Part shown: positions 1-64,000 of the stretch, piece after piece
Layout of the letters: every line of letters begins with the position of its first letter
How positions within the stretch are numbered: the first letter of the stretch is position 1
Source of the DNA: an uncultured Thermoproteales archaeon
Lineage (GTDB): Archaea > Thermoproteota > Thermoprotei > Thermoproteales > Thermoproteaceae
Length of the DNA: 64,000 bases
Direction: 5' to 3'
Assembly (NCBI GenBank): GCA_938027595.1
Contig: CALJAK010000012.1
Location: forward strand, 1 to 64,000
The notes under the pieces: model-generated
What the model was told of the DNA's origin: nothing
Databases searched by the model: none
The model's input: the letters and a program-made list of their open reading frames with translations, nothing else
Program-made: the position numbers and the translations under genes

Positions 1-288
1 GTCGGTAGGTTGGTAGTGAAACTCTTGGGTAGAGAAGCTGGGAGGAAAGCCGTGGTGGTGGACGTAGTTGACTCGAATTATGTAGTTATCACTGGTCCTT
101 TTGCGGGGGTAAGGCGGAGGCGTGTTAACATTAACCACATAGAGCCCATCGACAAGAAAATAGAGATAAGACGTGGGGCTTCCGACGAGGAAGTTCGTCA
201 AGCTATCGAAGCCGCCGGCTTAGTGGAGTTCATGCGGGAGAGAGTAAAGCCGCAGGTGTTTGGAATTACCAAAAGTGAAGTGCAGTAG
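1..288 (+). CDS. rpl14e: 50S ribosomal protein L14e (5' end outside window)
   Basis: Ribosomal protein of the archaeal/eukaryotic L14e family, a KOW/SH3-like large-subunit protein. The reading frame is open from base 1 (codons for V-G-R precede the TTG at 10), and family members normally begin with about ten more residues (Val-x-x-Gly-Arg). I therefore treat it as truncated by the window edge rather than starting at base 10. Visible hallmarks are the Gly-Arg-Glu-Ala-Gly-Arg-Lys segment, the ITGP turn and the basic RRRRVN stretch that contacts rRNA. The 3' end overlaps cbf5, consistent with a translation/ribosome-biogenesis operon. Family identity is confident; the true start is not visible. 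Confidence 0.9.
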
Positions 289-1267
289 GGAGGTTTTTGT
301 AAAATTTCAAGAGTCTACGAATCCCCAGTGGGGGAAGCCTCCGCGGGAGAGGAGTCCAGAGGAGGCCATAAAGTATTCCATAGTTATTGTCGACAAGCCC
401 AGGGGGCCTAGTAGTCACGAGGTGGCTGCTTGGGTTAGGAAAATTCTGAATGTGGACAGAGCTGGCCACGCGGGGACGTTGGATCCCAAGGTGTCTGGAG
501 TTCTGCCAGTGGCGGTGGCTGAGGGCACTAAGGCGTTGATGGCGCTTTCGCGGGCGGACAAGACTTACGTGGCGGTGGCTAAGTTTCACGGAGATGTAGA
601 CGTGGAGAAGTTGAGGGCGGTTCTGGGGGAGATGGAGGGTGTCATATATCAAAAACCGCCGCTGCGATCGGCGGTGAAGAGGCAGTTGAGGACGCGTCGG
701 GTTTACTCTCTGGAGCTTCTGGAGGTTGAGGGGCGCTACGCCGTTTTGAAGATGCATGTGGAGGCTGGGACGTATGTGAGGAAGATAATTCACGACGTGG
801 GGGAAATCCTCGGCGTTGGGGCAAACATGAGAGAGTTGAGGAGAGTCGCCGTGGCGTGTTTTACAGAAGACGAGGCGGTCACGCTGCAGGACTTGGCTGA
901 CGCCTACTTACTCTGGCGGAGGTATGGAGACGACGCTTACCTAAGGCGGGTGGTGCTGCCGGTGGAGGAGGTGGCTAGACATTTGGCTAAGATTTGGGTT
1001 AGAGACAGCGCGGTGGATGCTTTGTGTAACGGCGCTCCGCTGGCGGCGCCTGGAGTAGCTAAGTTTGAACACCCCTTCGCGAGGGGCGAGTTAGTGGCTC
1101 TCTTCACGTTGAAGGGCGAGTTGGTGGGGTTGGGCAGAGCGTTGGTAGACAGCAGCGAAGTCGGCAAGTTGGAGCGGGGGTTGGTGGCGCGGGTAGATAG
1201 AGTAATCATGCCGAGGGGGACGTATCCACCGATGTGGAGGCGGAGCGGCAAAAGTTTAAAATTCTAA
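260..1267 (+). CDS. cbf5: Cbf5/TruB-type tRNA-rRNA pseudouridine synthase
   Basis: Catalytic pseudouridine synthase of the archaeal H/ACA RNP, which also acts on tRNA U55. The TruB domain spans roughly residues 40-215, with the catalytic aspartate in [10 protein letters not shown] near residue 75 and the conserved [11 protein letters not shown] motif near 170. A PUA domain that binds the H/ACA ACA box follows at about 245-325 (ending near [10 protein letters not shown]). Length 335 aa is normal for the family. The first codon is TTG at 260, inside the end of rpl14e (29-nt overlap); GTG at 275 is an equally plausible start. Co-transcription with rpl14e is likely. Confidence 0.95.
1254..1263 (+). 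promoter_or_regulatory. TATA box for the DUF211 gene
   Basis: An AT-rich element (gtttaaaatt) at the end of cbf5, centred about 24 bp before GTG 1282. This spacing recurs throughout the window and points to a leaderless transcript starting at that GTG rather than at the upstream ATG at 1234. Confidence 0.5.
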
Positions 1268-1281
1268 AAAGTGAGAGAGTT

Positions 1282-1575
1282 GTGGGGCAACGTACTCCCA
1301 TAAGGCGTCTCGTGATAGACGCCGCAATTCCCACTAAGGGCATTACGATTGTGGACGTGGCTAAAGAGCTCTACAAAGCCGAGGGAGTCAAAGCGGTGCG
1401 CGTGACTGTGGACGACGTAGATGTGGAGGTGTTGGGTCTCGCCATTGTGGTGGAGGGGGTGGACATAGCTTATGAAGACATTGAGGAAGCTCTGGAGAGA
1501 GTTGGCGGCGTGGTGCATTCAATAGACGAGGTAGTGGTGGGTGAATATACGCCGGAGGCTGGCGCAACTACGTGA
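1282..1575 (+). CDS. DUF211 family protein
   Basis: A 97-aa member of the archaeal DUF211 family: compact ferredoxin-like alpha-beta proteins found widely in archaea, proposed to bind metal ions; function unsettled. The family pattern is clear: IRRLVIDAAIP at the N-terminus, VDVAKELYKAEGVKAV in the middle, and the C-terminal GGVVHSIDEVVVG. I chose GTG 1282 because a TATA-like element lies 24 bp upstream and because the extra residues encoded from ATG 1234 do not match the family. The stop overlaps the next gene's GTG (GTGA). The VIT-like membrane protein downstream suggests, but does not show, a role in metal handling. Confidence 0.8.
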   Translation: MGQRTPIRRLVIDAAIPTKGITIVDVAKELYKAEGVKAVRVTVDDVDVEVLGLAIVVEGVDIAYEDIEEALERVGGVVHSIDEVVVGEYTPEAGATT

Positions 1576-2069
1576 GGTACTTAGTCCTCGGCGCCATAGA
1601 TGGATTAATCACCGCCGGAACTATCTCGGCAGCTCTACTCTTCAGGGGGGGAAGGATGGAGCTGGAGTTAGCTCTCTCGATAGCTGTAATAGTGGCGACT
1701 ATAAACGCTCTCACTGTTATGGTGGCTGAATTTTCGCAACAACTCCGGGAGGTTAGGGAGGTTTCTTACAAACTCTCTCTGCGTGAGGAGAGACTCCAGT
1801 GGACTCTCTTGCACACTCGGGCGGTTTACGCCTCGGCTAAGTCGGCTTTGTTGAACTTCATAGCGTCGTTGCTTGGGGCCTCCACGATTTTGTTAGCGGC
1901 GGTGTTTCATCCAGACGCCGTGATTCCAGCCGCCGTGGTCACTATTCTCGTGGCTAGTTTCGTGACGTCGCGTGAGTCTTTGGTAGAGTTCCTCCAGTTT
2001 GCGGCCATGGTGGCTCTGGCGGTGGCTGTGGGGGTAGCGGTGGGTTTGGCGTTTCCAATAATAACTTAA
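1572..2069 (+). CDS. Small VIT1/CCC1-like integral membrane protein
   Basis: A 165-aa membrane protein with hydrophobic segments near residues 1-25, 33-52, 92-112, 116-130 and 140-163. The N-terminal LGAIDGLITAGTISAAL resembles the start of the VIT1/CCC1 iron/manganese transporter family, and the long charged linker between the second and third segments is also like that family. Translationally coupled to the DUF211 gene by a GTGA overlap. Transport of a divalent metal is an inference from weak similarity; it could be an unrelated small membrane protein. Confidence 0.6.
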   Translation: MRYLVLGAIDGLITAGTISAALLFRGGRMELELALSIAVIVATINALTVMVAEFSQQLREVREVSYKLSLREERLQWTLLHTRAVYASAKSALLNFIASLLGASTILLAAVFHPDAVIPAAVVTILVASFVTSRESLVEFLQFAAMVALAVAVGVAVGLAFPIIT

Positions 2070-2088
2070 ATAGTGTGTAGATAGATAA

Positions 2089-2541
2089 GTGGCTACGTTA
2101 CCGGTAGAGTACTTGAGGACTGCCAGATTGTTTAGAGAGAAGTTGGGAGATGTAGAGATAATCTCTTTTGAGGTGCCTACACATAAATACTTCTCTAGAA
2201 ACGAAGTGCCTTACTTAGCCACCGCGTTAGACGTAGACTTGAGGAAATTGGAGAACTTAATTTCAGACATGAGATACGGCAGGGTGGTGGTGGAGAAGCT
2301 CTGGGCGTACAGACTAGACTCCACGTTGCTGGAGAAGAGAGTGCTCCTACCGGACTTAATCAGTAACCAAGTGGGTGGCGAGGTGGAGGAGTACGAGGAT
2401 TACAAATTGTTGAAGATAGACATCGCCTCGGTGAGGGAGTACGTTAGGGTGTATGTAAAGAAGCGGCAGAGCTACAGAGAGGTGACTATCTACAGAAAGC
2501 CGCCGCATCCGGCTTTAGTTAGATACATAGCGTATGTATAG
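2089..2541 (+). CDS. Conserved hypothetical protein, 150 aa
   Basis: Soluble 150-aa protein rich in charged residues, with alternating helical (YLRTARLFREKLG) and beta (VREYVRVYVKKR) segments. I do not recognise the family. The start is GTG 2089, preceded about 23 bp upstream by a TATA-like acttaaata. It overlaps the following oxidoreductase by 8 nt and is probably co-transcribed with it. No transmembrane segments, cysteine clusters or nucleotide-binding motifs are visible. Confidence 0.65.
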   Translation: MATLPVEYLRTARLFREKLGDVEIISFEVPTHKYFSRNEVPYLATALDVDLRKLENLISDMRYGRVVVEKLWAYRLDSTLLEKRVLLPDLISNQVGGEVEEYEDYKLLKIDIASVREYVRVYVKKRQSYREVTIYRKPPHPALVRYIAYV

Positions 2542-3469
2542 ACTGGCGGTGGTGGGCATCGGGGGTTGGGGAAAGAACCACTTGCGGGTAGCTGCCCAAC
2601 TCGCCGGCGAGGGGCTGGTGGGGGAGGTGTACGCAGTGGACGTGGACTTGGGCAAGCTTAAGTGGGCTGAGAGAGTGTATAGAGCGACTCCCGTGCAGGG
2701 TGTGGAGAGAGCTGCCGACCTTGACGTAGATGCCGCCATCGTCGCCACACCCACGGCGCTGCATCTACAACATGCCGCCATCTTCTTGTCTAGAGGCATA
2801 CCGACGTTGGTAGAGAAGCCCCCAGCCCCCACTCTAGAGGAGACTTACCGCTTGCTAGACGTGGCTGGCCGCACTTTGGTAACTACAGGCTTTTTATTGA
2901 GGTTCCACAGTGGGGTTAGGTACGTCAGAGAGAATTTGGGCAAGTTGGGGCGCGTCCTCACGATCTATGGGAAGAGGACTTCCAAGAGGCCTGTCAGACT
3001 CGGCGACGTGGGGGTAGTGAAAGACCTAGCCATACATGACGTGGATTTGGCGACGTACATAACTGGACTTAGGGCGGTGTCGATACGTGCCCACGGCGGT
3101 TCTACAGTGGGCGGTTTGGAGGATTACGTCCAGATATTTTCTCTATATGGCGACGTCTCTGCAGTGTACGAAGCCAATTGGCTAACTCCCTACAGATTTA
3201 GGAAATTCGAAGTGACGGGCGGCGGTGGGATATTCGCCATAGATTTCTCCACAGACGAGGTTTTTTACTACGGCGAGGAGGGGGCCCAGAGACCCAGGTT
3301 GGAAGTGGTGGAGCCTCTCTTGCTGCAAGATAGAGAGTTTCTAAAAGCGGCGTGGGGGGGCGGGGGGGACGTAGTGTCTAGAGAAGACATGGTGTACGCC
3401 ATGAAGTTCTGCGAAGCGGCGTTGGCTTCGCTCAAGAGTGGGAGAGTGACCCACCTAGACGAGACGTAA
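2534..3469 (+). CDS. Gfo/Idh/MocA-family NAD(P)-dependent oxidoreductase
   Basis: A 311-aa oxidoreductase of the glucose-fructose oxidoreductase/inositol dehydrogenase family. The Rossmann motif VVGIGGWGKNH is at residues 6-16, the family VEKP signature (catalytic Lys) is near residue 94, and IHDVDL with the putative catalytic His is near 170. Substrate cannot be told; in archaea such enzymes act on sugars or sugar nucleotides. The 3' half contains two separate runs of seven G (3354-3360 and 3362-3368) encoding a Gly-rich loop, and the frame stays open across them. Overlaps the preceding gene by 8 nt. Confidence 0.85.
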   Translation: MYRLAVVGIGGWGKNHLRVAAQLAGEGLVGEVYAVDVDLGKLKWAERVYRATPVQGVERAADLDVDAAIVATPTALHLQHAAIFLSRGIPTLVEKPPAPTLEETYRLLDVAGRTLVTTGFLLRFHSGVRYVRENLGKLGRVLTIYGKRTSKRPVRLGDVGVVKDLAIHDVDLATYITGLRAVSIRAHGGSTVGGLEDYVQIFSLYGDVSAVYEANWLTPYRFRKFEVTGGGGIFAIDFSTDEVFYYGEEGAQRPRLEVVEPLLLQDREFLKAAWGGGGDVVSREDMVYAMKFCEAALASLKSGRVTHLDET

Positions 3470-3518
3470 ACTTGTCAATTTACACATTGGCTTTTTTCGG
3501 AGAGAAATTGCCTTATGT

Positions 3519-4034
3519 ATGAAACGCGGCGAGGAGTTGACTATAGACGAGGTGGAGGGGGCGGACTTCGGGGAGGACTTCCAAATTGCCGTGGTTAGAG
3601 TCAAGTCTGGCGACAATGTCTACATTGCAGGTCCGCCGGGCAGTGGGAAGACCACCATGCTTAGGAAGATAGGTCTCTACATGTCGAAATTGGGGGTGGG
3701 TAATCTCTACGTGAAGTTAGAGTGGGTGAAGTACGGGTGGGGGTTGGTGGAGTATGTGGAGAAGATTTACGGCAAACCCACCGACGGGAAGTTGGTTTTG
3801 TTAGACGACGGCGAGTTGATTTGGAACTACGGTGGGGCCTACCGAAATTTGTTGAGAGATTTGGGGAGTAGGCAAGTGGTGGCTGCCTTTAGAGATATAT
3901 ATCTAGAGGCCGTGAGGGAAATGTTCGGCGAGGGTGTAGTCATTTATCTAAATACTAAACACACCGAGCCCGTGGTGAAGATTCCGCTTGGGTTCAACTT
4001 CTTGGGTTTAACTAAGGAAATAACAGTGATATAG
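3519..4034 (+). CDS. Small P-loop ATPase of unknown role
   Basis: A 171-aa nucleotide-binding protein with Walker A GPPGSGKT near residues 39-46 and a Walker B-like KLVLLDD near 91-97. It is too short for a full AAA+ module with a lid domain and has no DNA-binding domain I can recognise, so the function is unknown. Start is ATG 3519; an ATG at 3515 in another frame is not used. Its 3' end overlaps the convergent CPBP protease gene by 23 bp. Confidence 0.7.
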   Translation: MKRGEELTIDEVEGADFGEDFQIAVVRVKSGDNVYIAGPPGSGKTTMLRKIGLYMSKLGVGNLYVKLEWVKYGWGLVEYVEKIYGKPTDGKLVLLDDGELIWNYGGAYRNLLRDLGSRQVVAAFRDIYLEAVREMFGEGVVIYLNTKHTEPVVKIPLGFNFLGLTKEITVI

Positions 4035-4590
4035 AGGCGAGGAGGTTGTTCACGCTGTGTAGCGCCACGGCTGTTAAATAACCCCCCTTTCTATAGGCGT
4101 GCGTCAAGAGAAGGCCCATGGCGAAGTACACGTGTAGCGCTTGCGGTATGCCGTGGACAACTGCAAAAGCCAGCGAGTTCGCTAAATATCCGCCAAGTAC
4201 GCCTACCCTCTTCTCTAACTCTCCATAGAGAACAACTCGAAACAGCGCTTCCTCCACAAACGGCGCTAGAACAACTGCAGAAGTGAAGAGGTAAATTTCC
4301 CAATTTGGACACCCAGCGCTGAGTGTCTGTATCACCCGCCGCATGTACTCAACGTCGAAGGTGGGCCACGCCGTTTGGATAGCCCACAGCGCGGCGAAGC
4401 CAGCTAGAGACTTGGCGAAAACGCTTATTGAGAAGTACAGACGACGCCTGGCGTAGTAGACAATCGGCGTGAGTGTGAGGTAGGCGAGAGTTATCGACGC
4501 CGGTAGTTGGCAATGTGGAAGCCACAACATGGCTAACCCCATCGCGGTAAACATGACTGGCAGCGAGAGTGCTAGAACCGCCAGACGCAT
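4012..4590 (-). CDS. CPBP-family (CAAX/Abi-type) intramembrane metalloprotease
   Basis: A 192-aa polytopic membrane protein with the CPBP family motifs: EEALFR near residue 113 (paired glutamates and arginine), FAVVHG near 141 and HSVNN near 178; these histidines, glutamates and the asparagine form the metal/active site. Members act as type II CAAX prenyl endopeptidases or as bacteriocin-immunity-like proteases; the substrate in crenarchaea is unknown. ATG at 4590 faces the divergent gene at 4613 across only 22 bp. Confidence 0.85.
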   Translation of the reverse strand: MRLAVLALSLPVMFTAMGLAMLWLPHCQLPASITLAYLTLTPIVYYARRRLYFSISVFAKSLAGFAALWAIQTAWPTFDVEYMRRVIQTLSAGCPNWEIYLFTSAVVLAPFVEEALFRVVLYGELEKRVGVLGGYLANSLAFAVVHGIPQALHVYFAMGLLLTHAYRKGGYLTAVALHSVNNLLASISLLFP

Positions 4591-4610
4591 ATATATATCT
4601 GTTATATACT
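4591..4610. promoter_or_regulatory. Compact divergent promoter with two TATA-like elements
   Basis: The 22-bp gap between two divergent start codons consists of two adjacent TATA-like tracts (atatatat and ttatatac). Each lies just in front of the opposite gene's start codon and about 16-19 bp from the start of the gene it would serve, so the two promoters interlock. Confidence 0.5.
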
Positions 4611-4612
4611 TT

Positions 4613-5083
4613 ATGGAAGTTGAAGTAGCGGCGGCTGCAGTTGGGGGGAGGAGGTTCTACATCGATTTGACTAACTGGAGCGCAGTGGAGAAGAGCTACA
4701 GACCGTTCTTGGCGAACTCCGGTTGGCCCCCCGGCTTGACTACCTCCACGCTGGATATCTCTAGCTACGTCAGAGAGTTGGAAGAGGCGTATAGAGAAGC
4801 CACCGCCGCACTGCGCGAGAAGTACAACAAAACCGCCAAGTCACTATGGAGAATGTGGCTTAGGCTGATAGCGCCGGTGCCAGTGGAAGTGGAGACCCCC
4901 ACTTGGAGTTGGGAAGTGAAGACACATCTTGACGAAGTGCTGGGGGGAAAATTCGCCCCCCTCAGCGAAGTTAAGCATGGCGTAGTCGGCGTGGAAGTGA
5001 AAAACAGCGTTGTCCACGTGGGGGGCTCGCCGTCTGTGGGACACACTTACCTCTACCTAGCGGGGGCGTTGAAGAATCTTTAG
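4613..5083 (+). CDS. Hypothetical protein, 156 aa
   Basis: Unrecognised soluble 156-aa protein. A helical central part (ELEEAYREATAALREKYNK) is followed by a beta-rich C-terminal half (VEVETPTWSWEVK). Start ATG 4613 is preferred over the upstream in-frame ATG at 4529 because the latter lies inside the divergent protease gene and upstream of the promoter. It overlaps the convergent CinA-like gene by 27 bp at its 3' end. Confidence 0.6.
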   Translation: MEVEVAAAAVGGRRFYIDLTNWSAVEKSYRPFLANSGWPPGLTTSTLDISSYVRELEEAYREATAALREKYNKTAKSLWRMWLRLIAPVPVEVETPTWSWEVKTHLDEVLGGKFAPLSEVKHGVVGVEVKNSVVHVGGSPSVGHTYLYLAGALKNL

Positions 5084-5827
5084 CAACTCGGCGGCCGCCG
5101 CCTCCACCAACTCCTCTGCTTCTTCTCTCTTGAAAGCGCTGGCGTATATGTGTATTTGCAACACTGGAGCCCCCACCTCGGAACCCTTGGGGTGGCTCTT
5201 TACGTAAAGTCTGGGGTTCATTTTCATCACTTCTCTAATCGCCGGCGCCGCGTCGGCTTCCGGCACTCCCCTCACCTCCATCTCCCTCTCGGCGAAGTAA
5301 ACGGGGGGACCCCTAGACGCCAACAGAGACTCCACCTGTTGGAAAACCGCCTCCATCTCCCGGGGGACTCCCGGTAGTAAAACCGCCAGTTTGTCTCCAA
5401 GCCGATACAGAACACCCGGCGCCGTGCCCACTGGGTTCGGCAGCGGCGTAGCGCCGGGGGGCATCATAGCCATCTTCACCCGCTCCGCGGTCAACGGTTG
5501 GCCAGCCGCTTCGTACTTCTCCCGCACGCTCTCTAACGCCACTTGATTCACTACCGCCTCGACGCCCAACGCTCTGGCGAAAGCCAAGTTAGTGACGTCG
5601 TCGGGAGTGGGGCCAAGCCCCCCGGTGGATATGACCACGTCTGCCTTCGCCATGGCTTCTCTGAAAGCCTCCGCGATTTCTACCTCCTCGTCTGGAATCG
5701 CCACAATTCTCCTCACGGCGTAGCCCAAGTAAGTCAACCGCTTAGCGAGCCAAGCGGCGTTTGTGTTGGTCACTCTGCCTATGAGCAGCTCGTTGCCTAT
5801 AGACAAAATCCAAGCAGTGCCCTTCAC
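5057..5827 (-). CDS. CinA-type molybdopterin-binding domain protein (COG1058)
   Basis: A 256-aa protein of the CinA N-terminal (COG1058) family, with the MoaB/MogA-like fold. Signatures visible: SIGNELLIGRVTNTN at the N-terminus, STGGLGPTPDD near residue 68 and LLPGVPREME near 150. In bacteria the related protein is competence/damage-inducible and hydrolyses ADP-ribose or FAD-type substrates; the archaeal role is undefined. GTG start 5827 lies 8 nt after the stop of the EamA gene, so the two are probably one transcript. Confidence 0.85.
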   Translation of the reverse strand: MKGTAWILSIGNELLIGRVTNTNAAWLAKRLTYLGYAVRRIVAIPDEEVEIAEAFREAMAKADVVISTGGLGPTPDDVTNLAFARALGVEAVVNQVALESVREKYEAAGQPLTAERVKMAMMPPGATPLPNPVGTAPGVLYRLGDKLAVLLPGVPREMEAVFQQVESLLASRGPPVYFAEREMEVRGVPEADAAPAIREVMKMNPRLYVKSHPKGSEVGAPVLQIHIYASAFKREEAEELVEAAAAELLKILQRPR

Positions 5828-5835
5828 GGAGTTGT

Positions 5836-6699
5836 CTACTTCTGTATTTTAATTTCTTCCCAAATCACCATCGCCACGCCGGTTAGCGTGGCGGCGATGC
5901 CCACGGCCAGCAGTGGGACTTCTAGGGGGCCCAACTGCGTCCAGCCGGTGGGCACCTCGCCGAGGATTAATGCGGCCAGCAGAGTGGCTCCCACTGGCTC
6001 GCCCAGAGTGCTGGCGGCTATCGTGACCGCTCGGTATCTGCCCAGGAGGTAGTTGAAGATTGTGTGTCCCAACATCATGGGCACTGAAGCTATCAATAGA
6101 AACATGGCGAAGGTGTACATGTCGTAGTGGATGAGGTTGACGCCGGCCGCCGCCCCCACCGCCAGAGCCGTGAGTGCAGCTGTCCCATAGGCGACCACCA
6201 CGTAGCTCAGAGTACCCACGGCGGCTCTGGCTAGGCGGCCGAGAGTTAAGTAGCCGGCGAAAGACAACGCCCCCACGAGTGCTAAGAGGTTGCCCAGAAG
6301 CCCCCCGGGGGTCAGCGTCACAGTCACAGCGCCGGCGGTGGCTGTCAACACACCCACGGCAGTTTGTAAATTCACCCGCTCCCCCACGGCTCTGGAGAGA
6401 AACAACATGAATACCGGGTGTATGTTCACTAACGTCGTGCTGGCGGCTACGGTAGTTAAAAACAGCGAGGGGATCCAACTCAAGAAGTGGATAGCTAGCA
6501 ACACGCCGGCCGCGGTCGACATGACCAGAGCGCTGCCGCTCGGCATTTTAAACGGTCTCAACGCCGCCGTGGAGAGGACTATGAGCGTAGAGATGGCCAG
6601 CCGCCAGAAAGTTATGGCTATGGGGTCGGCTGGGGTTAGTCTTATGAGAATCGCAGCGCTGGAGATAGCCAACACACCCACCGCAATGAGCCAAATCAC
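5836..6699 (-). CDS. EamA/DMT-family transporter
   Basis: A 287-aa integral membrane protein with ten predicted helices arranged as two EamA repeats (about 1-130 and 140-285), including the typical FWRLAIS segment near residue 30 and GHTIFNYLLGRY near 215. Drug/metabolite exporter superfamily; substrate unknown. GTG start 6699 with a TATA element shared with the divergent peroxiredoxin gene. First gene of a likely two-gene unit with the CinA-like gene. Confidence 0.85.
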   Translation of the reverse strand: MIWLIAVGVLAISSAAILIRLTPADPIAITFWRLAISTLIVLSTAALRPFKMPSGSALVMSTAAGVLLAIHFLSWIPSLFLTTVAASTTLVNIHPVFMLFLSRAVGERVNLQTAVGVLTATAGAVTVTLTPGGLLGNLLALVGALSFAGYLTLGRLARAAVGTLSYVVVAYGTAALTALAVGAAAGVNLIHYDMYTFAMFLLIASVPMMLGHTIFNYLLGRYRAVTIAASTLGEPVGATLLAALILGEVPTGWTQLGPLEVPLLAVGIAATLTGVAMVIWEEIKIQK

Positions 6700-6716
6700 G
6701 GGAAGCCCGAGGAGAA

Positions 6717-6726
6717 TTTATATATA
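6717..6726. promoter_or_regulatory. Shared TATA box between EamA and peroxiredoxin genes
   Basis: One symmetric AT tract (tttatatata) lies about 20 bp from both divergent start codons (6699 on the minus strand, 6742 on the plus strand). No second element is present, so one TATA box probably serves both directions. Confidence 0.5.
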
Positions 6727-6741
6727 CAGCTCCGACTATCT

Positions 6742-7146
6742 ATGGATTTCCCAGACGTAGAACTCCCCTCTCACGACGGGCGTATGTTGTCGCCGGCTCG
6801 GGCGGCGAGAGCTGTAGTGTACTTCTTCCCAAAGGCCTTCACGCAGGGCTGCACTAGAGAGACAGTGAAGTTCAACCAAGAGTTGCAGAAATTCCGCGAG
6901 AGGGGGTATGAGGTTTTCGGCATTTCTACAGACAGCGTGGAGACTTTGAGGAAATTCGCCGAGAAGTACGGGGTGGGGTTCCCACTCCTCAGCGACAGGG
7001 GTGGGGCTCTAGCCGCGCGGTTGGGTATATTGAAGCGAACCGCCGAGAGAGTAACTTACATACTCCACAACGGCCGGGTGGTGAAAGTAATCAAGGGCTT
7101 GAAGCGGGCGGAGGATCACGTAGACGAAGCGCTGGCTTCCATATGA
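6742..7146 (+). CDS. Peroxiredoxin (BCP/AhpC-TSA type), 1-Cys
   Basis: A 134-aa thioredoxin-fold peroxidase. The peroxidatic cysteine sits in FTQGCTRET near residue 36, a variant of the usual TPGCTxE. It is the only cysteine in the protein, so the enzyme must use an external thiol as resolving partner. The segment EVFGISTDSVE matches the BCP pattern. ATG 6742 follows a TATA box. The stop overlaps the ATG of the TusA-like gene by 4 bp, making the small single-cysteine protein a candidate thiol partner (inference). Confidence 0.88.
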   Translation: MDFPDVELPSHDGRMLSPARAARAVVYFFPKAFTQGCTRETVKFNQELQKFRERGYEVFGISTDSVETLRKFAEKYGVGFPLLSDRGGALAARLGILKRTAERVTYILHNGRVVKVIKGLKRAEDHVDEALASI

Positions 7147-7394
7147 AGACTTACCACGTGAGGGGTCCCTGCCCAGAGCTCTCTACAGTGGTTATAAAAG
7201 CCTACGCCGAGGCGGGGGAGGGGGAAGTGGTAAAAATCGTGAGTCAATGGAGGTACGTGTTGAACGATTTGAAAAACGCCGCTGGCCAACTGGGGTTTGA
7301 AGTAGTTGAAGTGAGAGACCTCGGCAGCGAGGTGGAGGTTTTACTTAGAAAGTCAACACGAGGTCGGCCTCTTTCGCAAGCGCCAGGAAAGTAA
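7143..7394 (+). CDS. TusA/SirA-like sulfur-carrier protein
   Basis: An 83-aa protein with the TusA-like layout: an early single cysteine in RGPCPELST (residues 7-15) at the end of the first strand, then helix, two central strands and a helix (LGFEVVEVRD). In TusA proteins this cysteine carries a persulfide. Translationally coupled (ATGA) to the peroxiredoxin gene and convergent, with 50 bp overlap, with a DsrE-like gene, which supports a sulfur-trafficking context. The C-terminal dozen residues lie wholly in the overlap and look unstructured. Family call moderate. Confidence 0.6.
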   Translation: MKTYHVRGPCPELSTVVIKAYAEAGEGEVVKIVSQWRYVLNDLKNAAGQLGFEVVEVRDLGSEVEVLLRKSTRGRPLSQAPGK

Positions 7395-7734
7395 GTGAGC
7401 CAGCTATCTCCACCCCCTCCAACGGTTGGATACCCAGCAGTCTAGCCACCGGCTCGTCGATGTAGACCTTGACTCCAGAAGCTAGACACTCTCTCGCCAA
7501 TTCCTCAATCCGCCTCGCGCCGAGGCGCTTCAACTTCCACTTTATGTAAATTCCAGCTAGAGTGGGGAGGCCAATTAGCCTCAACTTGGGTCTCCGGCTG
7601 AATAAATAACCCCCCAGCCCCGTGGCGAAGAGGTGCACTTCGTAACCCATCGCTCTAGCTGTGAGTGCAACCACAAGCGCGTGGTACGCCCGGGAGAGGT
7701 CGTTGTCTGACAACATAACCACGGCTTTAGACAT
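7345..7734 (-). CDS. DsrE/DsrF-like protein
   Basis: A 129-aa protein with the DsrE-fold pattern: an N-terminal strand (KAVVMLSDND), helix, the strand GYEVHLFATGLG and near the C-terminus VKVYIDEPVARLLGI followed by a helix and a final strand. DsrE-family proteins pass persulfide sulfur, often together with TusA. The usual cysteine just before the late helix is missing here; the only cysteine is in RECLASG some eight residues upstream, so catalytic competence is uncertain. Start ATG 7734 has a TATA-like element about 23 bp upstream. Confidence 0.6.
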   Translation of the reverse strand: MSKAVVMLSDNDLSRAYHALVVALTARAMGYEVHLFATGLGGYLFSRRPKLRLIGLPTLAGIYIKWKLKRLGARRIEELARECLASGVKVYIDEPVARLLGIQPLEGVEIAGSLTFLALAKEADLVLTF

Positions 7735-7811
7735 ATAAACACCAAGTTAGGTTAATATAAGTGACGAGCCAATGCAGGCGGCGACGGGTGGCCGGTGACC
7801 TGCCGACTGAC

Positions 7812-8450
7812 TCACGCACGTGAGGGACATTTCTCACTCACTGGACACACTCCACACTTGGGCTTCCTGGCGGTGCATATCTCTCTACCGAATTGTATCA
7901 ACTTTAAGTGCACTTCTAGATACTTGTCGGGGGGCACTCTCTCCATGAACCACTTACTAACTGCCCCATATCCACCGTCGACTCCCCAACGTTTGGCAAT
8001 CCTGGCGATGTGTGTATCCACGGGGAAGGTGGGGAGGCCTAAGTTAACCAAAACCACGTCGGCTGTCTTGGGCCCCACTCCCGGTAGAGATAACAGAAGT
8101 GCCCGCGCCCTCTCGACACCCATCTCCGCCAGTTTCTCTGGCGTTATCTCCAGCTCTAGAAACGACGCAGCTAGCGCCTTTAGGCGTTTGGCTCTAGCTC
8201 TCTGCATACCTGCCGTTTTGATGACTTCAGCCAAATCCCCCTCTGGCAGAGAAGCGAGGCGTTCTGGAGTCACGGCGGTTAGCCTCCTCTCGAGATTCTC
8301 GAAAGCCCTCATGGCGTTTTTGTCTGAAGTGTGTTGACTCAACACCACCGCCACTAGCAACTGGAACAAATCTCTACGCATCCACACAGTGGGAGCCGCA
8401 AATTGGCGTAGATCTAGCTTTATAGCTTTGTCAATAATATGCAAATCCAT
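7812..8450 (-). CDS. nth: Endonuclease III (DNA glycosylase/AP lyase)
   Basis: Bifunctional base-excision DNA glycosylase of 212 aa for oxidised pyrimidines. Hallmarks: the helix-hairpin-helix LPGVGPKTAD with the catalytic Lys, then VDTHIARIAKRWG with the catalytic Asp, and a C-terminal [4Fe-4S] cluster C-x6-C-x2-C-x5-C (CTARKPKCGVCPVSEKC). Start ATG 8450 is chosen over upstream in-frame codons because the TATA box (8466-8480) lies 23 bp before it and because the extra residues would run into the divergent gene. Confidence 0.95.
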   Translation of the reverse strand: MDLHIIDKAIKLDLRQFAAPTVWMRRDLFQLLVAVVLSQHTSDKNAMRAFENLERRLTAVTPERLASLPEGDLAEVIKTAGMQRARAKRLKALAASFLELEITPEKLAEMGVERARALLLSLPGVGPKTADVVLVNLGLPTFPVDTHIARIAKRWGVDGGYGAVSKWFMERVPPDKYLEVHLKLIQFGREICTARKPKCGVCPVSEKCPSRA

Positions 8451-8465
8451 AACTAACGTAACTCT

Positions 8466-8480
8466 AGATTTTATAAATCT
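8466..8480. promoter_or_regulatory. Near-palindromic TATA box shared by nth and its divergent neighbour
   Basis: The sequence agattttataaatct is almost its own reverse complement. Its centre is 23 bp from the nth ATG (8450) and 24 bp from GTG 8497 of the plus-strand gene. This argues for one bidirectional TBP site and leaderless transcripts both ways. Confidence 0.55.
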
Positions 8481-8496
8481 CCACGGGGTTAGATTT

Positions 8497-8961
8497 GTGG
8501 AAATGACAAAATTCTCTATCCGCAAGTCCACATTTGACAAATTTATAGAGAGACTTGGGATTGATAAAGAGGAAGTTCTGAAAACTCTAGACGTGGAGGT
8601 AGTCAAAGTTGGGTCTGGCTATAGGTATGTCATAGAGATGGAATCTTTCTTTTTCTTCGTCATGGAGAAGTTATACGCGGCGAGTCGGCCGCGGACTGTT
8701 AGCGATGAGGATTTCGAGATAGTTCTCAAAGAGTGGGTGAGCAAGCTGGCTGGGTTCAGCGGCTACGCGAACCTGGCCGAAGTGAGAGATGTAGTTGTGC
8801 AAGAGTTGGGTATGTCGCAGGAGGAGTTCTCCGAGAAGCTAGCTGCGTTAGTGCAGAGGAAGAGGGGGGAGTATTTATTGGTAGAGGGGGGAGATAGGAA
8901 AGTGTTAGTGGGTACTCGGAAGTACGGCTTGATAAAGAGAGTGAAGAAAATAGAAGCGTAA
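8497..8961 (+). CDS. Hypothetical protein, 154 aa
   Basis: Unrecognised soluble, mainly helical protein. It includes an aromatic tract (ESFFFFVMEKLY, about residues 47-58), a helical segment VVVQELGMSQEEFSEKL and a basic C-terminus (KRVKKIEA). GTG 8497 fits the leaderless spacing from the shared TATA box; ATG 8503, two codons later, is the alternative. Divergent from nth; a repair link is only positional. The middle part could form a winged helix but I see no decisive motif. Confidence 0.6.
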   Translation: MEMTKFSIRKSTFDKFIERLGIDKEEVLKTLDVEVVKVGSGYRYVIEMESFFFFVMEKLYAASRPRTVSDEDFEIVLKEWVSKLAGFSGYANLAEVRDVVVQELGMSQEEFSEKLAALVQRKRGEYLLVEGGDRKVLVGTRKYGLIKRVKKIEA

Positions 8962-8966
8962 TATTT

Positions 8967-8978
8967 GTGACATATCAC
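8967..8978. promoter_or_regulatory. Inverted repeat upstream of the AAA ATPase gene
   Basis: gtgacatatcac is a GTGA-N4-TCAC dyad about 35 bp before the start codon at 9011. A related tgacgtgtca dyad covers the start codon itself (9012-9021). Two similar dyads bracketing the promoter could be an operator pair; this is inference from sequence alone. Confidence 0.3.
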
Positions 8979-9010
8979 AGTGAGTTAATTATGTAAATTC
9001 TCTATCTCAC

Positions 9011-9790
9011 ATGACGTGTCACATACCTAAATGGCCTGTGGCGGCTCCCACTGTCGCCTTGGGGGGAAAGACGTGGAGCGCGGCGGTGGAGACGTTGAAA
9101 AAATTAACTGACTCTTACCCATTGGCTCTACTCATAGGTAGAGCTGGCATGGGGAAGACGCAAGTGGCGCTGGAGGTGTGTAGAAGAGTAAATTGTATAT
9201 ACATAGACCTCACCGAGTTGGGAGAGAAAAACATGTCCACCGTGGCGGCGGTTGCAGCTTGGCGCATCATACGCCACAAGATCTCCACTCTTGAAAAATC
9301 CAAGAATAGACTTGTGGAAGTGTATAGAAAACACGGCTACGAGGGGGTACTCTCCATAGCTAGAGTAGACCCCCTGTGGACTCTACAGACAGCTTTAGCT
9401 CTATTAGAAAACAAACCGGTGATTATACTAGACGAGTTGATCCCCTCAGCCGAAGACCCCAATTTCTTTGAGTTGGCTTACATACTCCACAGAATTAGGA
9501 ATATGAATCTCCAAAACGCGTCATTCATAGTCACAATGCTGCCGGACGTGTACGAAAAGATAGTGGAGAAAATCCCGCCTCTGGGCAACTTCTTCACATA
9601 CATCACAGTACAATTGCCAGACGTAGTGCCAGAGGAAGAGTTGGCGGAGATAATAGCCACCTACTGCCCCGAAAAGATAGAGATAGCTCGCAAGATTTTA
9701 GCCGAGCGGCCAGACGCCACCATACGCGAGATACTCCTCGAGTTAAACAACACACCCACTCGTAAATACGTCGAGTTGTTGATAGATTAA
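9011..9790 (+). CDS. P-loop ATPase (archaeal AAA/STAND-like)
   Basis: A 259-aa ATPase with Walker A GRAGMGKTQ near residues 43-51 and Walker B VIILDEL near 136-142, followed by a helical region. Architecture resembles the archaeal ATPase family with a compact AAA core; the role is unknown. The start codon sits in a small inverted repeat. The stop overlaps the start of the M32 carboxypeptidase by one base (taATG), so the two form an operon, but no functional link is obvious. Confidence 0.75.
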   Translation: MTCHIPKWPVAAPTVALGGKTWSAAVETLKKLTDSYPLALLIGRAGMGKTQVALEVCRRVNCIYIDLTELGEKNMSTVAAVAAWRIIRHKISTLEKSKNRLVEVYRKHGYEGVLSIARVDPLWTLQTALALLENKPVIILDELIPSAEDPNFFELAYILHRIRNMNLQNASFIVTMLPDVYEKIVEKIPPLGNFFTYITVQLPDVVPEEELAEIIATYCPEKIEIARKILAERPDATIREILLELNNTPTRKYVELLID

Positions 9791-11241
9791 TGATAATTGA
9801 ACAAATTCTAGAACGTTGGAGAGTACTCTGGGCGTTGGGGCACGCCCAGAGAGTGTTGGCTTGGGATTTGGAGACTTACATGCCCGAGGGGGGAGTGAAG
9901 GCCAGAGCTTTGGCGAGGGCTGAGTTGGCTCAGTTAGCTCAGAAACTCATGCTAGACGAGCAGTTCGTGAAGCTCGTGGAGAGAGCAGAGGAGGAGAGAG
10001 ATTTGACAGACTTCGAGAGGGGCGTTGTGAGAGTAATCAAACGCGAGTTGAAGTTCTACCAGAGAGTGCCCCCGGAGGTTGTAAAAGAATTCGCCAAAGT
10101 CACTTCTGAGGCTTTCGCCGCGTGGAAAAACGCCAAAGAGAGAGCGAAGTTCGAATTATTCAAGCCGCATCTAGACAAAATCCTGCAGTTGGCTAGAACC
10201 GTGGCGGAGAAGTTGGGCTACGAGGAACACCCCTACGACGCTCTGCTGGACCTCCACGAAGAGGGGCTCACTTCTAGAGATGTAGATGCAGTGTTTTCAG
10301 TTTTGGAGCCCGGCATTAGGCGGCTTTTAGACAAACTAACCGACTGGCCCCGGAGTCATCCACTGGAGGAGGTGCCGTACGAGAGAGCAAGCGCCGAGGC
10401 GGCGGTGAGAGAAGTGCTGGAGTTGTTGGGTTACCCCAGAGACAGATTTAGGATAGATGTCTCTCCACATCCCTTCACTATTGGCATAGCTCAACCCTAC
10501 GACGTGAGGATAACTGTGCGGTACAGGGGGGTTGACTTCAGAGAGCCTCTCTTCTCTGCGCTTCACGAATATGGACACGCTCTCTACGAGTTGAACATAG
10601 ACGAAGCGCTGGCTTTCACGCCGGTGGGAGACGGAGTTTCGCTAGGCATACACGAGAGTCAGTCTCGGTTTGTGGAGAACGTAGTGGGGAGGAGTCGGGA
10701 GTTCGTCGAGAAGATATTTCCAATGTTGAGGCGTCACTTCACTTTTCTAGATAGATATACAGTGGACGATTTGTATCAATACTTCAACTTAGTGCGTCCC
10801 AGCCTCATAAGAACCGAAGCGGACGAAGTGACGTACAACTTGCACATACTACTGCGGTATAGACTAGAGAAACTCATGCTAGCCGGCGAGGTGGAGACTT
10901 CGCAATTGCCCGAGTTGTGGAGTCAAGAGATGGAGAGATTACTCGGCCTCAAACCCAAGAACGACGCGGAGGGTGTTCTGCAAGATATACACTGGGCGCA
11001 TGGGTCCATTGGCTACTTCCCCACTTACACTCTCGGCAATGTGATTGCGGCCATGCTGTATTTCAAGCTAAACGTCAGAGAGGCTGTGGCGCGTGGGGAG
11101 TTTGGAAAGATAAGGGAGTTCCTCCGTGAGAAGATACACAAGTGGGGAGCTGTGTATCCACCCAAGGAGCTCTTGGTCAGAAACTTCGGCGAGGTGTATG
11201 ACGGCAGTTATTTAATTCGGTATCTAGAAGAGAAGTTTTAA
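9790..11241 (+). CDS. Thermostable metallocarboxypeptidase, family M32
   Basis: A 483-aa zinc carboxypeptidase of the TaqCP/PfuCP type. The active-site HEYGHALYE (HEXXH) is near residue 258; a downstream HESQSR box near 287 supplies the third metal ligand, and the family IRTEADE motif is near 340. Length matches the roughly 500-aa family. It releases C-terminal residues from peptides in the cytosol. Second gene of an operon with the ATPase upstream; its 3' end overlaps the convergent Thg1-like gene by 4 bp. Confidence 0.93.
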   Translation: MIIEQILERWRVLWALGHAQRVLAWDLETYMPEGGVKARALARAELAQLAQKLMLDEQFVKLVERAEEERDLTDFERGVVRVIKRELKFYQRVPPEVVKEFAKVTSEAFAAWKNAKERAKFELFKPHLDKILQLARTVAEKLGYEEHPYDALLDLHEEGLTSRDVDAVFSVLEPGIRRLLDKLTDWPRSHPLEEVPYERASAEAAVREVLELLGYPRDRFRIDVSPHPFTIGIAQPYDVRITVRYRGVDFREPLFSALHEYGHALYELNIDEALAFTPVGDGVSLGIHESQSRFVENVVGRSREFVEKIFPMLRRHFTFLDRYTVDDLYQYFNLVRPSLIRTEADEVTYNLHILLRYRLEKLMLAGEVETSQLPELWSQEMERLLGLKPKNDAEGVLQDIHWAHGSIGYFPTYTLGNVIAAMLYFKLNVREAVARGEFGKIREFLREKIHKWGAVYPPKELLVRNFGEVYDGSYLIRYLEEKF

Positions 11242-11876
11242 CACTGTCCACAGAAGAGAGACGCCACGCGGCAGAGGTCCCAGTCACCTCGGTATTTCTC
11301 ACTCTTAGCCATGGCGGTGCCCCAAGCTAACTCCAAGTCGCCCAACTCGACTAGAGGTAGTAGTTCTCCAATGGGTGGAGTTCTGTCGTGGATGAGGCCA
11401 GCTCTCCTGGCTAGTTGCACTACGTAATTGTTGAAACCCACCCGAGCTCTGTAGAACAAGTAATCCACGGCGTCGCATCGGTCTCTAAGCTTCACCACTC
11501 TCCCGTCGAAAGCGAGTGGTCTACCCAACTTGGCGGTGAGGCTCGCCGAGGCTTGGCTAGAGAGAACACTAACGATCTTGAACGTCCTCCCGCCGTATGG
11601 CTGCGTTTCTAGAAAAATTAAATTCACCTCGTCGCTGACTACGTACGCCAACTCGGCGCCGTGTTGCAAAGCCAACTCTCTGGCGCTCTCCACCAGCGCC
11701 GTGTGGACTACGCGACTCCTCGGCGCTGGGAAATCTCGCAGTCTCTTGCCAAACCCCACGCCGTCTAGCCTCACTGCAAACGGCGTAGACGCCGGTTCGC
11801 ACACTGCTTCTCTCTCTCTGTATCTACCCTCAGCCGCTTTTGGGTTTTCTCTCAAAATGCGGTTGAGGACATCCAT
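11238..11876 (-). CDS. Thg1-like 3'-5' nucleotidyltransferase (TLP)
   Basis: A 212-aa member of the tRNA-His guanylyltransferase (Thg1) superfamily. Palm-domain metal sites are visible in FAVRLDGVGFGKRL (first Asp, residues 33-46) and SDEVNLIF (second Asp, near 83). Archaeal Thg1-like proteins add nucleotides 3'-5' templated by the opposite strand and are implicated in 5'-end tRNA repair or in adding G-1 to tRNA-His. Start ATG 11876 shares a 24-bp divergent promoter with coaD. Confidence 0.9.
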   Translation of the reverse strand: MDVLNRILRENPKAAEGRYREREAVCEPASTPFAVRLDGVGFGKRLRDFPAPRSRVVHTALVESARELALQHGAELAYVVSDEVNLIFLETQPYGGRTFKIVSVLSSQASASLTAKLGRPLAFDGRVVKLRDRCDAVDYLFYRARVGFNNYVVQLARRAGLIHDRTPPIGELLPLVELGDLELAWGTAMAKSEKYRGDWDLCRVASLFCGQC

Positions 11877-11899
11877 ATATATACCTCTGGAGTTTTATT
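11874..11899. promoter_or_regulatory. Divergent Thg1-like/coaD promoter
   Basis: catatatatac (11874-11884) is centred 22 bp before GTG 11901 and serves coaD; it overlaps the start codon of the Thg1-like gene. agttttatt (11891-11899), read on the minus strand, lies about 19 bp before ATG 11876. The two promoters interlock in 24 bp. Confidence 0.45.
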
Positions 11900-11900
11900 T

Positions 11901-12356
11901 GTGAAACTACGGTTTAGGAACGTAGTGGCTGGGGGCACCTTCGACACATTGCACTCTGGGCATGTCAAACTCCTCGCCACAGCCACGTTGATTGGCGACA
12001 GAATTTTGATAGGCGTCACAAGCGACGCCTTCGCCTCTACATATAAACAATACAAAGTGAAACCCTTCTCGATACGCCTCGCGAATTTGCGCCACCTCAC
12101 CACTCTCATCGCGCCGGAGAAGAAAACGCAGTTTGTAGAGATAGACAACCCCCACGGCCCCGCTGTGGAGAAGCCAGCGCTAGACGCCATAGTGGTCAGC
12201 GTGGAGACCGCGCCGAGAGCACTCCAGATAAACGACGTGAGGATAGAGAGGGGGTTGAGACCCATGGAGGTGGTGGTCATATCTACAGTTAGAGACGGCT
12301 TTGGACACATCTTGTCCTCTACCTATCTAAAGAGAGTTATGGCTAGCGAGAGTTAA
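11901..12356 (+). CDS. coaD: Phosphopantetheine adenylyltransferase (archaeal CoaD)
   Basis: A 151-aa nucleotidyltransferase of the HIGH superfamily that forms dephospho-CoA from 4'-phosphopantetheine and ATP. GGTFDTLHSGH (residues 11-21) carries the T/HxGH motif and VISTVRDGFGHILSST corresponds to the ISSTxI-like second motif. Start GTG 11901. Its last 30 bp overlap the convergent M28 peptidase gene. Confidence 0.93.
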   Translation: MKLRFRNVVAGGTFDTLHSGHVKLLATATLIGDRILIGVTSDAFASTYKQYKVKPFSIRLANLRHLTTLIAPEKKTQFVEIDNPHGPAVEKPALDAIVVSVETAPRALQINDVRIERGLRPMEVVVISTVRDGFGHILSSTYLKRVMASES

Positions 12357-13646
12357 GAGAGTTAACTCTCTATATACATCAAACGCCGCCGTGCAGTCGT
12401 ATAGACAGAGCGTGGGCCCTCCGAGGAGGTCAATGCGTCGATATTCGCCGCCGCGTCTCTTCAAGAAGTTGAAAACGTCTACGTAAACCACGTCAGAGTG
12501 AGAAAAGTCTCTAAACAAAACGAGGTAGTTATATCTAATTGACCAAGCGACGTGGGGGTCATCTACGTGAAAGTTGTCTAACTCCACAGAGGGCGTGGGG
12601 GGTTTGATCTTGGCGAGGCGCTTGGCTAACTCGGCGGCGTACAATACGTTCTCGAAACTAACTTCGGCGTCTAGCGGACTGTGGTAACGCTGCCAGAAGT
12701 CACGCAGAGAAGACACAGTAACCGACGGCAACCCCCACCGCTCGTAGTGCACACTATCGAAGTGAGGTTCTGGACTCTCCACGGGCCCCATGTGTCTCAA
12801 CTGGTCGTGTAAGTAAGGCGGGGCGTACATCCTCGGCGTGCCTAAACCCACGGCGTCTATGTTAACCAGCAGATTGGGGCGCCAGCGGCTTAAGTAATTG
12901 AGAGACCCCCAAGCCCAGTAGAAAGACGGCACGTGAGGCGCCACGCCCTCTTCGGCAGTGAAGAGACCAAGCGCGATGGGGACGTCGTCTGCCACCAACT
13001 CGCTGAAGGTAGTCACAGCCGCCTCAACGCCGGCGCAGTTGTCGACGGCGCCTTTGAGCCAGTGGTCCCAGTGGGCGGACACCATGGGACTGTCGTCGAA
13101 AGTGTTAAACGCCACGAGACTGTAACTGAAAGTCACTCTAGAGGTGGTCTCGATCTCCAGCTTGACTCTCTCCCCCAGGTGTTTGCTTAAATCTCCAAAA
13201 CTAGCCACGGGGAGGGGTGGGGGGGCGGAGTTCATGGAGTAACCCAAGTCTCCAGTAACGACAATGCGCCTGGGGGGGCCGCCAGTGAATACCACAGCCG
13301 CGGCGCCCCTCTCGGCGGCTTCTATCGCTAAGTATTTAGCGTCGTCTAGATCGCGGGGGAATTCAACTACTGCGATGTTGCTCTCCACGTCTTTCCCCCA
13401 CTCTACTAACTTGCCCTCCACCACTGCCGGTTTTGTGTAAGGCATCGCCAGCCCCCCCACGACTCCACTTGGAGACTCTAGCCTAGTGGAGACGTCGCGC
13501 CAGTACAACACTTCCACTGGCGACAAGTGCATCCAGACGTAGGGCGTGTCTAAAACCGACGCTAGCCACTGTAGGAATTCTCTCTCTTCGGGAGACCCCG
13601 CCGTCAAGTCGCTATAGGAAACGCACTTGGAGTACACATGCGACAC
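12327..13646 (-). CDS. M28-family aminopeptidase-like protein
   Basis: A 439-aa metallopeptidase of the M28 type. Zinc-site segments: SAHWDHW with VDNCAG (about residues 196-212), FTAEEG near 232, NIDAVG near 265 and WQRYHSPLD near 321. An inserted PA-like domain (roughly 90-170, with AIEAAERGAAAVVF) precedes the catalytic region. No signal peptide is visible, so it is probably cytosolic. GTG 13646 is chosen because a TATA element lies about 21 bp upstream (13663-13671); the frame continues upstream but without a promoter. Convergent overlap with coaD. Confidence 0.85.
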   Translation of the reverse strand: MSHVYSKCVSYSDLTAGSPEEREFLQWLASVLDTPYVWMHLSPVEVLYWRDVSTRLESPSGVVGGLAMPYTKPAVVEGKLVEWGKDVESNIAVVEFPRDLDDAKYLAIEAAERGAAAVVFTGGPPRRIVVTGDLGYSMNSAPPPLPVASFGDLSKHLGERVKLEIETTSRVTFSYSLVAFNTFDDSPMVSAHWDHWLKGAVDNCAGVEAAVTTFSELVADDVPIALGLFTAEEGVAPHVPSFYWAWGSLNYLSRWRPNLLVNIDAVGLGTPRMYAPPYLHDQLRHMGPVESPEPHFDSVHYERWGLPSVTVSSLRDFWQRYHSPLDAEVSFENVLYAAELAKRLAKIKPPTPSVELDNFHVDDPHVAWSIRYNYLVLFRDFSHSDVVYVDVFNFLKRRGGEYRRIDLLGGPTLCLYDCTAAFDVYRELTLLTLASHNSL

Positions 13647-13759
13647 GGAATTTCGGCGCGTTGGATATAAAAGTATATAACTCCCAACGTTATCTATGTC
13701 GGTGGGATTTCGCTGAGTGGTGCTGTTTAGAACCCGGCCTGACAAGTGATGCAACCCAC

Positions 13760-14089
13760 CTACCCCCTCGTCAACGTTTTGTGTAACTCGTCAAGTTTTC
13801 TGCCGACTTCTCTCAACAACTGAACTGCCTCCGGCGAGGTTTTCTTCTCTAAAATCTCCACCGCGCTCTTCAATTGTTTAACTACATCTATCAACGCGTC
13901 TATCTTCTGAAATCCCCTCTCTAAATTCGCCAACTCACTCTTGATTTCTTCTAACATTTTCAAATTTAGATATGTAGCTATCACCACCGCGTCTTGGGGG
14001 TCTGCCTTCTTTTTCTTCTAGACTTTCGCCAAAGCTTCGGAAGCCATAGCCGCCGTGATCTTCTCCATTCGCTTTATATAATCATCCAT
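13760..14089 (-). pseudogene. Small coiled-coil protein gene with an in-frame amber codon
   Basis: One reading frame runs from ATG 14089 to a TAA at 13760-13762 but is broken by a single in-frame TAG at 14018-14020, after 23 codons (ending EALAKV). The 85 codons after the TAG begin KKKKADPQDA and continue as a charged heptad-repeat helix (LEEIKSELANLERG, VVKQLKSAVEILEKK). A TATA element (14104-14113) lies 21 bp before ATG 14089, so the promoter belongs to the whole frame. Options: a nonsense mutation, re-initiation at GTG 13987 giving 75 aa, or stop readthrough. Function of the coiled-coil protein unknown. Confidence 0.6.
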
Positions 14090-14166
14090 GTCGTTAAATT
14101 TCCATGTATATATATGTGATGAGGGGTTCGATGTGGGGAGTTGTGGCCGGGGAAGAGACGAGCTGA

Positions 14167-14835
14167 TTACTTCACTAAACTCAACACTTCTCTCCAAACT
14201 TCCGGAGGCTCCCCCCTCGGCTTCTCGAACTTCCTCTCCACGTTTCTCACGCCGTCGAGGAGACTCGCCACGGCGGATTTGAACAACTTGGGAGAAGTGG
14301 GGCACTCCAGCGAGATGTAGAACCTCCTGCCCGACAGAAGCCTACCGAGTCGGTAGTAGAAGTAATCATCTACAAAGAAATAGCCACCCACGTCGTCTCT
14401 GTGTATGTCGAAACCTAGATGTAAAACCACCGGTTCTGTGTTTCCAAGCGCTCTAGAAGCCACTAGCCAGAAGCTGTGGTGCCCAGCGCCGGGTGGCATT
14501 GGAAACGCCACGGCTAAATCAGTGCGTTTCCTCACGTACCCCCTAGAGGGTCCCTCAGGCCCGCCGTATATGACGTACAGGGGGAACTTGCGCTCTAGAT
14601 GTAACTCCCAAGTGCCCCGGGGGAAGTGTCTATCTATAGACACCACGGCGGCTTTCAACTCCATAGCCAAATGAACAACGGCGTTGAAACCGTGGCGCCC
14701 CACCGCTAAGTTGCCCCCGTTGTAAAACACCGCCCAGCGACTCTCCAACGCGGTGGCTGCCAAACTCCGCACCGTGGCGGCTCCCAACTCTCTCAGCGCT
14801 TGCGAAGCCCAGTCTCTCCCGCTGGCTAGCAACAT
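14167..14835 (-). CDS. Short histone-deacetylase-superfamily protein
   Basis: A 222-aa protein with the back half of the arginase/HDAC fold. PPGAGHHSFW near residues 113-122 aligns with the HDAC paired-histidine segment, and HLGFDIHRDDVGG near 138-150 resembles the HDAC metal-ligand segment D-x-H-x-x-D. Normal HDAC-like enzymes have about 340-380 residues with N-terminal regions not seen here, so this is a minimal form; deacetylase activity is not assured. ATG 14835 sits within a TATA-rich segment facing pheA. Confidence 0.55.
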   Translation of the reverse strand: MLLASGRDWASQALRELGAATVRSLAATALESRWAVFYNGGNLAVGRHGFNAVVHLAMELKAAVVSIDRHFPRGTWELHLERKFPLYVIYGGPEGPSRGYVRKRTDLAVAFPMPPGAGHHSFWLVASRALGNTEPVVLHLGFDIHRDDVGGYFFVDDYFYYRLGRLLSGRRFYISLECPTSPKLFKSAVASLLDGVRNVERKFEKPRGEPPEVWREVLSLVK

Positions 14836-14843
14836 ATATATAT
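14834..14843 (+). promoter_or_regulatory. TATA box upstream of pheA
   Basis: atatatatat-type tract overlapping the start codon of the divergent HDAC-like gene. A leaderless start about 24 bp downstream would fall near ATG 14863, which is out of frame with PheA by one base (see the pheA entry). Confidence 0.4.
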
Positions 14844-14891
14844 GGATGTGTTTCCCTTATTAATGGAGGGGTTTACCAACTAGAGAAACAA

Positions 14892-15755
14892 TTGTACAAC
14901 CTACTAGCCGAGAGAGCGAAATACAACGTTCCCCCGTTGATCGACGGCGAGTTGGCTCCCATAATCGCCAGAGAAGTCAGCCGGAGACACAACCCCACGG
15001 TGGCTTACCTAGGGCCGGAGTACTCTTTCACTTGGGAGGCGGCCGTCAGTCTCGCGCCGCATGGCAAACACACGCCATGCAGATCGGTGACTGAAGTCTT
15101 CCAAATAGTGGAGAGTGGGGCAGCTGAGTTGGGAGTGGTGCCCTTCATAAACAGTCTCGAGGGTCCGGTGGGGGAAACAATCGACGCCGTCGTGACGCGA
15201 GACGTGAAGATAATCGCCATGGGAGAGTTGAAGATTACGCTCTGTCTAGCCAAGAGGGGCGTCCCCAGAGTAGTTTACACTCATCCACACGCCGCGGCGC
15301 AAGCTAGGAAAGCCCTAGCGGCGCTGGGGGCTGAGGTGGTGTACACCACTTCCACTTCGCAAGCTGTCAGAGAGTTTGAAAAATGTGTCGATTGCGCAGT
15401 TCTCGCCTCGCCGAGAGCGCTACAGCAATACGACAAGACATGTGGAGTGGAAGATTTAGAGAGCTTCACTAGATTCGCTCTGTTAGCTAGAGAGGGGGGC
15501 TACGGCGAGAGAGCGCTGCTGGCTTTCGCCGTGCCGAACGTAGCTGGGGCGTTGTACAAAGCTCTAGCGCCCATCGCCGAGAGGGGGATAAACATGACTT
15601 TGATATACTCTAGACCAACCCGCCTCTCTCCCTGGGACTACTTCTTCATAGTGGAGGTGCAACACAGCGAAGAGTTGCCCCACGCCTTGGGAGAGATGGC
15701 ACTCCGCACCACTATGTTGAAAGTAGTGGGGAGATACAACGTCATGCAGCTCTAG
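14892..15755 (+). CDS. pheA: Prephenate dehydratase
   Basis: Converts prephenate to phenylpyruvate in phenylalanine synthesis. The PDT domain starts at VAYLGPEYSFTWEAA near residue 36; the family NSLEGPVGET and STSQAVREF segments follow, with TRFALLARE near 195. A C-terminal regulatory ACT domain (ALAPIAERGINMTLIYSRPT) follows. The PheA frame is open upstream of the TTG at 14892 back to about 14859 with chorismate-mutase-like helix character (QLEKQLYNLLAERA). The promoter-proximal ATG 14863 is one base out of frame because of a four-G run. I call TTG 14892 but suspect a longer N-terminus. Its 3' end overlaps Hel308 by 14 bp. Confidence 0.9.
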   Translation: MYNLLAERAKYNVPPLIDGELAPIIAREVSRRHNPTVAYLGPEYSFTWEAAVSLAPHGKHTPCRSVTEVFQIVESGAAELGVVPFINSLEGPVGETIDAVVTRDVKIIAMGELKITLCLAKRGVPRVVYTHPHAAAQARKALAALGAEVVYTTSTSQAVREFEKCVDCAVLASPRALQQYDKTCGVEDLESFTRFALLAREGGYGERALLAFAVPNVAGALYKALAPIAERGINMTLIYSRPTRLSPWDYFFIVEVQHSEELPHALGEMALRTTMLKVVGRYNVMQL

Positions 15756-17886
15756 CTTGCTCTATGATAGACGCCGCCAATTTCTCGCCAATGCTCGGCA
15801 GCTGGGCTAACTCTCTCACCGAGGCGTTGGCTATGTCTCTCAAAGTCTTATAGCCAGCGTTGTACAAAACTCTGGCGCGCACTCTCCCCACGCCCCTCAG
15901 AGAAGTGACTAACTCCAACAGTTCTTCTCTCACGCCGTGGACAACTCTGGCGGTCACCACCGCCAGTTCTCTACTGTGTTCACGCAACTTCAGCACCCCG
16001 GCGAGTTGAGCAGCGGCGTTGCCAAGCCACTGGAAGAGGTCAATGTACATTCTCAAATCTCCCGGAGGCACCTCGAACTCTTCATATATCTCATCCTCGT
16101 CCGCCTCCTCTATCCAAAGCGTCAACATGGTTACAGTCCTCGCCAACTCTTCAAAGTCTTCTCTCCACAATTCGCAATTCCCGACCCCCACTTCGCCCCC
16201 CCGCTGGTCGCAACCCCCGCCGCCCCACGCTTTACGCAACTCTTCCCCCACCCGCCGGCTGATTTTCCCCCGCCTCACTCTGGGGAAATCCTCGGCAGTT
16301 AGGACTAGGTAGAGATATGCCGAGGTGTTGGGTTTCGCTAGAGATTTCAAGAGACGTATGTACTCCGCGGCTGTCTCTGGGTCTAGATACAGACGAGACA
16401 CGTGCCTCCCCAACTCTGTAATGTAGAGATTGTCGCCATCTCGCTCTAGAAACCCCCACTCAGCCAACTCCCCCACCACCTCCACCAGCCTAGACCTTAA
16501 CAGCCTGAACCGAGATTGGAAATAACCCAACGTGTCTGAGAAAAACTCCACCAACTCATCTATCGACCCGGCGTAGTTGCCCCCCACGGCCCCCAACGCA
16601 TGTGCCCTGAGGTTAGGTGGGGCGAACATGTGAGATTTGACGGGCTCCACCTCGCCGTTGATGTATTTAGCCACGAGGTACTTCGCCTCTCTCTCGCTGG
16701 AGGCCACCAACACCGCCTCACCGTATGGATCTAACCCGGGTCTCCCCGCCCGCCCAGCCATCTGCTTGTATTCAAGCACTGGAATGTCTCCCCTACCCAA
16801 CAGTGGGTCGTAGCGTTTGTAGTCAGCCACCACAACCCGCCTAGCCGGCAAGTTGACCCCCGCCGCCAGTGTAGTGGTGGACACCACCACCTTCAACACG
16901 CCAGACCTAAAGCCCTCCTCTACCAAGCGCCTAACTTCTCGCTCGAGCCCAGCGTTGTGGAAAGCCACCCCCCTAGCCACCAACTCAGCTAACTCCCTCC
17001 CGAGAATTTTGCTAGAAGACGCTCTAGCCACCTCCCCCGCCAGCCAGTTGGCTCTATCCACGTCAATCAACGCCTCTGGGTAGTTAGCTATAGCTTTAGC
17101 TATGGATTTCGCCAACTGGACAGTGGAAGCGCGGCTTGCGACAAACACCAACGCCTGTCCCCCCTCCGCCACGGTGTCTAAAGCCAGAGCTACCCGCCCG
17201 TCGCTCTCGGCTTGAATTCGCTTGAGAGCGCCGTTTGCGTAGCGAATGACGCCCCCCTGGTACACTCCCTCCCTCAGCGGCACCGGTCGCCAAGTGGAGA
17301 GCACTAACTCGGCTTTGAGCCACTCTGCGATCTCCCGGGCGTTGCCTACCGTGGCGCTCAAGCCAATTATCTGCGTCTCTAGCTTCAACTGGCGGATTTT
17401 AGAAATGACAGACTCCAAGACGGCCCCCCTCTTGGAGTCGCCGATGTAGTGAATTTCGTCCACTACCAAGACACCCACTCCGTTGAGCCAACTGGGTCTG
17501 TGCCGGAGTATGCTGTCTAATTTTTCGTATGTGACAATCACCACGTCGTATTGATTGAGGCGCCTCTCGTCAGATTCAAACTCGCCAGTGGAAACGCCTA
17601 CGTTGACCAGCTTGCCGTAGTGCTCGAAGTGTGTTTGTTTTTCATACGCGAGGGCCTTCAGTGGAACTGCGTAGAGAGCCATCTTGCCCTCTAGAGCTGC
17701 CTTAACCGCCGCGATTTCAGCCAACAGCGACTTGCCAGAGGCGGTGGTGGTGCACATGAGGACGTTTCTGCCGTCGAGAATGCCGGCTTTCACCGCCTCG
17801 ACTTGGGGTGGGAAGAGTCTCTCCACGCCCCGCGCCCTCAAGAGGTTCAAGAGTCTCGCGTCTAGCGGGAGACTAGAGACCTCCAC
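15742..17886 (-). CDS. Hel308/Ski2-like DNA helicase
   Basis: A 714-aa superfamily 2 helicase that unwinds lagging strands at stalled forks (3'-5'). Walker A TTASGKS near residue 46, DEIH box VVDEIHYIGD near 141, motif III LSATVG near 175, motif VI QMAGRAGRPG near 385. The C-terminal helix-hairpin-helix LRGVGRVRARVLYNAGY (about 660) fits the ratchet/HhH domains of Hel308. GTG 17886 follows the MCM stop by 21 bp with its own TATA-like sequence. Adjacent MCM suggests a shared replication/repair context. Confidence 0.93.
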   Translation of the reverse strand: MEVSSLPLDARLLNLLRARGVERLFPPQVEAVKAGILDGRNVLMCTTTASGKSLLAEIAAVKAALEGKMALYAVPLKALAYEKQTHFEHYGKLVNVGVSTGEFESDERRLNQYDVVIVTYEKLDSILRHRPSWLNGVGVLVVDEIHYIGDSKRGAVLESVISKIRQLKLETQIIGLSATVGNAREIAEWLKAELVLSTWRPVPLREGVYQGGVIRYANGALKRIQAESDGRVALALDTVAEGGQALVFVASRASTVQLAKSIAKAIANYPEALIDVDRANWLAGEVARASSSKILGRELAELVARGVAFHNAGLEREVRRLVEEGFRSGVLKVVVSTTTLAAGVNLPARRVVVADYKRYDPLLGRGDIPVLEYKQMAGRAGRPGLDPYGEAVLVASSEREAKYLVAKYINGEVEPVKSHMFAPPNLRAHALGAVGGNYAGSIDELVEFFSDTLGYFQSRFRLLRSRLVEVVGELAEWGFLERDGDNLYITELGRHVSRLYLDPETAAEYIRLLKSLAKPNTSAYLYLVLTAEDFPRVRRGKISRRVGEELRKAWGGGGCDQRGGEVGVGNCELWREDFEELARTVTMLTLWIEEADEDEIYEEFEVPPGDLRMYIDLFQWLGNAAAQLAGVLKLREHSRELAVVTARVVHGVREELLELVTSLRGVGRVRARVLYNAGYKTLRDIANASVRELAQLPSIGEKLAASIIEQARAA

Positions 17887-17907
17887 GGTAGAGATGCGTT
17901 ATATAAA

Positions 17908-19941
17908 TTACATAACTCTCTTCACGTAACCCGGCCTGGGGGTGTAGACTTCGCCGTTTCGGATGAGTAACTCAATCAATCTCTGGACTTCTCCACGTGG
18001 CACGCCCGCTTTCTCAGCCTCCGCCATGAGTGTCTCCACTTTCACGGGGCCCCTCTCCGCCTCCTCCAATTTCTTCAATAACTCCACTACTCTCACGTAG
18101 GCCTCCCTCCTGGAGGCCGGGACGCCAGTCATGACTGTGTCTATATCCACCGAGCCGGACTCTACGTCTATACCCACAGACTTGAGGAAAGCTAAGTAAA
18201 GTTTGATAGCTCTATCGGCGTCTTCGCCAGTGGCAATTGGCGAGAGCCGCATTTTAGCCTCGGCGATTGTTAGTCTAATCAACGCCTCCAACTGCCTGGC
18301 AGTTATGGCGACAGCGCTGCCGGGCCCCCGGTACCCACGCCGCATTTCTAAATAGAAAGCGCGGATCTTCTCCTTAGCCTCCTCGCTGAGGATTGGCTTT
18401 ACGTGCCTCCTGGCGTAAGCCACGTACTTACGGAGGAAGTCTGGTCTCAACGTGTCGCTGAACGCCTCTGTGGATTTGCCGGCGTGGAGGTCTAGAATGT
18501 GTCCAGCCAACGCCGAGTCGAACTCTTCCCCAGGCTCGTCTCTAATTACAAAAATCAAATCAAAGCGACTCAGTAGAGAAACCGGCAAGTCGATATTCTC
18601 GGCTACGGTTCTGTTGGGCAGGTACCGACCGAAAGCGGGGTTGGCGGCCGCCAAGACGGCAGTACGCGCATTCAACGTAGCCACAATGCCAGCTTTACTT
18701 ATCGACACAGTGTTCTGCTCCATAGCCTCGTGGAGAGCCACTCTGTCTTTGACGTCCATCTTGTCGATTTCATCTATGACAGCCACCCCCCTGTCGGCCA
18801 ACACCAAAGCGCCGGCTTCGAGATAAAACTCGCCAGTGAGTTTGTCTCTCACCACAGCCGCCGTGAGCCCCGCCGCAGAGGAGCCCTTGCCAGTGGTGTA
18901 CACAGCCCTCGGGGCAATCTTAGCCACAAACTTCAAAAGTTGCGACTTAGCCGTCCCCGGGTCACCCACTAGTAGAATGTTCACGTCCCCCCTAACTCTC
19001 ACCCCGTCTGGGTAGACAATCTCCCTCCCACCGAATAGTAAACAAGCCACAGCCTCTTTCACTTCTCCATATCCATATATAGAGGGGGCAATAGAGCGGA
19101 TGATCAACTCCCGGACGTCTGGCCTCCTGGAAATCTCCAAAATCTTCTCCTCGTCCCCCTTAGTTATCTCCTCCACGAGCTCTTTGTTAGTGGTCTCCAC
19201 ATGCACCCCATAGATGTATGAAGAAACCACGGGCGGCCTCCCCCGGCGCAATTCGCTAGCTGCCAACTCCACTACGCCAGTGAGAGACACAATGTCACCG
19301 GGCTTCACCGAGTCCACCAAGTCGTCAAGCAGCACAACCTCGGCGCTCCTCGGCATCTGCCCCGGAGGCAGATCTTCGGGTCTCTCCTGTAGTATCGCCT
19401 TCTGCCAATCTACGTACTGACTAGATTCAGACACCAACGCAAAACTCCTGGCTCCCCCACAACGGGGACACCGCGCCGGCGGCTCCACGTGGCGCTCTAG
19501 CTCTTGCACCAACTCCACCTCGTAACCACACTGCCCACAGCGATAGAGCGCCCTGTAGAGAAAGTGCTTCGGGGGGGTGAGTCTAGTGACGATGCCCTCC
19601 ACCCGGATCAAGCGACTTATGTACTCAGACCGGAGCTTCCGCAGGGGGACCACCAGGGGGGACCCCCTCGGCCGGAGGTAAAACCGCCGCAATTCGCGAG
19701 CCACCTCGGGGTCTCTCTCCTCCACCACCTCACTCACCGCTCTGTCAGCCTCCGGCAGCACGGCCTTCGGCTTCTCCACCACTAAATCAGCCAGCGCCTT
19801 GTCAAACATCAAAATGTCGTGAAAATCTACCTCAAGCGACCGTTTCCGTTGTATAATTATGTTTATGAGTTCGTCAGAAATCTTCTCGCTAGATAAGATG
19901 AGTTCTCTAAACTTCTCGCGAACCGCGCCCAACTCAAGCAT
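17908..19941 (-). CDS. mcm: Replicative helicase MCM
   Basis: A 677-aa hexameric replicative helicase. N-terminal domain with a zinc ribbon (CGQCG ... CPRCGG, about residues 135-165), then the AAA+ core: Walker A GDPGTAKSQLL near 326, Walker B AVIDEIDKM near 386, arginine finger LSRFDLIF near 450. The C-terminal about 80 residues form a winged helix (PRGEVQRLIELLIRNGEVY). Start ATG 19941 with TATA-like gttaaaaac 23 bp upstream (19960-19968). It is directly followed by Hel308. Confidence 0.96.
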   Translation of the reverse strand: MLELGAVREKFRELILSSEKISDELINIIIQRKRSLEVDFHDILMFDKALADLVVEKPKAVLPEADRAVSEVVEERDPEVARELRRFYLRPRGSPLVVPLRKLRSEYISRLIRVEGIVTRLTPPKHFLYRALYRCGQCGYEVELVQELERHVEPPARCPRCGGARSFALVSESSQYVDWQKAILQERPEDLPPGQMPRSAEVVLLDDLVDSVKPGDIVSLTGVVELAASELRRGRPPVVSSYIYGVHVETTNKELVEEITKGDEEKILEISRRPDVRELIIRSIAPSIYGYGEVKEAVACLLFGGREIVYPDGVRVRGDVNILLVGDPGTAKSQLLKFVAKIAPRAVYTTGKGSSAAGLTAAVVRDKLTGEFYLEAGALVLADRGVAVIDEIDKMDVKDRVALHEAMEQNTVSISKAGIVATLNARTAVLAAANPAFGRYLPNRTVAENIDLPVSLLSRFDLIFVIRDEPGEEFDSALAGHILDLHAGKSTEAFSDTLRPDFLRKYVAYARRHVKPILSEEAKEKIRAFYLEMRRGYRGPGSAVAITARQLEALIRLTIAEAKMRLSPIATGEDADRAIKLYLAFLKSVGIDVESGSVDIDTVMTGVPASRREAYVRVVELLKKLEEAERGPVKVETLMAEAEKAGVPRGEVQRLIELLIRNGEVYTPRPGYVKRVM

Positions 19942-19989
19942 GTATATACATCGGCATTAGTTAAAAACAGTAACCCCGGCGGTTTTACC

Positions 19990-20543
19990 TCAACTCAACG
20001 GTTTTACGTATATACTGGCGTTGATCAACAACGCAGAGCAGCCCACTCGCGTCAAATCGAGCCCCCCGGCGTTTATACACCCCGGCGGCAGCGGGCTGCC
20101 GCTTTTGCAATCCACCGGCGTGAAACTACCGACTAGAGTTAACGCTTTTCCGTGGTTTAACGACCATTTAGTGACGTTGTAAACCCACACCACTGCAGAA
20201 GCGCGGGCCTCCCCCCTCCCCCTAACCCCAGCCGCAGTCACCTCGACGTAGAGAAATCCGTTTTCATTCCCCATACAGACGGAGGCGGCGGCTGAGTCAA
20301 AACCGAAAAAAGCCGAGGGGATGAACAACTTCTGCCTGACCGAAACCACGCCGGGCAGACTACCGCTGGAAACCACGTCTCTAACTTGCGACGCCACGTA
20401 GTCAGCCACGGCGTTTGCCAACAGCTTCACGTCTTCCTCAAGCACGCTCTGGGCGTACATATCTACCAAAACCGCCAGTATAGCCATCGCGGCGGCCACG
20501 GCGAAGAAGAGCACTATGGCAGAGATAGAGACAGCCCCCTCAT
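19990..20543 (-). pseudogene. Pilin-like secreted protein, frameshifted after the third codon
   Basis: ATG 20543 overlaps the previous gene's stop (ATGA). Adding one G to the five-G run at codons 2-3 restores a continuous frame beginning M-R-G-A-V-S-I-S-A-I-V-L, an archaeal class III (type IV pilin) signal followed by a single long hydrophobic helix (about residues 4-28). The sequence as given instead reads MRGLSLSLP and stops. A protein could still initiate at GTG 20514 (174 aa) but would lose the processing site. The mature part has a helix rich in Val/Ala and a C-terminal Cys-containing beta domain. Last gene of the pilin-like operon. Confidence 0.6.
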
Positions 20544-21189
20544 CTCAACGCCAAGACGACCTCCTGCACTACTAAATATACGTCGCCACTCAAGTTCTCC
20601 ACGCGTCCCCCAACGATGAGGCTATGGCAGTTTTTATACATCGCCGTAGATATTCTCCTCATTTCGTAAGTCAAATACCTATACCCCTCCAAGCGGACAG
20701 TGGCGTTCATCACATAGACGTAACTCTCCCCAGTCCCCCTCACTACGAAAACCCGGGGATACATGCGCACGTTCCCCGGCGGCGTGGAGTTCACAGCAAT
20801 GAGAGTGTCCCCGGCATAGACACAAACCCCCCCTGAACCCCCCTATATTGTCTATAGACGTCCACTAAATACGTAGAGTTGTACCACACGTTAAACGCGC
20901 GCCACTTGAGGTTGTAATTGTTGACGCCACACCGCAGCGTTATGCCGTACGTGGCGTTCAAAACGCCAAACTTCCCATAGTAAAAGCTCGGCAGATTGAA
21001 GTACTTCCTAGAGCCAGACATGCCGAAGTCAGCCTCCATAGAGTCAGCCAACAACAGTACGAAATTCAAAGCGTTGCGGTACTCCAAAGGCGCCATGGAG
21101 GCATACAACGTGTTCACCACATACGGCAGCGCGGCGAATATCACCAAAAGCGCAATGACAGTCAACACCAGAACCTCAAGCGACGTCAT
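20540..21189 (-). pseudogene. Pilin-like protein with a G7-tract frameshift
   Basis: Starts at ATG 21189 overlapping the upstream stop (ATGA), with N-terminus MTSLEVLVLTVIALLVIF: a pilin-like hydrophobic helix with Glu at position 5. The frame ends at 20791, but one extra base in the seven-G run at 20827-20833 (C7 on the plus strand) joins it to the next frame (AGDTLIAVNSTPPGNVR onward), which reads to 20540. The joined product would be about 216 aa with several tyrosine- and asparagine-rich (N-x-S/T) segments. The two halves are consecutive and non-overlapping in content, so this is one gene broken by slippage or by a sequencing error. Confidence 0.6.
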
Positions 21190-24100
21190 GTGGTAGAAAA
21201 CGGACCCCTACGGGCGTAATCCAAATAGTAATACGGCCTAGGCCACGTGAAGGGAATCACAGCGACGGAATAAGGCGCGGCGGATGAATAAACACGCGTA
21301 AACGCCGTCATGGGGCGGCCGCCCAACGCCGGAGCGCTGTTGGGATAAGACCTAAACCACCAAGGCGGATCGCCCACGGTCACAATTTGGTAGAGAGCCA
21401 TAGCGGGCGAGAGAGATAACGTGTAGTTAAACCCATCGTCCTTCTGATACTCCCATATGTGCCTGTCATAACAGAACCCGTCGTAGTGCCACCAGTAGAG
21501 AGATACGTACCCACTCCGCCAAATACCCATCATTTTCCTATCCTCTCTACAATTCTGAAACCAATCCAGAGAGAACGACGTGCCGTTGTATAGAGCGACA
21601 CTAGCGCCGGATCTTGTGGAAATGACTACAGTAAAGCCATCGGGGTATTCGGACAAGGTGGCCCGCTCTCTCACGTCAATCGCGTCGCTGCCGCGTTTAA
21701 AGAAATCGAAAAATGTCTCCGGCCTCTCGCTAGTTCCATCGCTACACACCGCCAGCAGTACGGCTCTGCCGGAGAGAGGGGTCGCCTCCAGCCGGAGCCA
21801 CAGTCTCTTCCCATCTCTGTAAACTCTTACGGGTATCCACTGTCCCCCGATAAATGCGCGGACGTTGTTAGCGCGGTCGGGCGAGTCGTGAAGCATGACG
21901 TAGTAATACCGCCGAGAAGCGTTGCCGGGGAGGTACACCCGGACGAAGTTTGTACACGGCCGTTGAGTTATGGCGTTGTAGTAATCCCGCTGCCACCGCA
22001 CGAGTTTGTCTCTTAGCCAGTTGTGCGTCTGGGGCGTGGCAAACGTGACGTTGACCGCAGAGCCGGGGGGCACTAGGAGGATTGTGCGGCGCTGCGTGCC
22101 GTAATCAACGTCGTATACGCCCACGTAGCGCGGGTCCGCGGGACTCACGTCGGCGATGGGTCTCTGCGTCCCGGTCCAGGGGAATACGAAAACCGCCGTG
22201 GCGTTTCCCTCGTTTATTATGTAGTAACTACGGCCGGTGGAGCTCAGGGCGTATATCTCCGGCCGCGTGTTGGACACGGCTGTCTTGACGCCGGATGTAC
22301 TCACGAGAATAACGCTGTTTACCCAAGTGGGGGTTGTGAAATCGATTCTGTATTCAGCTCTATCCACGCCGCCGGCGAAGCCGTAGTACTTCACTAACTC
22401 CACGCTGCAGAGCTCAGAGGGGCACGTCTTGTTCACGTAGGTGGAGCCCAAGCTGTAGAACAACGTGAATTTGGCGGCTAGCGTAGCTCTAGGCACTGTT
22501 GAATTCACTTGAATTACATAACTGTACGTGGCTTGGTTGGGGCCTTGGGACACAGAGCGCGCTTCCAAGATGCTAGCGTTTAGCGATATGTTTCTAACTA
22601 TCGACAGTTCCTCAACGCCCGACAGCCCCACGGAGCCCTTCAGCGTAATTTCTCCGCCCGCGCCGCTATTCCGCAGGGCTATTATGTCTACTCTATCCGG
22701 CTTGGCTGCCGGCGGTTGTTCGACAGGAGTTAAAACCACGGCGGGGGGCGGGTCCACGTGCGGCCTAATCCTCACGTATCTATACTGCGCGCTCTCAGTC
22801 CACGGGCTTGTGGTGCTAAATGGATTGTCCACAATGGCGCTGCCCAACACGACGTAAAATCTCCAATCGGTAGTGCCCCACGGCGGTTGGTTGTAGATCT
22901 TGCTACCCAAGAGGCGGACTGGCCTAGTCGTATTGTACAAATAAACTTCATACCTCGTCGAACTGGCGGTGAAAGACAACGAGAAGAAGTACCAGACGTC
23001 GCTCAGTTGAATTGTTCCAGCGTCGTCCCACGTCCTGCCGTTCCAAACGCCGACGCCACTACGCCAATAGCTCCACACCACGGCGGGAGATACGCCTTGT
23101 ATAGCTACAAAATTAGCGCAAATGGGATGCGTAGACTGCGGATTTGACGCGCGGTGATATAGATCTAACCTCGCGGTCCTTATGCCTATGGAGATGGGCT
23201 TCACCGAAGTCTCCACTGCCACGCCCCTCCAGCCCTGGGGGATTTCCACGTATCTATAGACGTTGAAAGCCCAGTTTCTCGTACCGGCGCTGTATCTAGC
23301 CCACACAACGCCGTTGGGACCAACACCGTGGTTGATCACGCCGCCGGTCACTGGATTCGTGCGGCAGTTATCTCTCACTATGCTCCTACTCCAACCGGCG
23401 ATGTCGCTCCCGCTCCAGTACAAACTAGTTCCATATCCAACGCCGCCGTGGTATGTAACGCTAGTTGCAAACGTGGCGCGTGGATCGTTGTTTATCCCAG
23501 AGCTCACTGGCACAAGCGTGCTTTGTGAGTTACACAACACGGGCAACACGCCGCCTATGTAATTCGGCGCGTACACCGCTAACAGCTCTATCGCTTTGCC
23601 TCTCTCTAGAATTCTAGCCCCAATTTCGCCCCTAGCCGGTATCCTCACGTGTAACAAACAGAGTGGGCACTTGGCGATTTCAGCCCACCAAGGCAGTTGT
23701 ATAAGCGCTTTGCCGCACTCCCCCCGCTCTACTGCATCGTTGTTCACGAGGAATATGTAGAGACTTCTCTTTACGTCTACTTTTGCCAAACCGTCTAACA
23801 ACTCCGCTAGAGCGGTGTTGTAATCTTCACCCACGGCGCCGGGCTCCGAGACATGCGCTCCGTATGTAACTACGTAATACCCGTCGTAATTTTCCGCGCT
23901 CCAAAATACCGTCAATCTGTATAGCTTCACGGCGCCCGGTATAGACAAGCGGTTGTTTCTGACGGAGTTTAAATTCCACACCTCGGACAACTGTACCGCT
24001 CTAGGGTATGGAGCGAGAGAGCCGTTGAACCCCCAGTGCCACACGCGGTATTCGAAATCCAACTGTGCCCCCAGCGGTAGGAAGTTTACCTTGGCCGAGA

Positions 24101-24392
24101 CGAGCGTTTTGTTCACGTAACTCCCCACGGCGCGGTAGACCAGTTGGCGGTCCATGTAGAGCCCGGCTGTGAGTCCGCCGGTGGATGTATGCGAAGCTGA
24201 CTTGAGCGCGGTCTGAAGCGCGTATGAATCCACCAAATCCACCACCTCGGGCCACGGCTTTGCGTATATGCCGTAGCCAGACCTAACAGCCGAGGCGTGT
24301 TGCCCCAGTTGAATAGCCAACTGCCCAGCCAAGACGGTAGTCAACGCAATTGCGACCAAGACGGCAGTTAAGAGAATCAACTGCCCCCTCAC
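21186..24392 (-). CDS. Very large secreted pilin-like protein with LamG-type domains
   Basis: 1,068 aa from GTG 24392, which overlaps the previous stop (GTGA). The N-terminus M-R-G-Q-L-I-L-L-T-A-V-L is a class III prepilin-like signal followed by one hydrophobic helix to about residue 28; the rest is extracellular. A segment near 340-560 (with WARYSAGTRNWAF, ARLDLYHRAS and YEVYLYNTTR) looks like a concanavalin/LamG beta-sandwich, and a DUF2341-like region (YYYVMLHDSPDRANNV, then RLWLRLEATPLSGRA) lies near 800-890. Cysteines are sparse and could be disulfide-bonded. It is the only gene of this operon without a frameshift. Likely a surface filament tip or adhesin (inference). Confidence 0.75.
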   Translation of the reverse strand: MRGQLILLTAVLVAIALTTVLAGQLAIQLGQHASAVRSGYGIYAKPWPEVVDLVDSYALQTALKSASHTSTGGLTAGLYMDRQLVYRAVGSYVNKTLVSAKVNFLPLGAQLDFEYRVWHWGFNGSLAPYPRAVQLSEVWNLNSVRNNRLSIPGAVKLYRLTVFWSAENYDGYYVVTYGAHVSEPGAVGEDYNTALAELLDGLAKVDVKRSLYIFLVNNDAVERGECGKALIQLPWWAEIAKCPLCLLHVRIPARGEIGARILERGKAIELLAVYAPNYIGGVLPVLCNSQSTLVPVSSGINNDPRATFATSVTYHGGVGYGTSLYWSGSDIAGWSRSIVRDNCRTNPVTGGVINHGVGPNGVVWARYSAGTRNWAFNVYRYVEIPQGWRGVAVETSVKPISIGIRTARLDLYHRASNPQSTHPICANFVAIQGVSPAVVWSYWRSGVGVWNGRTWDDAGTIQLSDVWYFFSLSFTASSTRYEVYLYNTTRPVRLLGSKIYNQPPWGTTDWRFYVVLGSAIVDNPFSTTSPWTESAQYRYVRIRPHVDPPPAVVLTPVEQPPAAKPDRVDIIALRNSGAGGEITLKGSVGLSGVEELSIVRNISLNASILEARSVSQGPNQATYSYVIQVNSTVPRATLAAKFTLFYSLGSTYVNKTCPSELCSVELVKYYGFAGGVDRAEYRIDFTTPTWVNSVILVSTSGVKTAVSNTRPEIYALSSTGRSYYIINEGNATAVFVFPWTGTQRPIADVSPADPRYVGVYDVDYGTQRRTILLVPPGSAVNVTFATPQTHNWLRDKLVRWQRDYYNAITQRPCTNFVRVYLPGNASRRYYYVMLHDSPDRANNVRAFIGGQWIPVRVYRDGKRLWLRLEATPLSGRAVLLAVCSDGTSERPETFFDFFKRGSDAIDVRERATLSEYPDGFTVVISTRSGASVALYNGTSFSLDWFQNCREDRKMMGIWRSGYVSLYWWHYDGFCYDRHIWEYQKDDGFNYTLSLSPAMALYQIVTVGDPPWWFRSYPNSAPALGGRPMTAFTRVYSSAAPYSVAVIPFTWPRPYYYLDYARRGPFSTT

Positions 24393-24828
24393 GGCCTCCC
24401 TAGAGAGAGCTCCAACCTCACGCGAGTGCCGTCGCTGAGAACCGCCGAAATTGCAGCCACCTCCACTCCGCCAGCGCCTCCGTAACCCCACGGCCTAGCC
24501 ACAGACGCCAACCGCTGCCGCCATTCGGCACACGCCAAACAAGCGAGGGGTCTCACGTCGTCTAGATACACAGTGAAGTTGTAGAAATACCGTTGTGAAA
24601 TCGCGGCGTCTAACATACTCTTCAAACTACCTCCGCTCCCGCAGATAGCCTCCTCCACAGTAGACATGAAGATGGGGTCTGCCGACAGTCTGAGGAGGAC
24701 GAAGTAAGCGTTGGCGGCTACTTCTCTCTCAGAAGCTATGTACAACGGCGCTGGGGCAGCTAGAGAAAAACGTAGAAAACCAAGCCAATGACTAAAGCAG
24801 AGAGGCCGAGTTCCACAACCCACTTCAC
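24389..24828 (-). pseudogene. Pilin-like minor protein with a T5-tract frameshift
   Basis: GTG 24828 overlaps the upstream stop (GTGA) and encodes VKWVVELGLSALVIGLVFYV, a pilin-like membrane helix. The frame then hits TAG, but one extra T in the five-T run (24764-24768) continues it as AAPAPLYIASEREVAANAY through to 24389. Without the correction only a 144-aa frame lacking the membrane helix remains. The mature part has two Cys pairs (CGSGG ... CLAC) and ends with the GTGA overlap into the giant gene. Confidence 0.6.
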
Positions 24829-26131
24829 GGCTTTCTATAGACCACCACCTCCAGGAGGTAAGTGACTGACTGAGAGTCCACCACGCGAGTAGCCACCGCC
24901 GTCTGGAGCTTAGGCTCTATGGAAATCCACCTCTTCCAAGTGTTCAACTCAACAGCGCCGAGTGGGGGCACTGGCATCAACGGAACAACGACGAGCGATC
25001 TCAACCCCTGGCCGCTTGACTCTACCCACACCACGGCAAACAGCGCGTCGGCCGGCACATCTACCCAACACGCGGCGCATCTAGCGGTAGAAGTACATCC
25101 ACCGCAGTGATCTACTTTAACAACTCCGGCCCCCCTCCCGGGGTTTAGAGTTATGTCGCTACCCAACTCTATGAATCCAGAGCCTGTATATATCGACAAA
25201 TACCTCACGCCGAGTGCCGGCGTGTTGGAGTCGGCGCTGCATAGAGAGTCGTGGAGGAGCCAGAGTTGGCGACCTCGGAGGGGGAGGAACATGCCAAATG
25301 CCAGAGGTCTGTTAGTTAAATTAAAGCCGTATATGTCGAAAGCGCGTGGGTAATCCACTCTCTGGGCGTATACGACGACTCCGTCTGAATTCAACAAATT
25401 CGCCAACTGACTGTCTAACACATTCACTTGATATATAGAGCCGCTCTCGGCGAGGTTGTACTCTCTGGAATACAATCCACACACGTCGCCGCAGTAAATA
25501 ACTGTAACCACCACCCGACCCCCGGCTGTGGACCTAACCCAAACTCCTGGGGGCACGTCTCTACACATGGGGTTGTCTCTTTGGATTTGAGTTTGTCCAA
25601 TCTTCACGTTGGGGCATATAGTTAAGTTCACTAACGGCCGTATCCTAATGGAGATGTCGTACAAATCCCACTGATTTCCAAAGAAATTCTTCAAAATTGC
25701 GTTGTAGTCCACGGTAACAGCGCCCCCAGCCGGCGTCAACACGCCGAAGCTCACAATTGACGCTTTGTCAATCCCCGTCTCCTCCACAAACGCCTTCTGC
25801 TCGATGTCACACAAGCCCCCCGCTTGAGACGGCGTAGCCGACAGCGATAGCTTGCCGTCGTCTATCTGCGGTTGGTAGAGGGGACGGGGGGCCGACAGCG
25901 TTAAGTCTACAATGCTCCACACTGTCTTTTGACCACTTGCCGTCTTCACTGCAATGTCGCCTTGCGTGAGTACAATTCTGTCTAGCACTTGCTGCGCCAA
26001 ATTCGTCAATTGCGGTTGTTGCGTAATGTTGTACGGGGGGCATGTTGTGGGAGGATGAGGAGAGAGAAGAGTACGAAAGCGAGAAATACGCCGGAGATTA
26101 CCACTACTTCCACAAACTCCACGAAGATCAC
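24825..26131 (-). pseudogene. Secreted pilin-like protein with a G6-tract frameshift near the N-terminus
   Basis: The bulk frame (24825-26009, about 394 aa, starting TNLAQQVLDRIVLTQGD) lacks a membrane signal. Upstream, in the next frame, lies VEFVEVVVISGVFLAFVLF, a typical pilin-like helix, ending LILPQHAP at a run of six G on the plus strand (26035-26040). One extra base there joins the two into a protein of about 432-435 aa. Starts are GTG 26131 or GTG 26122; the latter lies 24 bp from the TATA box. Many beta-strands and Cys pairs (C-x-x-C) suggest an extracellular domain. First gene of the pilin-like operon. Confidence 0.6.
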
Positions 26132-26138
26132 TGTATCG

Positions 26139-26717
26139 TTATTTATATTTTTGCTGTGTGTTTTTGATCACTATGTAGAGGTTGTAGTGGCGGCGGCGCT
26201 TCATGAAACCCAGGGAAACCACGCCTCCGCCCGCCGCGGTTAACAAATCTCCCACGCCGTAGGTGTAGTATAGCCTGACTGCTTTGCGTCCCCACGGCAC
26301 TTCCCACAACCCCGGCGCCGCTTGGCGACCTCTGTCGGGGCGCCACACTGTAGCCACCGTCGTTTTGCCCACTCTCTTGGCTTCTCTCAAGGCTGAGGCA
26401 GCCGCTTCTCTGGGCATGTGGTGCAACACAGCCACTAGGTAAACTACGTCGAACGCTCCGTCTCTGAAGGGCAATAACGTGGCTTCGCACTCTAGAGAAT
26501 CCCCGCCGGGCAGTAGGCGTTTGTCTAAATCGCAGTGCACCACGTAGGAGTGTTGTTGCTGTAAGTACAGAGGCTGCGCCCCTCTGCCCGACCCCACGTC
26601 TAGCGCTCTCTCGCCGAAGTTTCCCAAGTCGGCCACTGGCAGAGGCCGCGTTCTAGTAATTCCATACTCCTCCCCGATGGCTAAATACGCCTCTCTAGCT
26701 CGTTTAGCCCAATACAC
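26139..26717 (-). CDS. Trm9/ABH8-like SAM-dependent methyltransferase
   Basis: A 192-aa class I methyltransferase. Motif I ALDVGSGRGAQ near residues 38-48, acidic loop HCDLDKR near 61, motif IV AFDVVYLVAVLHHM near 87-100; the VLHHM turn and the late GRKAVRLYYTYGVGDL segment are typical of the Trm9/ABH8 group that methylates cm5U to mcm5U at the wobble position. GTG 26717 with a TATA-like gatataaac 24 bp upstream. Divergent from elp3, whose product makes the cm5U precursor, which supports the call. Confidence 0.75.
   Translation of the reverse strand: MYWAKRAREAYLAIGEEYGITRTRPLPVADLGNFGERALDVGSGRGAQPLYLQQQHSYVVHCDLDKRLLPGGDSLECEATLLPFRDGAFDVVYLVAVLHHMPREAAASALREAKRVGKTTVATVWRPDRGRQAAPGLWEVPWGRKAVRLYYTYGVGDLLTAAGGGVVSLGFMKRRRHYNLYIVIKNTQQKYK
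26141..26150 (-). promoter_or_regulatory. TATA box of the pilin-like operon
   Basis: aaatataaat on the minus strand, overlapping the stop codon of the Trm9-like gene and centred 24 bp before GTG 26122. It indicates that the five-gene operon has its own promoter although it follows the methyltransferase on the same strand. Confidence 0.5.
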
Positions 26718-26745
26718 GTATTAAACTGAAAATGTTTATATCTCT
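26718..26745. promoter_or_regulatory. Interlocked divergent promoter of the Trm9-like gene and elp3
   Basis: Between the two GTG starts (26717 minus, 26746 plus) are two AT elements. gtattaaac lies next to the methyltransferase start and about 24 bp before elp3; gtttatatc lies next to elp3 and about 24 bp before the methyltransferase. Each promoter sits in the other's initiation region, so the two genes may be coordinated or mutually exclusive. Confidence 0.45.
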
Positions 26746-28137
26746 GTGGAGAAGCCGCTTCGCTTCGTGCGAGCCGCCAGCGGAGTTCACGTAGTGGCAG
26801 TCATGACGCACCCCGCCCCCTGTCCGGGCAAATGCGTCTTCTGCCCCACCGCCGTAGATACCCCCAAGTCTTACTTGCCCGACAGCCCCGTCGTGCTTAG
26901 GGCTAGAAGAAGCGGCTACGACCCGTATCGCCAGACGGCGGGCAGGCTGTCGTTGTACATAGCCAGCGGGCACGCCCCGAGCAAGATAGAGGCCATAGTG
27001 ATGGGGGGCACATTCACAGCGCTGCCGCGCGGCTATAGAGAGTGGTTCGTGGGGAATATATACAGAGCGTTAAACGACTACCCCCAGTGGGGGACGTCGG
27101 CGTTTGACATAGATTTAGAGTTTGAACAAATGCGTAACGAAGAAGCGCAAATGCGGTTAGTGGCTCTCGCGGTGGAGACTCGCCCGGATTACGTCGAGGG
27201 GGAGGTAGACCACTTGCTCAAATTGGGAGTCACTAGAGTAGAACTCGGCGTTCAGTCCATATACGACGACGTGTTGGAGAGGGTCGAGAGAGGACATAAA
27301 GCCGCCGAGGTGGTCAAAGCGACGCAGTTGTTGAAAGACGCTGGGTACAAGGTATGTTACCACCTCATGCCGGGTCTGCCCGGGTCGGACCCAGACAGAG
27401 ATTTGGAGATGGTTAGAGAAGTCTTCAGAAATCCGGACTACATGCCCGACTGCGTTAAGATATATCCACTGTACGTAGTGCCCGGCACGAAGTTGTATTA
27501 CGAGTGGAAAGCCGGGAGATACAAGTCGTACAACGACAGAGTTTGGCTGGATCTATTGGCAAAGATGTACGCAGAAGTGCCCCGCTGGGCGCGAGTAATG
27601 CGGCTCGGCAGAGACATACCGCTACACCACGTAGTAGACGGCCCCCGCTGGGGCAACATGAGACAAGTAGTCATGCAGCGCATGGAGGCATTGGGGTTGT
27701 CCTGTAGAGAAATCAGATGTAGAGAAGTGGGGATAAGACTAGTCAACAACAAACCCACAGGAGGGGGGGAAGTGTTTATAAAGAAGTTGACTTACGAAGC
27801 CTCAGGCGGCGTGGAGGTCTTCATAGAAGCTGTAAACGCCGAAGATACGCTATACGGCATAGCCAGGTTGAGAATACCCAACGCGCCCCACAAGCTCGAC
27901 CGACGTACTGCCATCGTGAGAGAACTACACGTCTACGGACCGGCGGTGCCGATAGGAGAGAGAAACCAATGGTGGCAACACAAAGGCGTTGGCAAACGAC
28001 TCATGGAAACGGCGGAAGAAACAGCTAAAGAATTCGGCGCAGTGGCTATAGCCGTAATCTCAGGCGTTGGAGCGAGGCGGTATTATCAACAATTGGGCTA
28101 CTGGAGGCGCGGTCCCTACGTGTACAAAGAATTGTAA
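26746..28137 (+). CDS. elp3: Elp3 tRNA carboxymethyluridine synthase (radical SAM + GNAT)
   Basis: A 463-aa tRNA-uridine 5-carboxymethyl synthase. The radical-SAM cluster motif CPGKCVFCP is near residues 26-34, with further radical-SAM motifs MGGTFT and VETRPDY (about 142). A C-terminal GNAT acetyl-CoA domain spans roughly 330-463 (RELHVYGPAV; GVGKRLMETAE). The N-terminal region before the cluster is much shorter than the roughly 70-100 residues in other Elp3 proteins, so the N-terminal tRNA-binding part appears absent or is encoded elsewhere. GTG 26746 fits the promoter spacing. Confidence 0.93.
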   Translation: MEKPLRFVRAASGVHVVAVMTHPAPCPGKCVFCPTAVDTPKSYLPDSPVVLRARRSGYDPYRQTAGRLSLYIASGHAPSKIEAIVMGGTFTALPRGYREWFVGNIYRALNDYPQWGTSAFDIDLEFEQMRNEEAQMRLVALAVETRPDYVEGEVDHLLKLGVTRVELGVQSIYDDVLERVERGHKAAEVVKATQLLKDAGYKVCYHLMPGLPGSDPDRDLEMVREVFRNPDYMPDCVKIYPLYVVPGTKLYYEWKAGRYKSYNDRVWLDLLAKMYAEVPRWARVMRLGRDIPLHHVVDGPRWGNMRQVVMQRMEALGLSCREIRCREVGIRLVNNKPTGGGEVFIKKLTYEASGGVEVFIEAVNAEDTLYGIARLRIPNAPHKLDRRTAIVRELHVYGPAVPIGERNQWWQHKGVGKRLMETAEETAKEFGAVAIAVISGVGARRYYQQLGYWRRGPYVYKEL

Positions 28138-28639
28138 ACCCACCGCCGGGCGTTATGTACAAAGCGCCTATGCCGCCCCTAGCCAGATGCACGAAGAAAA
28201 CGTACGGCGAATATCCAAGAGTGAACCCAGAGAGAGAATATCTCGGCACAGCTCTTTGAAACTAACCACACAGCGCTGCTAGACAAGCTACGGAGTGGCG
28301 CTGATCTCTGAGGGGATTTCGCCGGGGAAAGCAAGTCGACGTACACTCAGCGAGCCACTAGCCAATAATCTTGATAACGTTGATTCGAAACAATTCCGAA
28401 TTCTCCGGCGTTAGCAGAGGTTGTGGTGGCTGGCTCTTTCGCCGGTGTGAACGCCGATTGTTGGACGGTGTACGCACATAGTTGCTCTATACGGATACGT
28501 GATGGGGGAGAAAGCGGAAAAGAGCGTGGAAATCCTCAGAGAAGGCTTGAGTTGGCGCACTTGCGCATCCCGATAACGCGAAAGTGGGGGTTTGGGCGAG
28601 AGAGTTTTGTCTATAGTGGGTGTCGTGGGTCAACTGTCG
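28138..28639 (+). other. About 500 bp without an intact gene; decayed coding-like sequence
   Basis: No intact gene found on either strand. On the plus strand, protein-like stretches hop between frames: one starting MYKAPMPPLARCTKKTYGEY at 28154, then LFETNHTALLDKLRSGADL, then a low-complexity stretch, then VALYGYVMGEKAEKSVEIL near 28480-28540. Each ends in a stop within 20-45 codons. This looks like a gene or genes broken by several frameshifts and stops, but I could not identify the parent family. Random coding-like noise cannot be excluded. No tRNA or other structured RNA was recognised. Confidence 0.35.
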
Positions 28640-30904
28640 TTATTCTATAGAGGTTTCCACTATTGCTCTCCTGCGACGCCTCCGTATGAACCACACTGCG
28701 AACACAGCGGCGGCTGCGCCGCCGGCGATTGCGACGAGAGGCATTGGGTCGAGGCTCCACACTGCTTCGAAAGTCGTGGGGGCGTTAGCTATCGGCATCG
28801 CTGGGTATGTGTAAACAACTCCGGCGATTATGTCCCGCCAGCCGGTGAAGACGTATCGCAGCGGAGGGGGGGTCCCACGCTTCGGTAGGCGTGGGGACCG
28901 CCGCTATTGCAGAACCGGCGTCTGCCCAAACCGCCGGCGGCGCTTGGCCATATCTAGTGACGAAAGTGGCTAGGTACTGCACTTTGGTTAGGTAGGTGAT
29001 ATTGAGCGGTTTGTCCACCTTCGCCCTCAGCGGGATCTCCACGGGTCCTGGGACTCCGTTTATAACCCACTGGCGCAACACAATGCGGACTCCAGCGCTT
29101 TCGCTAATGGGGGTGGGGATAGTGACAACAATCTCGCTATCTCTGTCTGCCCAAGTGGCGTTGGGCGGCTGCGCTACGTAAGCCGGCGGTTTGACCCACA
29201 CTCTGTACTGCGTCCGGTACTTTGGGGTTAGAGTTATCGAGCGGCTTGCCACTCTCTCTATGGCTAAGGCGAATTCTTCTTCAGTGTATTCAAGTCCAGC
29301 CCAACCGGCTAATTTGAGCCTAGTGCCGTTTCTAAAGTCGTACACGTCGGGTGTTTGAAACACTACTCTACTCCCCAAATCTACCCAAGTGGAGGTGGAG
29401 CCATTCACCACTGCGGGCCACTTGGTGGACACTAACACTTGCGTTACGTAGAAACCCTGAGCCGAGATTGGGTAGTGAGATACCTTGGGCTCGCGGCCGC
29501 TGGCAATCGGAGCGCCGAATTGGTCGAACACCACCACCGTCTCTAGTCTCAACCTAGCCGCGTCGTTTATTTGTATAACCGGCGGTAGTATCACTGTGTG
29601 GATTGCAGAAATAGTCGTGGGTTTCTGTACATCAACCGAAATAGTGGGTATGGGCTCCACTATCCTCCCGTCTACCTGCCAATTCGCCAGTCTTAGAAAA
29701 CCTCCGGCGTGTTCAACACGGGGATTTCGACTTGCGGCTCTGTGTAGAACACAGCCACGCCGCTAGCCCAATCCGGCCCCCGCACAAGCGGCGATTTGTA
29801 AACTCTATACTCCAACACGTAGCTTATCTTCAAAGGCTCAGCCAAATCGCCAGTGACGTAGAGAGAGGTTTTCCACCGGCTTACACCTAACGTCGCCGAG
29901 GTATTTATAACGCGGCTCTACATCCACACGACCCACTGGCACAACCAAACGCCGGGAGTCAGACACTTGATACACGTACTCAACTCCGCCGGATTTAACC
30001 ACTACTTCCGCCGGCAGACACTGGCGAGGCGCATCTAAGGAGAGAGTAACTCTAGCCAGTCTGACAGAAGAAGTGGAGTCCCAAGTTTCGTAAACTAGAG
30101 CCCTCCCGTCGTGAGAGAGAGCTAAAGACGTCACTGGACGCCCCACAGAAATCCTAGCCGCTTCGACCACTCAGTCGCCATGTTCAACACAGAACCGCGG
30201 CAAGTGTACACTCTAGACAAGTCCCCCGCCAATTTGTAAACTTCGCCGCCGGCGGTGCCTAAATAAGCAGTCTTCCCGTCTCTACTGTAGACGGCCGCAG
30301 TGACGGGGGCTGGTAGTTTAAACCTCCTCGCCACCGCGCCGTTTCTCACCACAACCACACTGCCGTCTACACCCCCCACGATTACGTCTACGCAGTTAGT
30401 AGCCACAACAGAAGCGTTTAGAACTAGAGAAGTAGCCCAATGGGGGTAGCCATACGGCGTGTGTAAAGACGCCACAGCGCCTTTGTACACTCCGGCAATT
30501 ATCACTGGAGGCAGCGGGAGAGTGAAATTGAGCACTACAGAAAGCCTCTTGGGGAGGACAACGCCGTATTGCCTAAGCGCGTTCAACACGTCGTCTGAAA
30601 GCTCTATGTTAGTAGGCGTGGTGATCTCAATGGGGACCTCCCGCCTCAAGATTTGGTAGACGTAAGGCCGGTTCACTAACGCAAAACAACCGCCGACTGC
30701 GTCGGAAGCGAGGGGGGGATACACAGCCTCCATAGAGTAGAGAACAGAGCCGTCTAACCCCCTCACTTCTACGCCGTTGGGAAACACCACGTAATAAACG
30801 TCGAGAGACTCCGTAGGCACAACGTAAGCAGAAGCGAAAACCGCCAACGACAACAAGACTAGAAACCACATAACGCCATACATGATTCGATATATAGATA
30901 TCAC
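28640..30904 (-). pseudogene. Large cell-surface protein gene broken by four frameshifts
   Basis: Restored, this is one protein of about 755 aa: an N-terminal Sec signal (VMWFLVLLSLAVFASAYV), a beta-propeller-like part (VVVVRNGAVARRFK; SLALSHDGRALVYETWD), several beta-sandwich repeats (YRVWVKPPAYVAQPPNATW), and a C-terminal membrane anchor (MPLVAIAGGAAAAVFAVWF then RRRRRR) ending at TAA 28640-28642. The frame changes near 30150 (one base missing), at an A4/T4 run 29869-29872 (one extra), at 29697-29700 (one missing) and at a G7 run 28866-28872 (one extra); the total length is again a multiple of three. GTG 30904 overlaps the upstream gene's stop (GTGA). Confidence 0.65.
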
Positions 30905-31265
30905 TTACACTTAACAGACGACACGTCGGGCACAACTACGGGCATCACCGGATAACTACTCCCCCCGCCAGTCGCCACGTACAACACCGGCGAAGAGCCG
31001 GGGACGTACCGCTCGTGGAGAGACCCCCTAGCCTCAGCCAACTCGCCGACAGCCGCATACAGCTGGACCGACACAGACTTGCCGGAGGCAGAAACAACCA
31101 AAACGCCGTAAAAATCGTGAGGACCCCCGTTCTGTACACAAATCAAAAAATCCCCCCAGAATCTAAATACGCAGACACGGGGACAACTCTAGAAAACTCC
31201 CTAACGCCCGACGTAAAAGTGAGATAAAGCCAAACGCCTAACGCAAACGCCAAATTAGAAAACAT
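30901..31265 (-). pseudogene. Small membrane/secreted protein with one frameshift
   Basis: ATG 31265 encodes a hydrophobic N-terminus (FSNLAFALGVWLYLTFTSGV) and reads to AYLDSGGIF before TGA. One extra base in the adjacent six-C/six-A runs (31145-31157, plus strand) joins it to LICVQNGGPHDFYGVLVV, which continues to 30901. The product would be about 121 aa with one anchor helix and an extracellular domain. A TATA-like tttattata (31283-31293) lies 21 bp before the ATG. GTGA coupling to the large surface-protein gene makes these two an operon. Confidence 0.5.
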
Positions 31266-31269
31266 AGAG

Positions 31270-31278
31270 AGGAAAAAA
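31270..31278 (-). terminator. Possible T-rich terminator after hisG
   Basis: On the minus strand a run of seven T within cttctttttttcctc follows the hisG stop by about 40 bp. T-rich tracts are the usual archaeal termination signal; it also lies at the start of the next minus-strand gene, so the assignment is tentative. Confidence 0.3.
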
Positions 31279-31315
31279 AGAAGTATAATAAACGTATTTT
31301 TTTAAAATTTTCGCA

Positions 31316-32170
31316 CTATGTAATTAATTTTTCTATTGATGTTATGACTATGTCTTTTGCTCCTGCTTCTTTTAGTTTCATCACTAAGTCTGGCAGTGCG
31401 TCTTCTGGCACTACGCTGAACACTTCGTAACTGTCGCCTTTGGCTAGTTTCGTGACGCTCGGCGCTTCCATGGCGGGTAGAGCGGACAGCACGGCGTCTA
31501 GCTGGTGGCTGGGGACGTTTAGAAAGACCATTTTCCTCCCCTGGGCGGCGTAGTAACCCTGTATGAATGTGGCTAGTTTTTTCGTTAGTTGGTGGTTTAG
31601 GTAGTTGGGGTGTACCACTAAGCGGGCTGTGGTTTCCAACACTGTGGCTATTGGCGTTAGTCCGTGTATTTCTAGCGTAGTGCCGGTGGCTGTGACGTCT
31701 AGTATGGCGTCCGCTATGCCCAACTGTGGCAGTATCTCCACGGAGCCCGTGACTTTCACTACTCTCACTCTCTTCTCCGCCTCGGCGAAGTAATTGTACG
31801 CGATGTTGACGAATTTGGTGGCTACCCGCGCGCCGGGGGGGAGTTCTTCTATTCGCTTCACTCCGCTGGACTTCGGCACCGCCACTACCAAACTCCCGTG
31901 GCCGAATCCCAATTCGACTACTTCAGCCACGTCTGCGCCGGATTCCACAACGTAGTCGTGTCCAGTTACCCCCGCCCAAACTCGGCCAGACTCCACCAGG
32001 TGGGGTATGTCTTCTGGTCTCGCTTTGATTAAGTTCACTTCGCGCCACGTCGTTGGGATCACTAACGCCCTCTCGTCGGAGGCTAACGGCTTTATCCCCA
32101 CGGCCTCCAATAGCCTCAAGGTGGGTTCCTGCAGCCTCCCCTTGGATGGAATCGCCAAGAGGTGTCTCAT
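31316..32170 (-). CDS. hisG: ATP phosphoribosyltransferase, long form
   Basis: First enzyme of histidine synthesis, joining ATP and PRPP. 284 aa, the long HisG form with C-terminal regulatory domain. Visible: LLAIPSKGRLQEPTLRLL at the N-terminus, the PRPP loop LDVTATGTTLEIHGL near residue 155-169, and the ACT-like C-terminal region (about 205-284, with SVVPEDALPDLVMKLKEAG). ATG 32170 overlaps the hisC stop (ATGA), so it is translated with hisC. Confidence 0.95.
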   Translation of the reverse strand: MRHLLAIPSKGRLQEPTLRLLEAVGIKPLASDERALVIPTTWREVNLIKARPEDIPHLVESGRVWAGVTGHDYVVESGADVAEVVELGFGHGSLVVAVPKSSGVKRIEELPPGARVATKFVNIAYNYFAEAEKRVRVVKVTGSVEILPQLGIADAILDVTATGTTLEIHGLTPIATVLETTARLVVHPNYLNHQLTKKLATFIQGYYAAQGRKMVFLNVPSHQLDAVLSALPAMEAPSVTKLAKGDSYEVFSVVPEDALPDLVMKLKEAGAKDIVITSIEKLIT

Positions 32171-33162
32171 AGCGCTTTCAGCAGTCGCTCCATGTGGAGT
32201 CTCGGCGCTAGCGTGAATCTCAGACACGCCGGACAGTGCGGTTTGCCGCCTAGCGTTCTCACAGCTATGCCGGCTTGCCAAAGCCTCTTGGCGACTGCCT
32301 CGGCGTCTTCCAGTATGAGAGTGATGAAGTTCGTGGGGCCCACGTACTTGCGGTGTTTTATCTGGGGGGCCGCCCACTCTCTCACTTCGGTTGTTTCAAC
32401 TACGGCTCTCTCCACGTACGGCCGCCCCACCTCTAGCGCTCTCTCTATCAACTTAGCCGAATGCGCCGATATGGGGTGTGGGAGAGACAACGTCCGGAGT
32501 AGTTTAGTGACTCTGGGCGACGCGGTTACGTAACCCACTCTAGCCCCCGCGAGGCCCCAAGCCTTGGCGAAAGTCCTCACTTCAGCCACGTTGCCATACT
32601 CGTGGAAAGTGGGTCGCCACATGCCGGCGTATTCGGCATATGCGGCGTCTAGTATCACGAGACCGTCGAATCTAGACACCAATTCCTCTACTTCTTTGAC
32701 TAAATGCGCCGTGGGGTTGTTGGGAGAGCAGATGTAGACAGCCGAAGCGCGGGATTTAACCACGGCGTCGACGTCTAGCGAGAGGTCTGGCTCGTACGTC
32801 AACGTCAGGGGGGCGAGACCCACTTGTCTAGCTAGAATTCTCGCCATGCCGTAGGTGGGTTCCACGATGGCTAAGCCGCCGCCCATGTGTACCACCAGCG
32901 TCATGACCAACCGCAGTCCCTCGTCGGCGCCGGCTGTGATTGTAACTGTGTCTCTACCTAGCGAGTGGTACTCCTCTATTTTCCTAGCGAGTTGGAGGTT
33001 GTTGGGGTCGGTGTAGTACTTCAACTCTCTCTCACCCACCTCCGGCGCGATCTCGGCGTAGTACTGGGGCGGTAGGAAGAGATTTTCGTTGAAGTGCATA
33101 CGCAGTATTTCAAACCCCACTTCCGGCTCGTCGTAGGAGAAGTCCAACTCCGGCAGACGCAT
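32167..33162 (-). CDS. hisC: Histidinol-phosphate aminotransferase
   Basis: A PLP fold-type I aminotransferase of 331 aa. MHFNENLFLPP near residue 21 is the HisC-type N-terminal motif, CSPNNPTA near 150 the nucleotide/phosphate-side signature, and the Schiff-base lysine is in FAKAWGLAGARVGYV near 200. Start ATG 33162 has TATA-like ttatataat 22 bp upstream; upstream in-frame codons lie beyond the promoter. Operon with hisG. The same enzyme could serve other imidazole or aromatic substrates. Confidence 0.9.
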   Translation of the reverse strand: MRLPELDFSYDEPEVGFEILRMHFNENLFLPPQYYAEIAPEVGERELKYYTDPNNLQLARKIEEYHSLGRDTVTITAGADEGLRLVMTLVVHMGGGLAIVEPTYGMARILARQVGLAPLTLTYEPDLSLDVDAVVKSRASAVYICSPNNPTAHLVKEVEELVSRFDGLVILDAAYAEYAGMWRPTFHEYGNVAEVRTFAKAWGLAGARVGYVTASPRVTKLLRTLSLPHPISAHSAKLIERALEVGRPYVERAVVETTEVREWAAPQIKHRKYVGPTNFITLILEDAEAVAKRLWQAGIAVRTLGGKPHCPACLRFTLAPRLHMERLLKAL

Positions 33163-33170
33163 GTGGATAG

Positions 33171-33190
33171 ATTTAATAATTATATAAAAC
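33171..33190. promoter_or_regulatory. Divergent hisC/hisI promoter
   Basis: atttaataattatataaaac between the two genes; the ttatataa core is 22 bp from the hisC ATG (33162) and about 17 bp from the hisI GTG (33198). A single AT element appears to serve both directions. Confidence 0.45.
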
Positions 33191-33197
33191 GTTCGGT

Positions 33198-33584
33198 GTG
33201 AGTTGGACGTCGGCGAGACCACTGGCGACTCCCCAAGCGGCTTGGGAAGTGGCTAGTGGACTTAACTACCGCCACATTGAAAACACCGTGGTGGCTGTGG
33301 CGCAAGACGTCGAAACTGGCGAAGTGTTGATGGTGGGGCACATGGATTTCACGGCGGTTGTTTTAACTCTAACTACGGGACTCGCCCACTATTACTCCAC
33401 TTCTAGGAAGAGGATTTGGCTCAAGGGCGAGGCCAGTGGTCATTTCCAGATCGTGAAGGAGTTTAAGACAGATTGCGATGGAGACGCCGTTGTGTTGAAA
33501 GTGGCGCAAGTGGGGGCGGCTTGCCACACTGGCTCGCGTAGTTGTTTCTCCTCGCCGCGTTCAGTCAAGCTCTGGCGTGTTTGA
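33198..33584 (+). CDS. hisI: Phosphoribosyl-AMP cyclohydrolase
   Basis: A 128-aa enzyme opening the adenine ring of PR-AMP in histidine synthesis. Conserved [18 protein letters not shown] near residues 64-81 and the metal-binding DCDGDAVVL with the cysteine-containing [12 protein letters not shown] near 92-117. No fused HisE (pyrophosphohydrolase) domain. GTG 33198 start. Its 3' end overlaps the convergent hisH by 20 bp. Confidence 0.94.
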
Positions 33585-34134
33585 AGAAATTTTGGATTAA
33601 ACGGAGCCCCGCTTTCCCACTCCTCTCTGGGTGGAACTGTACTGCGAGTATGGGGCTTTTGTAGACCGCAGCTGCGTAATTACGCCCTAGCTTTACATAA
33701 GCCACGTGCGTCTCGTCGTGTGGATTCCACAAAACGCCGTAGCTGTGGAGATAGTAGTAATACCCCCCCTCCACTGTCCAGTGGTTGGAGTGTGTGTAAC
33801 TCCAACCGATGTGGGGCACTTTCACAGCGTCGATTTTCTCCACAGTGCCTTTAAAAACGCCGAGTCCCCGCCCGCCGCCCTCTTCGCTGTTTTCAAAGAG
33901 CAATTGCATGCCTAGGCAAATGGCTAGAGTGGGTTTTTCTAACACTACTTCTCTAAATTCTTGCACCATGGCGTGGGCAGCTGAATACGTGCCGACCCCC
34001 GGCAGAATTAAAGCGTCTACTGCCTTCGCCTCTTCGGCTTTTTTCAAAACGACGGGCGTGGCGCCGGTTTTCCTAACGGCGTTTAACACACTGCCTATGT
34101 TACCAACGGTGTAATCCACCACGCCGATTAACAT
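33565..34134 (-). CDS. hisH: Imidazole glycerol phosphate synthase, glutaminase subunit
   Basis: Class I glutamine amidotransferase of 189 aa that feeds ammonia to HisF. Nucleophile Cys in [10 protein letters not shown] near residue 77, His/Glu dyad in VQFHPERSG near 168-175. ATG 34134 overlaps purB by 7 nt. Its partner hisF is not in the window. Confidence 0.95.
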
Positions 34135-35336
34135 AACTCCAACGCTAGGGCTTCTCTAATCAATTTATCCACAGGCCACTTCTGGTAGTCGTAAGTGACG
34201 GCTTTGATTTTCCTAGCTTCTGCATAGGCCTCCCGTCTGGAGTAACCCTCTCTAATCAATTTATTCATGTGAAACTCCGTAAGTATATACGGCATGGCTT
34301 TCTCTAAATTCTCTCTTATCTTGTCTAAATTTATATACATCGTTTTCAACACTTTGGCGGTTGAAATCGCTATCTCGTCCAGGGCGAGGATGGCTTGAGG
34401 TATCCAAATACGCTCGTTGGCGGAGTTCGTGAGATCTCTCTCGTGCCAGAGAGCTACGTTTTCGTAAGCTACGTGAGTCAACGCTCTGACGTAGCGAGAG
34501 AGACTTACGATTCTCTCAGAAGTCGTGGGGTTGGCTTTGTGCGGCATTGCCGAAGAGCCGCCGCCTCGCTCTACCACCTCGCCTATTTCTGGTCTCGACA
34601 ATTCTCTAACCTCCACGGCAAATCTCTCGAAAACAGACGCCAAAATCGCCAAAGCCGACGCCAAAGCTACGAAAGTCTCCCGAGGCGCCACTTGCGTAGA
34701 TATTGGGTGGAAAGAAAGCCCCAGTCTCTCCGCCACTCTCTCCCTAACCGCCGGGCCTAACTGACCCCAAGCGGCCATTGTGCCAACGGCGCCGCCCAAT
34801 TTAGCTCTGATAGTGTCTTCCGCAGTTTTCAAAAACCGACACGCCAAATGGAGTTCGTAGTAGTAATTGGCGAATTTGAAACCCAGCGTAATTGGCTCGG
34901 CCCACTGTCCGTGCGTCCTCCCCACCGCCTCCACTTGGGCGTATTTCTCCGCCAACTCCGCCAGTGTACGGCCGACTTCGTTTATCCTCCTCTTGAGAAT
35001 TCCCAGCGCTCTCCTTATGGAGAGAGCCCACGCCGTGTCTATTATGTCGTTGGAAGTAGCGCCGTAGTGGACATAACGACATTTGCTCTTCTCCTCCAAG
35101 AGCGTGACTAAACTGAGTATGTCGTGCCCAATTTCTTTCTCCAATCGATACACTTCTTCGGCTGTGATCTCTACGGAGCTCACCGCTTGGCAACAACCCA
35201 CATCGGCGATGCCCAATTCCTCTAGCGCACACACTAACGCTTTCTCTACCTCGAGGTAAGTTTGGATTATGGATTGTTGTGTGAAGAGCTGACGTATTTC
35301 ATCACTGCCGTATCTCCAATCGAACGGGGAGGTCAT
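34128..35336 (-). CDS. purB: Adenylosuccinate lyase
   Basis: A 402-aa fumarase/aspartase-superfamily lyase acting twice in purine synthesis (SAICAR to AICAR; adenylosuccinate to AMP). The superfamily signature GSSAMPHKANPTTSE is near residues 260-274, VGRTHGQWAEPITLG near 137-151. ATG 35336 overlaps the purA stop (ATGA). Order purA-purB-hisH suggests one transcript that also links histidine and purine metabolism, which share AICAR. Confidence 0.95.
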   Translation of the reverse strand: MTSPFDWRYGSDEIRQLFTQQSIIQTYLEVEKALVCALEELGIADVGCCQAVSSVEITAEEVYRLEKEIGHDILSLVTLLEEKSKCRYVHYGATSNDIIDTAWALSIRRALGILKRRINEVGRTLAELAEKYAQVEAVGRTHGQWAEPITLGFKFANYYYELHLACRFLKTAEDTIRAKLGGAVGTMAAWGQLGPAVRERVAERLGLSFHPISTQVAPRETFVALASALAILASVFERFAVEVRELSRPEIGEVVERGGGSSAMPHKANPTTSERIVSLSRYVRALTHVAYENVALWHERDLTNSANERIWIPQAILALDEIAISTAKVLKTMYINLDKIRENLEKAMPYILTEFHMNKLIREGYSRREAYAEARKIKAVTYDYQKWPVDKLIREALALELC

Positions 35337-36334
35337 ACCCCCTTCTCTCTACGCATGTCAACCACGTGGTGGGGGGCGGGGCCCGTGCCCAATAGCGTAA
35401 TTGGAGTTTTCAACTGGTTCTCTATTTCCTCTACCCATTTCCTAGCCTCTAGTGGCAAATCGCTCCATTTCTCCGCGCCGGCGGCTTCTTTGAACAACAC
35501 GTCTATTTTAGTAATGGCTATTTGCGTCGGCGTGTTTAACAAAACTGCCCTCTTCGCTAGTTCTATCTGGAAGGGGGCAACTCTCCTCGGCCTACCCGTG
35601 ACGGCCCCCCGCTCTGTCCAGCCTCTACGTTCGGCTTCTTCTGGCGTCAATTCGCCGGGAAGCGGACCGCCGCCCACTCTAGTGACGAAAGCTTTGAACA
35701 CGAGAATGACGTGGTCCACGGCTTTGGGCCCTATCCCCACTTCGCTGAGGAGTCCACTGGCTGTAGTATCTCGGCTAGTGACGTAGGGATAGGTGCCGTG
35801 GTATAGACTGAGGAAAGTGCCCTGAGTGCCCTCCACGACTACGCCTCCGTCTCTGGACTGGTGTACTAAAGCCGGCACGTCTGCCAAATACGGCTTCAAT
35901 ATGTCGAAATCTCTCGCCAGTTTGAGGCGCCTCAACGCTCTGTCCACCATAGCCGCCCCCACGCCCTGCCCCGTGGAGCCCACAGTCTTCATGAGAAACT
36001 CGTCGCTTTTCTCAAACTCTACGTGTCTCTCTTCTATGACGCCGGTCTGGGGGTCTAGGAAAGTTCTGCCGGCGCCGTATTTCTCCGCCTCTGCGAGAAA
36101 CAAATCTACTCTAATCAACGCCCCCGGCGCGACGGCCAGTTTGGTCTTTGGATTTACAAAACACGTGGGGATAGTTCGCAGTACGTGTGTTTCTCCAGCC
36201 ACTGTGATTGTGTGCCCCGCGTTTGGAGCTCCCGTCCGGACGCAGAGAGTGGGGTCGTCGGCTGTGGCTAGATACGCGGCGATTTTCCCCTTGCCAGTGT
36301 CGCCGAAGAAGCCGTCTACTACCACTTGTATCAT
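35333..36334 (-). CDS. purA: Adenylosuccinate synthetase, short archaeal form
   Basis: Forms adenylosuccinate from IMP, aspartate and GTP. 333 aa, about 90 residues shorter than bacterial PurA, as is usual for archaeal enzymes. GTP loop GFFGDTGKGK near residue 8, catalytic His in GAPNAGHTITV near 35-45, and GTQGTFLSLYHGTYP near 170. ATG 36334 with TATA-like gtacatatac 22 bp upstream (36351-36362). First gene of purA-purB-hisH. Confidence 0.95.
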   Translation of the reverse strand: MIQVVVDGFFGDTGKGKIAAYLATADDPTLCVRTGAPNAGHTITVAGETHVLRTIPTCFVNPKTKLAVAPGALIRVDLFLAEAEKYGAGRTFLDPQTGVIEERHVEFEKSDEFLMKTVGSTGQGVGAAMVDRALRRLKLARDFDILKPYLADVPALVHQSRDGGVVVEGTQGTFLSLYHGTYPYVTSRDTTASGLLSEVGIGPKAVDHVILVFKAFVTRVGGGPLPGELTPEEAERRGWTERGAVTGRPRRVAPFQIELAKRAVLLNTPTQIAITKIDVLFKEAAGAEKWSDLPLEARKWVEEIENQLKTPITLLGTGPAPHHVVDMRREKGV

Positions 36335-36375
36335 GGCTTTATCTAACTGGTTGTATATGTACTTTTTACAAGTAA

Positions 36376-36387
36376 TCTTTTATAAAC
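36376..36387 (+). promoter_or_regulatory. TATA box of the FAD oxidoreductase gene
   Basis: tcttttataaac, centred about 26 bp before GTG 36407; the purA promoter lies separately at 36351-36362 in the other direction. Confidence 0.45.
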
Positions 36388-36406
36388 TGTAGTAATTTAG
36401 CCCAAG

Positions 36407-37837
36407 GTGGTTTCGCAATACCTATCGAGACTTAAAGTCTTGGACAAACACGTGGGTGACTACGACGTGGTGATTGTGGGGGCCGGCCCGGCTGGTCTCT
36501 TCGCGGCGTTGGAGTTGGTTAGGAGCGGGGGGTTGAAAATCGCCATTGTGGAGGGGGGCTACAGAGCTTCCCAGAGGCGATGTCCGCTGCAGACGCCGCT
36601 GGAGAAGTGTACTTTCTGCGTGCCGTGTCACATCATGTACGGCGTTGGGGGGGCCGGCACGCTCAGCTCGGGGTTGATTAACTTGAGGCCAGACGTGGGT
36701 GGGGACCTCCACGAGTTAACTGGCGACTGGGATAAAGCCATGGAGTTGATCAACTACGTGGATAAGACTTTCTTAGAGTTCGGAGCCCCCGGCCGCGTGT
36801 ATGAACCGCAGATGGAACTCATAAACAAACTCTCCACTCTCGCGGCGAGAGTAAACGCTCGCATTGTGCCCATTAGACAACGCCACATGGGCACTGAGGG
36901 GGCTCGGCTTGTGGTAGACAACATCACAAAGTATCTAGAGGCGTCGGGCGTTGTGTTGATGTACGCCACTTGGGCTCATGAAGTAGAGAAGGGGGAAAAC
37001 GGCACTTTCACTGTGAGGACCACGGGGGGTGTTCTCTACGCCAGAACTGTGATTCTAGCCGTCGGTAGGGGTGGCGCCGAGTGGTTAGTGAGTCAGTTGA
37101 GGAAGCTAGGCGCCGAGGTTGACTTCGGGCCGGTGGACATCGGCGTGAGAGTGGAGGTGCCTTATCAAGTCATGAAGCCTTTGACAGACGCCGTGCATGA
37201 CCCCAAAGTGATTCTCTACACTTCTAAATACGACGATAGAGTGAGGACTTTCTGCACAAATCCGCGGGGGTTTGTGGTGAAGGAAGTGTATACAGACGGC
37301 TCGGTCGGCGTAAATGGCGAGACTTACCTAGAGAAGAAGAGTGAAAACACAAATTTCGCATTTCTCGTCACTCTGAGGTTGAGTGACCCCATGGAGGACA
37401 CCATTGAGTACGGCAAGTCTATTGCCAAGTTAGCCACTAAGCTGGGCGGCGGCAAGCCGTTGATACAGCGGCTTTACGACTTGGAGCGGGGGCAGAGATC
37501 TACGTGGGAGCGGGTGAGGAGGTCTAGCATATCGCCCACTCTGAAAGACGTAACGCCGGGCGACATATCTCTAGCTCTACCCCACAGAGTAGTGGCGGAC
37601 ATCGTGGAGGGTTTGAAGAAGTTAGACGAATTGGCGCCCGGTGTGGCTAGCCCCCAGACGTTGATATATGCGCCTGAGATAAAGTACTACTCAGCCGCCC
37701 CCAAGGTAGACAAGAGACTCATGACCACAGTGCCGGGGCTCTTCGTGGCTGGAGACGGCGCTGGTTTGTCTCGCGGTATTAACGTAGCCGCCGCCACCGG
37801 CGTGCTCGCCGCCCGGGGCGTGTTGAGTTATCTATAG
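36407..37837 (+). CDS. FAD-dependent oxidoreductase (COG2509-like)
   Basis: A 476-aa flavoprotein with FAD Rossmann motif VVIVGAGPAGLFAALEL near residues 20-36 and a C-terminal FAD-contact motif VAGDGAGLSRGINVAAATG near 445. A cysteine cluster, CPLQTPLEKCTFCVPC (about 58-73), follows the first domain and could bind iron-sulfur or zinc. Resembles the uncharacterised FAD dehydrogenase family COG2509; substrate unknown. GTG 36407. It ends 6 bp inside the convergent NAD-kinase-fold gene. Confidence 0.8.
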   Translation: MVSQYLSRLKVLDKHVGDYDVVIVGAGPAGLFAALELVRSGGLKIAIVEGGYRASQRRCPLQTPLEKCTFCVPCHIMYGVGGAGTLSSGLINLRPDVGGDLHELTGDWDKAMELINYVDKTFLEFGAPGRVYEPQMELINKLSTLAARVNARIVPIRQRHMGTEGARLVVDNITKYLEASGVVLMYATWAHEVEKGENGTFTVRTTGGVLYARTVILAVGRGGAEWLVSQLRKLGAEVDFGPVDIGVRVEVPYQVMKPLTDAVHDPKVILYTSKYDDRVRTFCTNPRGFVVKEVYTDGSVGVNGETYLEKKSENTNFAFLVTLRLSDPMEDTIEYGKSIAKLATKLGGGKPLIQRLYDLERGQRSTWERVRRSSISPTLKDVTPGDISLALPHRVVADIVEGLKKLDELAPGVASPQTLIYAPEIKYYSAAPKVDKRLMTTVPGLFVAGDGAGLSRGINVAAATGVLAARGVLSYL

Positions 37838-38707
37838 TCTATACAGCCTCCTCCTGGGGTCTGTGGGGTCCACGGTGGTTTGCACTACTCCGTTTTCTCT
37901 CAACTTGGCGAGTGCGTGTCTAGCGGTTCTCGGCTTCAAACCGCTCAGTCTAACTATCTCCTCCACAGTCAACGCTCCCCTCTCCTCTAGAAGTCTCTTG
38001 ACTAACAGAGCGCTGGGGGGGAGAGACTTCTCGATGGGTTTTGCCGCCTTCCTAGCCGGCATGACTAACGTGGCGAAGGAGTCTACGTAAACTCTAGTGG
38101 GGGATTTGTACCTAACTCTCTCCACCCCGTCGCCGATGGCTACGAGCTCCTCTACGCTCTTTGCGTCTATTATCTCTATAGCCGAGTGTAGCGGCACCAC
38201 GTGTGGGAGGCGCCTCAGCGCTGAGTTCACCGGCACTACTTCTAACACTTCTGCGTCTAGCCTAATTTTGGGCCCCCCGGCAGACATGGCGTAAGCAGTG
38301 GAACCCAGCGGCGTGGCGATCAACACGCCGTCGCCCATGTCGCTGTATAAATGATCGCCGTCTACATAAATGGCGTACTTCACGAAAACCCCCGGCGCGC
38401 TGGCTAACAGCGCAATTTCATTCACTGCATGTATCCTACCCAGAGCGTTTTCGGCAGTTAGCCTAGGCACTCTGACTTTGACACATTGGATGGTGGGGAG
38501 TGTTTTCACGTCCGCCGCCGCCAGCTTGGCGTCTACGCCGGGTGGAGCCACTCCCAGTACTGGTCTATCTTCTTCTCTCAACGCTTTCAATATGTCTCTA
38601 TCTCTACCGTAGACCACCTTGACTGTGGCGCCCTTCTTGACAGAAATACCCACTTTCTCCAGTAGTTCTCTCACTTCCTCGCCGGCCTCCACCTCGGCAA
38701 CGCACAT
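37832..38707 (-). CDS. NAD-kinase-fold protein fused to a C-terminal winged helix
   Basis: 291 aa. Residues about 1-225 have the NAD kinase fold: AVNEIALLAS (NE motif) near 92-101 and GDGVLIATPLGSTAYAMSAGG near 125-145, both well conserved. The diphosphate loop, normally GGDGT, reads YGRDRD (about 33-38), so the Asp is kept but two glycines are lost. Residues about 230-291 form a MarR/ArsR-like winged helix (LTVEEIVRLSGLKPRTARHAL, wing DPTDPRRRLYRL). It faces the NAD biosynthesis operon across 99 bp. It may be an NAD(P)-sensing transcription regulator, or a NAD kinase with an added DNA-binding domain. Confidence 0.8.
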   Translation of the reverse strand: MCVAEVEAGEEVRELLEKVGISVKKGATVKVVYGRDRDILKALREEDRPVLGVAPPGVDAKLAAADVKTLPTIQCVKVRVPRLTAENALGRIHAVNEIALLASAPGVFVKYAIYVDGDHLYSDMGDGVLIATPLGSTAYAMSAGGPKIRLDAEVLEVVPVNSALRRLPHVVPLHSAIEIIDAKSVEELVAIGDGVERVRYKSPTRVYVDSFATLVMPARKAAKPIEKSLPPSALLVKRLLEERGALTVEEIVRLSGLKPRTARHALAKLRENGVVQTTVDPTDPRRRLYRL

Positions 38708-38762
38708 GGTCTCTGCACAGAAATGTACTTATATACAGCCACTCCCCTTTCCCCGCGGCAAA

Positions 38763-38773
38763 ATTTGTCAAAT
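38763..38773. promoter_or_regulatory. Palindrome at the nadA promoter, candidate operator
   Basis: atttgtcaaat is a perfect 11-bp dyad (ATTTG-T-CAAAT) that abuts the AT-rich nadA core promoter (aatatatattttttaatg, 38771-38788) and lies about 56 bp from the start of the NAD-kinase-fold/HTH gene, whose own TATA box (ctgtatataag) is at 38727-38737. Its place fits repression of nadA by a divergently encoded winged-helix protein. Confidence 0.4.
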
Positions 38774-38806
38774 ATATATTTTTTAATGTATACATGTCCA
38801 CACGCG

Positions 38807-39727
38807 ATGTTTGAAGAAGTGATAAAGTTGAAGAGAGAGAAAAACGCCGTGGTGTTGGCACACAACTACCAACGGCCGGAAGTGCAGGACGTAGCTGACT
38901 TCATAGGCGATTCTCTCAATCTTTCTCTAGCCGCCAGAAACACCCCCGCCAGGTTGGTAGTGTTCGCTGGGGTTTACTTCATGGCTGAGACTGCAGCTGT
39001 GCTTAACCCCCAGAAGAAAGTAGTGATTCCAGACTTGGGGGCTGGCTGTAGCTTGGCGTCTAGCGTCGACGTGGAGAAAGTAAAGAAGTGGAGAGAGAAG
39101 AACCCCAACGGCGTGGTGGTGTCTTACATAAACACATACGTAGACGTGAAGGCGTTGTCTGACTACGTCTGCACCTCGGCCAATTGTCTCAAAATTGTCG
39201 AATCTATCCCCAGAGACCGGCCAGTGTTGTTTCTGCCAGATAAATACCTAGGCATGTACATAGCGGCGAAGTTGGGGAGAGAGATAGAGATTTGGGACGG
39301 GGAGTGTCACGTACACGCCAAGTTGACTACCCCAGCCATATTAACTAAAGTCAAACTACATAGAGACGCCGAGGTGTTAGTCCACCCAGAGTGTGGCTGC
39401 GGCACCGCCTGCCTCCTGGAGTTCCCCAAGCTTGGGGTAGAGCCCAAGTTCTTGTCGACAGAGGGGATGGTGAATTACGTCAAGCGGTCTCCCTCCAAGC
39501 GCTTCATTGTAGCTACGGAGACTGGCATAATATACAGAATGGCGAGAGAAGCCCCCGGCAAGGACTACATCCCAGCCGCGGAAGACGCAGTTTGTGAATA
39601 CATGAAGTTAACTACTTTGGAGAAAGTGTATCGATCTCTCAGAGATGAGATTTACGTAGTTTCCGTCCCGCGAGATTTAGCTGAGAGAGCCAGGTTAGCC
39701 ATAGAGAGAATGTTCCAATTCACATGA
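38807..39727 (+). CDS. nadA: Quinolinate synthase
   Basis: Condenses iminoaspartate with dihydroxyacetone phosphate to quinolinate using a [4Fe-4S] cluster. About 306 aa. VVLAHNYQRPEVQDVADFIG at residues 14-33, GAGCSLASS near 83 (cluster Cys), SANCLKIVES near 120 and HPECGCG near 195. I chose ATG 38807 (MFEEVIKLKREKNAVV), the usual NadA N-terminus; an in-frame ATG at 38786 is the alternative. Its stop overlaps the nadC-nadX ATG by 4 bp. Confidence 0.93.
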   Translation: MFEEVIKLKREKNAVVLAHNYQRPEVQDVADFIGDSLNLSLAARNTPARLVVFAGVYFMAETAAVLNPQKKVVIPDLGAGCSLASSVDVEKVKKWREKNPNGVVVSYINTYVDVKALSDYVCTSANCLKIVESIPRDRPVLFLPDKYLGMYIAAKLGREIEIWDGECHVHAKLTTPAILTKVKLHRDAEVLVHPECGCGTACLLEFPKLGVEPKFLSTEGMVNYVKRSPSKRFIVATETGIIYRMAREAPGKDYIPAAEDAVCEYMKLTTLEKVYRSLRDEIYVVSVPRDLAERARLAIERMFQFT

Positions 39728-41247
39728 TTGAAGCGAGGCTCTTTGCGTACCAACTGCTAGAGGAATTGAGGCGAGACATCCCCCTGTTAGATTACTCCGC
39801 TCTGGCGCTGCCGGAGAGAGAAGTAGAGGCTTGCGTAGTTTTTAGAGAGAGTGGAGTGGCGGCTGGGGTGGCTGAAGTGGCGGAGTTGTTGAAGCTATTG
39901 GGTTTCAAGATAACGCTCCAGGCGCCAGACGGCGCTTATGTGGAGAGTGGGAGAGAAGTACTCTGCTTCGTGGGGTCAATCAGAGACGTGGTGAAAGTGG
40001 AGAGGACGGCGTTGAATGTAATTATGCACGCCTCGGGCGTGGCTACTTACGTGAGGAGATTAGTCGAGAGAGTGAAATCCATAAACCCCAAGTGTAGGAT
40101 AGCCGCTACGAGGAAAACTCTGCCTTTCCTCCGCTATCTAGAGAAGAAGGCAGTTCTACTGGGCGGGGGGGACCCCCATAGACATTCTCTGTCAGACGCC
40201 GTTATGTACAAAGACAGTCACCTAGCGGCAGCGCCGCTGGAGGAGTTGGCAAAAGCCCCCACCCCCTTCACAGCCAAGAGAGAAGTGGAGGTGTCCACAG
40301 TTGAGGAGGTTGTGAAAGCCGCCGAGTTGGGGTTCGACGTTGTGATGTTAGACAACGCCACGCCGGAGGAGGTAGAGAGAGCCAGTAGACTACTCTCCGA
40401 GAGGGGGCTGCGGAGTAGAGTGACTCTAGAGGCCTCCGGCGGCGTCACTGAGGAGAATGTACACATGTACGCCCTTCACGTAGACGTGATTTCCATTGGG
40501 CGCATTACCCACAGCGCGCCGGCTTTAGACGTAGCGCTGGAAGTGAGAGAACCCAAAGCGAGAGTGGGTATCTTGGGCTACGGGAAGTTGGGGAGGGCGG
40601 TGGCTGAGTTAGTGACGAGAGACAGCGATATGGAGCTAACTGCCGTGTACGACGTCGATGTGGAGAAGTGCAGTGGGGCCAACTGCGTGAAGAACGTGGA
40701 GGAGTTGATTTCCCGGTCTCAATTCGTCGTGGAGACAGCCAGCGCCGAGGCGGTGATGCAGTACGGCTGTAGAATTCTCGAGGCGGGTAGACACTTGATC
40801 GCAGCCACTGTGGGCGCCGCGGCGCAGTTGAAGTGTAGAGGTGGAGGCATTCTCTTCCTCCCCAGCGGCGCCGTCGGTGGGTTAGACTTACTGACGGCCG
40901 TGGGGGGCAGAGTAGTGCACAGAGTAGTGAAGAGTGGAGATTTCCAAGCGGCGGGGAGGGCGGACGAGTTGTACTGGAGGTATCCACGGAATTTAAACGC
41001 GTCAGTGGCGCTGCAATTGGCGTCTGGCTCTGAGGTACAAGTGGCGTTCCAAGGCGGCGGCGAGCCGGGTGTGAATATACATGAGATTGAGGTGGAGCAC
41101 CCCTGGGGCAGAGCTTGGATCCGGCTAGAGAACCGAGCTGTGGAGCAGAGTAGCTTAGTCGCCGCCCGCTCTATATACGCAACGTTGAAAAGCGCCGTGT
41201 CGCTACAGAGAGCGAGAGTGATAGTGGGCACATTCAAAGTCCTCTAG
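39724..41247 (+). CDS. Fusion: quinolinate phosphoribosyltransferase + L-aspartate dehydrogenase
   Basis: 507 aa encoding two NAD-pathway enzymes. Residues 1-277: NadC (QPRTase), with ATRKTLPFLRYLEKKAV near 137-153, GGGDPHRHSLSDAVMYKD and the C-terminal LEASGGVTEENV barrel motif. Residues about 280-507: NadX-type L-aspartate dehydrogenase, with Rossmann motif VGILGYGKLGRAV near 281-293 and the family segment NLNASVALQLASG near 423. NadX makes iminoaspartate in place of NadB. With nadA (4-bp overlap) the operon converts aspartate to NaMN. The order inside the fusion is third enzyme, then first enzyme. Confidence 0.92.
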   Translation: MIEARLFAYQLLEELRRDIPLLDYSALALPEREVEACVVFRESGVAAGVAEVAELLKLLGFKITLQAPDGAYVESGREVLCFVGSIRDVVKVERTALNVIMHASGVATYVRRLVERVKSINPKCRIAATRKTLPFLRYLEKKAVLLGGGDPHRHSLSDAVMYKDSHLAAAPLEELAKAPTPFTAKREVEVSTVEEVVKAAELGFDVVMLDNATPEEVERASRLLSERGLRSRVTLEASGGVTEENVHMYALHVDVISIGRITHSAPALDVALEVREPKARVGILGYGKLGRAVAELVTRDSDMELTAVYDVDVEKCSGANCVKNVEELISRSQFVVETASAEAVMQYGCRILEAGRHLIAATVGAAAQLKCRGGGILFLPSGAVGGLDLLTAVGGRVVHRVVKSGDFQAAGRADELYWRYPRNLNASVALQLASGSEVQVAFQGGGEPGVNIHEIEVEHPWGRAWIRLENRAVEQSSLVAARSIYATLKSAVSLQRARVIVGTFKVL

Positions 41248-41258
41248 CCTCAAAATCC

Positions 41259-42509
41259 TCAGCGTCCAATCTCAGCTTCAGCCCAGTCGACGTCTATGTC
41301 CATTGGATATTTGCCAGTGAAACATCCGTAACATACCTCTCCAAGTATTTCTCTAAATTTCTCCAGGGGTAGATAGCGCAAACTATCTGCCTCTATGAGA
41401 TGTCTCACCTCCTCTGTCTCTCTGCCGTATGCCGCTAACTCGCGCCTAGTTTGGAAGTCCATGCCAAAGAAACAAGGCCATTTGACTGGGGGCGAGGCTA
41501 TTCTCACGTGTACCTCTCTGGCGCCCGCCTCTCTCAACATGCGCACTACAGTTCTTATGTTTGTACCTCTGATGAGTGAGTCGTCTACTAGAGCTACTCT
41601 CTCGCCGGCCATTTTGATAACTCTAAAAACTTCGCCGGGGCTCCTGGAGTGCGGCGGCGTTATGAATATCCTCCCGGCGAATCTACTCTTCACAACCACA
41701 TCTACAAGCGGCTTTCCCAACTTCGCGGCGTAGGAGCTAGCTGCCACTCTGGCAGTCTCCGGGACGTACGTCACCACGTCCACATCGACGGTTTCCCCCT
41801 CTGCAAGACTCTCGCCCAGTCTCTTCCTCACTTCGTAAACTAATCTACCCCCCAACTCGCTGGCGTGGTGAGCGAAGTAGACGTACTCCAGAGCGCACAA
41901 CTTCGCCTCGCCCGGCCCCACTCTCCAAGTGACGTACTTATCGCCGTACAACAGAGCGGTGCCTGGGGGGAGTTCGAAACCGCCGTCTAGAGCTACAGTT
42001 TCAGACGCCGCAGCGAAACCACCGTAGAAATGTCTCACAACCAGCGGCCTCACGCCTCTGGGGTCTCTCACTGCCAGCAGTCCTTGTGGAGTTAGTGCAA
42101 TTAGAGATACTGCGCCTACTATTTTCGTAAAGAGGTTAGATACCCCACTCTCTATCCCATTTTCCCAAATTTCTCTAGCTAAAGCTTTCGCCAGAGCGTC
42201 TCCGTCGAACGTGGGTGACTCCACGCCGAGTCTCTTGTAATTCACCACAGTGCCGTTGAAAACCATGGCGATTTCCAAATCTCTATACTTGGCGTAAGTG
42301 GGTTGTAGCGAAACGCCATATGGCCCAGTCGTGCTGTAGCGAGTGTGCAACAGTGCCCCCACTGCGTCGTCCGGCGGGGGGCCTAGAAACACGCCGCTTT
42401 TGAAGTATGCGTAACCAACGCCCTCGTGCCCCCTGTGGAGCAACCACCGACTCATCTTCAAGACGAAGCTGGGAGCGTCTGTCCCCCACGCGCCCCCTAT
42501 GCCACACAT
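41259..42509 (-). CDS. purF: Amidophosphoribosyltransferase (catalytic copy)
   Basis: First committed step of purine synthesis: PRPP plus glutamine to phosphoribosylamine. 416 aa. N-terminal nucleophile glutaminase starts MCGIGGAWG with Cys as residue 2, HTRYSTTG and FNGTVVNY follow; the PRPP loop is VALVDDSLIRGTN near 305. Four cysteines matching the Bacillus-type [4Fe-4S] ligands are seen: LCALEYVYF, WPCFFGMD and CYGC near the C-terminus. It follows purL by 2 bp on the same strand. Confidence 0.95.
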   Translation of the reverse strand: MCGIGGAWGTDAPSFVLKMSRWLLHRGHEGVGYAYFKSGVFLGPPPDDAVGALLHTRYSTTGPYGVSLQPTYAKYRDLEIAMVFNGTVVNYKRLGVESPTFDGDALAKALAREIWENGIESGVSNLFTKIVGAVSLIALTPQGLLAVRDPRGVRPLVVRHFYGGFAAASETVALDGGFELPPGTALLYGDKYVTWRVGPGEAKLCALEYVYFAHHASELGGRLVYEVRKRLGESLAEGETVDVDVVTYVPETARVAASSYAAKLGKPLVDVVVKSRFAGRIFITPPHSRSPGEVFRVIKMAGERVALVDDSLIRGTNIRTVVRMLREAGAREVHVRIASPPVKWPCFFGMDFQTRRELAAYGRETEEVRHLIEADSLRYLPLEKFREILGEVCYGCFTGKYPMDIDVDWAEAEIGR

Positions 42510-42511
42510 GG

Positions 42512-44575
42512 CTACAACGTCATCATTTTAGTCAACTCAGACACACTCCGCCGGTAGAGGATAGTGGAGCCACATTTGTACACCAACTCTTCCCCACCTG
42601 CGGTACCCACCTCCACGCCGGGTCCCTCTTCGCCGGTGGTTATCAACCTCCCGTTAGACTCACTGAAGAGGAGGAAATCAACGCGAGATGTTTGGGAATG
42701 CGCTTTACACACATCTATCTCAGCCCCCACTCCACTATTGACAGCTAATTTGGCAAACGCAACGGCGTAACCGCCGAGACCCACGTCGGTGGCTCCCCTT
42801 ATCTTACCCCGCCACTTAGTCATTACGTTTAGCAATTCTCTCTCAACTCCGTAATCCACCGCTGGGGGAACTCCAGCCACTAAACCGAATACTCTATACA
42901 AATATTCACTTCCCCCCACTTCGTCTCTAGTCACACCCATTGTGTATATCTTATCCCCGTCGCTCCACACAGCTCTATTGACGTGAGACACGTCGTCAAC
43001 TTTACCCAACACCACCACCACCACTGTGGGTTTAATCGGTTTCTGCCACTCGTTGTAGAGACTCACCTTGCCCCCCACCACCGGCACTTGCAAACTTCTA
43101 GCAGCCTCAGCGATGCCCAACACTGACTCTTTGAATTGCCAATACACCTCGGGTCTCGCTGGGCTCCCCACGTTTATCGAATCCACCGCCGCCAGCGGCC
43201 ACCCCCCGGCAACCACTACGTTTCTATACGCCTTGACGAAGACGTTAGCTGCCCCCAGCCTTGGGTTGAGGTAACTATATCTAGGGTTGGCGTCTCCCTT
43301 AACCGCCACTCCCAAGTTACCCACGTGTAATTTCAACACCGCCGCGTCTCCCTCGCCGGGTTTGAGTACTGTCCTCACTCCAACGTCAAAATCGAATTTT
43401 CTATATATAGACTCTTTCTTAGCTACGTTGGGAGAAGACAAAACGAGATCTATCGCTTTCTCAAGCGGCGGTTGGGGGAGATGCGGCAACTCCGGCGGGT
43501 TGTAGCTAGCTTCGGCCCACTCTACTTCAGGCGCCGTTAGTGAAATCGGCAGATCTGCCACCGTCTCGCCTCTCCACAGTAACTTTAGTCTACCCCCCTC
43601 GACGAATTTACCCACTATTGAATACGTCACGTCGTATTTATCTAGAAGCTTCGCCAAACACTCCAAGTCGTCAGTTACAAACACTAACCTCTCTTGCGTC
43701 TCTCCAGTCAAAACCTCCACGGGCCCCATGTCTCTATCTGCCGTGTGTACTGCATCTAGGCGAAGTTCTAGACCTAAGTTGAACCACTCGGCGAGTTCTA
43801 CAGCCGCAGTGGCTAACCCCCCTCCCCCAAGGTCTTTGATGTACTTGACGCAGTGTCTAGCTTCTTGCACTAAATCAATCAATCGCTTCCCCATTAGGGG
43901 GTCTGCCACTTGCACAGCGCCGAGGTCCTCTTCTCCACTCAGCGTTTTGCTAGCGAAAGCAGAGCCAGCCAACCCACTCCTGTCGGCGCCCGAGCCGACC
44001 ACTATGAACAAATCTCCAGCTTTGACGCCTCCCTTGGGCACTTCCTCAGCTCTCACCAAGCCGACACATGTGGCGAGTACTATGGGCGTGTGTGTGAAGT
44101 CTGGGTCGAACCAAGTTTCTCCCCCCACTACCGGCACGCCCACTCTATTGCCGTAGTCAGAAATCCCCCTCACTACGTTTGTGGCGATCCACTCGGCGTG
44201 TGGATTGTCCAACTCGCCGAAGTGTAAATTGACTAAGAGACCTATTGGCTTGGCGCCCACGGTCAAGATATCTCTAATTATACCCCCAACGCCAGTAGCG
44301 GCGCCGTTGTAGGGATCTACAGCACTTGGGTGATTGTGCGACTCTATTTTGAAAGTTATGTAGAGACCTGGAGTTATTTCCACAAGCGGAGCGTCTGTGC
44401 CGGGGCCTCTCACAACCCACGGCGCTTTCGACGGCAATTGTTTAAGCCACCTCCTGGTGGATTTGTATGAACAGTGTTCTGACCAATGTGAATTGAGTAG
44501 CGCCAACTCTACTTCTGTGAGTTCTCTCCCCAAGACAGATTTAGCTATATTTATCTCGCTCTCTGTGAGCCCCAC
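42512..44575 (-). CDS. purL: FGAM synthase subunit PurL (small archaeal type)
   Basis: 687-aa ATP-dependent synthetase of formylglycinamidine ribonucleotide synthase, which works with PurS and PurQ. Motifs: [18 protein letters not shown] near residue 28, [20 protein letters not shown] near 76-95, [12 protein letters not shown] near 247. Two AIRS-type halves. GTG 44575 with a TATA box (tttatataaa, 44591-44600) 20 bp upstream. Divergent from purS-purQ, so all three subunits are controlled from one 118-bp region. Confidence 0.96.
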
Positions 44576-44590
44576 GTGTTGACTATTTCC

Positions 44591-44674
44591 TTTATATAAA
44601 TTTAACCGAATGTTTAATAAACATAACGAAATTCACACGTAGCATTTTTCTAGATTAAGCAAACGTTTAAATTT
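44591..44674. promoter_or_regulatory. Divergent purL / purSQ promoter region
   Basis: tttatataaa (44591-44600) serves purL on the minus strand and gtttaaattt (44665-44674) lies 24 bp before the purS ATG. The 118-bp region is otherwise AT-rich without an obvious riboswitch or long dyad. Confidence 0.5.
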
Positions 44675-44693
44675 ACATACAACTCCCACCAAC

Positions 44694-44948
44694 ATGAGAT
44701 ATGTAGTGTATCTAAACGTTACTTACAAACCCACCATCAGAGAGCCAGAGGGGGAGACTATCACTAGAGAATTACTAAAACGCTTGGGGATTGACGTTGA
44801 GGCGCGAGCTGGAAAATGTCTACAATTGTATCTAGAGGCTGAAAACGACGGCGAGGCGGTTGAGAAAGCGTTGAAAATCGCTAGAGAAGCTCGACTGGGC
44901 AACCCAAACGTCCACACGTTTGAAGTAGTGAAAGTGGCGAAGCTGTGA
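44694..44948 (+). CDS. purS: FGAM synthase subunit PurS
   Basis: 84-aa structural subunit bridging PurL and PurQ. Typical PurS pattern: an N-terminal strand (YVVYLNVTYKPTIREPEG), then LLKRLGI near 26, KCLQLYLEAE, and the C-terminal VHTFEVVKV. ATG 44694; stop overlaps purQ (GTGA). Confidence 0.94.
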   Translation: MRYVVYLNVTYKPTIREPEGETITRELLKRLGIDVEARAGKCLQLYLEAENDGEAVEKALKIAREARLGNPNVHTFEVVKVAKL

Positions 44949-45583
44949 AAATCGCCGTGTTGAAATTCCCGGGCACAAATGGAGAGTACGACGTAATTAA
45001 AGCTCTAGAGGCTGTGGATATGAGTGGAGAAGTAGTTTGGTACAAAGACTACGCCCCTGGTAAATACGACGCCGTGGTGGTGGCTGGCGGTTTTAGCTAT
45101 GGCGATAGGCTTAGAGCTGGGGCAATCGCCGCCAAGACGAAAGCGACGTCACATTTAGCTGAAGACGTGGCGAGAGGCACGCCAGTGTTGGGCATATGTA
45201 ACGGTTTCCAAATCTTGACAGAGGCTGAGCTCCTCCCGGGCGCGTTAGTCCCCAACGACCCGCCGGGGTTTGTGTGTAAGTGGATTAGAGTGAGAGTGGA
45301 GGACAACGACACTCCCTTCACTACGCTATACGAGAGGGGGCAAGTGATACGTCTACCGGTGGCTCACGCCGAAGGTCGATACATCCCCACGGCGCCTTAT
45401 AGAGTTGTGTTTAGATATGTAGACAACCCCAACGGCTCTATAGACGACGTGGCTGGCGTGGCGCAAGCCAACGTGTTGGGCATGATGCCGCACCCCGAGA
45501 GAGCTGTAGATCCACACGTCTCTAGAGGCGGCACGGGCGGAGCGGCGCTCTGGCTCAGCCTAAGGCAGTGGCTCAAGAAATAA
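44945..45583 (+). CDS. purQ: FGAM synthase subunit PurQ (glutaminase)
   Basis: 212-aa class I glutaminase that supplies ammonia to PurL. Nucleophile Cys in VLGICNGFQILTEA near residue 83, catalytic His/Glu in MMPHPERAVD near 181-190, N-terminal VLKFPGTNGEYD. GTG start coupled to purS. Its 3' end overlaps the convergent purM by 11 bp. Confidence 0.96.
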   Translation: MKIAVLKFPGTNGEYDVIKALEAVDMSGEVVWYKDYAPGKYDAVVVAGGFSYGDRLRAGAIAAKTKATSHLAEDVARGTPVLGICNGFQILTEAELLPGALVPNDPPGFVCKWIRVRVEDNDTPFTTLYERGQVIRLPVAHAEGRYIPTAPYRVVFRYVDNPNGSIDDVAGVAQANVLGMMPHPERAVDPHVSRGGTGGAALWLSLRQWLKK

Positions 45584-46502
45584 CTAAACCATCTACTCTA
45601 ACAACTCCCCCCGGTTTAACTTCTCCAATGTGAAAAGCTCTCAGTCCCAAATCCTCCGCGCGTTTGATTAAATCTAGGGGGGCGTCTGTGAAGAGAGCCA
45701 TGCCTACCCCCATGTTGAAAACTCTGTACACCTCCCCCGGCGGCACTCCCCTCTTCATTATCTCGAAAACCCAACAGGGTTTTTCAACTAACTCGATTTC
45801 TGCCCCCAGAGGCCCCAAAACCCGTTTGAGTTTGGCGAAAGAACCGCCAGTGATGTGCGCAGCGGCTTTCGCCAATCCCTCTCTCATCAACGTCAAGACG
45901 GCAGTGTAGTCAGCCACTGGGTTTAGTAAGACTTCCGAAACTGAAGCACCGCAGAGAGATTCGTCCAGCTTGAACAATCTCCTCAATAGACTAAAGCCGT
46001 TGGCGTGTGGACCCGTGGAGGCTAACCCCACGATGTGATCTCCCACCGCCGGCGGTTTGGGAGACACTTCACGCACGGCTAGAATTGTACACACTACATC
46101 CACGCCGTTTACCACGTCTGGCATGAGCGCCGTTTCGCCACCCAACAATACAGCTCCCACTTTCTCCACAGCTTTAGCTACCCCCCTCAACACCTCGCTC
46201 CCCACTTCCTCAACGCCGGGGGAGAGAGCTATGTAATCTACCACAGCTAGAGTTTTAAAACCGTCGCACACTACGTCGTTTACGTTGACAAAAACGCAGT
46301 CCCAACCTGCGGTCTCCAACTTGCCGGCTTCTAGCAACCAGAGAGTTTTAGTCCCCACGCCGTCTACGTGTAGAGTCACCTCGACGTTGGATAAATTTAT
46401 CCACCTCACGTATGACCCCACGGCGCCCCCTAACGCTTTCTCCGCCTCTCTATGTATCTGCCTCTGTTTCTCCAGATCTACCCCAGCGTCTCTATACCTC
46501 AT
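45573..46502 (-). CDS. purM: Phosphoribosylformylglycinamidine cyclo-ligase (AIR synthetase)
   Basis: 309-aa ATP-dependent enzyme making aminoimidazole ribotide. N-terminal RYRDAGVDLEKQRQI, ligand loop HVDGVGTKTLW near 47-57, ALMPDVVNG near 124, GLASTGPHANGFSLLRRLF near 150-168. ATG 46502 overlaps folD by 4 bp. Confidence 0.95.
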   Translation of the reverse strand: MRYRDAGVDLEKQRQIHREAEKALGGAVGSYVRWINLSNVEVTLHVDGVGTKTLWLLEAGKLETAGWDCVFVNVNDVVCDGFKTLAVVDYIALSPGVEEVGSEVLRGVAKAVEKVGAVLLGGETALMPDVVNGVDVVCTILAVREVSPKPPAVGDHIVGLASTGPHANGFSLLRRLFKLDESLCGASVSEVLLNPVADYTAVLTLMREGLAKAAAHITGGSFAKLKRVLGPLGAEIELVEKPCWVFEIMKRGVPPGEVYRVFNMGVGMALFTDAPLDLIKRAEDLGLRAFHIGEVKPGGVVRVDGLVIS

Positions 46503-47425
46503 GTCAACAATCTGGTAGTTGTAGTCAACTTAGCCACGCGGTAGGTGGTCTTTATCAAATTCTTCAACACCCAGGCTCTTGTGGCTAACCCCACTCCCCC
46601 CACGTTTGGCGTCATGTGAGAAGCTCTCTCAGCCACAGATTTCTCATCCACGTCGAAATACCACTTGCCCGAGGACACTTTACCCCCAACGCCGATCACC
46701 ACAGCGCCTTCTTTCACCATGTCTCCCGTAAGTCGCCACGGATTGTCGGCGTAGAGCTCCGGCGGCCGCCCCACTGCAGATATCACAATGTCGGCCCACT
46801 TGACGTATCTAACTCTGTCTCTAGATAGAGCGTGCAACACAGACACTGTGGCGTCTAGCTGCATCAACATTATGGAGAGGGGCTTTCCCACTAACTCGCC
46901 CTTGCCCACCACCACTACGTCTCGCCCCCTCACCTCCACGCCGTATCTAGCCATGAGTTCTAAAATGCCGGCGGGGGTACATGGGAGTAAATCTCTCTGT
47001 AGGTCAAACGTAGTGACTAACTTCTTCTTGTTCTCCGGCGTGAGTCCATCTACGTCTTTCTCTGGCGCCAAGTTTTCGAAAAGTGCAACTTCGTCTACAT
47101 ACGGCGGGAGTGGTTTCTGTATCAAAACGCCAGTGACGTCATCTCTCTTATTCAACGTATTTATCACTCTCAACGCTTCAGAAGTCCTCCTCTCGGGGGG
47201 CGTTTGGTGCAATTCGTAAATCTCCACCTCGCCACCTATTTCTCTCACGTCTCTCGCCTTGAGAGAGACGTATTTCCTCTGCGTCTCTAACTCCACCGGG
47301 TCGTCGTTTAGCAACAACACAGCTAACTTAGGCGTGATGCCCAATTCCTCTAGACGTTTGACTTGTTCTCTAGCCCACTCTTTCGCTTCTCTATAAATGG
47401 CGTCCCCCCTCAACCAAACAACCAT
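46499..47425 (-). CDS. folD: Bifunctional methylene-THF dehydrogenase/cyclohydrolase
   Basis: About 308 aa; oxidises methylene-tetrahydrofolate and forms formyl-tetrahydrofolate, the co-substrate of PurN. Catalytic Lys in RKYVSLKARD near residue 51, VQKPLPP-like LIQKPLPPYV near 104, DVDGLTPEN, and Rossmann VVVVGKGELVGKP near 163-175. ATG 47425 is preferred because the upstream codons from 47461 lie well inside purN; overlap with purN is 16 bp. Its position in the purine operon suggests it supplies one-carbon units to PurN. Confidence 0.93.
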   Translation of the reverse strand: MVVWLRGDAIYREAKEWAREQVKRLEELGITPKLAVLLLNDDPVELETQRKYVSLKARDVREIGGEVEIYELHQTPPERRTSEALRVINTLNKRDDVTGVLIQKPLPPYVDEVALFENLAPEKDVDGLTPENKKKLVTTFDLQRDLLPCTPAGILELMARYGVEVRGRDVVVVGKGELVGKPLSIMLMQLDATVSVLHALSRDRVRYVKWADIVISAVGRPPELYADNPWRLTGDMVKEGAVVIGVGGKVSSGKWYFDVDEKSVAERASHMTPNVGGVGLATRAWVLKNLIKTTYRVAKLTTTTRLLT

Positions 47426-48234
47426 GGCGGCAATATCAAGTGGAGTGGTTTGTGACTCCACTCTCTCAATTGGTGTTCAATGTAGACTCTCTGGCGGTCG
47501 GCCCAAGCTCTACTCCACGCCCCGTCCACCCGCAGCGCGGCTGTAGTCACTTCCTCCTCCACCTCCACTAACTTCAATCTGCCCCCCTCCTCCACTACCT
47601 TGGGGACTTTCACTAACTCTCTCCTCAACTCGAGTAATCCGTCCGCCACCGCTTGTATCACTCTGGGGTAGAGTCTGTGTTCAAACATCAACACTCTGTC
47701 AGCTAGAATCTCTAGCTTCTCCTCTCTGCCGAGGGGCATGTTATATATGTCGCCGATGTATACAGGCCATTGATCCACAATGGGCCCCCCGTCGATTGAC
47801 TCATCTACCACGTGTACTGTGGGACCCGTCACTTTAACGCCAGATTTATACACTTCCATGTGTACTCTCATGCCGTACATGCCCTTGCCCCCCGCGAAGG
47901 GCAACAGCGACGGGTGTATGTTCAACACTAGTCGGAATTTTGAAATAAATGCCCCACTCAATATGTAATCGTAACCCGCCAACGCCACTACCTCTACGCC
48001 GTGTTGATTGAGCACTTGCCACATGGCTTCCTCTCTCTCGCTCCGCGAGACGCCTCTGTGTTTCACGAAAACTGCCTCAACCCCCAGCTCCCCCGCCACG
48101 TTTTTCACTGGCGCATTTTCATCGCTGTATATCAACACAGCCGGCTCCACTCCCCTCAAGACGTCCAACTGTATGTGTTGCACAATCGCTCTGAAGTTAG
48201 TGCCTCTCCAAGACGCCAAAATCCCCAACTTCAT
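47410..48234 (-). CDS. purN: GAR transformylase
   Basis: 274-aa formyltransferase transferring formyl from 10-formyl-THF to GAR. Formyltransferase core: LGILASWRGTNFRAI at the N-terminus, VLNIHPSLLPFAGGKG near residue 107-122 (catalytic Asn/His), HVVDESIDGGPIVDQ near 144-158. The roughly 80 C-terminal residues exceed the usual PurN length (about 200 aa) and have no motif I know. ATG 48234 overlaps the PurF-like stop (ATGA). Confidence 0.92.
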   Translation of the reverse strand: MKLGILASWRGTNFRAIVQHIQLDVLRGVEPAVLIYSDENAPVKNVAGELGVEAVFVKHRGVSRSEREEAMWQVLNQHGVEVVALAGYDYILSGAFISKFRLVLNIHPSLLPFAGGKGMYGMRVHMEVYKSGVKVTGPTVHVVDESIDGGPIVDQWPVYIGDIYNMPLGREEKLEILADRVLMFEHRLYPRVIQAVADGLLELRRELVKVPKVVEEGGRLKLVEVEEEVTTAALRVDGAWSRAWADRQRVYIEHQLREWSHKPLHLILPPWLFG

Positions 48235-49352
48235 AGAAAACAAGAGAGACAGACTCTCCTACCCACCGCTCTCTCGACTTCCTCCACAGTGAGGTGAGTC
48301 AAACTATCCACTTCCAGCGCCGCTGGGATTTTGTCGCCATCTAGAAAATTATATATCATGTGACTCTCTGGGGGAGTCTTCACGCCGTGTGGACACTTTC
48401 TCCTCAACGGCGGCGACGCTATAGATATGTGAACTTCTCTAGCCCCCGCCTTCCCCCTCAACAATTGCGAAATCTGTTTAATAGTCAACCCACTGATGAG
48501 ACTGTCGTCTACTACCAAAACTCTCTTCCCCCTCACTACAGACTCCACTACGTTGGCTTTGAGTTGAATCACCGCCAGTCTCTCACGTATTTCGTCAAGT
48601 AGCGCACTCCTCCCCCTAGCGGTGGCCACAAACGCGGGGAAACACCACCGGCCAAGCCCCCTGGCTAGCCAAGAGGCGTAGTAAACGCCAGTTTCGGGCA
48701 CGCCCACTACTATATCCACGTCGGCTTCTACTTTCTCAGCGAGCGCCGTGGCTAACCTAGACCTAACCTCAGCCACTTCCACTCCATCTATCTCGCTGTC
48801 CAACCTAGAGGCGTATATGTACTCCATGGCGCAGAGAGGGCCCAACGTCGAACCCCCGCTAGACTCAACGCCGTATTGCCACACTTTCAACAATTCCCCA
48901 CCCCCCAAACTCCTCCTCACTTCTCCACCCAGCACCTCAATGGCGGAGGACTCAGTGGCGGCGATCAAGAAGTCAAAACCGTGAGCGCCTAGAGCCAAAT
49001 GCCAGAAGTTAGGCGGTCTGTAGAGATAAACAACGCCGTCTCTAGTCAACGCTGTGTAGACAGTGTTCTGTGGCTTGTCGCCTATGGAAACCTCCTCAGG
49101 GCCGAATTTACACACCACGCCCCCCTCGGTCTCTACGCAACAATCCTCTACGTACACACACCCCACAGCCGCTTGTCCCACCGCCTTTCCACTCTCTGGC
49201 GACACGTCTATTTTCTCCACGCGACCCCCACGTAGTATGTATACAGAAGTCACGTCTCCCCTGTTAGACATGGCTTTAACGCCGTAGTGGAGGAGTGGAT
49301 AGAGATCTGTCTCGCCGCCGAAGTTGAATATTGCGAAGAGCCCTGCCGACAT
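48231..49352 (-). CDS. PurF paralogue lacking the glutaminase nucleophile
   Basis: 373 aa, related over its whole length to PurF but starting MSAGLFAIF: the Met-Cys-Gly nucleophile is gone, and the glutaminase landmarks HTRYST and FNG of the true PurF are also absent. The PRTase half is intact (VLVVDDSLISGLTI near 275). The candidate iron-sulfur cysteines are kept: LCAMEYIYA, RKCPHG and the C-terminal CLSC. Located between purD and purN and overlapping both by 1-4 bp. It may be an ammonia-dependent PRTase, a regulatory subunit of the second purF in the window, or an adapted enzyme. Confidence 0.85.
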   Translation of the reverse strand: MSAGLFAIFNFGGETDLYPLLHYGVKAMSNRGDVTSVYILRGGRVEKIDVSPESGKAVGQAAVGCVYVEDCCVETEGGVVCKFGPEEVSIGDKPQNTVYTALTRDGVVYLYRPPNFWHLALGAHGFDFLIAATESSAIEVLGGEVRRSLGGGELLKVWQYGVESSGGSTLGPLCAMEYIYASRLDSEIDGVEVAEVRSRLATALAEKVEADVDIVVGVPETGVYYASWLARGLGRWCFPAFVATARGRSALLDEIRERLAVIQLKANVVESVVRGKRVLVVDDSLISGLTIKQISQLLRGKAGAREVHISIASPPLRRKCPHGVKTPPESHMIYNFLDGDKIPAALEVDSLTHLTVEEVERAVGRRVCLSCFL

Positions 49353-50776
49353 TACTCCACGTAGGAAACCCCCCTGCCCGGCTCCCAGACTAGCCTAACT
49401 TTGTCTAACCCCCTCTGTCTCCTCCACATGTAGACTCCCCTCACCGTCTCGGCTTTCTGCCGCATTTTCTGTAGATATTGAGGCGAACCGATGTCTCGCC
49501 TGTAGAAAACTTCGCCTTTAACGGCGGAAGCACACCGCTCAGACTTGGCGTAAGCCTCCTCCGGCGTGGAGCCCCACGCCAACACTTCCACAGCTCTCGA
49601 ACCTAGCGTTTCATAACCGCTGGGTGTCTCCACCACAGAGCCGAAGTATATGCGGCAATCTCTCGCCAAATCCCAATCAATCCAAAGTCTCTTTCCAATC
49701 TCTCTCCTCAGGGGGTACCCCACCGGCGCCACTGCCTTAACGACAGTGTACAAATTTTTGAATTTCCCCACGGCTTTGTGTAACTTCCCCTCAGCCGCCA
49801 TGCGGAACAAAGCGTATACATCCCCCTCGTATAGAAACAAAGCGTTTAAAGCCTCGGGGTCGCCAAATCTACTGTAGTACTCAATCACTACCGGCCCCCT
49901 GGCGGTTAACATCATTTGACCACTCAAAACACCCACATATCTAACGCCAAATTCTCTCTCTACAGCTCGCACAGTGGCCTCCATGGCGGCCGCCGTCTCT
50001 TCCAATTCTTCTCTAGTGATGAAAGACAGGGGAGACACCGTGCCCATGCCGCCGCATTCGGGACCAGTCCCCAACTCGTAGGCGTGTGGATTGTCTTGCA
50101 CCGGGGGGAAGGGGAAAGTGACTTGGCCGTCTGTGAGTGTCTGTAGAGTGTACTCCACGCCCCACACAGCTTCCTCCACCAACACCGCAGCTTCCACGTC
50201 GTTGTAACTCTGCATCTGTGTCTTTATCTCCTCGGCGCTTTTCAAAATCACTGAGTCTAAAGCTTCGTCTAGATATGTAACTTCTCCATAGACAACTCTA
50301 ACGCCCTTCCCACCAGCTTGACGGATGGGTTTTATGGCTACGGAACCCAGCGCTTTTGCAAATCTATAAGCCTCCCCCACTTCTCTAAACACTCCATACA
50401 TCAACCGCCCGGGTATTTTGTACTTCCACTGGAGGTATCTAGCTACGTCTTTCCGCATCTCCACTAGAGCTGCTCTCGACGGAGCGCCCAGCGTCAAGAA
50501 GCCTCTATCGCGCAGTGCGTCTGCCACTCCCACAAAGAGAGGCTCTTCTGGCCCAATCACCACTAGGTCTGGAGAAAACTCCTCAGCCGCTTGCAGTACT
50601 TTCTCTACTTCTGTAACTTTGGCGATTTTAAAAGAGCCACCTGTCTCTTTCACGTGTCTCAATATACCGGGGTTTGGGTGATTCATCACGGCGAATACTC
50701 TAACGCCACTGTCGGCTAGAGACCAAGCGATGGCGTGTTCTCTAGCTCCCTCGCCCACTACTAACACTCTATCCAC
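49352..50776 (-). CDS. purD: Phosphoribosylamine-glycine ligase (GAR synthetase)
   Basis: 474-aa ATP-grasp ligase joining phosphoribosylamine and glycine. N-terminal VLVVGEGAREHAIAWSL, VIGPEEPLFVGVADAL near residue 72-87, ATP-grasp segment AIKPIRQAGGKGVRV near 148 and GTGPECGGMGTVSPL near 237. GTG 50776 is preferred because TATA-like gtttaaaaat (50794-50803) lies 22 bp upstream; GTG 50791 is in frame but within the promoter. Overlaps the PurF-like start by 1 bp. Confidence 0.93.
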   Translation of the reverse strand: MDRVLVVGEGAREHAIAWSLADSGVRVFAVMNHPNPGILRHVKETGGSFKIAKVTEVEKVLQAAEEFSPDLVVIGPEEPLFVGVADALRDRGFLTLGAPSRAALVEMRKDVARYLQWKYKIPGRLMYGVFREVGEAYRFAKALGSVAIKPIRQAGGKGVRVVYGEVTYLDEALDSVILKSAEEIKTQMQSYNDVEAAVLVEEAVWGVEYTLQTLTDGQVTFPFPPVQDNPHAYELGTGPECGGMGTVSPLSFITREELEETAAAMEATVRAVEREFGVRYVGVLSGQMMLTARGPVVIEYYSRFGDPEALNALFLYEGDVYALFRMAAEGKLHKAVGKFKNLYTVVKAVAPVGYPLRREIGKRLWIDWDLARDCRIYFGSVVETPSGYETLGSRAVEVLAWGSTPEEAYAKSERCASAVKGEVFYRRDIGSPQYLQKMRQKAETVRGVYMWRRQRGLDKVRLVWEPGRGVSYVE

Positions 50777-50873
50777 GTAGTTAATTTGCACAGTTTAAAA
50801 ATGTGCAAAACGTCTCTATGTAGCGTTCTCTATTTTTAAGTATTTAGTTAAATTTTTATACTAATTGACATAT

Positions 50874-51596
50874 GTGGAGCTTCTCTACGAAGGCAAGGCA
50901 AAGAGATTGTACAAAACGAGTGGGGGTTACGTAATGGAGTTTAAAGACGAAGTGACAGCCGGCGACGGTGCCATGCGAGACGTAGCTCCAGGCAAGGGGG
51001 CACTGGCGGCTGAGACTTCTGCAGTTTTGTTTAAATATTTAGAGAAAAACGGCGTAGTTACACACTTCATAGATGTGTGGAGTTCCAACGCGTTGTTAGT
51101 AAAACCAGCCGTGGTGCTGCCGCTGGAAGTGATAGTGAGATTCAAAGCGTATGGGAGTTATTTAAAGAGAATGCCACTCCAGCCGTTAACTCCGTTTAGG
51201 AAACCAATTGTGGAATTTCACTTAAAAAACGACCAACTCCACGACCCCCTCTTGACAGAAGACGACGTGGTGGAGGGGGGATTAGCCACAGAGGGGGAGG
51301 TGACCGTTGTGAAGAGTCTAGCTCTAACCGCGGCGTCTCTACTCCGGGATTTGTATAGAGAAGTAGATTGCGACTTGATTGACGTAAAGCTAGAGTTTGG
51401 CCGCGTCGGCTCGGGGGTGGCGGTAGTAGACGAGATTTCGGGAGATGTCTTTAGACTTCTCTGCAGAGGCGTACACATGGACAAGGAGTACTACAGAAAA
51501 ACCGGCGACGCCGCCGGTTTGGTTGAGAGATATAGACAACTACTGGAGATTACTAAACACGCCACAAAAACTTATAAAGCTGGAGTTGAAAGATAG
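50874..51596 (+). CDS. purC: SAICAR synthetase
   Basis: 240-aa ATP-dependent ligase joining CAIR and aspartate. N-terminal ELLYEGKAKRLYKT, FKDEVTAGDGAM near 22, HFIDVWSSNALLV near 60 and the late VDEISGDVFRLL near 190. GTG 50874 gives the normal MELLYEGKAKR start; TTG 50865 is in frame upstream. The last 26 bp contain the TATA box of the following tRNA gene. Confidence 0.95.
   Translation: MELLYEGKAKRLYKTSGGYVMEFKDEVTAGDGAMRDVAPGKGALAAETSAVLFKYLEKNGVVTHFIDVWSSNALLVKPAVVLPLEVIVRFKAYGSYLKRMPLQPLTPFRKPIVEFHLKNDQLHDPLLTEDDVVEGGLATEGEVTVVKSLALTAASLLRDLYREVDCDLIDVKLEFGRVGSGVAVVDEISGDVFRLLCRGVHMDKEYYRKTGDAAGLVERYRQLLEITKHATKTYKAGVER
51571..51580 (+). promoter_or_regulatory. tRNA-Arg promoter inside the purC coding end
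   Basis: cttataaagc within the purC 3' coding sequence is centred 23 bp before the first base of tRNA-Arg(TCT), the normal TATA-to-start spacing, so the tRNA has its own promoter in the coding sequence. Confidence 0.5.
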
Positions 51597-51598
51597 CG

Positions 51599-51673
51599 GG
51601 GCCCGTAGCTCAGCCCGGATAGAGCGGCGGCCTTCTAAGCCGTAGGTCGTGGGTTCAAATCCCATCGGGCCCG
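51599..51673 (+). tRNA. tRNA-Arg (anticodon TCT)
   Basis: 75-nt cloverleaf: acceptor GGGCCCG/CGGGCCC, D stem GCTC/GAGC, anticodon stem GCGGC/GCCGT with loop CTTCTAA (anticodon TCT, read as UCU), T arm GTGGG-TTCAAAT-CCCAT, discriminator G, CCA not encoded. No intron. Decodes AGA/AGG, the dominant arginine codons here. U34 of this tRNA is a classic target of Elp3-dependent modification. Starts 2 bp after the purC stop. Confidence 0.97.
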
Positions 51674-51754
51674 CTCTGCAAAAATTCTATATATACATCG
51701 CTTTCAATGTATAAGTTACATAAAAGGTTTTTAAGTAGTTCAAAGAGTTTCTGT

Positions 51755-53044
51755 ATGCTAGAAGCGGAGGGAGTGTGGCGTATTTTGAAAGGTAGTGGAG
51801 TTAAATACGTCAAATTCGTGATTGTAGATATCTACGGCTACCCCAGAGTGGATATCATGAACATAGACGAGGCTAGATATGCGTTTATAGACGGAGTGCC
51901 GTTTGACGGTTCTTCCATACCTGCCTACAGTGTGGTAAACAAAAGCGACTTAGTGGCGTATGTAGACCTCAACGCAGTGTATATAGAATCCTGGAATGGG
52001 GGGAAAACCGCCTTGGTGTTTACAAATGTGTACGATGGGGGGAAGCCATCTCCATTAGACCCCAGGAATTTCGCTAGAGAAGCCATGGAGAGAGTTAAAT
52101 CTAGAAAACTCGACGCGTTAGTCGGCGTGGAGGTGGAATTTTTCCTCACGCAAGGCAACCCGCCGAGACCCGTAGACAGCCACAGATATTTCGATCACCA
52201 ACTAGGCCCCGCGTCTGTGGTAGTGGAGGAAATTATGGAGCAAATGGTAGCCGCCGGCGTGGGGCACACCAAAATGCATCACGAAGTAGCGCCGGGGCAA
52301 TTCGAAGTGAACATACCGGCTGGTAGTATATTGAAAACAGCAGATAACGTGTTAGTGTTTAAAATTATGGCTAGAGAAATCGCCAAAAAACATGGATTCA
52401 CGCTTACGTTCATGCCAAAGCCCTTCTGGGGGGTCAACGGCTCTGGGGCGCATGTGCATTTAAGTTTCTGGAGAGATGGACGTAATCTCTTCGCCTCCAG
52501 GGGGGAGGTGGTGGAGGAGTTAAAACACGCAGTGGCTGGCGTGTTGCAACACGCCTTGCCCAACAGCGTGTGGGTAGCGCCGACGGTTAACAGTTACAAG
52601 AGGTTAGTTCCGCATTACGAAGCACCCACGAGGTTGACGTGGGGCATTGGGAACAGATCCACAATGATACGTATACCGAGTTACGGCGGTAAGATAAACC
52701 GGCTTGAATACCGCCACCCAGACCCCTCTATGAATCCCTACTTCGCCCTCTCTCTAGTTACGTTAGCTGGCTTAGTTGGGCTAGAGAGAAAACTCACGCC
52801 GCCGCCGCCCGTCGCAGAAGTGGCTTACGAGTTAGACAACGTGACTCAAACGCCAGCGAATCTCGGCAAAGCTATAGAGGTGGCGAGGCAAGGCAGTCTA
52901 GAAATCGGCAGTGAGTTGAGAGAAGTGTATCTATCTCTAAAAGAGAAAGAGTGGAACAATTACCTCAGGGAAGCCGGTAGTTGGGAAAATACTTGGAACA
53001 AAATTACCGATTGGGAATACGCCCACTATCTAGAAACTGTATAA
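51755..53044 (+). CDS. glnA: Glutamine synthetase, type I
   Basis: 429-aa glutamine synthetase making glutamine from glutamate, ammonia and ATP. PFDGSSIPAYSVV near residue 50, VGVEVEFFL near 126, MHHEVAPGQFEVN near 187, VNGSGAHVHLS near 229-239, IGNRSTMIRIPSY near 308. ATG 51755 has TATA-like tttttaagt (51728-51736) 23 bp upstream; an in-frame ATG at 51707 lies before the promoter. Ammonia assimilation next to purine genes, which consume glutamine, is metabolically sensible. Its end overlaps sod by 15 bp. Confidence 0.94.
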   Translation: MLEAEGVWRILKGSGVKYVKFVIVDIYGYPRVDIMNIDEARYAFIDGVPFDGSSIPAYSVVNKSDLVAYVDLNAVYIESWNGGKTALVFTNVYDGGKPSPLDPRNFAREAMERVKSRKLDALVGVEVEFFLTQGNPPRPVDSHRYFDHQLGPASVVVEEIMEQMVAAGVGHTKMHHEVAPGQFEVNIPAGSILKTADNVLVFKIMAREIAKKHGFTLTFMPKPFWGVNGSGAHVHLSFWRDGRNLFASRGEVVEELKHAVAGVLQHALPNSVWVAPTVNSYKRLVPHYEAPTRLTWGIGNRSTMIRIPSYGGKINRLEYRHPDPSMNPYFALSLVTLAGLVGLERKLTPPPPVAEVAYELDNVTQTPANLGKAIEVARQGSLEIGSELREVYLSLKEKEWNNYLREAGSWENTWNKITDWEYAHYLETV

Positions 53045-53647
53045 CTTCCCGTTGAGAGCTGCCTCCAGTCTCTTCTCTACGTCTTCCCAATTCACAACAT
53101 TCCACCAATTGTCCACGTATGACCCCCTGTCGTTTTTGTATTGTAGATAATAGGCGTGTTCCCACACGTCTAGCGCTAGCAAGACTTGCCCATTGGCTGC
53201 GTGCATTAAGTTGTGTTTCTCTATTTGTAACACCACCAGCCGCCTCCCCAGCGGTTCGTATATCAACACAGCCCAGCCCACTCCCTCTACGTTTTTGGCG
53301 GCTGTGGAGAACTCCTCTTTGAACTTCTCGAAACTACCGAAGAATTTGTTCAACAAATCAGCCGTCTGCCCGCCTGGTTTGCCGCCGCCTCTGCCGGGGG
53401 GCGCCATGTTGGGCCAGAATATTGTGTGTAGTATGTGGCCATTTAAGTGGAAGGAGAGGTCTCTCAAAACTGCTCTCACGTCTATCTGAAGCTCGCCCCT
53501 CCTGTATTTCTCCAGCTTCTCCAACGCTGTGTTTGCTCCATTTACATAACTCTGGTGGTGTTTCTGGTGGTGTAACTTCATGATTTCCTCAGCTATGTAC
53601 GGCTCCAGCGCGTTGTATGAGTATGGGAGTTGTGGCAGCGTGTACAT
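53030..53647 (-). CDS. sod: Superoxide dismutase (Fe/Mn family)
   Basis: 205-aa dismutase. Metal ligands: His in LHHQKHHQSYVNG near residue 30, His in SFHLNGHILHTIFW near 74-82, and the Asp-x-x-x-His pair in LDVWEHAYYLQYKND near 165-172. NMAPPGRGGGKPGG is the usual loop. ATG 53647 gives MYTLPQLPYSYNALEPY, the standard start; upstream in-frame codons belong to the ABC gene's end. It follows the ABC transporter ATPase by 16 bp on the same strand, so it is probably transcribed with it. Confidence 0.96.
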   Translation of the reverse strand: MYTLPQLPYSYNALEPYIAEEIMKLHHQKHHQSYVNGANTALEKLEKYRRGELQIDVRAVLRDLSFHLNGHILHTIFWPNMAPPGRGGGKPGGQTADLLNKFFGSFEKFKEEFSTAAKNVEGVGWAVLIYEPLGRRLVVLQIEKHNLMHAANGQVLLALDVWEHAYYLQYKNDRGSYVDNWWNVVNWEDVEKRLEAALNGKLYSF

Positions 53648-53663
53648 AGCTAAATCTCGATAT

Positions 53664-54308
53664 CTATTTATAACAACTACCACCCAGCGTAGATTTGTCA
53701 AACTCGCCGGCTGCCCCACTCCACTTGACCACCCCCCCGTCCATAACTACCACGTAATCGCAGCAGTCCACTACGTCTATTTGGTGGGAAGTTACTGCCA
53801 CAATCCCCCCGGTCTCTCTCAACAGCCGAGCCACCTCTCCCCTCCAGTTGGGGTGCATGCCCTCAAGCAGTTCGTCCAACAGCGTTAAATCTGCCTCCGC
53901 AGCCAAAGCGGCGGCGATGATTAACCTCCTCTTCTGCCCCCCGCTTAGAGTATGCCACTTGCGCTTTAGAAACTCCAAAGCGCCGGCTAACTCTGCGTAG
54001 CGCTTTGCTTTCTCTACGTCTAAGTTGTTCACCGGCAGACTGGAGAACCTAGACCTCCCCGCTAGCACTACGTCTAAACCCCAAGCGTCCGGCGGTACGT
54101 AGAAATCGCCGATGTAAATCTTGGACTCCACGCCGAGATATTTCAACTCCCCGGCGTCTGGCTGCATTAACCCAGCCAATATTTTCATAAGCGTTGTTTT
54201 GCCAGCGCCGTTGTGACCAAAAATACACGTGAGGCCTCTCTCCAAACTCCCCACCGCCGACAGTTTGAAGTCCCCCAGTCTCTTCTCTATTCTAAACTCC
54301 ACGCGCAT
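53664..54308 (-). CDS. ABC transporter ATP-binding protein (iron/B12 type)
   Basis: 214-aa nucleotide-binding subunit. Walker A FGHNGAGKTTLM near 30-41, signature TLSGGQKRRLI near 119-129, Walker B LTLLDELLEGMHP near 140-152, H-loop VTSHQIDVVD. Pairs with the FecCD-type permease whose gene it overlaps by 17 bp. Confidence 0.93.
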   Translation of the reverse strand: MRVEFRIEKRLGDFKLSAVGSLERGLTCIFGHNGAGKTTLMKILAGLMQPDAGELKYLGVESKIYIGDFYVPPDAWGLDVVLAGRSRFSSLPVNNLDVEKAKRYAELAGALEFLKRKWHTLSGGQKRRLIIAAALAAEADLTLLDELLEGMHPNWRGEVARLLRETGGIVAVTSHQIDVVDCCDYVVVMDGGVVKWSGAAGEFDKSTLGGSCYK

Positions 54309-55206
54309 ATCGCCATAAGTAGTAAACAGCCACCGGCACTCCCACTAGAGACAACAGAGCCGTGATGGGCACGTCGCGAGGTAGCGCGAGTCTCATCAGC
54401 AGATCTGCCCCCAGCGCCAACATAACTCCCACAGCCACAGTGTGGGGCATGGCTCTGTCCAGCCTGTGACTGCCGGCGATCCACCGGCCGATGTGAGGCG
54501 CCGCCAAGCCTAGAAACCCCACTGGCCCCACTGAAGCAACTGCGAGAGCTGTCAACGCCGAAGCTATAGCCACCACCGCCAAATTGACTAACTTCACGTT
54601 CACTCCAAGCCCCGCCGCTGCTTCTTCGCCGTGGATATAAGCAGAAATCCATCTAGCCACAAACGCTGTAACTAAGGCGAGAATTGCGACAGACGCCGCC
54701 ACTGCCCACCCCAGCCCTGGGGGGAAAGCGGCGAAAGACCCCTGGAGAGCTAAGTAGATATACCCCAATTCCTCCGGCGGCAGTGTCAACAAGAGGAAAT
54801 TAATTGCAGCGCCAGCTGCGAAGCTTAAGAAAACTCCCAATAGTAGGACTACCAGCAGGGTGGCTCTACGCGCCACCCACAACAACAACAACGTAACGCC
54901 CAGCGCTCCGATCAGCGACCCCACGAAAAAACCCAAATATGGCAGTCCCACAAATCGCCACAACATGTACATGGCTAAGCTAGTCAACATGGCCGTAGTG
55001 GATATCCCCAAGACGTAGGGGTCTGCAAGCGGGTTTCTAAAGACAGTTTGCAACAGTAAACCCGTCAACGACAGCGCCACGCCAGTTGTCAAAGCGCCTA
55101 GAGCTCTGGGGAGGCGGACGTTTTCAATCACGTACATATCCCAACCGGCGGGTCCCCAAGCGAGGTGGGCGAAAAAGAGGAACGCAGCTAGGAAAAAAAG
55201 CCACAT
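54292..55206 (-). CDS. FecCD-family ABC permease (iron-siderophore/cobalamin type)
   Basis: 304-aa permease with about nine helices. Family segments: RLPRALGALTTGVALSLTG near 30-48, NPLADPYVLGIS near 60, VASVGPVGFLGLAAPHIGRW near 222-241. ATG 55206 overlaps the binding-protein stop by 1 base (TAATG). Works with the ATPase and binding protein to import a chelated metal or corrinoid; the substrate is not fixed by sequence. Confidence 0.92.
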   Translation of the reverse strand: MWLFFLAAFLFFAHLAWGPAGWDMYVIENVRLPRALGALTTGVALSLTGLLLQTVFRNPLADPYVLGISTTAMLTSLAMYMLWRFVGLPYLGFFVGSLIGALGVTLLLLWVARRATLLVVLLLGVFLSFAAGAAINFLLLTLPPEELGYIYLALQGSFAAFPPGLGWAVAASVAILALVTAFVARWISAYIHGEEAAAGLGVNVKLVNLAVVAIASALTALAVASVGPVGFLGLAAPHIGRWIAGSHRLDRAMPHTVAVGVMLALGADLLMRLALPRDVPITALLSLVGVPVAVYYLWRYARGV

Positions 55207-56495
55207 TACTTTAACTGTACGAATAGTTTGAACTCCCCCGGCGGTTGTACCTCTGGATGCATTATCCAAACGAGTTCTTCCAACAAACGCTCTGGATACA
55301 CGTGAGACAATTGGTAAAACGCGGGGCTGTAGGCGTAAGTTCTGCCGGCAATTACTGGTTTCAACTCGGCGAGTCTCTTGTCTATCTTCACTAACTCTTC
55401 TAAACTCTGCACTCCGTAGCCCGACCAAATGAGCACATCCACGTCGTTTCTATGTTTCACAACTACCTCCATGTCTACTCTACTGTAGTTTGCATATGCA
55501 TACCGCCCGCCGGCTAGTCTAATGAGTTCTCTCGCGGTGGCGCCCGCTGGGTACAAAACACCGCCGAATACAATGAACCAAGCTACTCTCGGCCTCTCCA
55601 AGTCAGCCGTCAGCGTAGTCAAACTGTTCCATTTGGCTTCTACTCTGTTGAATATCTCCACAGCTAACTCAGTCTTGTTGTAGAAGGCCGCTACGAATTT
55701 GATCCACTCGAACCTCCCCAGCGCCGTGGTTTCTTGAAACTCGTTAATTACGACGTAGGGGATTTTCAATTGTTTTAGTTTCTCTATCGTAGACTCTGTG
55801 CCGTAGGGACCGGGATAGAAATAGACGAAAACCACGTCGGGTTTTAACGCTAGTATTTTCTCAAAATTCGGCGACTCTGGGGGCCCCACGTCTGTTATAG
55901 TGCCGTTGTTTAACATGTCTTTAACTTCTGGCAAGTGCCAATCGTACACTCTCCCCCACATAATTCCCACCGCGGTTTTGAGGAGGTTTGCATCTCCGCT
56001 CTCCACATATAGCCTATAGAGCAAACCGACGTGCGTAGAGGACATGTACACCACTCTCCTCACTGGGTACTCCACTACCACGTCTGGTTTGTACTTCTGG
56101 ACGTAGAACTCTCTAGCCGTTGCTCCCCTAGGCGTTAACAGAATCGTGCGCCCCATGGCGTCTCTCAACAAGTAATATCCCCCCTCTTGTCTCATGTTGA
56201 AAAATCTGGCGTAACGTATTTGCACTTCTCCCGAGGGAGCTAGCGCCATTTCTCTCAAGAGAGAAATTTCTTTCTCTAATTTAGTCAACTCCCTGGCGGT
56301 TTCTCCAAGTTTAGTCTCTAATCTAGACACAACCGTGTCGATAGACGTTATCTTATCGCTCAAATTCTGCTCGACTGTGGAGATTTTGGCACTTAGCGTG
56401 TTTAACATGCCTAGAGCTGTGTGGAGTTGCGCCGCCGTGTATGCCACTGCGGCTAACAGAATTGCGATAATTGCCAACGTAATCTTCTGGTTCAT
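55206..56495 (-). CDS. Metal-chelate/B12-type substrate-binding protein with coiled-coil stalk
   Basis: 429 aa anchored by an N-terminal helix (ITLAIIAILLAAVAYTAA, about 5-22). Residues about 28-85 form a heptad-rich coiled coil (LNTLSAKISTVEQNLSDKI, LETKLGETARELTKLEKE), unusual for this family. The cluster-A-type TroA-like binding domain follows (VVYMSSTHVGLLYRLY; ALKPDVVFVYFYPGPYG; FVQLK at the end). ATG 56495 has a TATA box (56511-56520) 22 bp upstream, lying at the 3' end of the M16 gene. Confidence 0.85.
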   Translation of the reverse strand: MNQKITLAIIAILLAAVAYTAAQLHTALGMLNTLSAKISTVEQNLSDKITSIDTVVSRLETKLGETARELTKLEKEISLLREMALAPSGEVQIRYARFFNMRQEGGYYLLRDAMGRTILLTPRGATAREFYVQKYKPDVVVEYPVRRVVYMSSTHVGLLYRLYVESGDANLLKTAVGIMWGRVYDWHLPEVKDMLNNGTITDVGPPESPNFEKILALKPDVVFVYFYPGPYGTESTIEKLKQLKIPYVVINEFQETTALGRFEWIKFVAAFYNKTELAVEIFNRVEAKWNSLTTLTADLERPRVAWFIVFGGVLYPAGATARELIRLAGGRYAYANYSRVDMEVVVKHRNDVDVLIWSGYGVQSLEELVKIDKRLAELKPVIAGRTYAYSPAFYQLSHVYPERLLEELVWIMHPEVQPPGEFKLFVQLK

Positions 56496-56506
56496 ATTAT
56501 GGAATT

Positions 56507-57652
56507 TTATCCCATATATAAAGCTTCTCTTGTTATCACCGCCTCCACCCACCTCACCGACGGGAACTCGCGGATGCCCCCACCGACAGCTCGCCAAATT
56601 TCGTCGTCTAACTCAGCGGGGTTCCCACCCTTGTTTAGATACTCCAACGTCGTCAAAACTCTGGCGGAGGGCTCGCGGCGGCTCCACAGATACCTAAAGT
56701 AATTGAGTCGATACTGCGGCGGCTCCCTCGGCTTCAACGCTTCTCTAACTACTTTTCTCGCCTCCGGGAGCCCCACGGCGGATTCCACCACGATCGACAA
56801 ATAAGCCACGTCCCCCACTACGTCGAAATCTACATGGTAAGAGTAGGAAACTCCATAATCCCGCAGGAGGTGGAAGAGGATTGACTTAGTGCCATCAGCC
56901 AGGTGGAAACTGGCGGCTGCTAGATTTACAAAAGTCTCGGCTGAGTTCTCCACTGGCACTTGGACAGCGTAGGCGTAATACACGCCATCTACCTCTCTGT
57001 ACTCCACTAGCGGAGAGACGCCGGTTGAGACCGAGGGTTTTTTCTTAACCGGCGCCGACCCCTCTAGTCGGCTGAAGAGCTCCACAACTCGCTTCACCGC
57101 CTCTTCGCCAAAGCCGCCGGAGAGCGCCACTATGGTGTTGTCTGGAGTAAACCACTTGTCTCTGTGACTCAATAATTGAGACATTTCCACCCCCTCTACC
57201 ACATCTGGCAACCCACCTACGGGAGTGCCCCAGTCTGAATCTCCAAAGAGAGCCTTCACCGCCAGCTCCCCCACTCTCTCCGCGGGGTCCTCGCTGCTTT
57301 GTCTAAGTTCAGAAAGCACCACCGCTCTCTCCTTCTCTAGATTTTCAAACTTCCTATTGTTATAAATGCGGTAGGCCAACTCCACGGCCTCCCGGCTGGA
57401 CTCCGCTAGAGATTGTATGACAACTACTAGAGCGTCTCTATACGTGAAGGCGTTGTTTTCGCCCCCCAACGCCTCCACAGCTGCATCCACGTCGAAGTTC
57501 GGCATGCGGAACAACATGTGTTCTAACAAGTGAGTGAGTCCCTTCTCTTCTTCATACAGTGACCCAACGCCCACTAAGAAAGCCACAGAAGCTAGACTAT
57601 GCGGAAACCTGTCTAATGCAATTGTCAAACCGTTGTCTAGAGTAAAAATCAT
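56507..57652 (-). CDS. M16-family metallopeptidase (single half)
   Basis: 381-aa zinc peptidase of the pitrilysin/processing-peptidase family. The inverted motif HLLEH near residues 41-45 provides Zn ligands and catalytic Glu; the third ligand Glu is in ERAVVLSEL near 108-116. Shorter than the usual 410-430 aa single-domain members. Overlaps the upstream NAD(P)HX repair gene by 4 bp; why the two are coupled is not clear. Confidence 0.88.
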   Translation of the reverse strand: MIFTLDNGLTIALDRFPHSLASVAFLVGVGSLYEEEKGLTHLLEHMLFRMPNFDVDAAVEALGGENNAFTYRDALVVVIQSLAESSREAVELAYRIYNNRKFENLEKERAVVLSELRQSSEDPAERVGELAVKALFGDSDWGTPVGGLPDVVEGVEMSQLLSHRDKWFTPDNTIVALSGGFGEEAVKRVVELFSRLEGSAPVKKKPSVSTGVSPLVEYREVDGVYYAYAVQVPVENSAETFVNLAAASFHLADGTKSILFHLLRDYGVSYSYHVDFDVVGDVAYLSIVVESAVGLPEARKVVREALKPREPPQYRLNYFRYLWSRREPSARVLTTLEYLNKGGNPAELDDEIWRAVGGGIREFPSVRWVEAVITREALYMG

Positions 57653-59136
57653 CTCGCGAACTTCCTGATGGCTGCCGGTATTTTATCCAGGAGGTCTGTA
57701 GCTGTCATGTGGAATCCCAATTCCCCAGCCGCCAACTCGCCGGCGATGCCGTTGACAAACGCCGCCACCGCCGCCGCCTCCAGGGGGTCGCTAGTTTTCG
57801 TCAAGAAAGCAGCCACTAACCCCGTCAACACGTCGCCAGTGCCGCCCACAGTCATAGCAGGCGTGCCTGTGGAATTCACTTTTGCCCTCCGCCCGTCGGA
57901 AATTACGTCATGTCTACCCTTTAGTAAAATTACTGCATTCAACCGAGCTGCCCAATCTCTCGCCAATTGAATCCTCGCCTCCAACTCGCGGGGTGGCTCC
58001 ACGCCGGTTAGCGCTCTAAACTCGCCCCCATGCGGCGTAAACACAGTCAGTCCCTCCGCCCGGCGGCCAGACAACGCTTTGATGGCGTCTGCGTCTATCA
58101 CTAGCGGCTTTGCTCCAGACAGTTGTGTGAATATCTCTCTCACAGCTTCTGGAGTTTCGCCCTCTGTCCCCAAGCCGGGGCCCATAGCCACCACGTCGAA
58201 TTTCTTCGCCAACTCAACTATTTGACTCACGTGGTTTAGAGACAACCTCTCTCCCCTAAGCGGCACTGCGATAATTTCGGGACCTTGCGCCTTGGCTACG
58301 TAAGCGGCGGGCTCCGGCGCGGCGATCACTGCGACGTCTACTCCGCCACGCAGCGCGGCTTTGGCTACGTACACCGGCGCCCCGGAATACTCCAGCGACC
58401 CACCCACCACCAGAACTCTCCCATGGTCGCCCTTCTTGGAGTCTTCACGGCGGGAGAAGTTGAGGTATGCAAAATCGCCGGGGCCCACGATTGTTTCAGC
58501 TTCGGGCGGTATGCCGATTTGCTCCACTACCACCTCGCCCACGTACCTAGCGGCGTGGGGAGCCAGAAGCCCCCTCTTGGCTTTGTGGAAAGTCACCGTC
58601 AACGCCGCGCGGACTGCCTTATCTCTCACCTCGCCGGTGTCTGGATCGAGACCACTCGGCACGTCTACTGCCACTTTTGGCGCCGGCGCTAAGTTCATGA
58701 GTTCTATAGCTGTGGCGTGGGGTTCTCTCAAGACGCCTCTAATGCCCGTGCCCAACACGGCGTCTACTATCACCCCCGCCCACCCGAACCAATCTTGTAG
58801 AGCTAACAACTCTAGAGCTGTCTGACTCACTTCAATCTCCACTCCCCACAGTCTCTTCAAAGCGCGGTAATTCAACTGCGCTAACTCTTCTCTAGGCTCC
58901 CCCAGAGCGATGACTCTCACTCTCCTCCCGGCGGCGTGTATATGTCTAGCCGCCACGTAGCCATCGCCGCCGTTGTCTCCAGTGCCACATATAACCAACA
59001 CGTTGGGAGTTTGGAATTTCAACACGTGTCTCGCCACGGCGGCGCCTGCGTTCTCCATTAGAGTCAACCTCGGCACGCCCAACCACTCGGCGTTTCTGTC
59101 TATTACATACATTTCGAGAGACGTCACGACTTCCAC
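57649..59136 (-). CDS. nnr: Bifunctional NAD(P)HX epimerase/dehydratase
   Basis: About 495 aa. Repairs hydrated NADH/NADPH. N-terminal epimerase (YjeF_N) half about 1-205: LMENAGAAVARHV near 26, CGTGDNGGDGYVAARHI near 50-66, VDVPSGLDPDTGE near 157. C-terminal ADP-dependent dehydratase half about 215-495: TPHGGEFRALTG near 360, LKGRHDVISDG and VGGTGDVLTGLVAAF near 425-439. GTG 59136 fits a TATA-like cttaaatatg (59154-59163) in the tRNA trailer; GTG/ATG alternatives nearby are in frame. Confidence 0.92.
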   Translation of the reverse strand: MEVVTSLEMYVIDRNAEWLGVPRLTLMENAGAAVARHVLKFQTPNVLVICGTGDNGGDGYVAARHIHAAGRRVRVIALGEPREELAQLNYRALKRLWGVEIEVSQTALELLALQDWFGWAGVIVDAVLGTGIRGVLREPHATAIELMNLAPAPKVAVDVPSGLDPDTGEVRDKAVRAALTVTFHKAKRGLLAPHAARYVGEVVVEQIGIPPEAETIVGPGDFAYLNFSRREDSKKGDHGRVLVVGGSLEYSGAPVYVAKAALRGGVDVAVIAAPEPAAYVAKAQGPEIIAVPLRGERLSLNHVSQIVELAKKFDVVAMGPGLGTEGETPEAVREIFTQLSGAKPLVIDADAIKALSGRRAEGLTVFTPHGGEFRALTGVEPPRELEARIQLARDWAARLNAVILLKGRHDVISDGRRAKVNSTGTPAMTVGGTGDVLTGLVAAFLTKTSDPLEAAAVAAFVNGIAGELAAGELGFHMTATDLLDKIPAAIRKFAR

Positions 59137-59163
59137 ACCATTCAAAAATTGGGCATATTTAAG

Positions 59164-59238
59164 CGGGCCCGGCGGGATTTGAACCCACGACCTACGGCTC
59201 CGCAGGCCGCCGCTCTATCCGGGCTGAGCTACGGGCCC
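59164..59238 (-). tRNA. tRNA-Arg (anticodon GCG)
   Basis: 75-nt cloverleaf on the minus strand: acceptor GGGCCCG/CGGGCCC, anticodon stem GCGGC/GCCGT, loop CTGCGGA (anticodon GCG), T arm GTGGG-TTCAAAT-CCCGC, discriminator G, no intron, no encoded CCA. It differs from the tRNA-Arg(TCT) gene at 51599 by only five bases (three in the anticodon loop, two in the T stem). Its promoter TATA (cattaaaat, 59258-59267) lies 24 bp upstream. Decodes CGC/CGU. Confidence 0.97.
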
Positions 59239-59274
59239 CCGCCAGTGACACATTTCGTATTTTAATGTTTATCG

Positions 59275-60315
59275 TCAGGGCAGTGGCTCTAGCTCCTCCA
59301 GCGTTTGGGGATTTATCCGTATCTTACCCACTTTCACCTCGTCGAAATCGTCCGTAGTGCAATACAGCGAGAGTTGTGGCTCGAATTTCTCCACTACTCC
59401 ATATCCCACTAACTTGCCGCTTTTGTATAAAGCGGCGAAGAGATTTTTCAAATAACCCGGCGGCACTATAGACAAGTGGTTTTCTCTCTCTGGCTTCTCT
59501 ACGTTTCTCTCGACGTATCTCCCCCAGGGGCATGTGAGACCCCTCTCCCACTTGCAGTGTGTCAATTTGTCGAGTTCTGTGGTGATTCTATGTCTCAGCG
59601 CTATCTTTCTATATAGATAATTCCTCCACTGTCGCCTCTCCTCAACGCTACGCATGGCGGCTCGGCTGGGTTTAGACACCACCACGCCGGGTAGGTACAT
59701 CTCTCCCATGTTTACTACTCTCGCACCCACGGCGTCTGCAATCGCTTTGAGTAACTGAAGCCCCCTGCCGGAAGTCCAGCCGGGGGTGTTTATTACCAAT
59801 GGAGGACTGACCTGTCTCACGCAGTAAGTCACGCCGGCTACAATCAAATCTTCAACGCCACGTGGAGAAGTAGAGCCAACGAAATACGCCCCCAGCGGCT
59901 CTAACTCAGATATGTGAACCACAGGCTCGGCGGCGCAGCCACACGACACGAAACCCGGCAGACCTATGTCCGATTGACCCACATCTGCGTCTATCACGCA
60001 GCCACCCACCGACATCTTTACGTTTAGTAAGTATGTGGAAAAACCACTTTTGCCAGAGTCTGGGGGACCCACCACAACCAACGCGCCCTCCAGCGGAATG
60101 TCCCAATCTCTCGGAATTGGAGAACCCGCCACTAACTCCACCGAACCTCCGCTGGTTTTAACTACGGCGGGGCCCTCGACGGGGTATTGTCTATATGGGG
60201 GAATTTTGAATCTTCTAAAAAACCCCCCGAAGACTCTACAACCCACTTCACACTCCACCTCGGCGGGGCCTTTCAACAAAACCGCGTGGTCAGGCGGTAT
60301 TTGAATTGTAAACAC
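59275..60315 (-). CDS. Clp1/Grc3-type polynucleotide kinase
   Basis: 346-aa RNA/DNA 5'-kinase of the Clp1 family. Walker A VVGPPDSGKSGFS near residues 79-91, DADVGQSDIGLPG near 108-120 (catalytic Asp region) and VINTPGWTSGRGLQ lid motif near 172-186. Acts on 5'-OH RNA ends, likely in tRNA or rRNA processing in archaea. GTG 60315 with a TATA-like cacatatatatcc about 20 bp upstream; divergent from an NfeD-like pseudogene. Confidence 0.9.
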   Translation of the reverse strand: MFTIQIPPDHAVLLKGPAEVECEVGCRVFGGFFRRFKIPPYRQYPVEGPAVVKTSGGSVELVAGSPIPRDWDIPLEGALVVVGPPDSGKSGFSTYLLNVKMSVGGCVIDADVGQSDIGLPGFVSCGCAAEPVVHISELEPLGAYFVGSTSPRGVEDLIVAGVTYCVRQVSPPLVINTPGWTSGRGLQLLKAIADAVGARVVNMGEMYLPGVVVSKPSRAAMRSVEERRQWRNYLYRKIALRHRITTELDKLTHCKWERGLTCPWGRYVERNVEKPERENHLSIVPPGYLKNLFAALYKSGKLVGYGVVEKFEPQLSLYCTTDDFDEVKVGKIRINPQTLEELEPLP

Positions 60316-60372
60316 ACATATACAACGTGGATATATATGTGTCTCGTTTAGCTCTATTGATAGCTAGACGAA

Positions 60373-60712
60373 TTGTTGTTATTCACAACGCCGGCGGCCG
60401 TGGCGTTGTACGCCCTGGCTCTCACACCACTGTGGATAACTGCAGCGATAGCTACGCCCTCGTTAACTATCTATATATGTGGCATGGAAAATCTCCAGAG
60501 AGAGTAGCAGCAATCTCAGCGTTGGGGTGGTGGTGGAAGAGCCCGAGGGGGTTGTTAAAGTGTGGGGAGAATACTGGAGAGCCGTCTGCGTGGGTTGTAG
60601 ACTCCCCGCCGGCTCTTGTGTGGAGATCGTCGAGGTGAAAGAGGGTAGGGTTTACGTCAAGCCCGTCAGTGGAGGAGATTCAACAACTCCCAGGTGTTTT
60701 TCATCACGTTGA
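60373..60712 (+). pseudogene. NfeD-like membrane protein with an A4-tract frameshift
   Basis: TTG 60373 starts LLLFTTPAAVALYALALT, one to two membrane helices, ending in a stop near 60512. Removing one A from the four-A run at 60488-60491 joins it to ISRESSSNLSVGVVVEEPEG and then an OB-fold like the NfeD C-terminal domain (VVKVWGEYWRAVCV; GSCVEIVEVKEGRVYVKPV). A short single-domain NfeD of about 112 aa would result, possibly acting with a membrane protease. The 3' end overlaps the convergent coiled-coil gene by 47 bp. Confidence 0.5.
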
Positions 60713-61199
60713 TTTCGTGTTTCATCTTGGCGTATGTCTCTTCGTCTATCTTCTCTCTAGTGTCTTCAATCTTCTTCTCTAACTCCACTAAGTCAAATTT
60801 GGAGAGGTATTCTTTAGTCAAGGCGCGGGCCCATAGATAAAATATGCGGCTTTCAAGCTCGGCGATTTTCTGTAGATACGCCTCTAGTTTTTCTCGGTAC
60901 TCATCCACTTTTCTCTGCAACTCGGCGGAGAGCGTGGCGTAGTTCTCTTCCGAAATGAGCCCCAACTCTCTCTTAGCTGCCAACATCTCAATCTCTCTCT
61001 CTAAATTCTCCACGACGCTCCGCAGTTGCTCTAGCCTAGTCTTTATTTTGGGGAGTTCTCTATCCCACGCGGCTTTCTCCTCCACGGCGGCGTTTGTGAA
61101 AGCGTTCCACACATCTTCAACACTCTTGGACTTCTGCTCGTGTTTAGACAAGAGTTTTTCCAACTCCCCCAGCGCTAGGTAAGCAACGTCGAGACTCAT
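60666..61199 (-). CDS. Coiled-coil protein, 177 aa
   Basis: Almost entirely helical. Heptad-rich segment from about 45 to 160 (LEQLRSVVENLEREIEMLAAK, then AELQRKVDEYREKLEAYLQK). The middle motif GLISEENYATLSAEL resembles a short helical-hairpin (SHOCT-like) element also seen as GKISQQTYERLKKEV in the upstream protein. Coupled to that gene by a 4-bp ATGA overlap. Not recognised; probably a partner of the upstream coiled-coil protein. Confidence 0.65.
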   Translation of the reverse strand: MSLDVAYLALGELEKLLSKHEQKSKSVEDVWNAFTNAAVEEKAAWDRELPKIKTRLEQLRSVVENLEREIEMLAAKRELGLISEENYATLSAELQRKVDEYREKLEAYLQKIAELESRIFYLWARALTKEYLSKFDLVELEKKIEDTREKIDEETYAKMKHEINVMKNTWELLNLLH

Positions 61200-61930
61200 T
61201 TCAACACCTGCTCCACTTCTTTCTTAAGTCTTTCGTATGTCTGTTGCGATATCTTGCCCTCTCTCAACAACTCTTCTAGCTTGGAGAGAGACAACTTGAG
61301 TGAGATGACTTCGGCGGTGGTGGAGGTGGACAAGACTCGTTTGAAGTGCGCCCCGAGGTTCTCTTCTATGGCGCCCAGCTTGGACTCTACGTCTTCTATC
61401 AAACTCCTCATGTGGTCTAGGCGGTTCTCTAACTCTCTCCTAGACTCTTGGTAAACGTCGGCGGGCATGAAGTCTTTTCTCAAGTCTAACTCTGTCAACG
61501 CCCTCTCGTAAGTAGCTACAGTTTTGTACAACAACTCTCTAGCTCTGTACAGAGACAACTTGTCCACCTCCCACTGTCTCTTTATGTTAATTACTCCACT
61601 CTCGTAATCACGCCAAGAGTTATCTAACTTCCTCACCGCCTCGTCGTATTTCAAAACCACGTTGTCTACCACCGGCTTTATGGCTTTCTCAAACTCAGAC
61701 TCAAGCCGCTCCGGTGAGACGACTTCCACGAGGGGCTTCGGCGGCTCCTCCACTCTGGGCTCCTCTACTCTGGGCACCTCCCCCACCCGCCGCTCTCTAG
61801 TGTGTCTAATGTATATTGGACACTCTCCGTAGTTCAATATACAATACCAACTGAAGGGATCTATGGGTTTGTTTGTATATCCACACATAAACCCCACTTC
61901 CGCCCGCCGCAGCACGGGACAACTACTCAC
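61196..61930 (-). CDS. Cys-rich N-terminus plus coiled-coil protein, 244 aa
   Basis: GTG 61930. N-terminal cysteines (SSCPVL, FMCGYTN, WYCILNYGECPIYI) could bind zinc within the first 40 residues. A proline/glutamate linker (EVPRVEEPRVEEPPKP) follows, then a coiled coil from about 85 to 244 (YDEAVRKLDNSWRDYE; LENRLDHMRSLIEDVESK) ending with the GKISQQTYERLKKEV motif. TATA-like gtatatatct (61949-61957) lies 23 bp upstream. With the 177-aa protein it looks like a two-component assembly of unknown function. Confidence 0.65.
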   Translation of the reverse strand: MSSCPVLRRAEVGFMCGYTNKPIDPFSWYCILNYGECPIYIRHTRERRVGEVPRVEEPRVEEPPKPLVEVVSPERLESEFEKAIKPVVDNVVLKYDEAVRKLDNSWRDYESGVINIKRQWEVDKLSLYRARELLYKTVATYERALTELDLRKDFMPADVYQESRRELENRLDHMRSLIEDVESKLGAIEENLGAHFKRVLSTSTTAEVISLKLSLSKLEELLREGKISQQTYERLKKEVEQVLK

Positions 61931-61948
61931 ATGGAAAACTATGGAAAT

Positions 61949-61957
61949 GTATATATC
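61949..61957 (-). promoter_or_regulatory. TATA box of the coiled-coil gene pair
   Basis: gtatatatct read on the minus strand, centred 23 bp before GTG 61930. Confidence 0.45.
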
Positions 61958-61965
61958 TATTACGT

Positions 61966-62634
61966 TTAGGGGTAGAGCCCCACCAAAACCGGCGCTTTGG
62001 CTAAATCCTCCAACGTCCCCACGTCGTAAAACGAAGCTTCTCTAGCCACGTAGACAGACACTCTCGAAAGCGACTTGGCGAAAGTGTTCATGTCTAGAAA
62101 TTCTTCTCTAAGCCCCCCCAGAGCTTCTCTAGACACCACAGACACGCCAGTGAAAACCAGGTAGTCAAAAACTGGCTTTTCTCTCCAATTTCTCAACGTC
62201 TCTCTCTCCACGTCCAACACTCCAAACCTCAGAGGCGCCGCCTGCCGGGCAGCCACGAGAGTCAACATGGCCCCCGTAGACGTGTGGAGAGAGAGGGGGT
62301 GCCTGAGGTCTAAGTTAGTCAACACGTCGACGTTAACCACCACCACGTCGCCGTCTATCCACTCCCTGGCGTAGTACAACTGCCCCGCGGTGCCCAAGAG
62401 TTTGGGGGATTTGAAAAACGCCACTTCTGGATAAAACTCCGCTAGGTATATCTCCAACAAACGCTGCATGTAGTGCCCCACTACCGCTACTTCACTCACT
62501 CCGTTGGATTTCAGCCAGTCTATTACGTAATTAATCAACGGCTTGCCGCGTAAATACACCAACGCCTTTGGCACTGCGAAAGTAAGTGGCCTCAGTCTAG
62601 TGCCCAAACCAGCGGCGAGGATTACCGCTTTCAC
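61966..62634 (-). CDS. Sugar-phosphate nucleotidyltransferase
   Basis: 222-aa NTP-transferase (RfbA/GlmU N-terminal type) making NDP-sugars. N-terminal signature VILAAGLGTRLRPLTFAVPK near residues 4-23, KPLINYVIDW near 31, and the metal-binding VVVNVDVLTN near 99. Lacks a C-terminal left-handed helix domain. Coupled to the Cys-rich gene by a 4-bp overlap. Substrate sugar unknown; PfkB kinase upstream on the strand could supply a sugar phosphate (inference). Confidence 0.88.
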   Translation of the reverse strand: MKAVILAAGLGTRLRPLTFAVPKALVYLRGKPLINYVIDWLKSNGVSEVAVVGHYMQRLLEIYLAEFYPEVAFFKSPKLLGTAGQLYYAREWIDGDVVVVNVDVLTNLDLRHPLSLHTSTGAMLTLVAARQAAPLRFGVLDVERETLRNWREKPVFDYLVFTGVSVVSREALGGLREEFLDMNTFAKSLSRVSVYVAREASFYDVGTLEDLAKAPVLVGLYP

Positions 62635-62960
62635 AAATAATCTCCCAAACCCCTCTTCTTGAGGTGTCCCCTAATTTTCTCCACTTCTCTCTCCATCTTC
62701 TTGACTTCAGTCATAATGTCTCTAGACTCCTCCCCCGCGGCCGGTTTGTACGTACAGAACCCCTCCGGCGTCATGGCTCTGGCGTCGCAAAAGGCGTATT
62801 GACACCTAGCCCCAATACACTCGTCGTTTAGCCAAGTACACCAAAACACAATTTTGTTACCTCTCACTGTGGGTTTCAGCGCTTTTTTGCCACATCTAAA
62901 CAACGAAGAGCCGTTAGGTCCATATATACACTTAGGCCCCAGACATACATCCCTCTGCAC
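62631..62960 (-). CDS. Cys-rich small protein of unknown function
   Basis: About 109 aa. Eight cysteines in the first 75 residues (DVCLGPKC, FRCGK, FWCTW, DECIGARCQYAFC) suggest two zinc or iron-sulfur sites; the C-terminal 35 residues form a basic helix (EVKKMEREVEKIRGHLKK). GTG 62960 is chosen because a TATA-like tttaaatatata (62970-62981) lies upstream; ATG 62999 or 63005 in frame would extend it into the pfkB gene. Not a family I recognise. Confidence 0.6.
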   Translation of the reverse strand: MQRDVCLGPKCIYGPNGSSLFRCGKKALKPTVRGNKIVFWCTWLNDECIGARCQYAFCDARAMTPEGFCTYKPAAGEESRDIMTEVKKMEREVEKIRGHLKKRGLGDYL

Positions 62961-62982
62961 TATTAACCAGTGGCTTATATAT

Positions 62983-63894
62983 TTAAATCTTGTATCCATA
63001 GGCATTTAGAAACGCCACGACTTCTTCAAACCTCGGCGAGGATCTAGCGCCGGCTCGCGTCACTTTTATAGCAGCGGCGGCGTTGGCGAATAACAACCTC
63101 TCGTAAAGCCCAAACCCCCTCAGACGCATGGCGATGTAACCAGCGGCGAAGACGTCCCCAGCGCCAGTGGTGTCAACTGCGTTTACTCTAAAAGCGTCTA
63201 AATGCAGAAGTCTACCACCGTCGTGAACCACCGCGCCCCGAGACCCCAGAGTGACCACCAACTCACCCACAGCCAACTCTCTGTAGAGTTTCTCCACGGC
63301 GTCGAGACCCTGCAGTTGCAGCGCTCTGGCTTCTGCGTAGTTTAGGAAAAACACGTCTGCCCCCGCCGCGGCGGCTTTCGCCACCTCCAACCCCTTCTTC
63401 GCCAGTGCCGCGCCCCCAGCTATGGAGGTGGAGGCCCCCAGCTCTCTAGCGATTTCCTTCCCGCGGGTAATCAACTCCAGTCTGCCAGTGGCTATATGTA
63501 TGTGTCTCACGGGGGCAAATTTCTCCGGCGTCAAATCCGCCGGAGAGAGACCGAGATTTGCACCCCGGTAAGACACCATCCTCTTGCCGCCGTCTGGATG
63601 CACTAACACCACCACAACGCCAGACTTGAGAGTGGGTATTCTCTTCACGTGAGTGACATCCACGCCCTCCTGCCGGAGTTCTCTCAGCGACAATTCGCCC
63701 AGGGGGTCACCCCCCACGGCGCCGATGAATTTGACTCTGACGCCCAGCCTAGCTGCGGCTACCGCGAAATTTGCGCCGGAGCCCCCGCCGCCGGTGTATA
63801 AATCCAACGCCTCCACACTCTCGTCTAACTCCGGCAATTCGGAAATTTTGAGATATATGTCGAAATTTAAATGCCCCACCGACGCCACATCCAC
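62983..63894 (-). CDS. PfkB-family carbohydrate kinase
   Basis: 303-aa ribokinase-fold kinase. N-terminal VGHLNFDIYLKISELP, glycine-rich GGGGSGANFAVAAARLG near residues 33-49 (PfkB signature 1), and DTTGAGDVFAAGYIAM near 244-259 with the catalytic Asp (signature 2). Substrate not determined: ribose, nucleoside or sugar acid are all possible. GTG 63894. Confidence 0.92.
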   Translation of the reverse strand: MDVASVGHLNFDIYLKISELPELDESVEALDLYTGGGGSGANFAVAAARLGVRVKFIGAVGGDPLGELSLRELRQEGVDVTHVKRIPTLKSGVVVVLVHPDGGKRMVSYRGANLGLSPADLTPEKFAPVRHIHIATGRLELITRGKEIARELGASTSIAGGAALAKKGLEVAKAAAAGADVFFLNYAEARALQLQGLDAVEKLYRELAVGELVVTLGSRGAVVHDGGRLLHLDAFRVNAVDTTGAGDVFAAGYIAMRLRGFGLYERLLFANAAAAIKVTRAGARSSPRFEEVVAFLNAYGYKI

Positions 63895-63923
63895 AACTAT
63901 ATTTTAAATAGTTAATATTAATT

Positions 63924-64000
63924 GTGGAGATTCAGAAACTCCTCGAAATGCGGAAATTGATTGAGGAGAAGATTTCCCAACTCCAGAGAGAGCTGGAGTT
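63924..64000 (+). CDS. Start of an unidentified helical protein (truncated by window end)
   Basis: GTG 63924 opens a frame that runs off the window (25 codons seen: VEIQKLLEMRKLIEEK then ISQLQREL). An amphipathic, charged helix; no family can be assigned. A TATA-like attttaaata lies about 18 bp upstream. Confidence 0.45.
   Translation, partial: MEIQKLLEMRKLIEEKISQLQRELE

Follow-up and report, generated by a model that had tools for sequence, protein, structure and literature searches.

In an archaeon of the same genus as Pyrobaculum oguniense TE7, a set of pilus genes has probably been inactivated recently and in truth, by slippage-type indels in a genome without MutS, a case of ordinary gene loss. 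The genes lie on contig C12, in a window (the whole stretch of DNA analysed) of 64,000 nucleotides. A pilin operon of five minus-strand genes, g1 to g5 (19990–26122), is placed there between a methyltransferase gene and the MCM gene, and four of its genes are broken, as is a beta-propeller surface gene. The features are:

17908–19941, minus strand: MCM helicase, intact flanking control (Pfam MCM, E 1.3e-99)
19990–20543, minus strand: g5, broken, pilin-like protein of ~184 aa with a class III-like signal
20535–20539, minus strand: lesion of g5, a G5 run right after the ATG plus one base, with a premature TAG (20514–20516) after 9 codons
20540–21189, minus strand: g4, broken, helix-anchored protein of ~217 aa, with its lesion in a G4 run (20809–20812)
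21186–24392, minus strand: g3, intact, large protein of 1068 aa with a class III-like signal (VRGQLILLTA...)
24389–24828, minus strand: g2, broken, helix-anchored protein of ~146 aa
24766–24770, minus strand: lesion of g2, a T5 run, with a premature TAG (24760–24762) after 22 codons
24825–26122, minus strand: g1, broken, secreted pilin-operon protein of ~432 aa with an N-terminal hydrophobic helix
26035–26040, minus strand: lesion of g1, a C6 run, with a premature TGA (26006–26008) after 38 codons
26139–26717, minus strand: SAM methyltransferase, intact flanking control (Pfam Methyltransf_11)
26746–28137, plus strand: radical SAM/acetyltransferase (Elp3-like), intact control between both broken loci (Pfam Radical_SAM, Acetyltransf_1)
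28664–30904, minus strand: beta-propeller surface protein, broken, with a C-terminal TM anchor

Counted from start codon to stop, g1, g2, g4 and g5 measure 1298, 440, 650 and 554 nucleotides, all 2 mod 3 and each one base short, whereas g3, with 3207, is 0 mod 3 and open throughout, which bears out the claim of a preliminary description of this DNA that one base is missing from four of the five genes and that g3 alone is intact. The exact 4-bp overlaps between neighbouring genes that it described are also there. The length of g1 is given from the GTG at 26122 (from 26131 it would be 1307), and the direction of the shift is identical at all four lesions, from frame 0 to one common other frame, as for a missing base. 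The lesions of g1 and g5 sit in the C6 run and in the G5 run just after the start codon, where they had been described, while the T5 run of g2, previously given as 24764–24768, is two bases away from that position. For g4, the G7 run at 20827–20833 had been proposed and is rejected here: the homologues (GGLVAEPGDALIAVN, GGLIALVGDTMVAVN), used as a guide in placing this lesion, fit frame 0 as far as FVSMPG and pick up again at DTLIAVN, and the missing base therefore falls in CCGGGGACAC, at 20809–20812. The site in g5 was likewise set from homologues, by eye. Identity to intact orthologues is 50–53% for g1 (in G010, G005 and P. oguniense), 61–66% for g2, 51–58% for g4 and 47–51% for g5; g3 is 50–53% identical to its nearest relatives. 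We propose that slippage in replication at these short mononucleotide runs would have cost each of the four genes one base, and that the resulting frameshifts would truncate the proteins, in g1, g2 and g5 no further along than shortly past the N-terminal helix. Since each frameshift would truncate its protein, no such pilus would be assembled from the sequence as it is written.

The beta-propeller gene would have been broken in another manner, through a larger out-of-frame deletion together with small indels. About 325 bp are deleted, with ~108 residues gone at ~30165–30173, and three more indels are found near 29855, near 29703 and in the C run at 28866–28872, shifts both ways being needed to restore the frame. 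The remaining sequence is 59% identical to an intact 860-aa orthologue, and its C-terminus reads ...LVAIAGGAAAAVFAVWFIRRRR. In all 12 family relatives the gene is open, and it is broken here alone; a second, independent search gave identical fragments. It stands directly upstream of g1 in G007, G008 and G009, and in G005 its neighbours are the TadC and ATPase genes. Gene neighbourhood and shared loss would thus tie a beta-propeller surface protein to a poorly studied pilus.

None of the five operon genes is named above the cut-off by Pfam or NCBIfam, the N-terminus of g3 giving a weak match to DUF7261 (E 8.5e-4) below it. The predicted model of the g5 orthologue of P. oguniense (pLDDT 87) combines a 55-residue N-terminal helix (residues 5–59) with a beta domain and has no significant PDB match in a structure search; the predicted g3 model (pLDDT 30) is too poor for use. 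For the Pyrobaculum-Thermoproteus group, Makarova et al. (2016) described a complex pilus of subclade 4G, in which both the ATPase and TadC are diverged and one of two large proteins ends in a C-terminal membrane segment (PMC4858521). Assigned by that description, g1–g5 and the propeller protein fit the secreted and surface part of a subclade 4G type IV pilus. The host has a secretion ATPase (T2SSE match at G000:C10:29125–29829, within a 507-aa open frame) and an open TadC-like gene (C10:30275–31753, 510 aa), the product of which is 61% identical to a Thermoproteus-genus protein that matches UpsF below the cut-off (E 5e-10). Both large proteins are represented, by g3 (1068 aa) and by the propeller protein with its C-terminal TM segment, and in G012 the TadC and ATPase genes follow the operon within about 3 kb. 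PF00482, the other TadC type, is missing from the host genome and from that of P. oguniense.

All five operon genes were compared by frameshift-aware protein-to-DNA alignment with 12 relatives (~60 gene copies), six from the genus (P. oguniense G001, G005 and G007–G010) and six from the family (G011, G012 and G015–G018), complete genomes among them. Save for one run of N in a draft, no frameshift or stop was found in g1–g5 of these 12: the apparent g3 frameshift of G017 is that run, and the apparent g3 stops of G008 and G009 arose where the search alignment ran beyond the natural stop. Gene order is kept in the relatives, and so are most of the overlaps. Because the genes are open there, they must have been intact in the ancestor, and the family as such does not rely on recoding; that the split frames are separate intact proteins in homologues, an outcome that the preliminary description had considered, is ruled out by the whole frames in all 12. 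The broken genes therefore present themselves as pseudogenes do, with the frame disrupted here and intact orthologues in relatives. Their identity to an outgroup equals that of the intact orthologues to it, with no acceleration seen, as would be expected only if the loss is recent or the lesions are errors; since divergence is no faster than in intact orthologues, the loss, if real, should be recent. In four other members of the genus (G006, G004, G003 and G002; L015–L018) the g3-like protein is much shorter, about 400–450 aa, and matches over the first ~70 residues only, with a propeller gene nearby; strong divergence of the pilin set, or its replacement, seems to have taken place there. The pilus operon of G007, a draft genome, is split across two contigs (C136 and C88; L009, L038) and is 91–97% identical to that of G008.

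As a control, proteins predicted from 2.0 Mb of G010 were aligned, at 40% identity or more, to the window and 20 contig starts of the host, about 318 kb of its 1.24 Mb. The host genome, in 24 contigs, reaches that size at 96.5% completeness, compared with 1.6–2.5 Mb in most of the genus. The alignable set comprised 306 genes (264 kb) with 993 runs of 5 bases and 388 longer ones. Fourteen of the 306 genes were flagged. The propeller gene, g1, g2 and g4 were among them, and several others are artefacts of mis-called G010 ORFs; g5 escaped flagging since its lesion lies within the first codons. Five of the flagged places (window 6137–7143 and 7348–7810, L048 18459, L051 15446 and L056 15509–16056) were discounted, since they probably reflect wrongly called starts in the G010 set or false ORFs that overlap there. 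Of the pilus-system genes 5 of 6 were hit, against roughly 6 of 300 others as we ourselves judged the flagged cases (Fisher P about 1e-7); if as many as 12 others are generously counted, P becomes 1.7e-6. All these tests are post hoc and their P values are guides only. With the other indels of the sampled genome generously counted as the basis, the operon has 4 indels in 6.1 kb where 0.29 would be expected (P about 2e-4, post hoc) and, with the propeller gene, 8 where 0.39 would be expected (P about 1e-8, post hoc). Each of the four operon lesions falls within a run of at least 4 bases; such runs account for 8% of the sequence of these genes (P about 4e-5). The lesions track the pilus system, not run length, and are rare elsewhere in the 306 alignable genes; the flanking genes are whole, as had been stated earlier for housekeeping genes of the window with equally long G/C runs. 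Elsewhere in the window, at 60259–60664 on the plus strand, what is left of a gene for a small membrane protein (53% identity to G010 48635–49144) shows three apparent frameshifts. On contig C17 of the host, a trehalose-phosphate synthase/phosphatase-like gene (L056:3072–5252, minus strand), 70% identical to its counterpart in G010, has two in-frame stops, and a coiled-coil gene near it (7585–8785) has one extra base, which suggests further recent gene loss on that contig.

The preliminary description had left the choice among decay, switching of a surface system and sequencing error. Decay is the best supported, because the relatives are intact, the linked surface gene is broken with a deletion of ~325 bp, and MutS is lacking, and we infer that the lesions are present in the living cell and that piliation has been lost. 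A uniform sequencing error is rejected, the lesions being clustered. The main rival is a local sequencing or consensus error, by which homopolymer bases would have been under-called in one poorly resolved stretch while the organism itself carries intact copies, and we regard it as a serious though rather unlikely explanation. It would account for operon lesions that are all single bases missing from runs of 4–6, a pattern that some sequencing methods also leave when they under-call homopolymers, and for broken genes with neither a nonsense change nor faster divergence. These points on run signature and divergence were counted against inactivation, together with the intact ATPase and TadC-like genes and the lesion-free state of g3, which is more than half of the operon (P about 0.05). 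Nevertheless, the propeller deletion is no homopolymer error, and the same stretch holds g3 and the intact MCM, methyltransferase and Elp3-like genes; conserved flanking genes being intact was counted in favor of inactivation. A local error also has to contend with the few lesions found despite the many runs in the aligned genes, with a probability of about 9e-4 that all 8 indels would be confined to the broken genes by chance, and with the in-frame stops in the trehalose-phosphate synthase gene.

The switching that had been proposed would be a slipped-strand, multi-gene phase variation at short runs, with the assembly having caught the off state, and, if true, the pilus genes would toggle to give mixed piliated and bald cells. 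The affected genes are surface genes, the lesions of g1, g2 and g5 are near the 5' end and the genome is without MutS, and in surface genes and homopolymer frameshifts there is a likeness to bacterial slipped-strand contingency loci. We consider it quite improbable, however, because the loci have no long unstable tract conserved as such: the runs, of only 4–6 bases, are ordinary for this genome, longer ones sit in intact genes, and the sites at which switching had been envisaged are not kept as runs in relatives, except for the G5/G6 at the RG codons of g5. The present case also differs from contingency loci in that several genes are off together, an unlikely design for a switch, and that the linked propeller deletion is irreversible. 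Least probable of all, and very hard to sustain, is that each run serves as a site of programmed -1 ribosomal frameshifting or of transcriptional slippage, so that full-length proteins are made; the identical shift needed by all four genes and their unaccelerated divergence speak for it, but none of the 12 relatives needs it in any gene, the sites have no motif in common beyond a run, and the propeller gene would need shifts in both directions and would still be without its ~108 residues. The case cautions against taking lesions at short homopolymers in draft genomes of archaea for phase variation without reads.

Recent inactivation of the pilus genes would, if real, offer a snapshot of the loss of a pilus system in a small-genome Pyrobaculum. 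Slippage without mismatch repair had been argued from P. aerophilum, in which mononucleotide runs are unstable; the host is not that species, and no match to MutS was found in its own genome, where a NucS-type match is present.

Compared with the subclade 4G system, the host shares the ATPase, the diverged TadC, the two large secreted proteins, several small pilin-like proteins and, through its relatives, their linkage; it differs in the damage to g1, g2, g4 and g5 and to one of its large proteins, that of the propeller gene, and its membership of arCOG05608–05612 is putative, assigned by the published description. As for the lesions themselves, MutSL is absent from hyperthermophilic archaea, and in Sulfolobus acidocaldarius single-base frameshifts figure prominently at short runs (PMC4471258); in its pyrEF genes indels made up 95 of 108 mutations, 84 of the 95 being single-base, with a single chain-terminating change (PMC2688765). 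Under such a spectrum, genes freed from selection would be expected to gain indels at short runs earlier than nonsense changes, which is the pattern here, and the mutation spectrum of the host may be like that of Sulfolobus. While the pyrEF spectrum comes from a selection experiment and the present lesions from an assembled genome, the two are alike in their single-base indels in short runs and few or no nonsense changes (PMC2688765, PMC4471258), and the short-run -1 indels of the pilin operon, if real, resemble what was measured in Sulfolobus.
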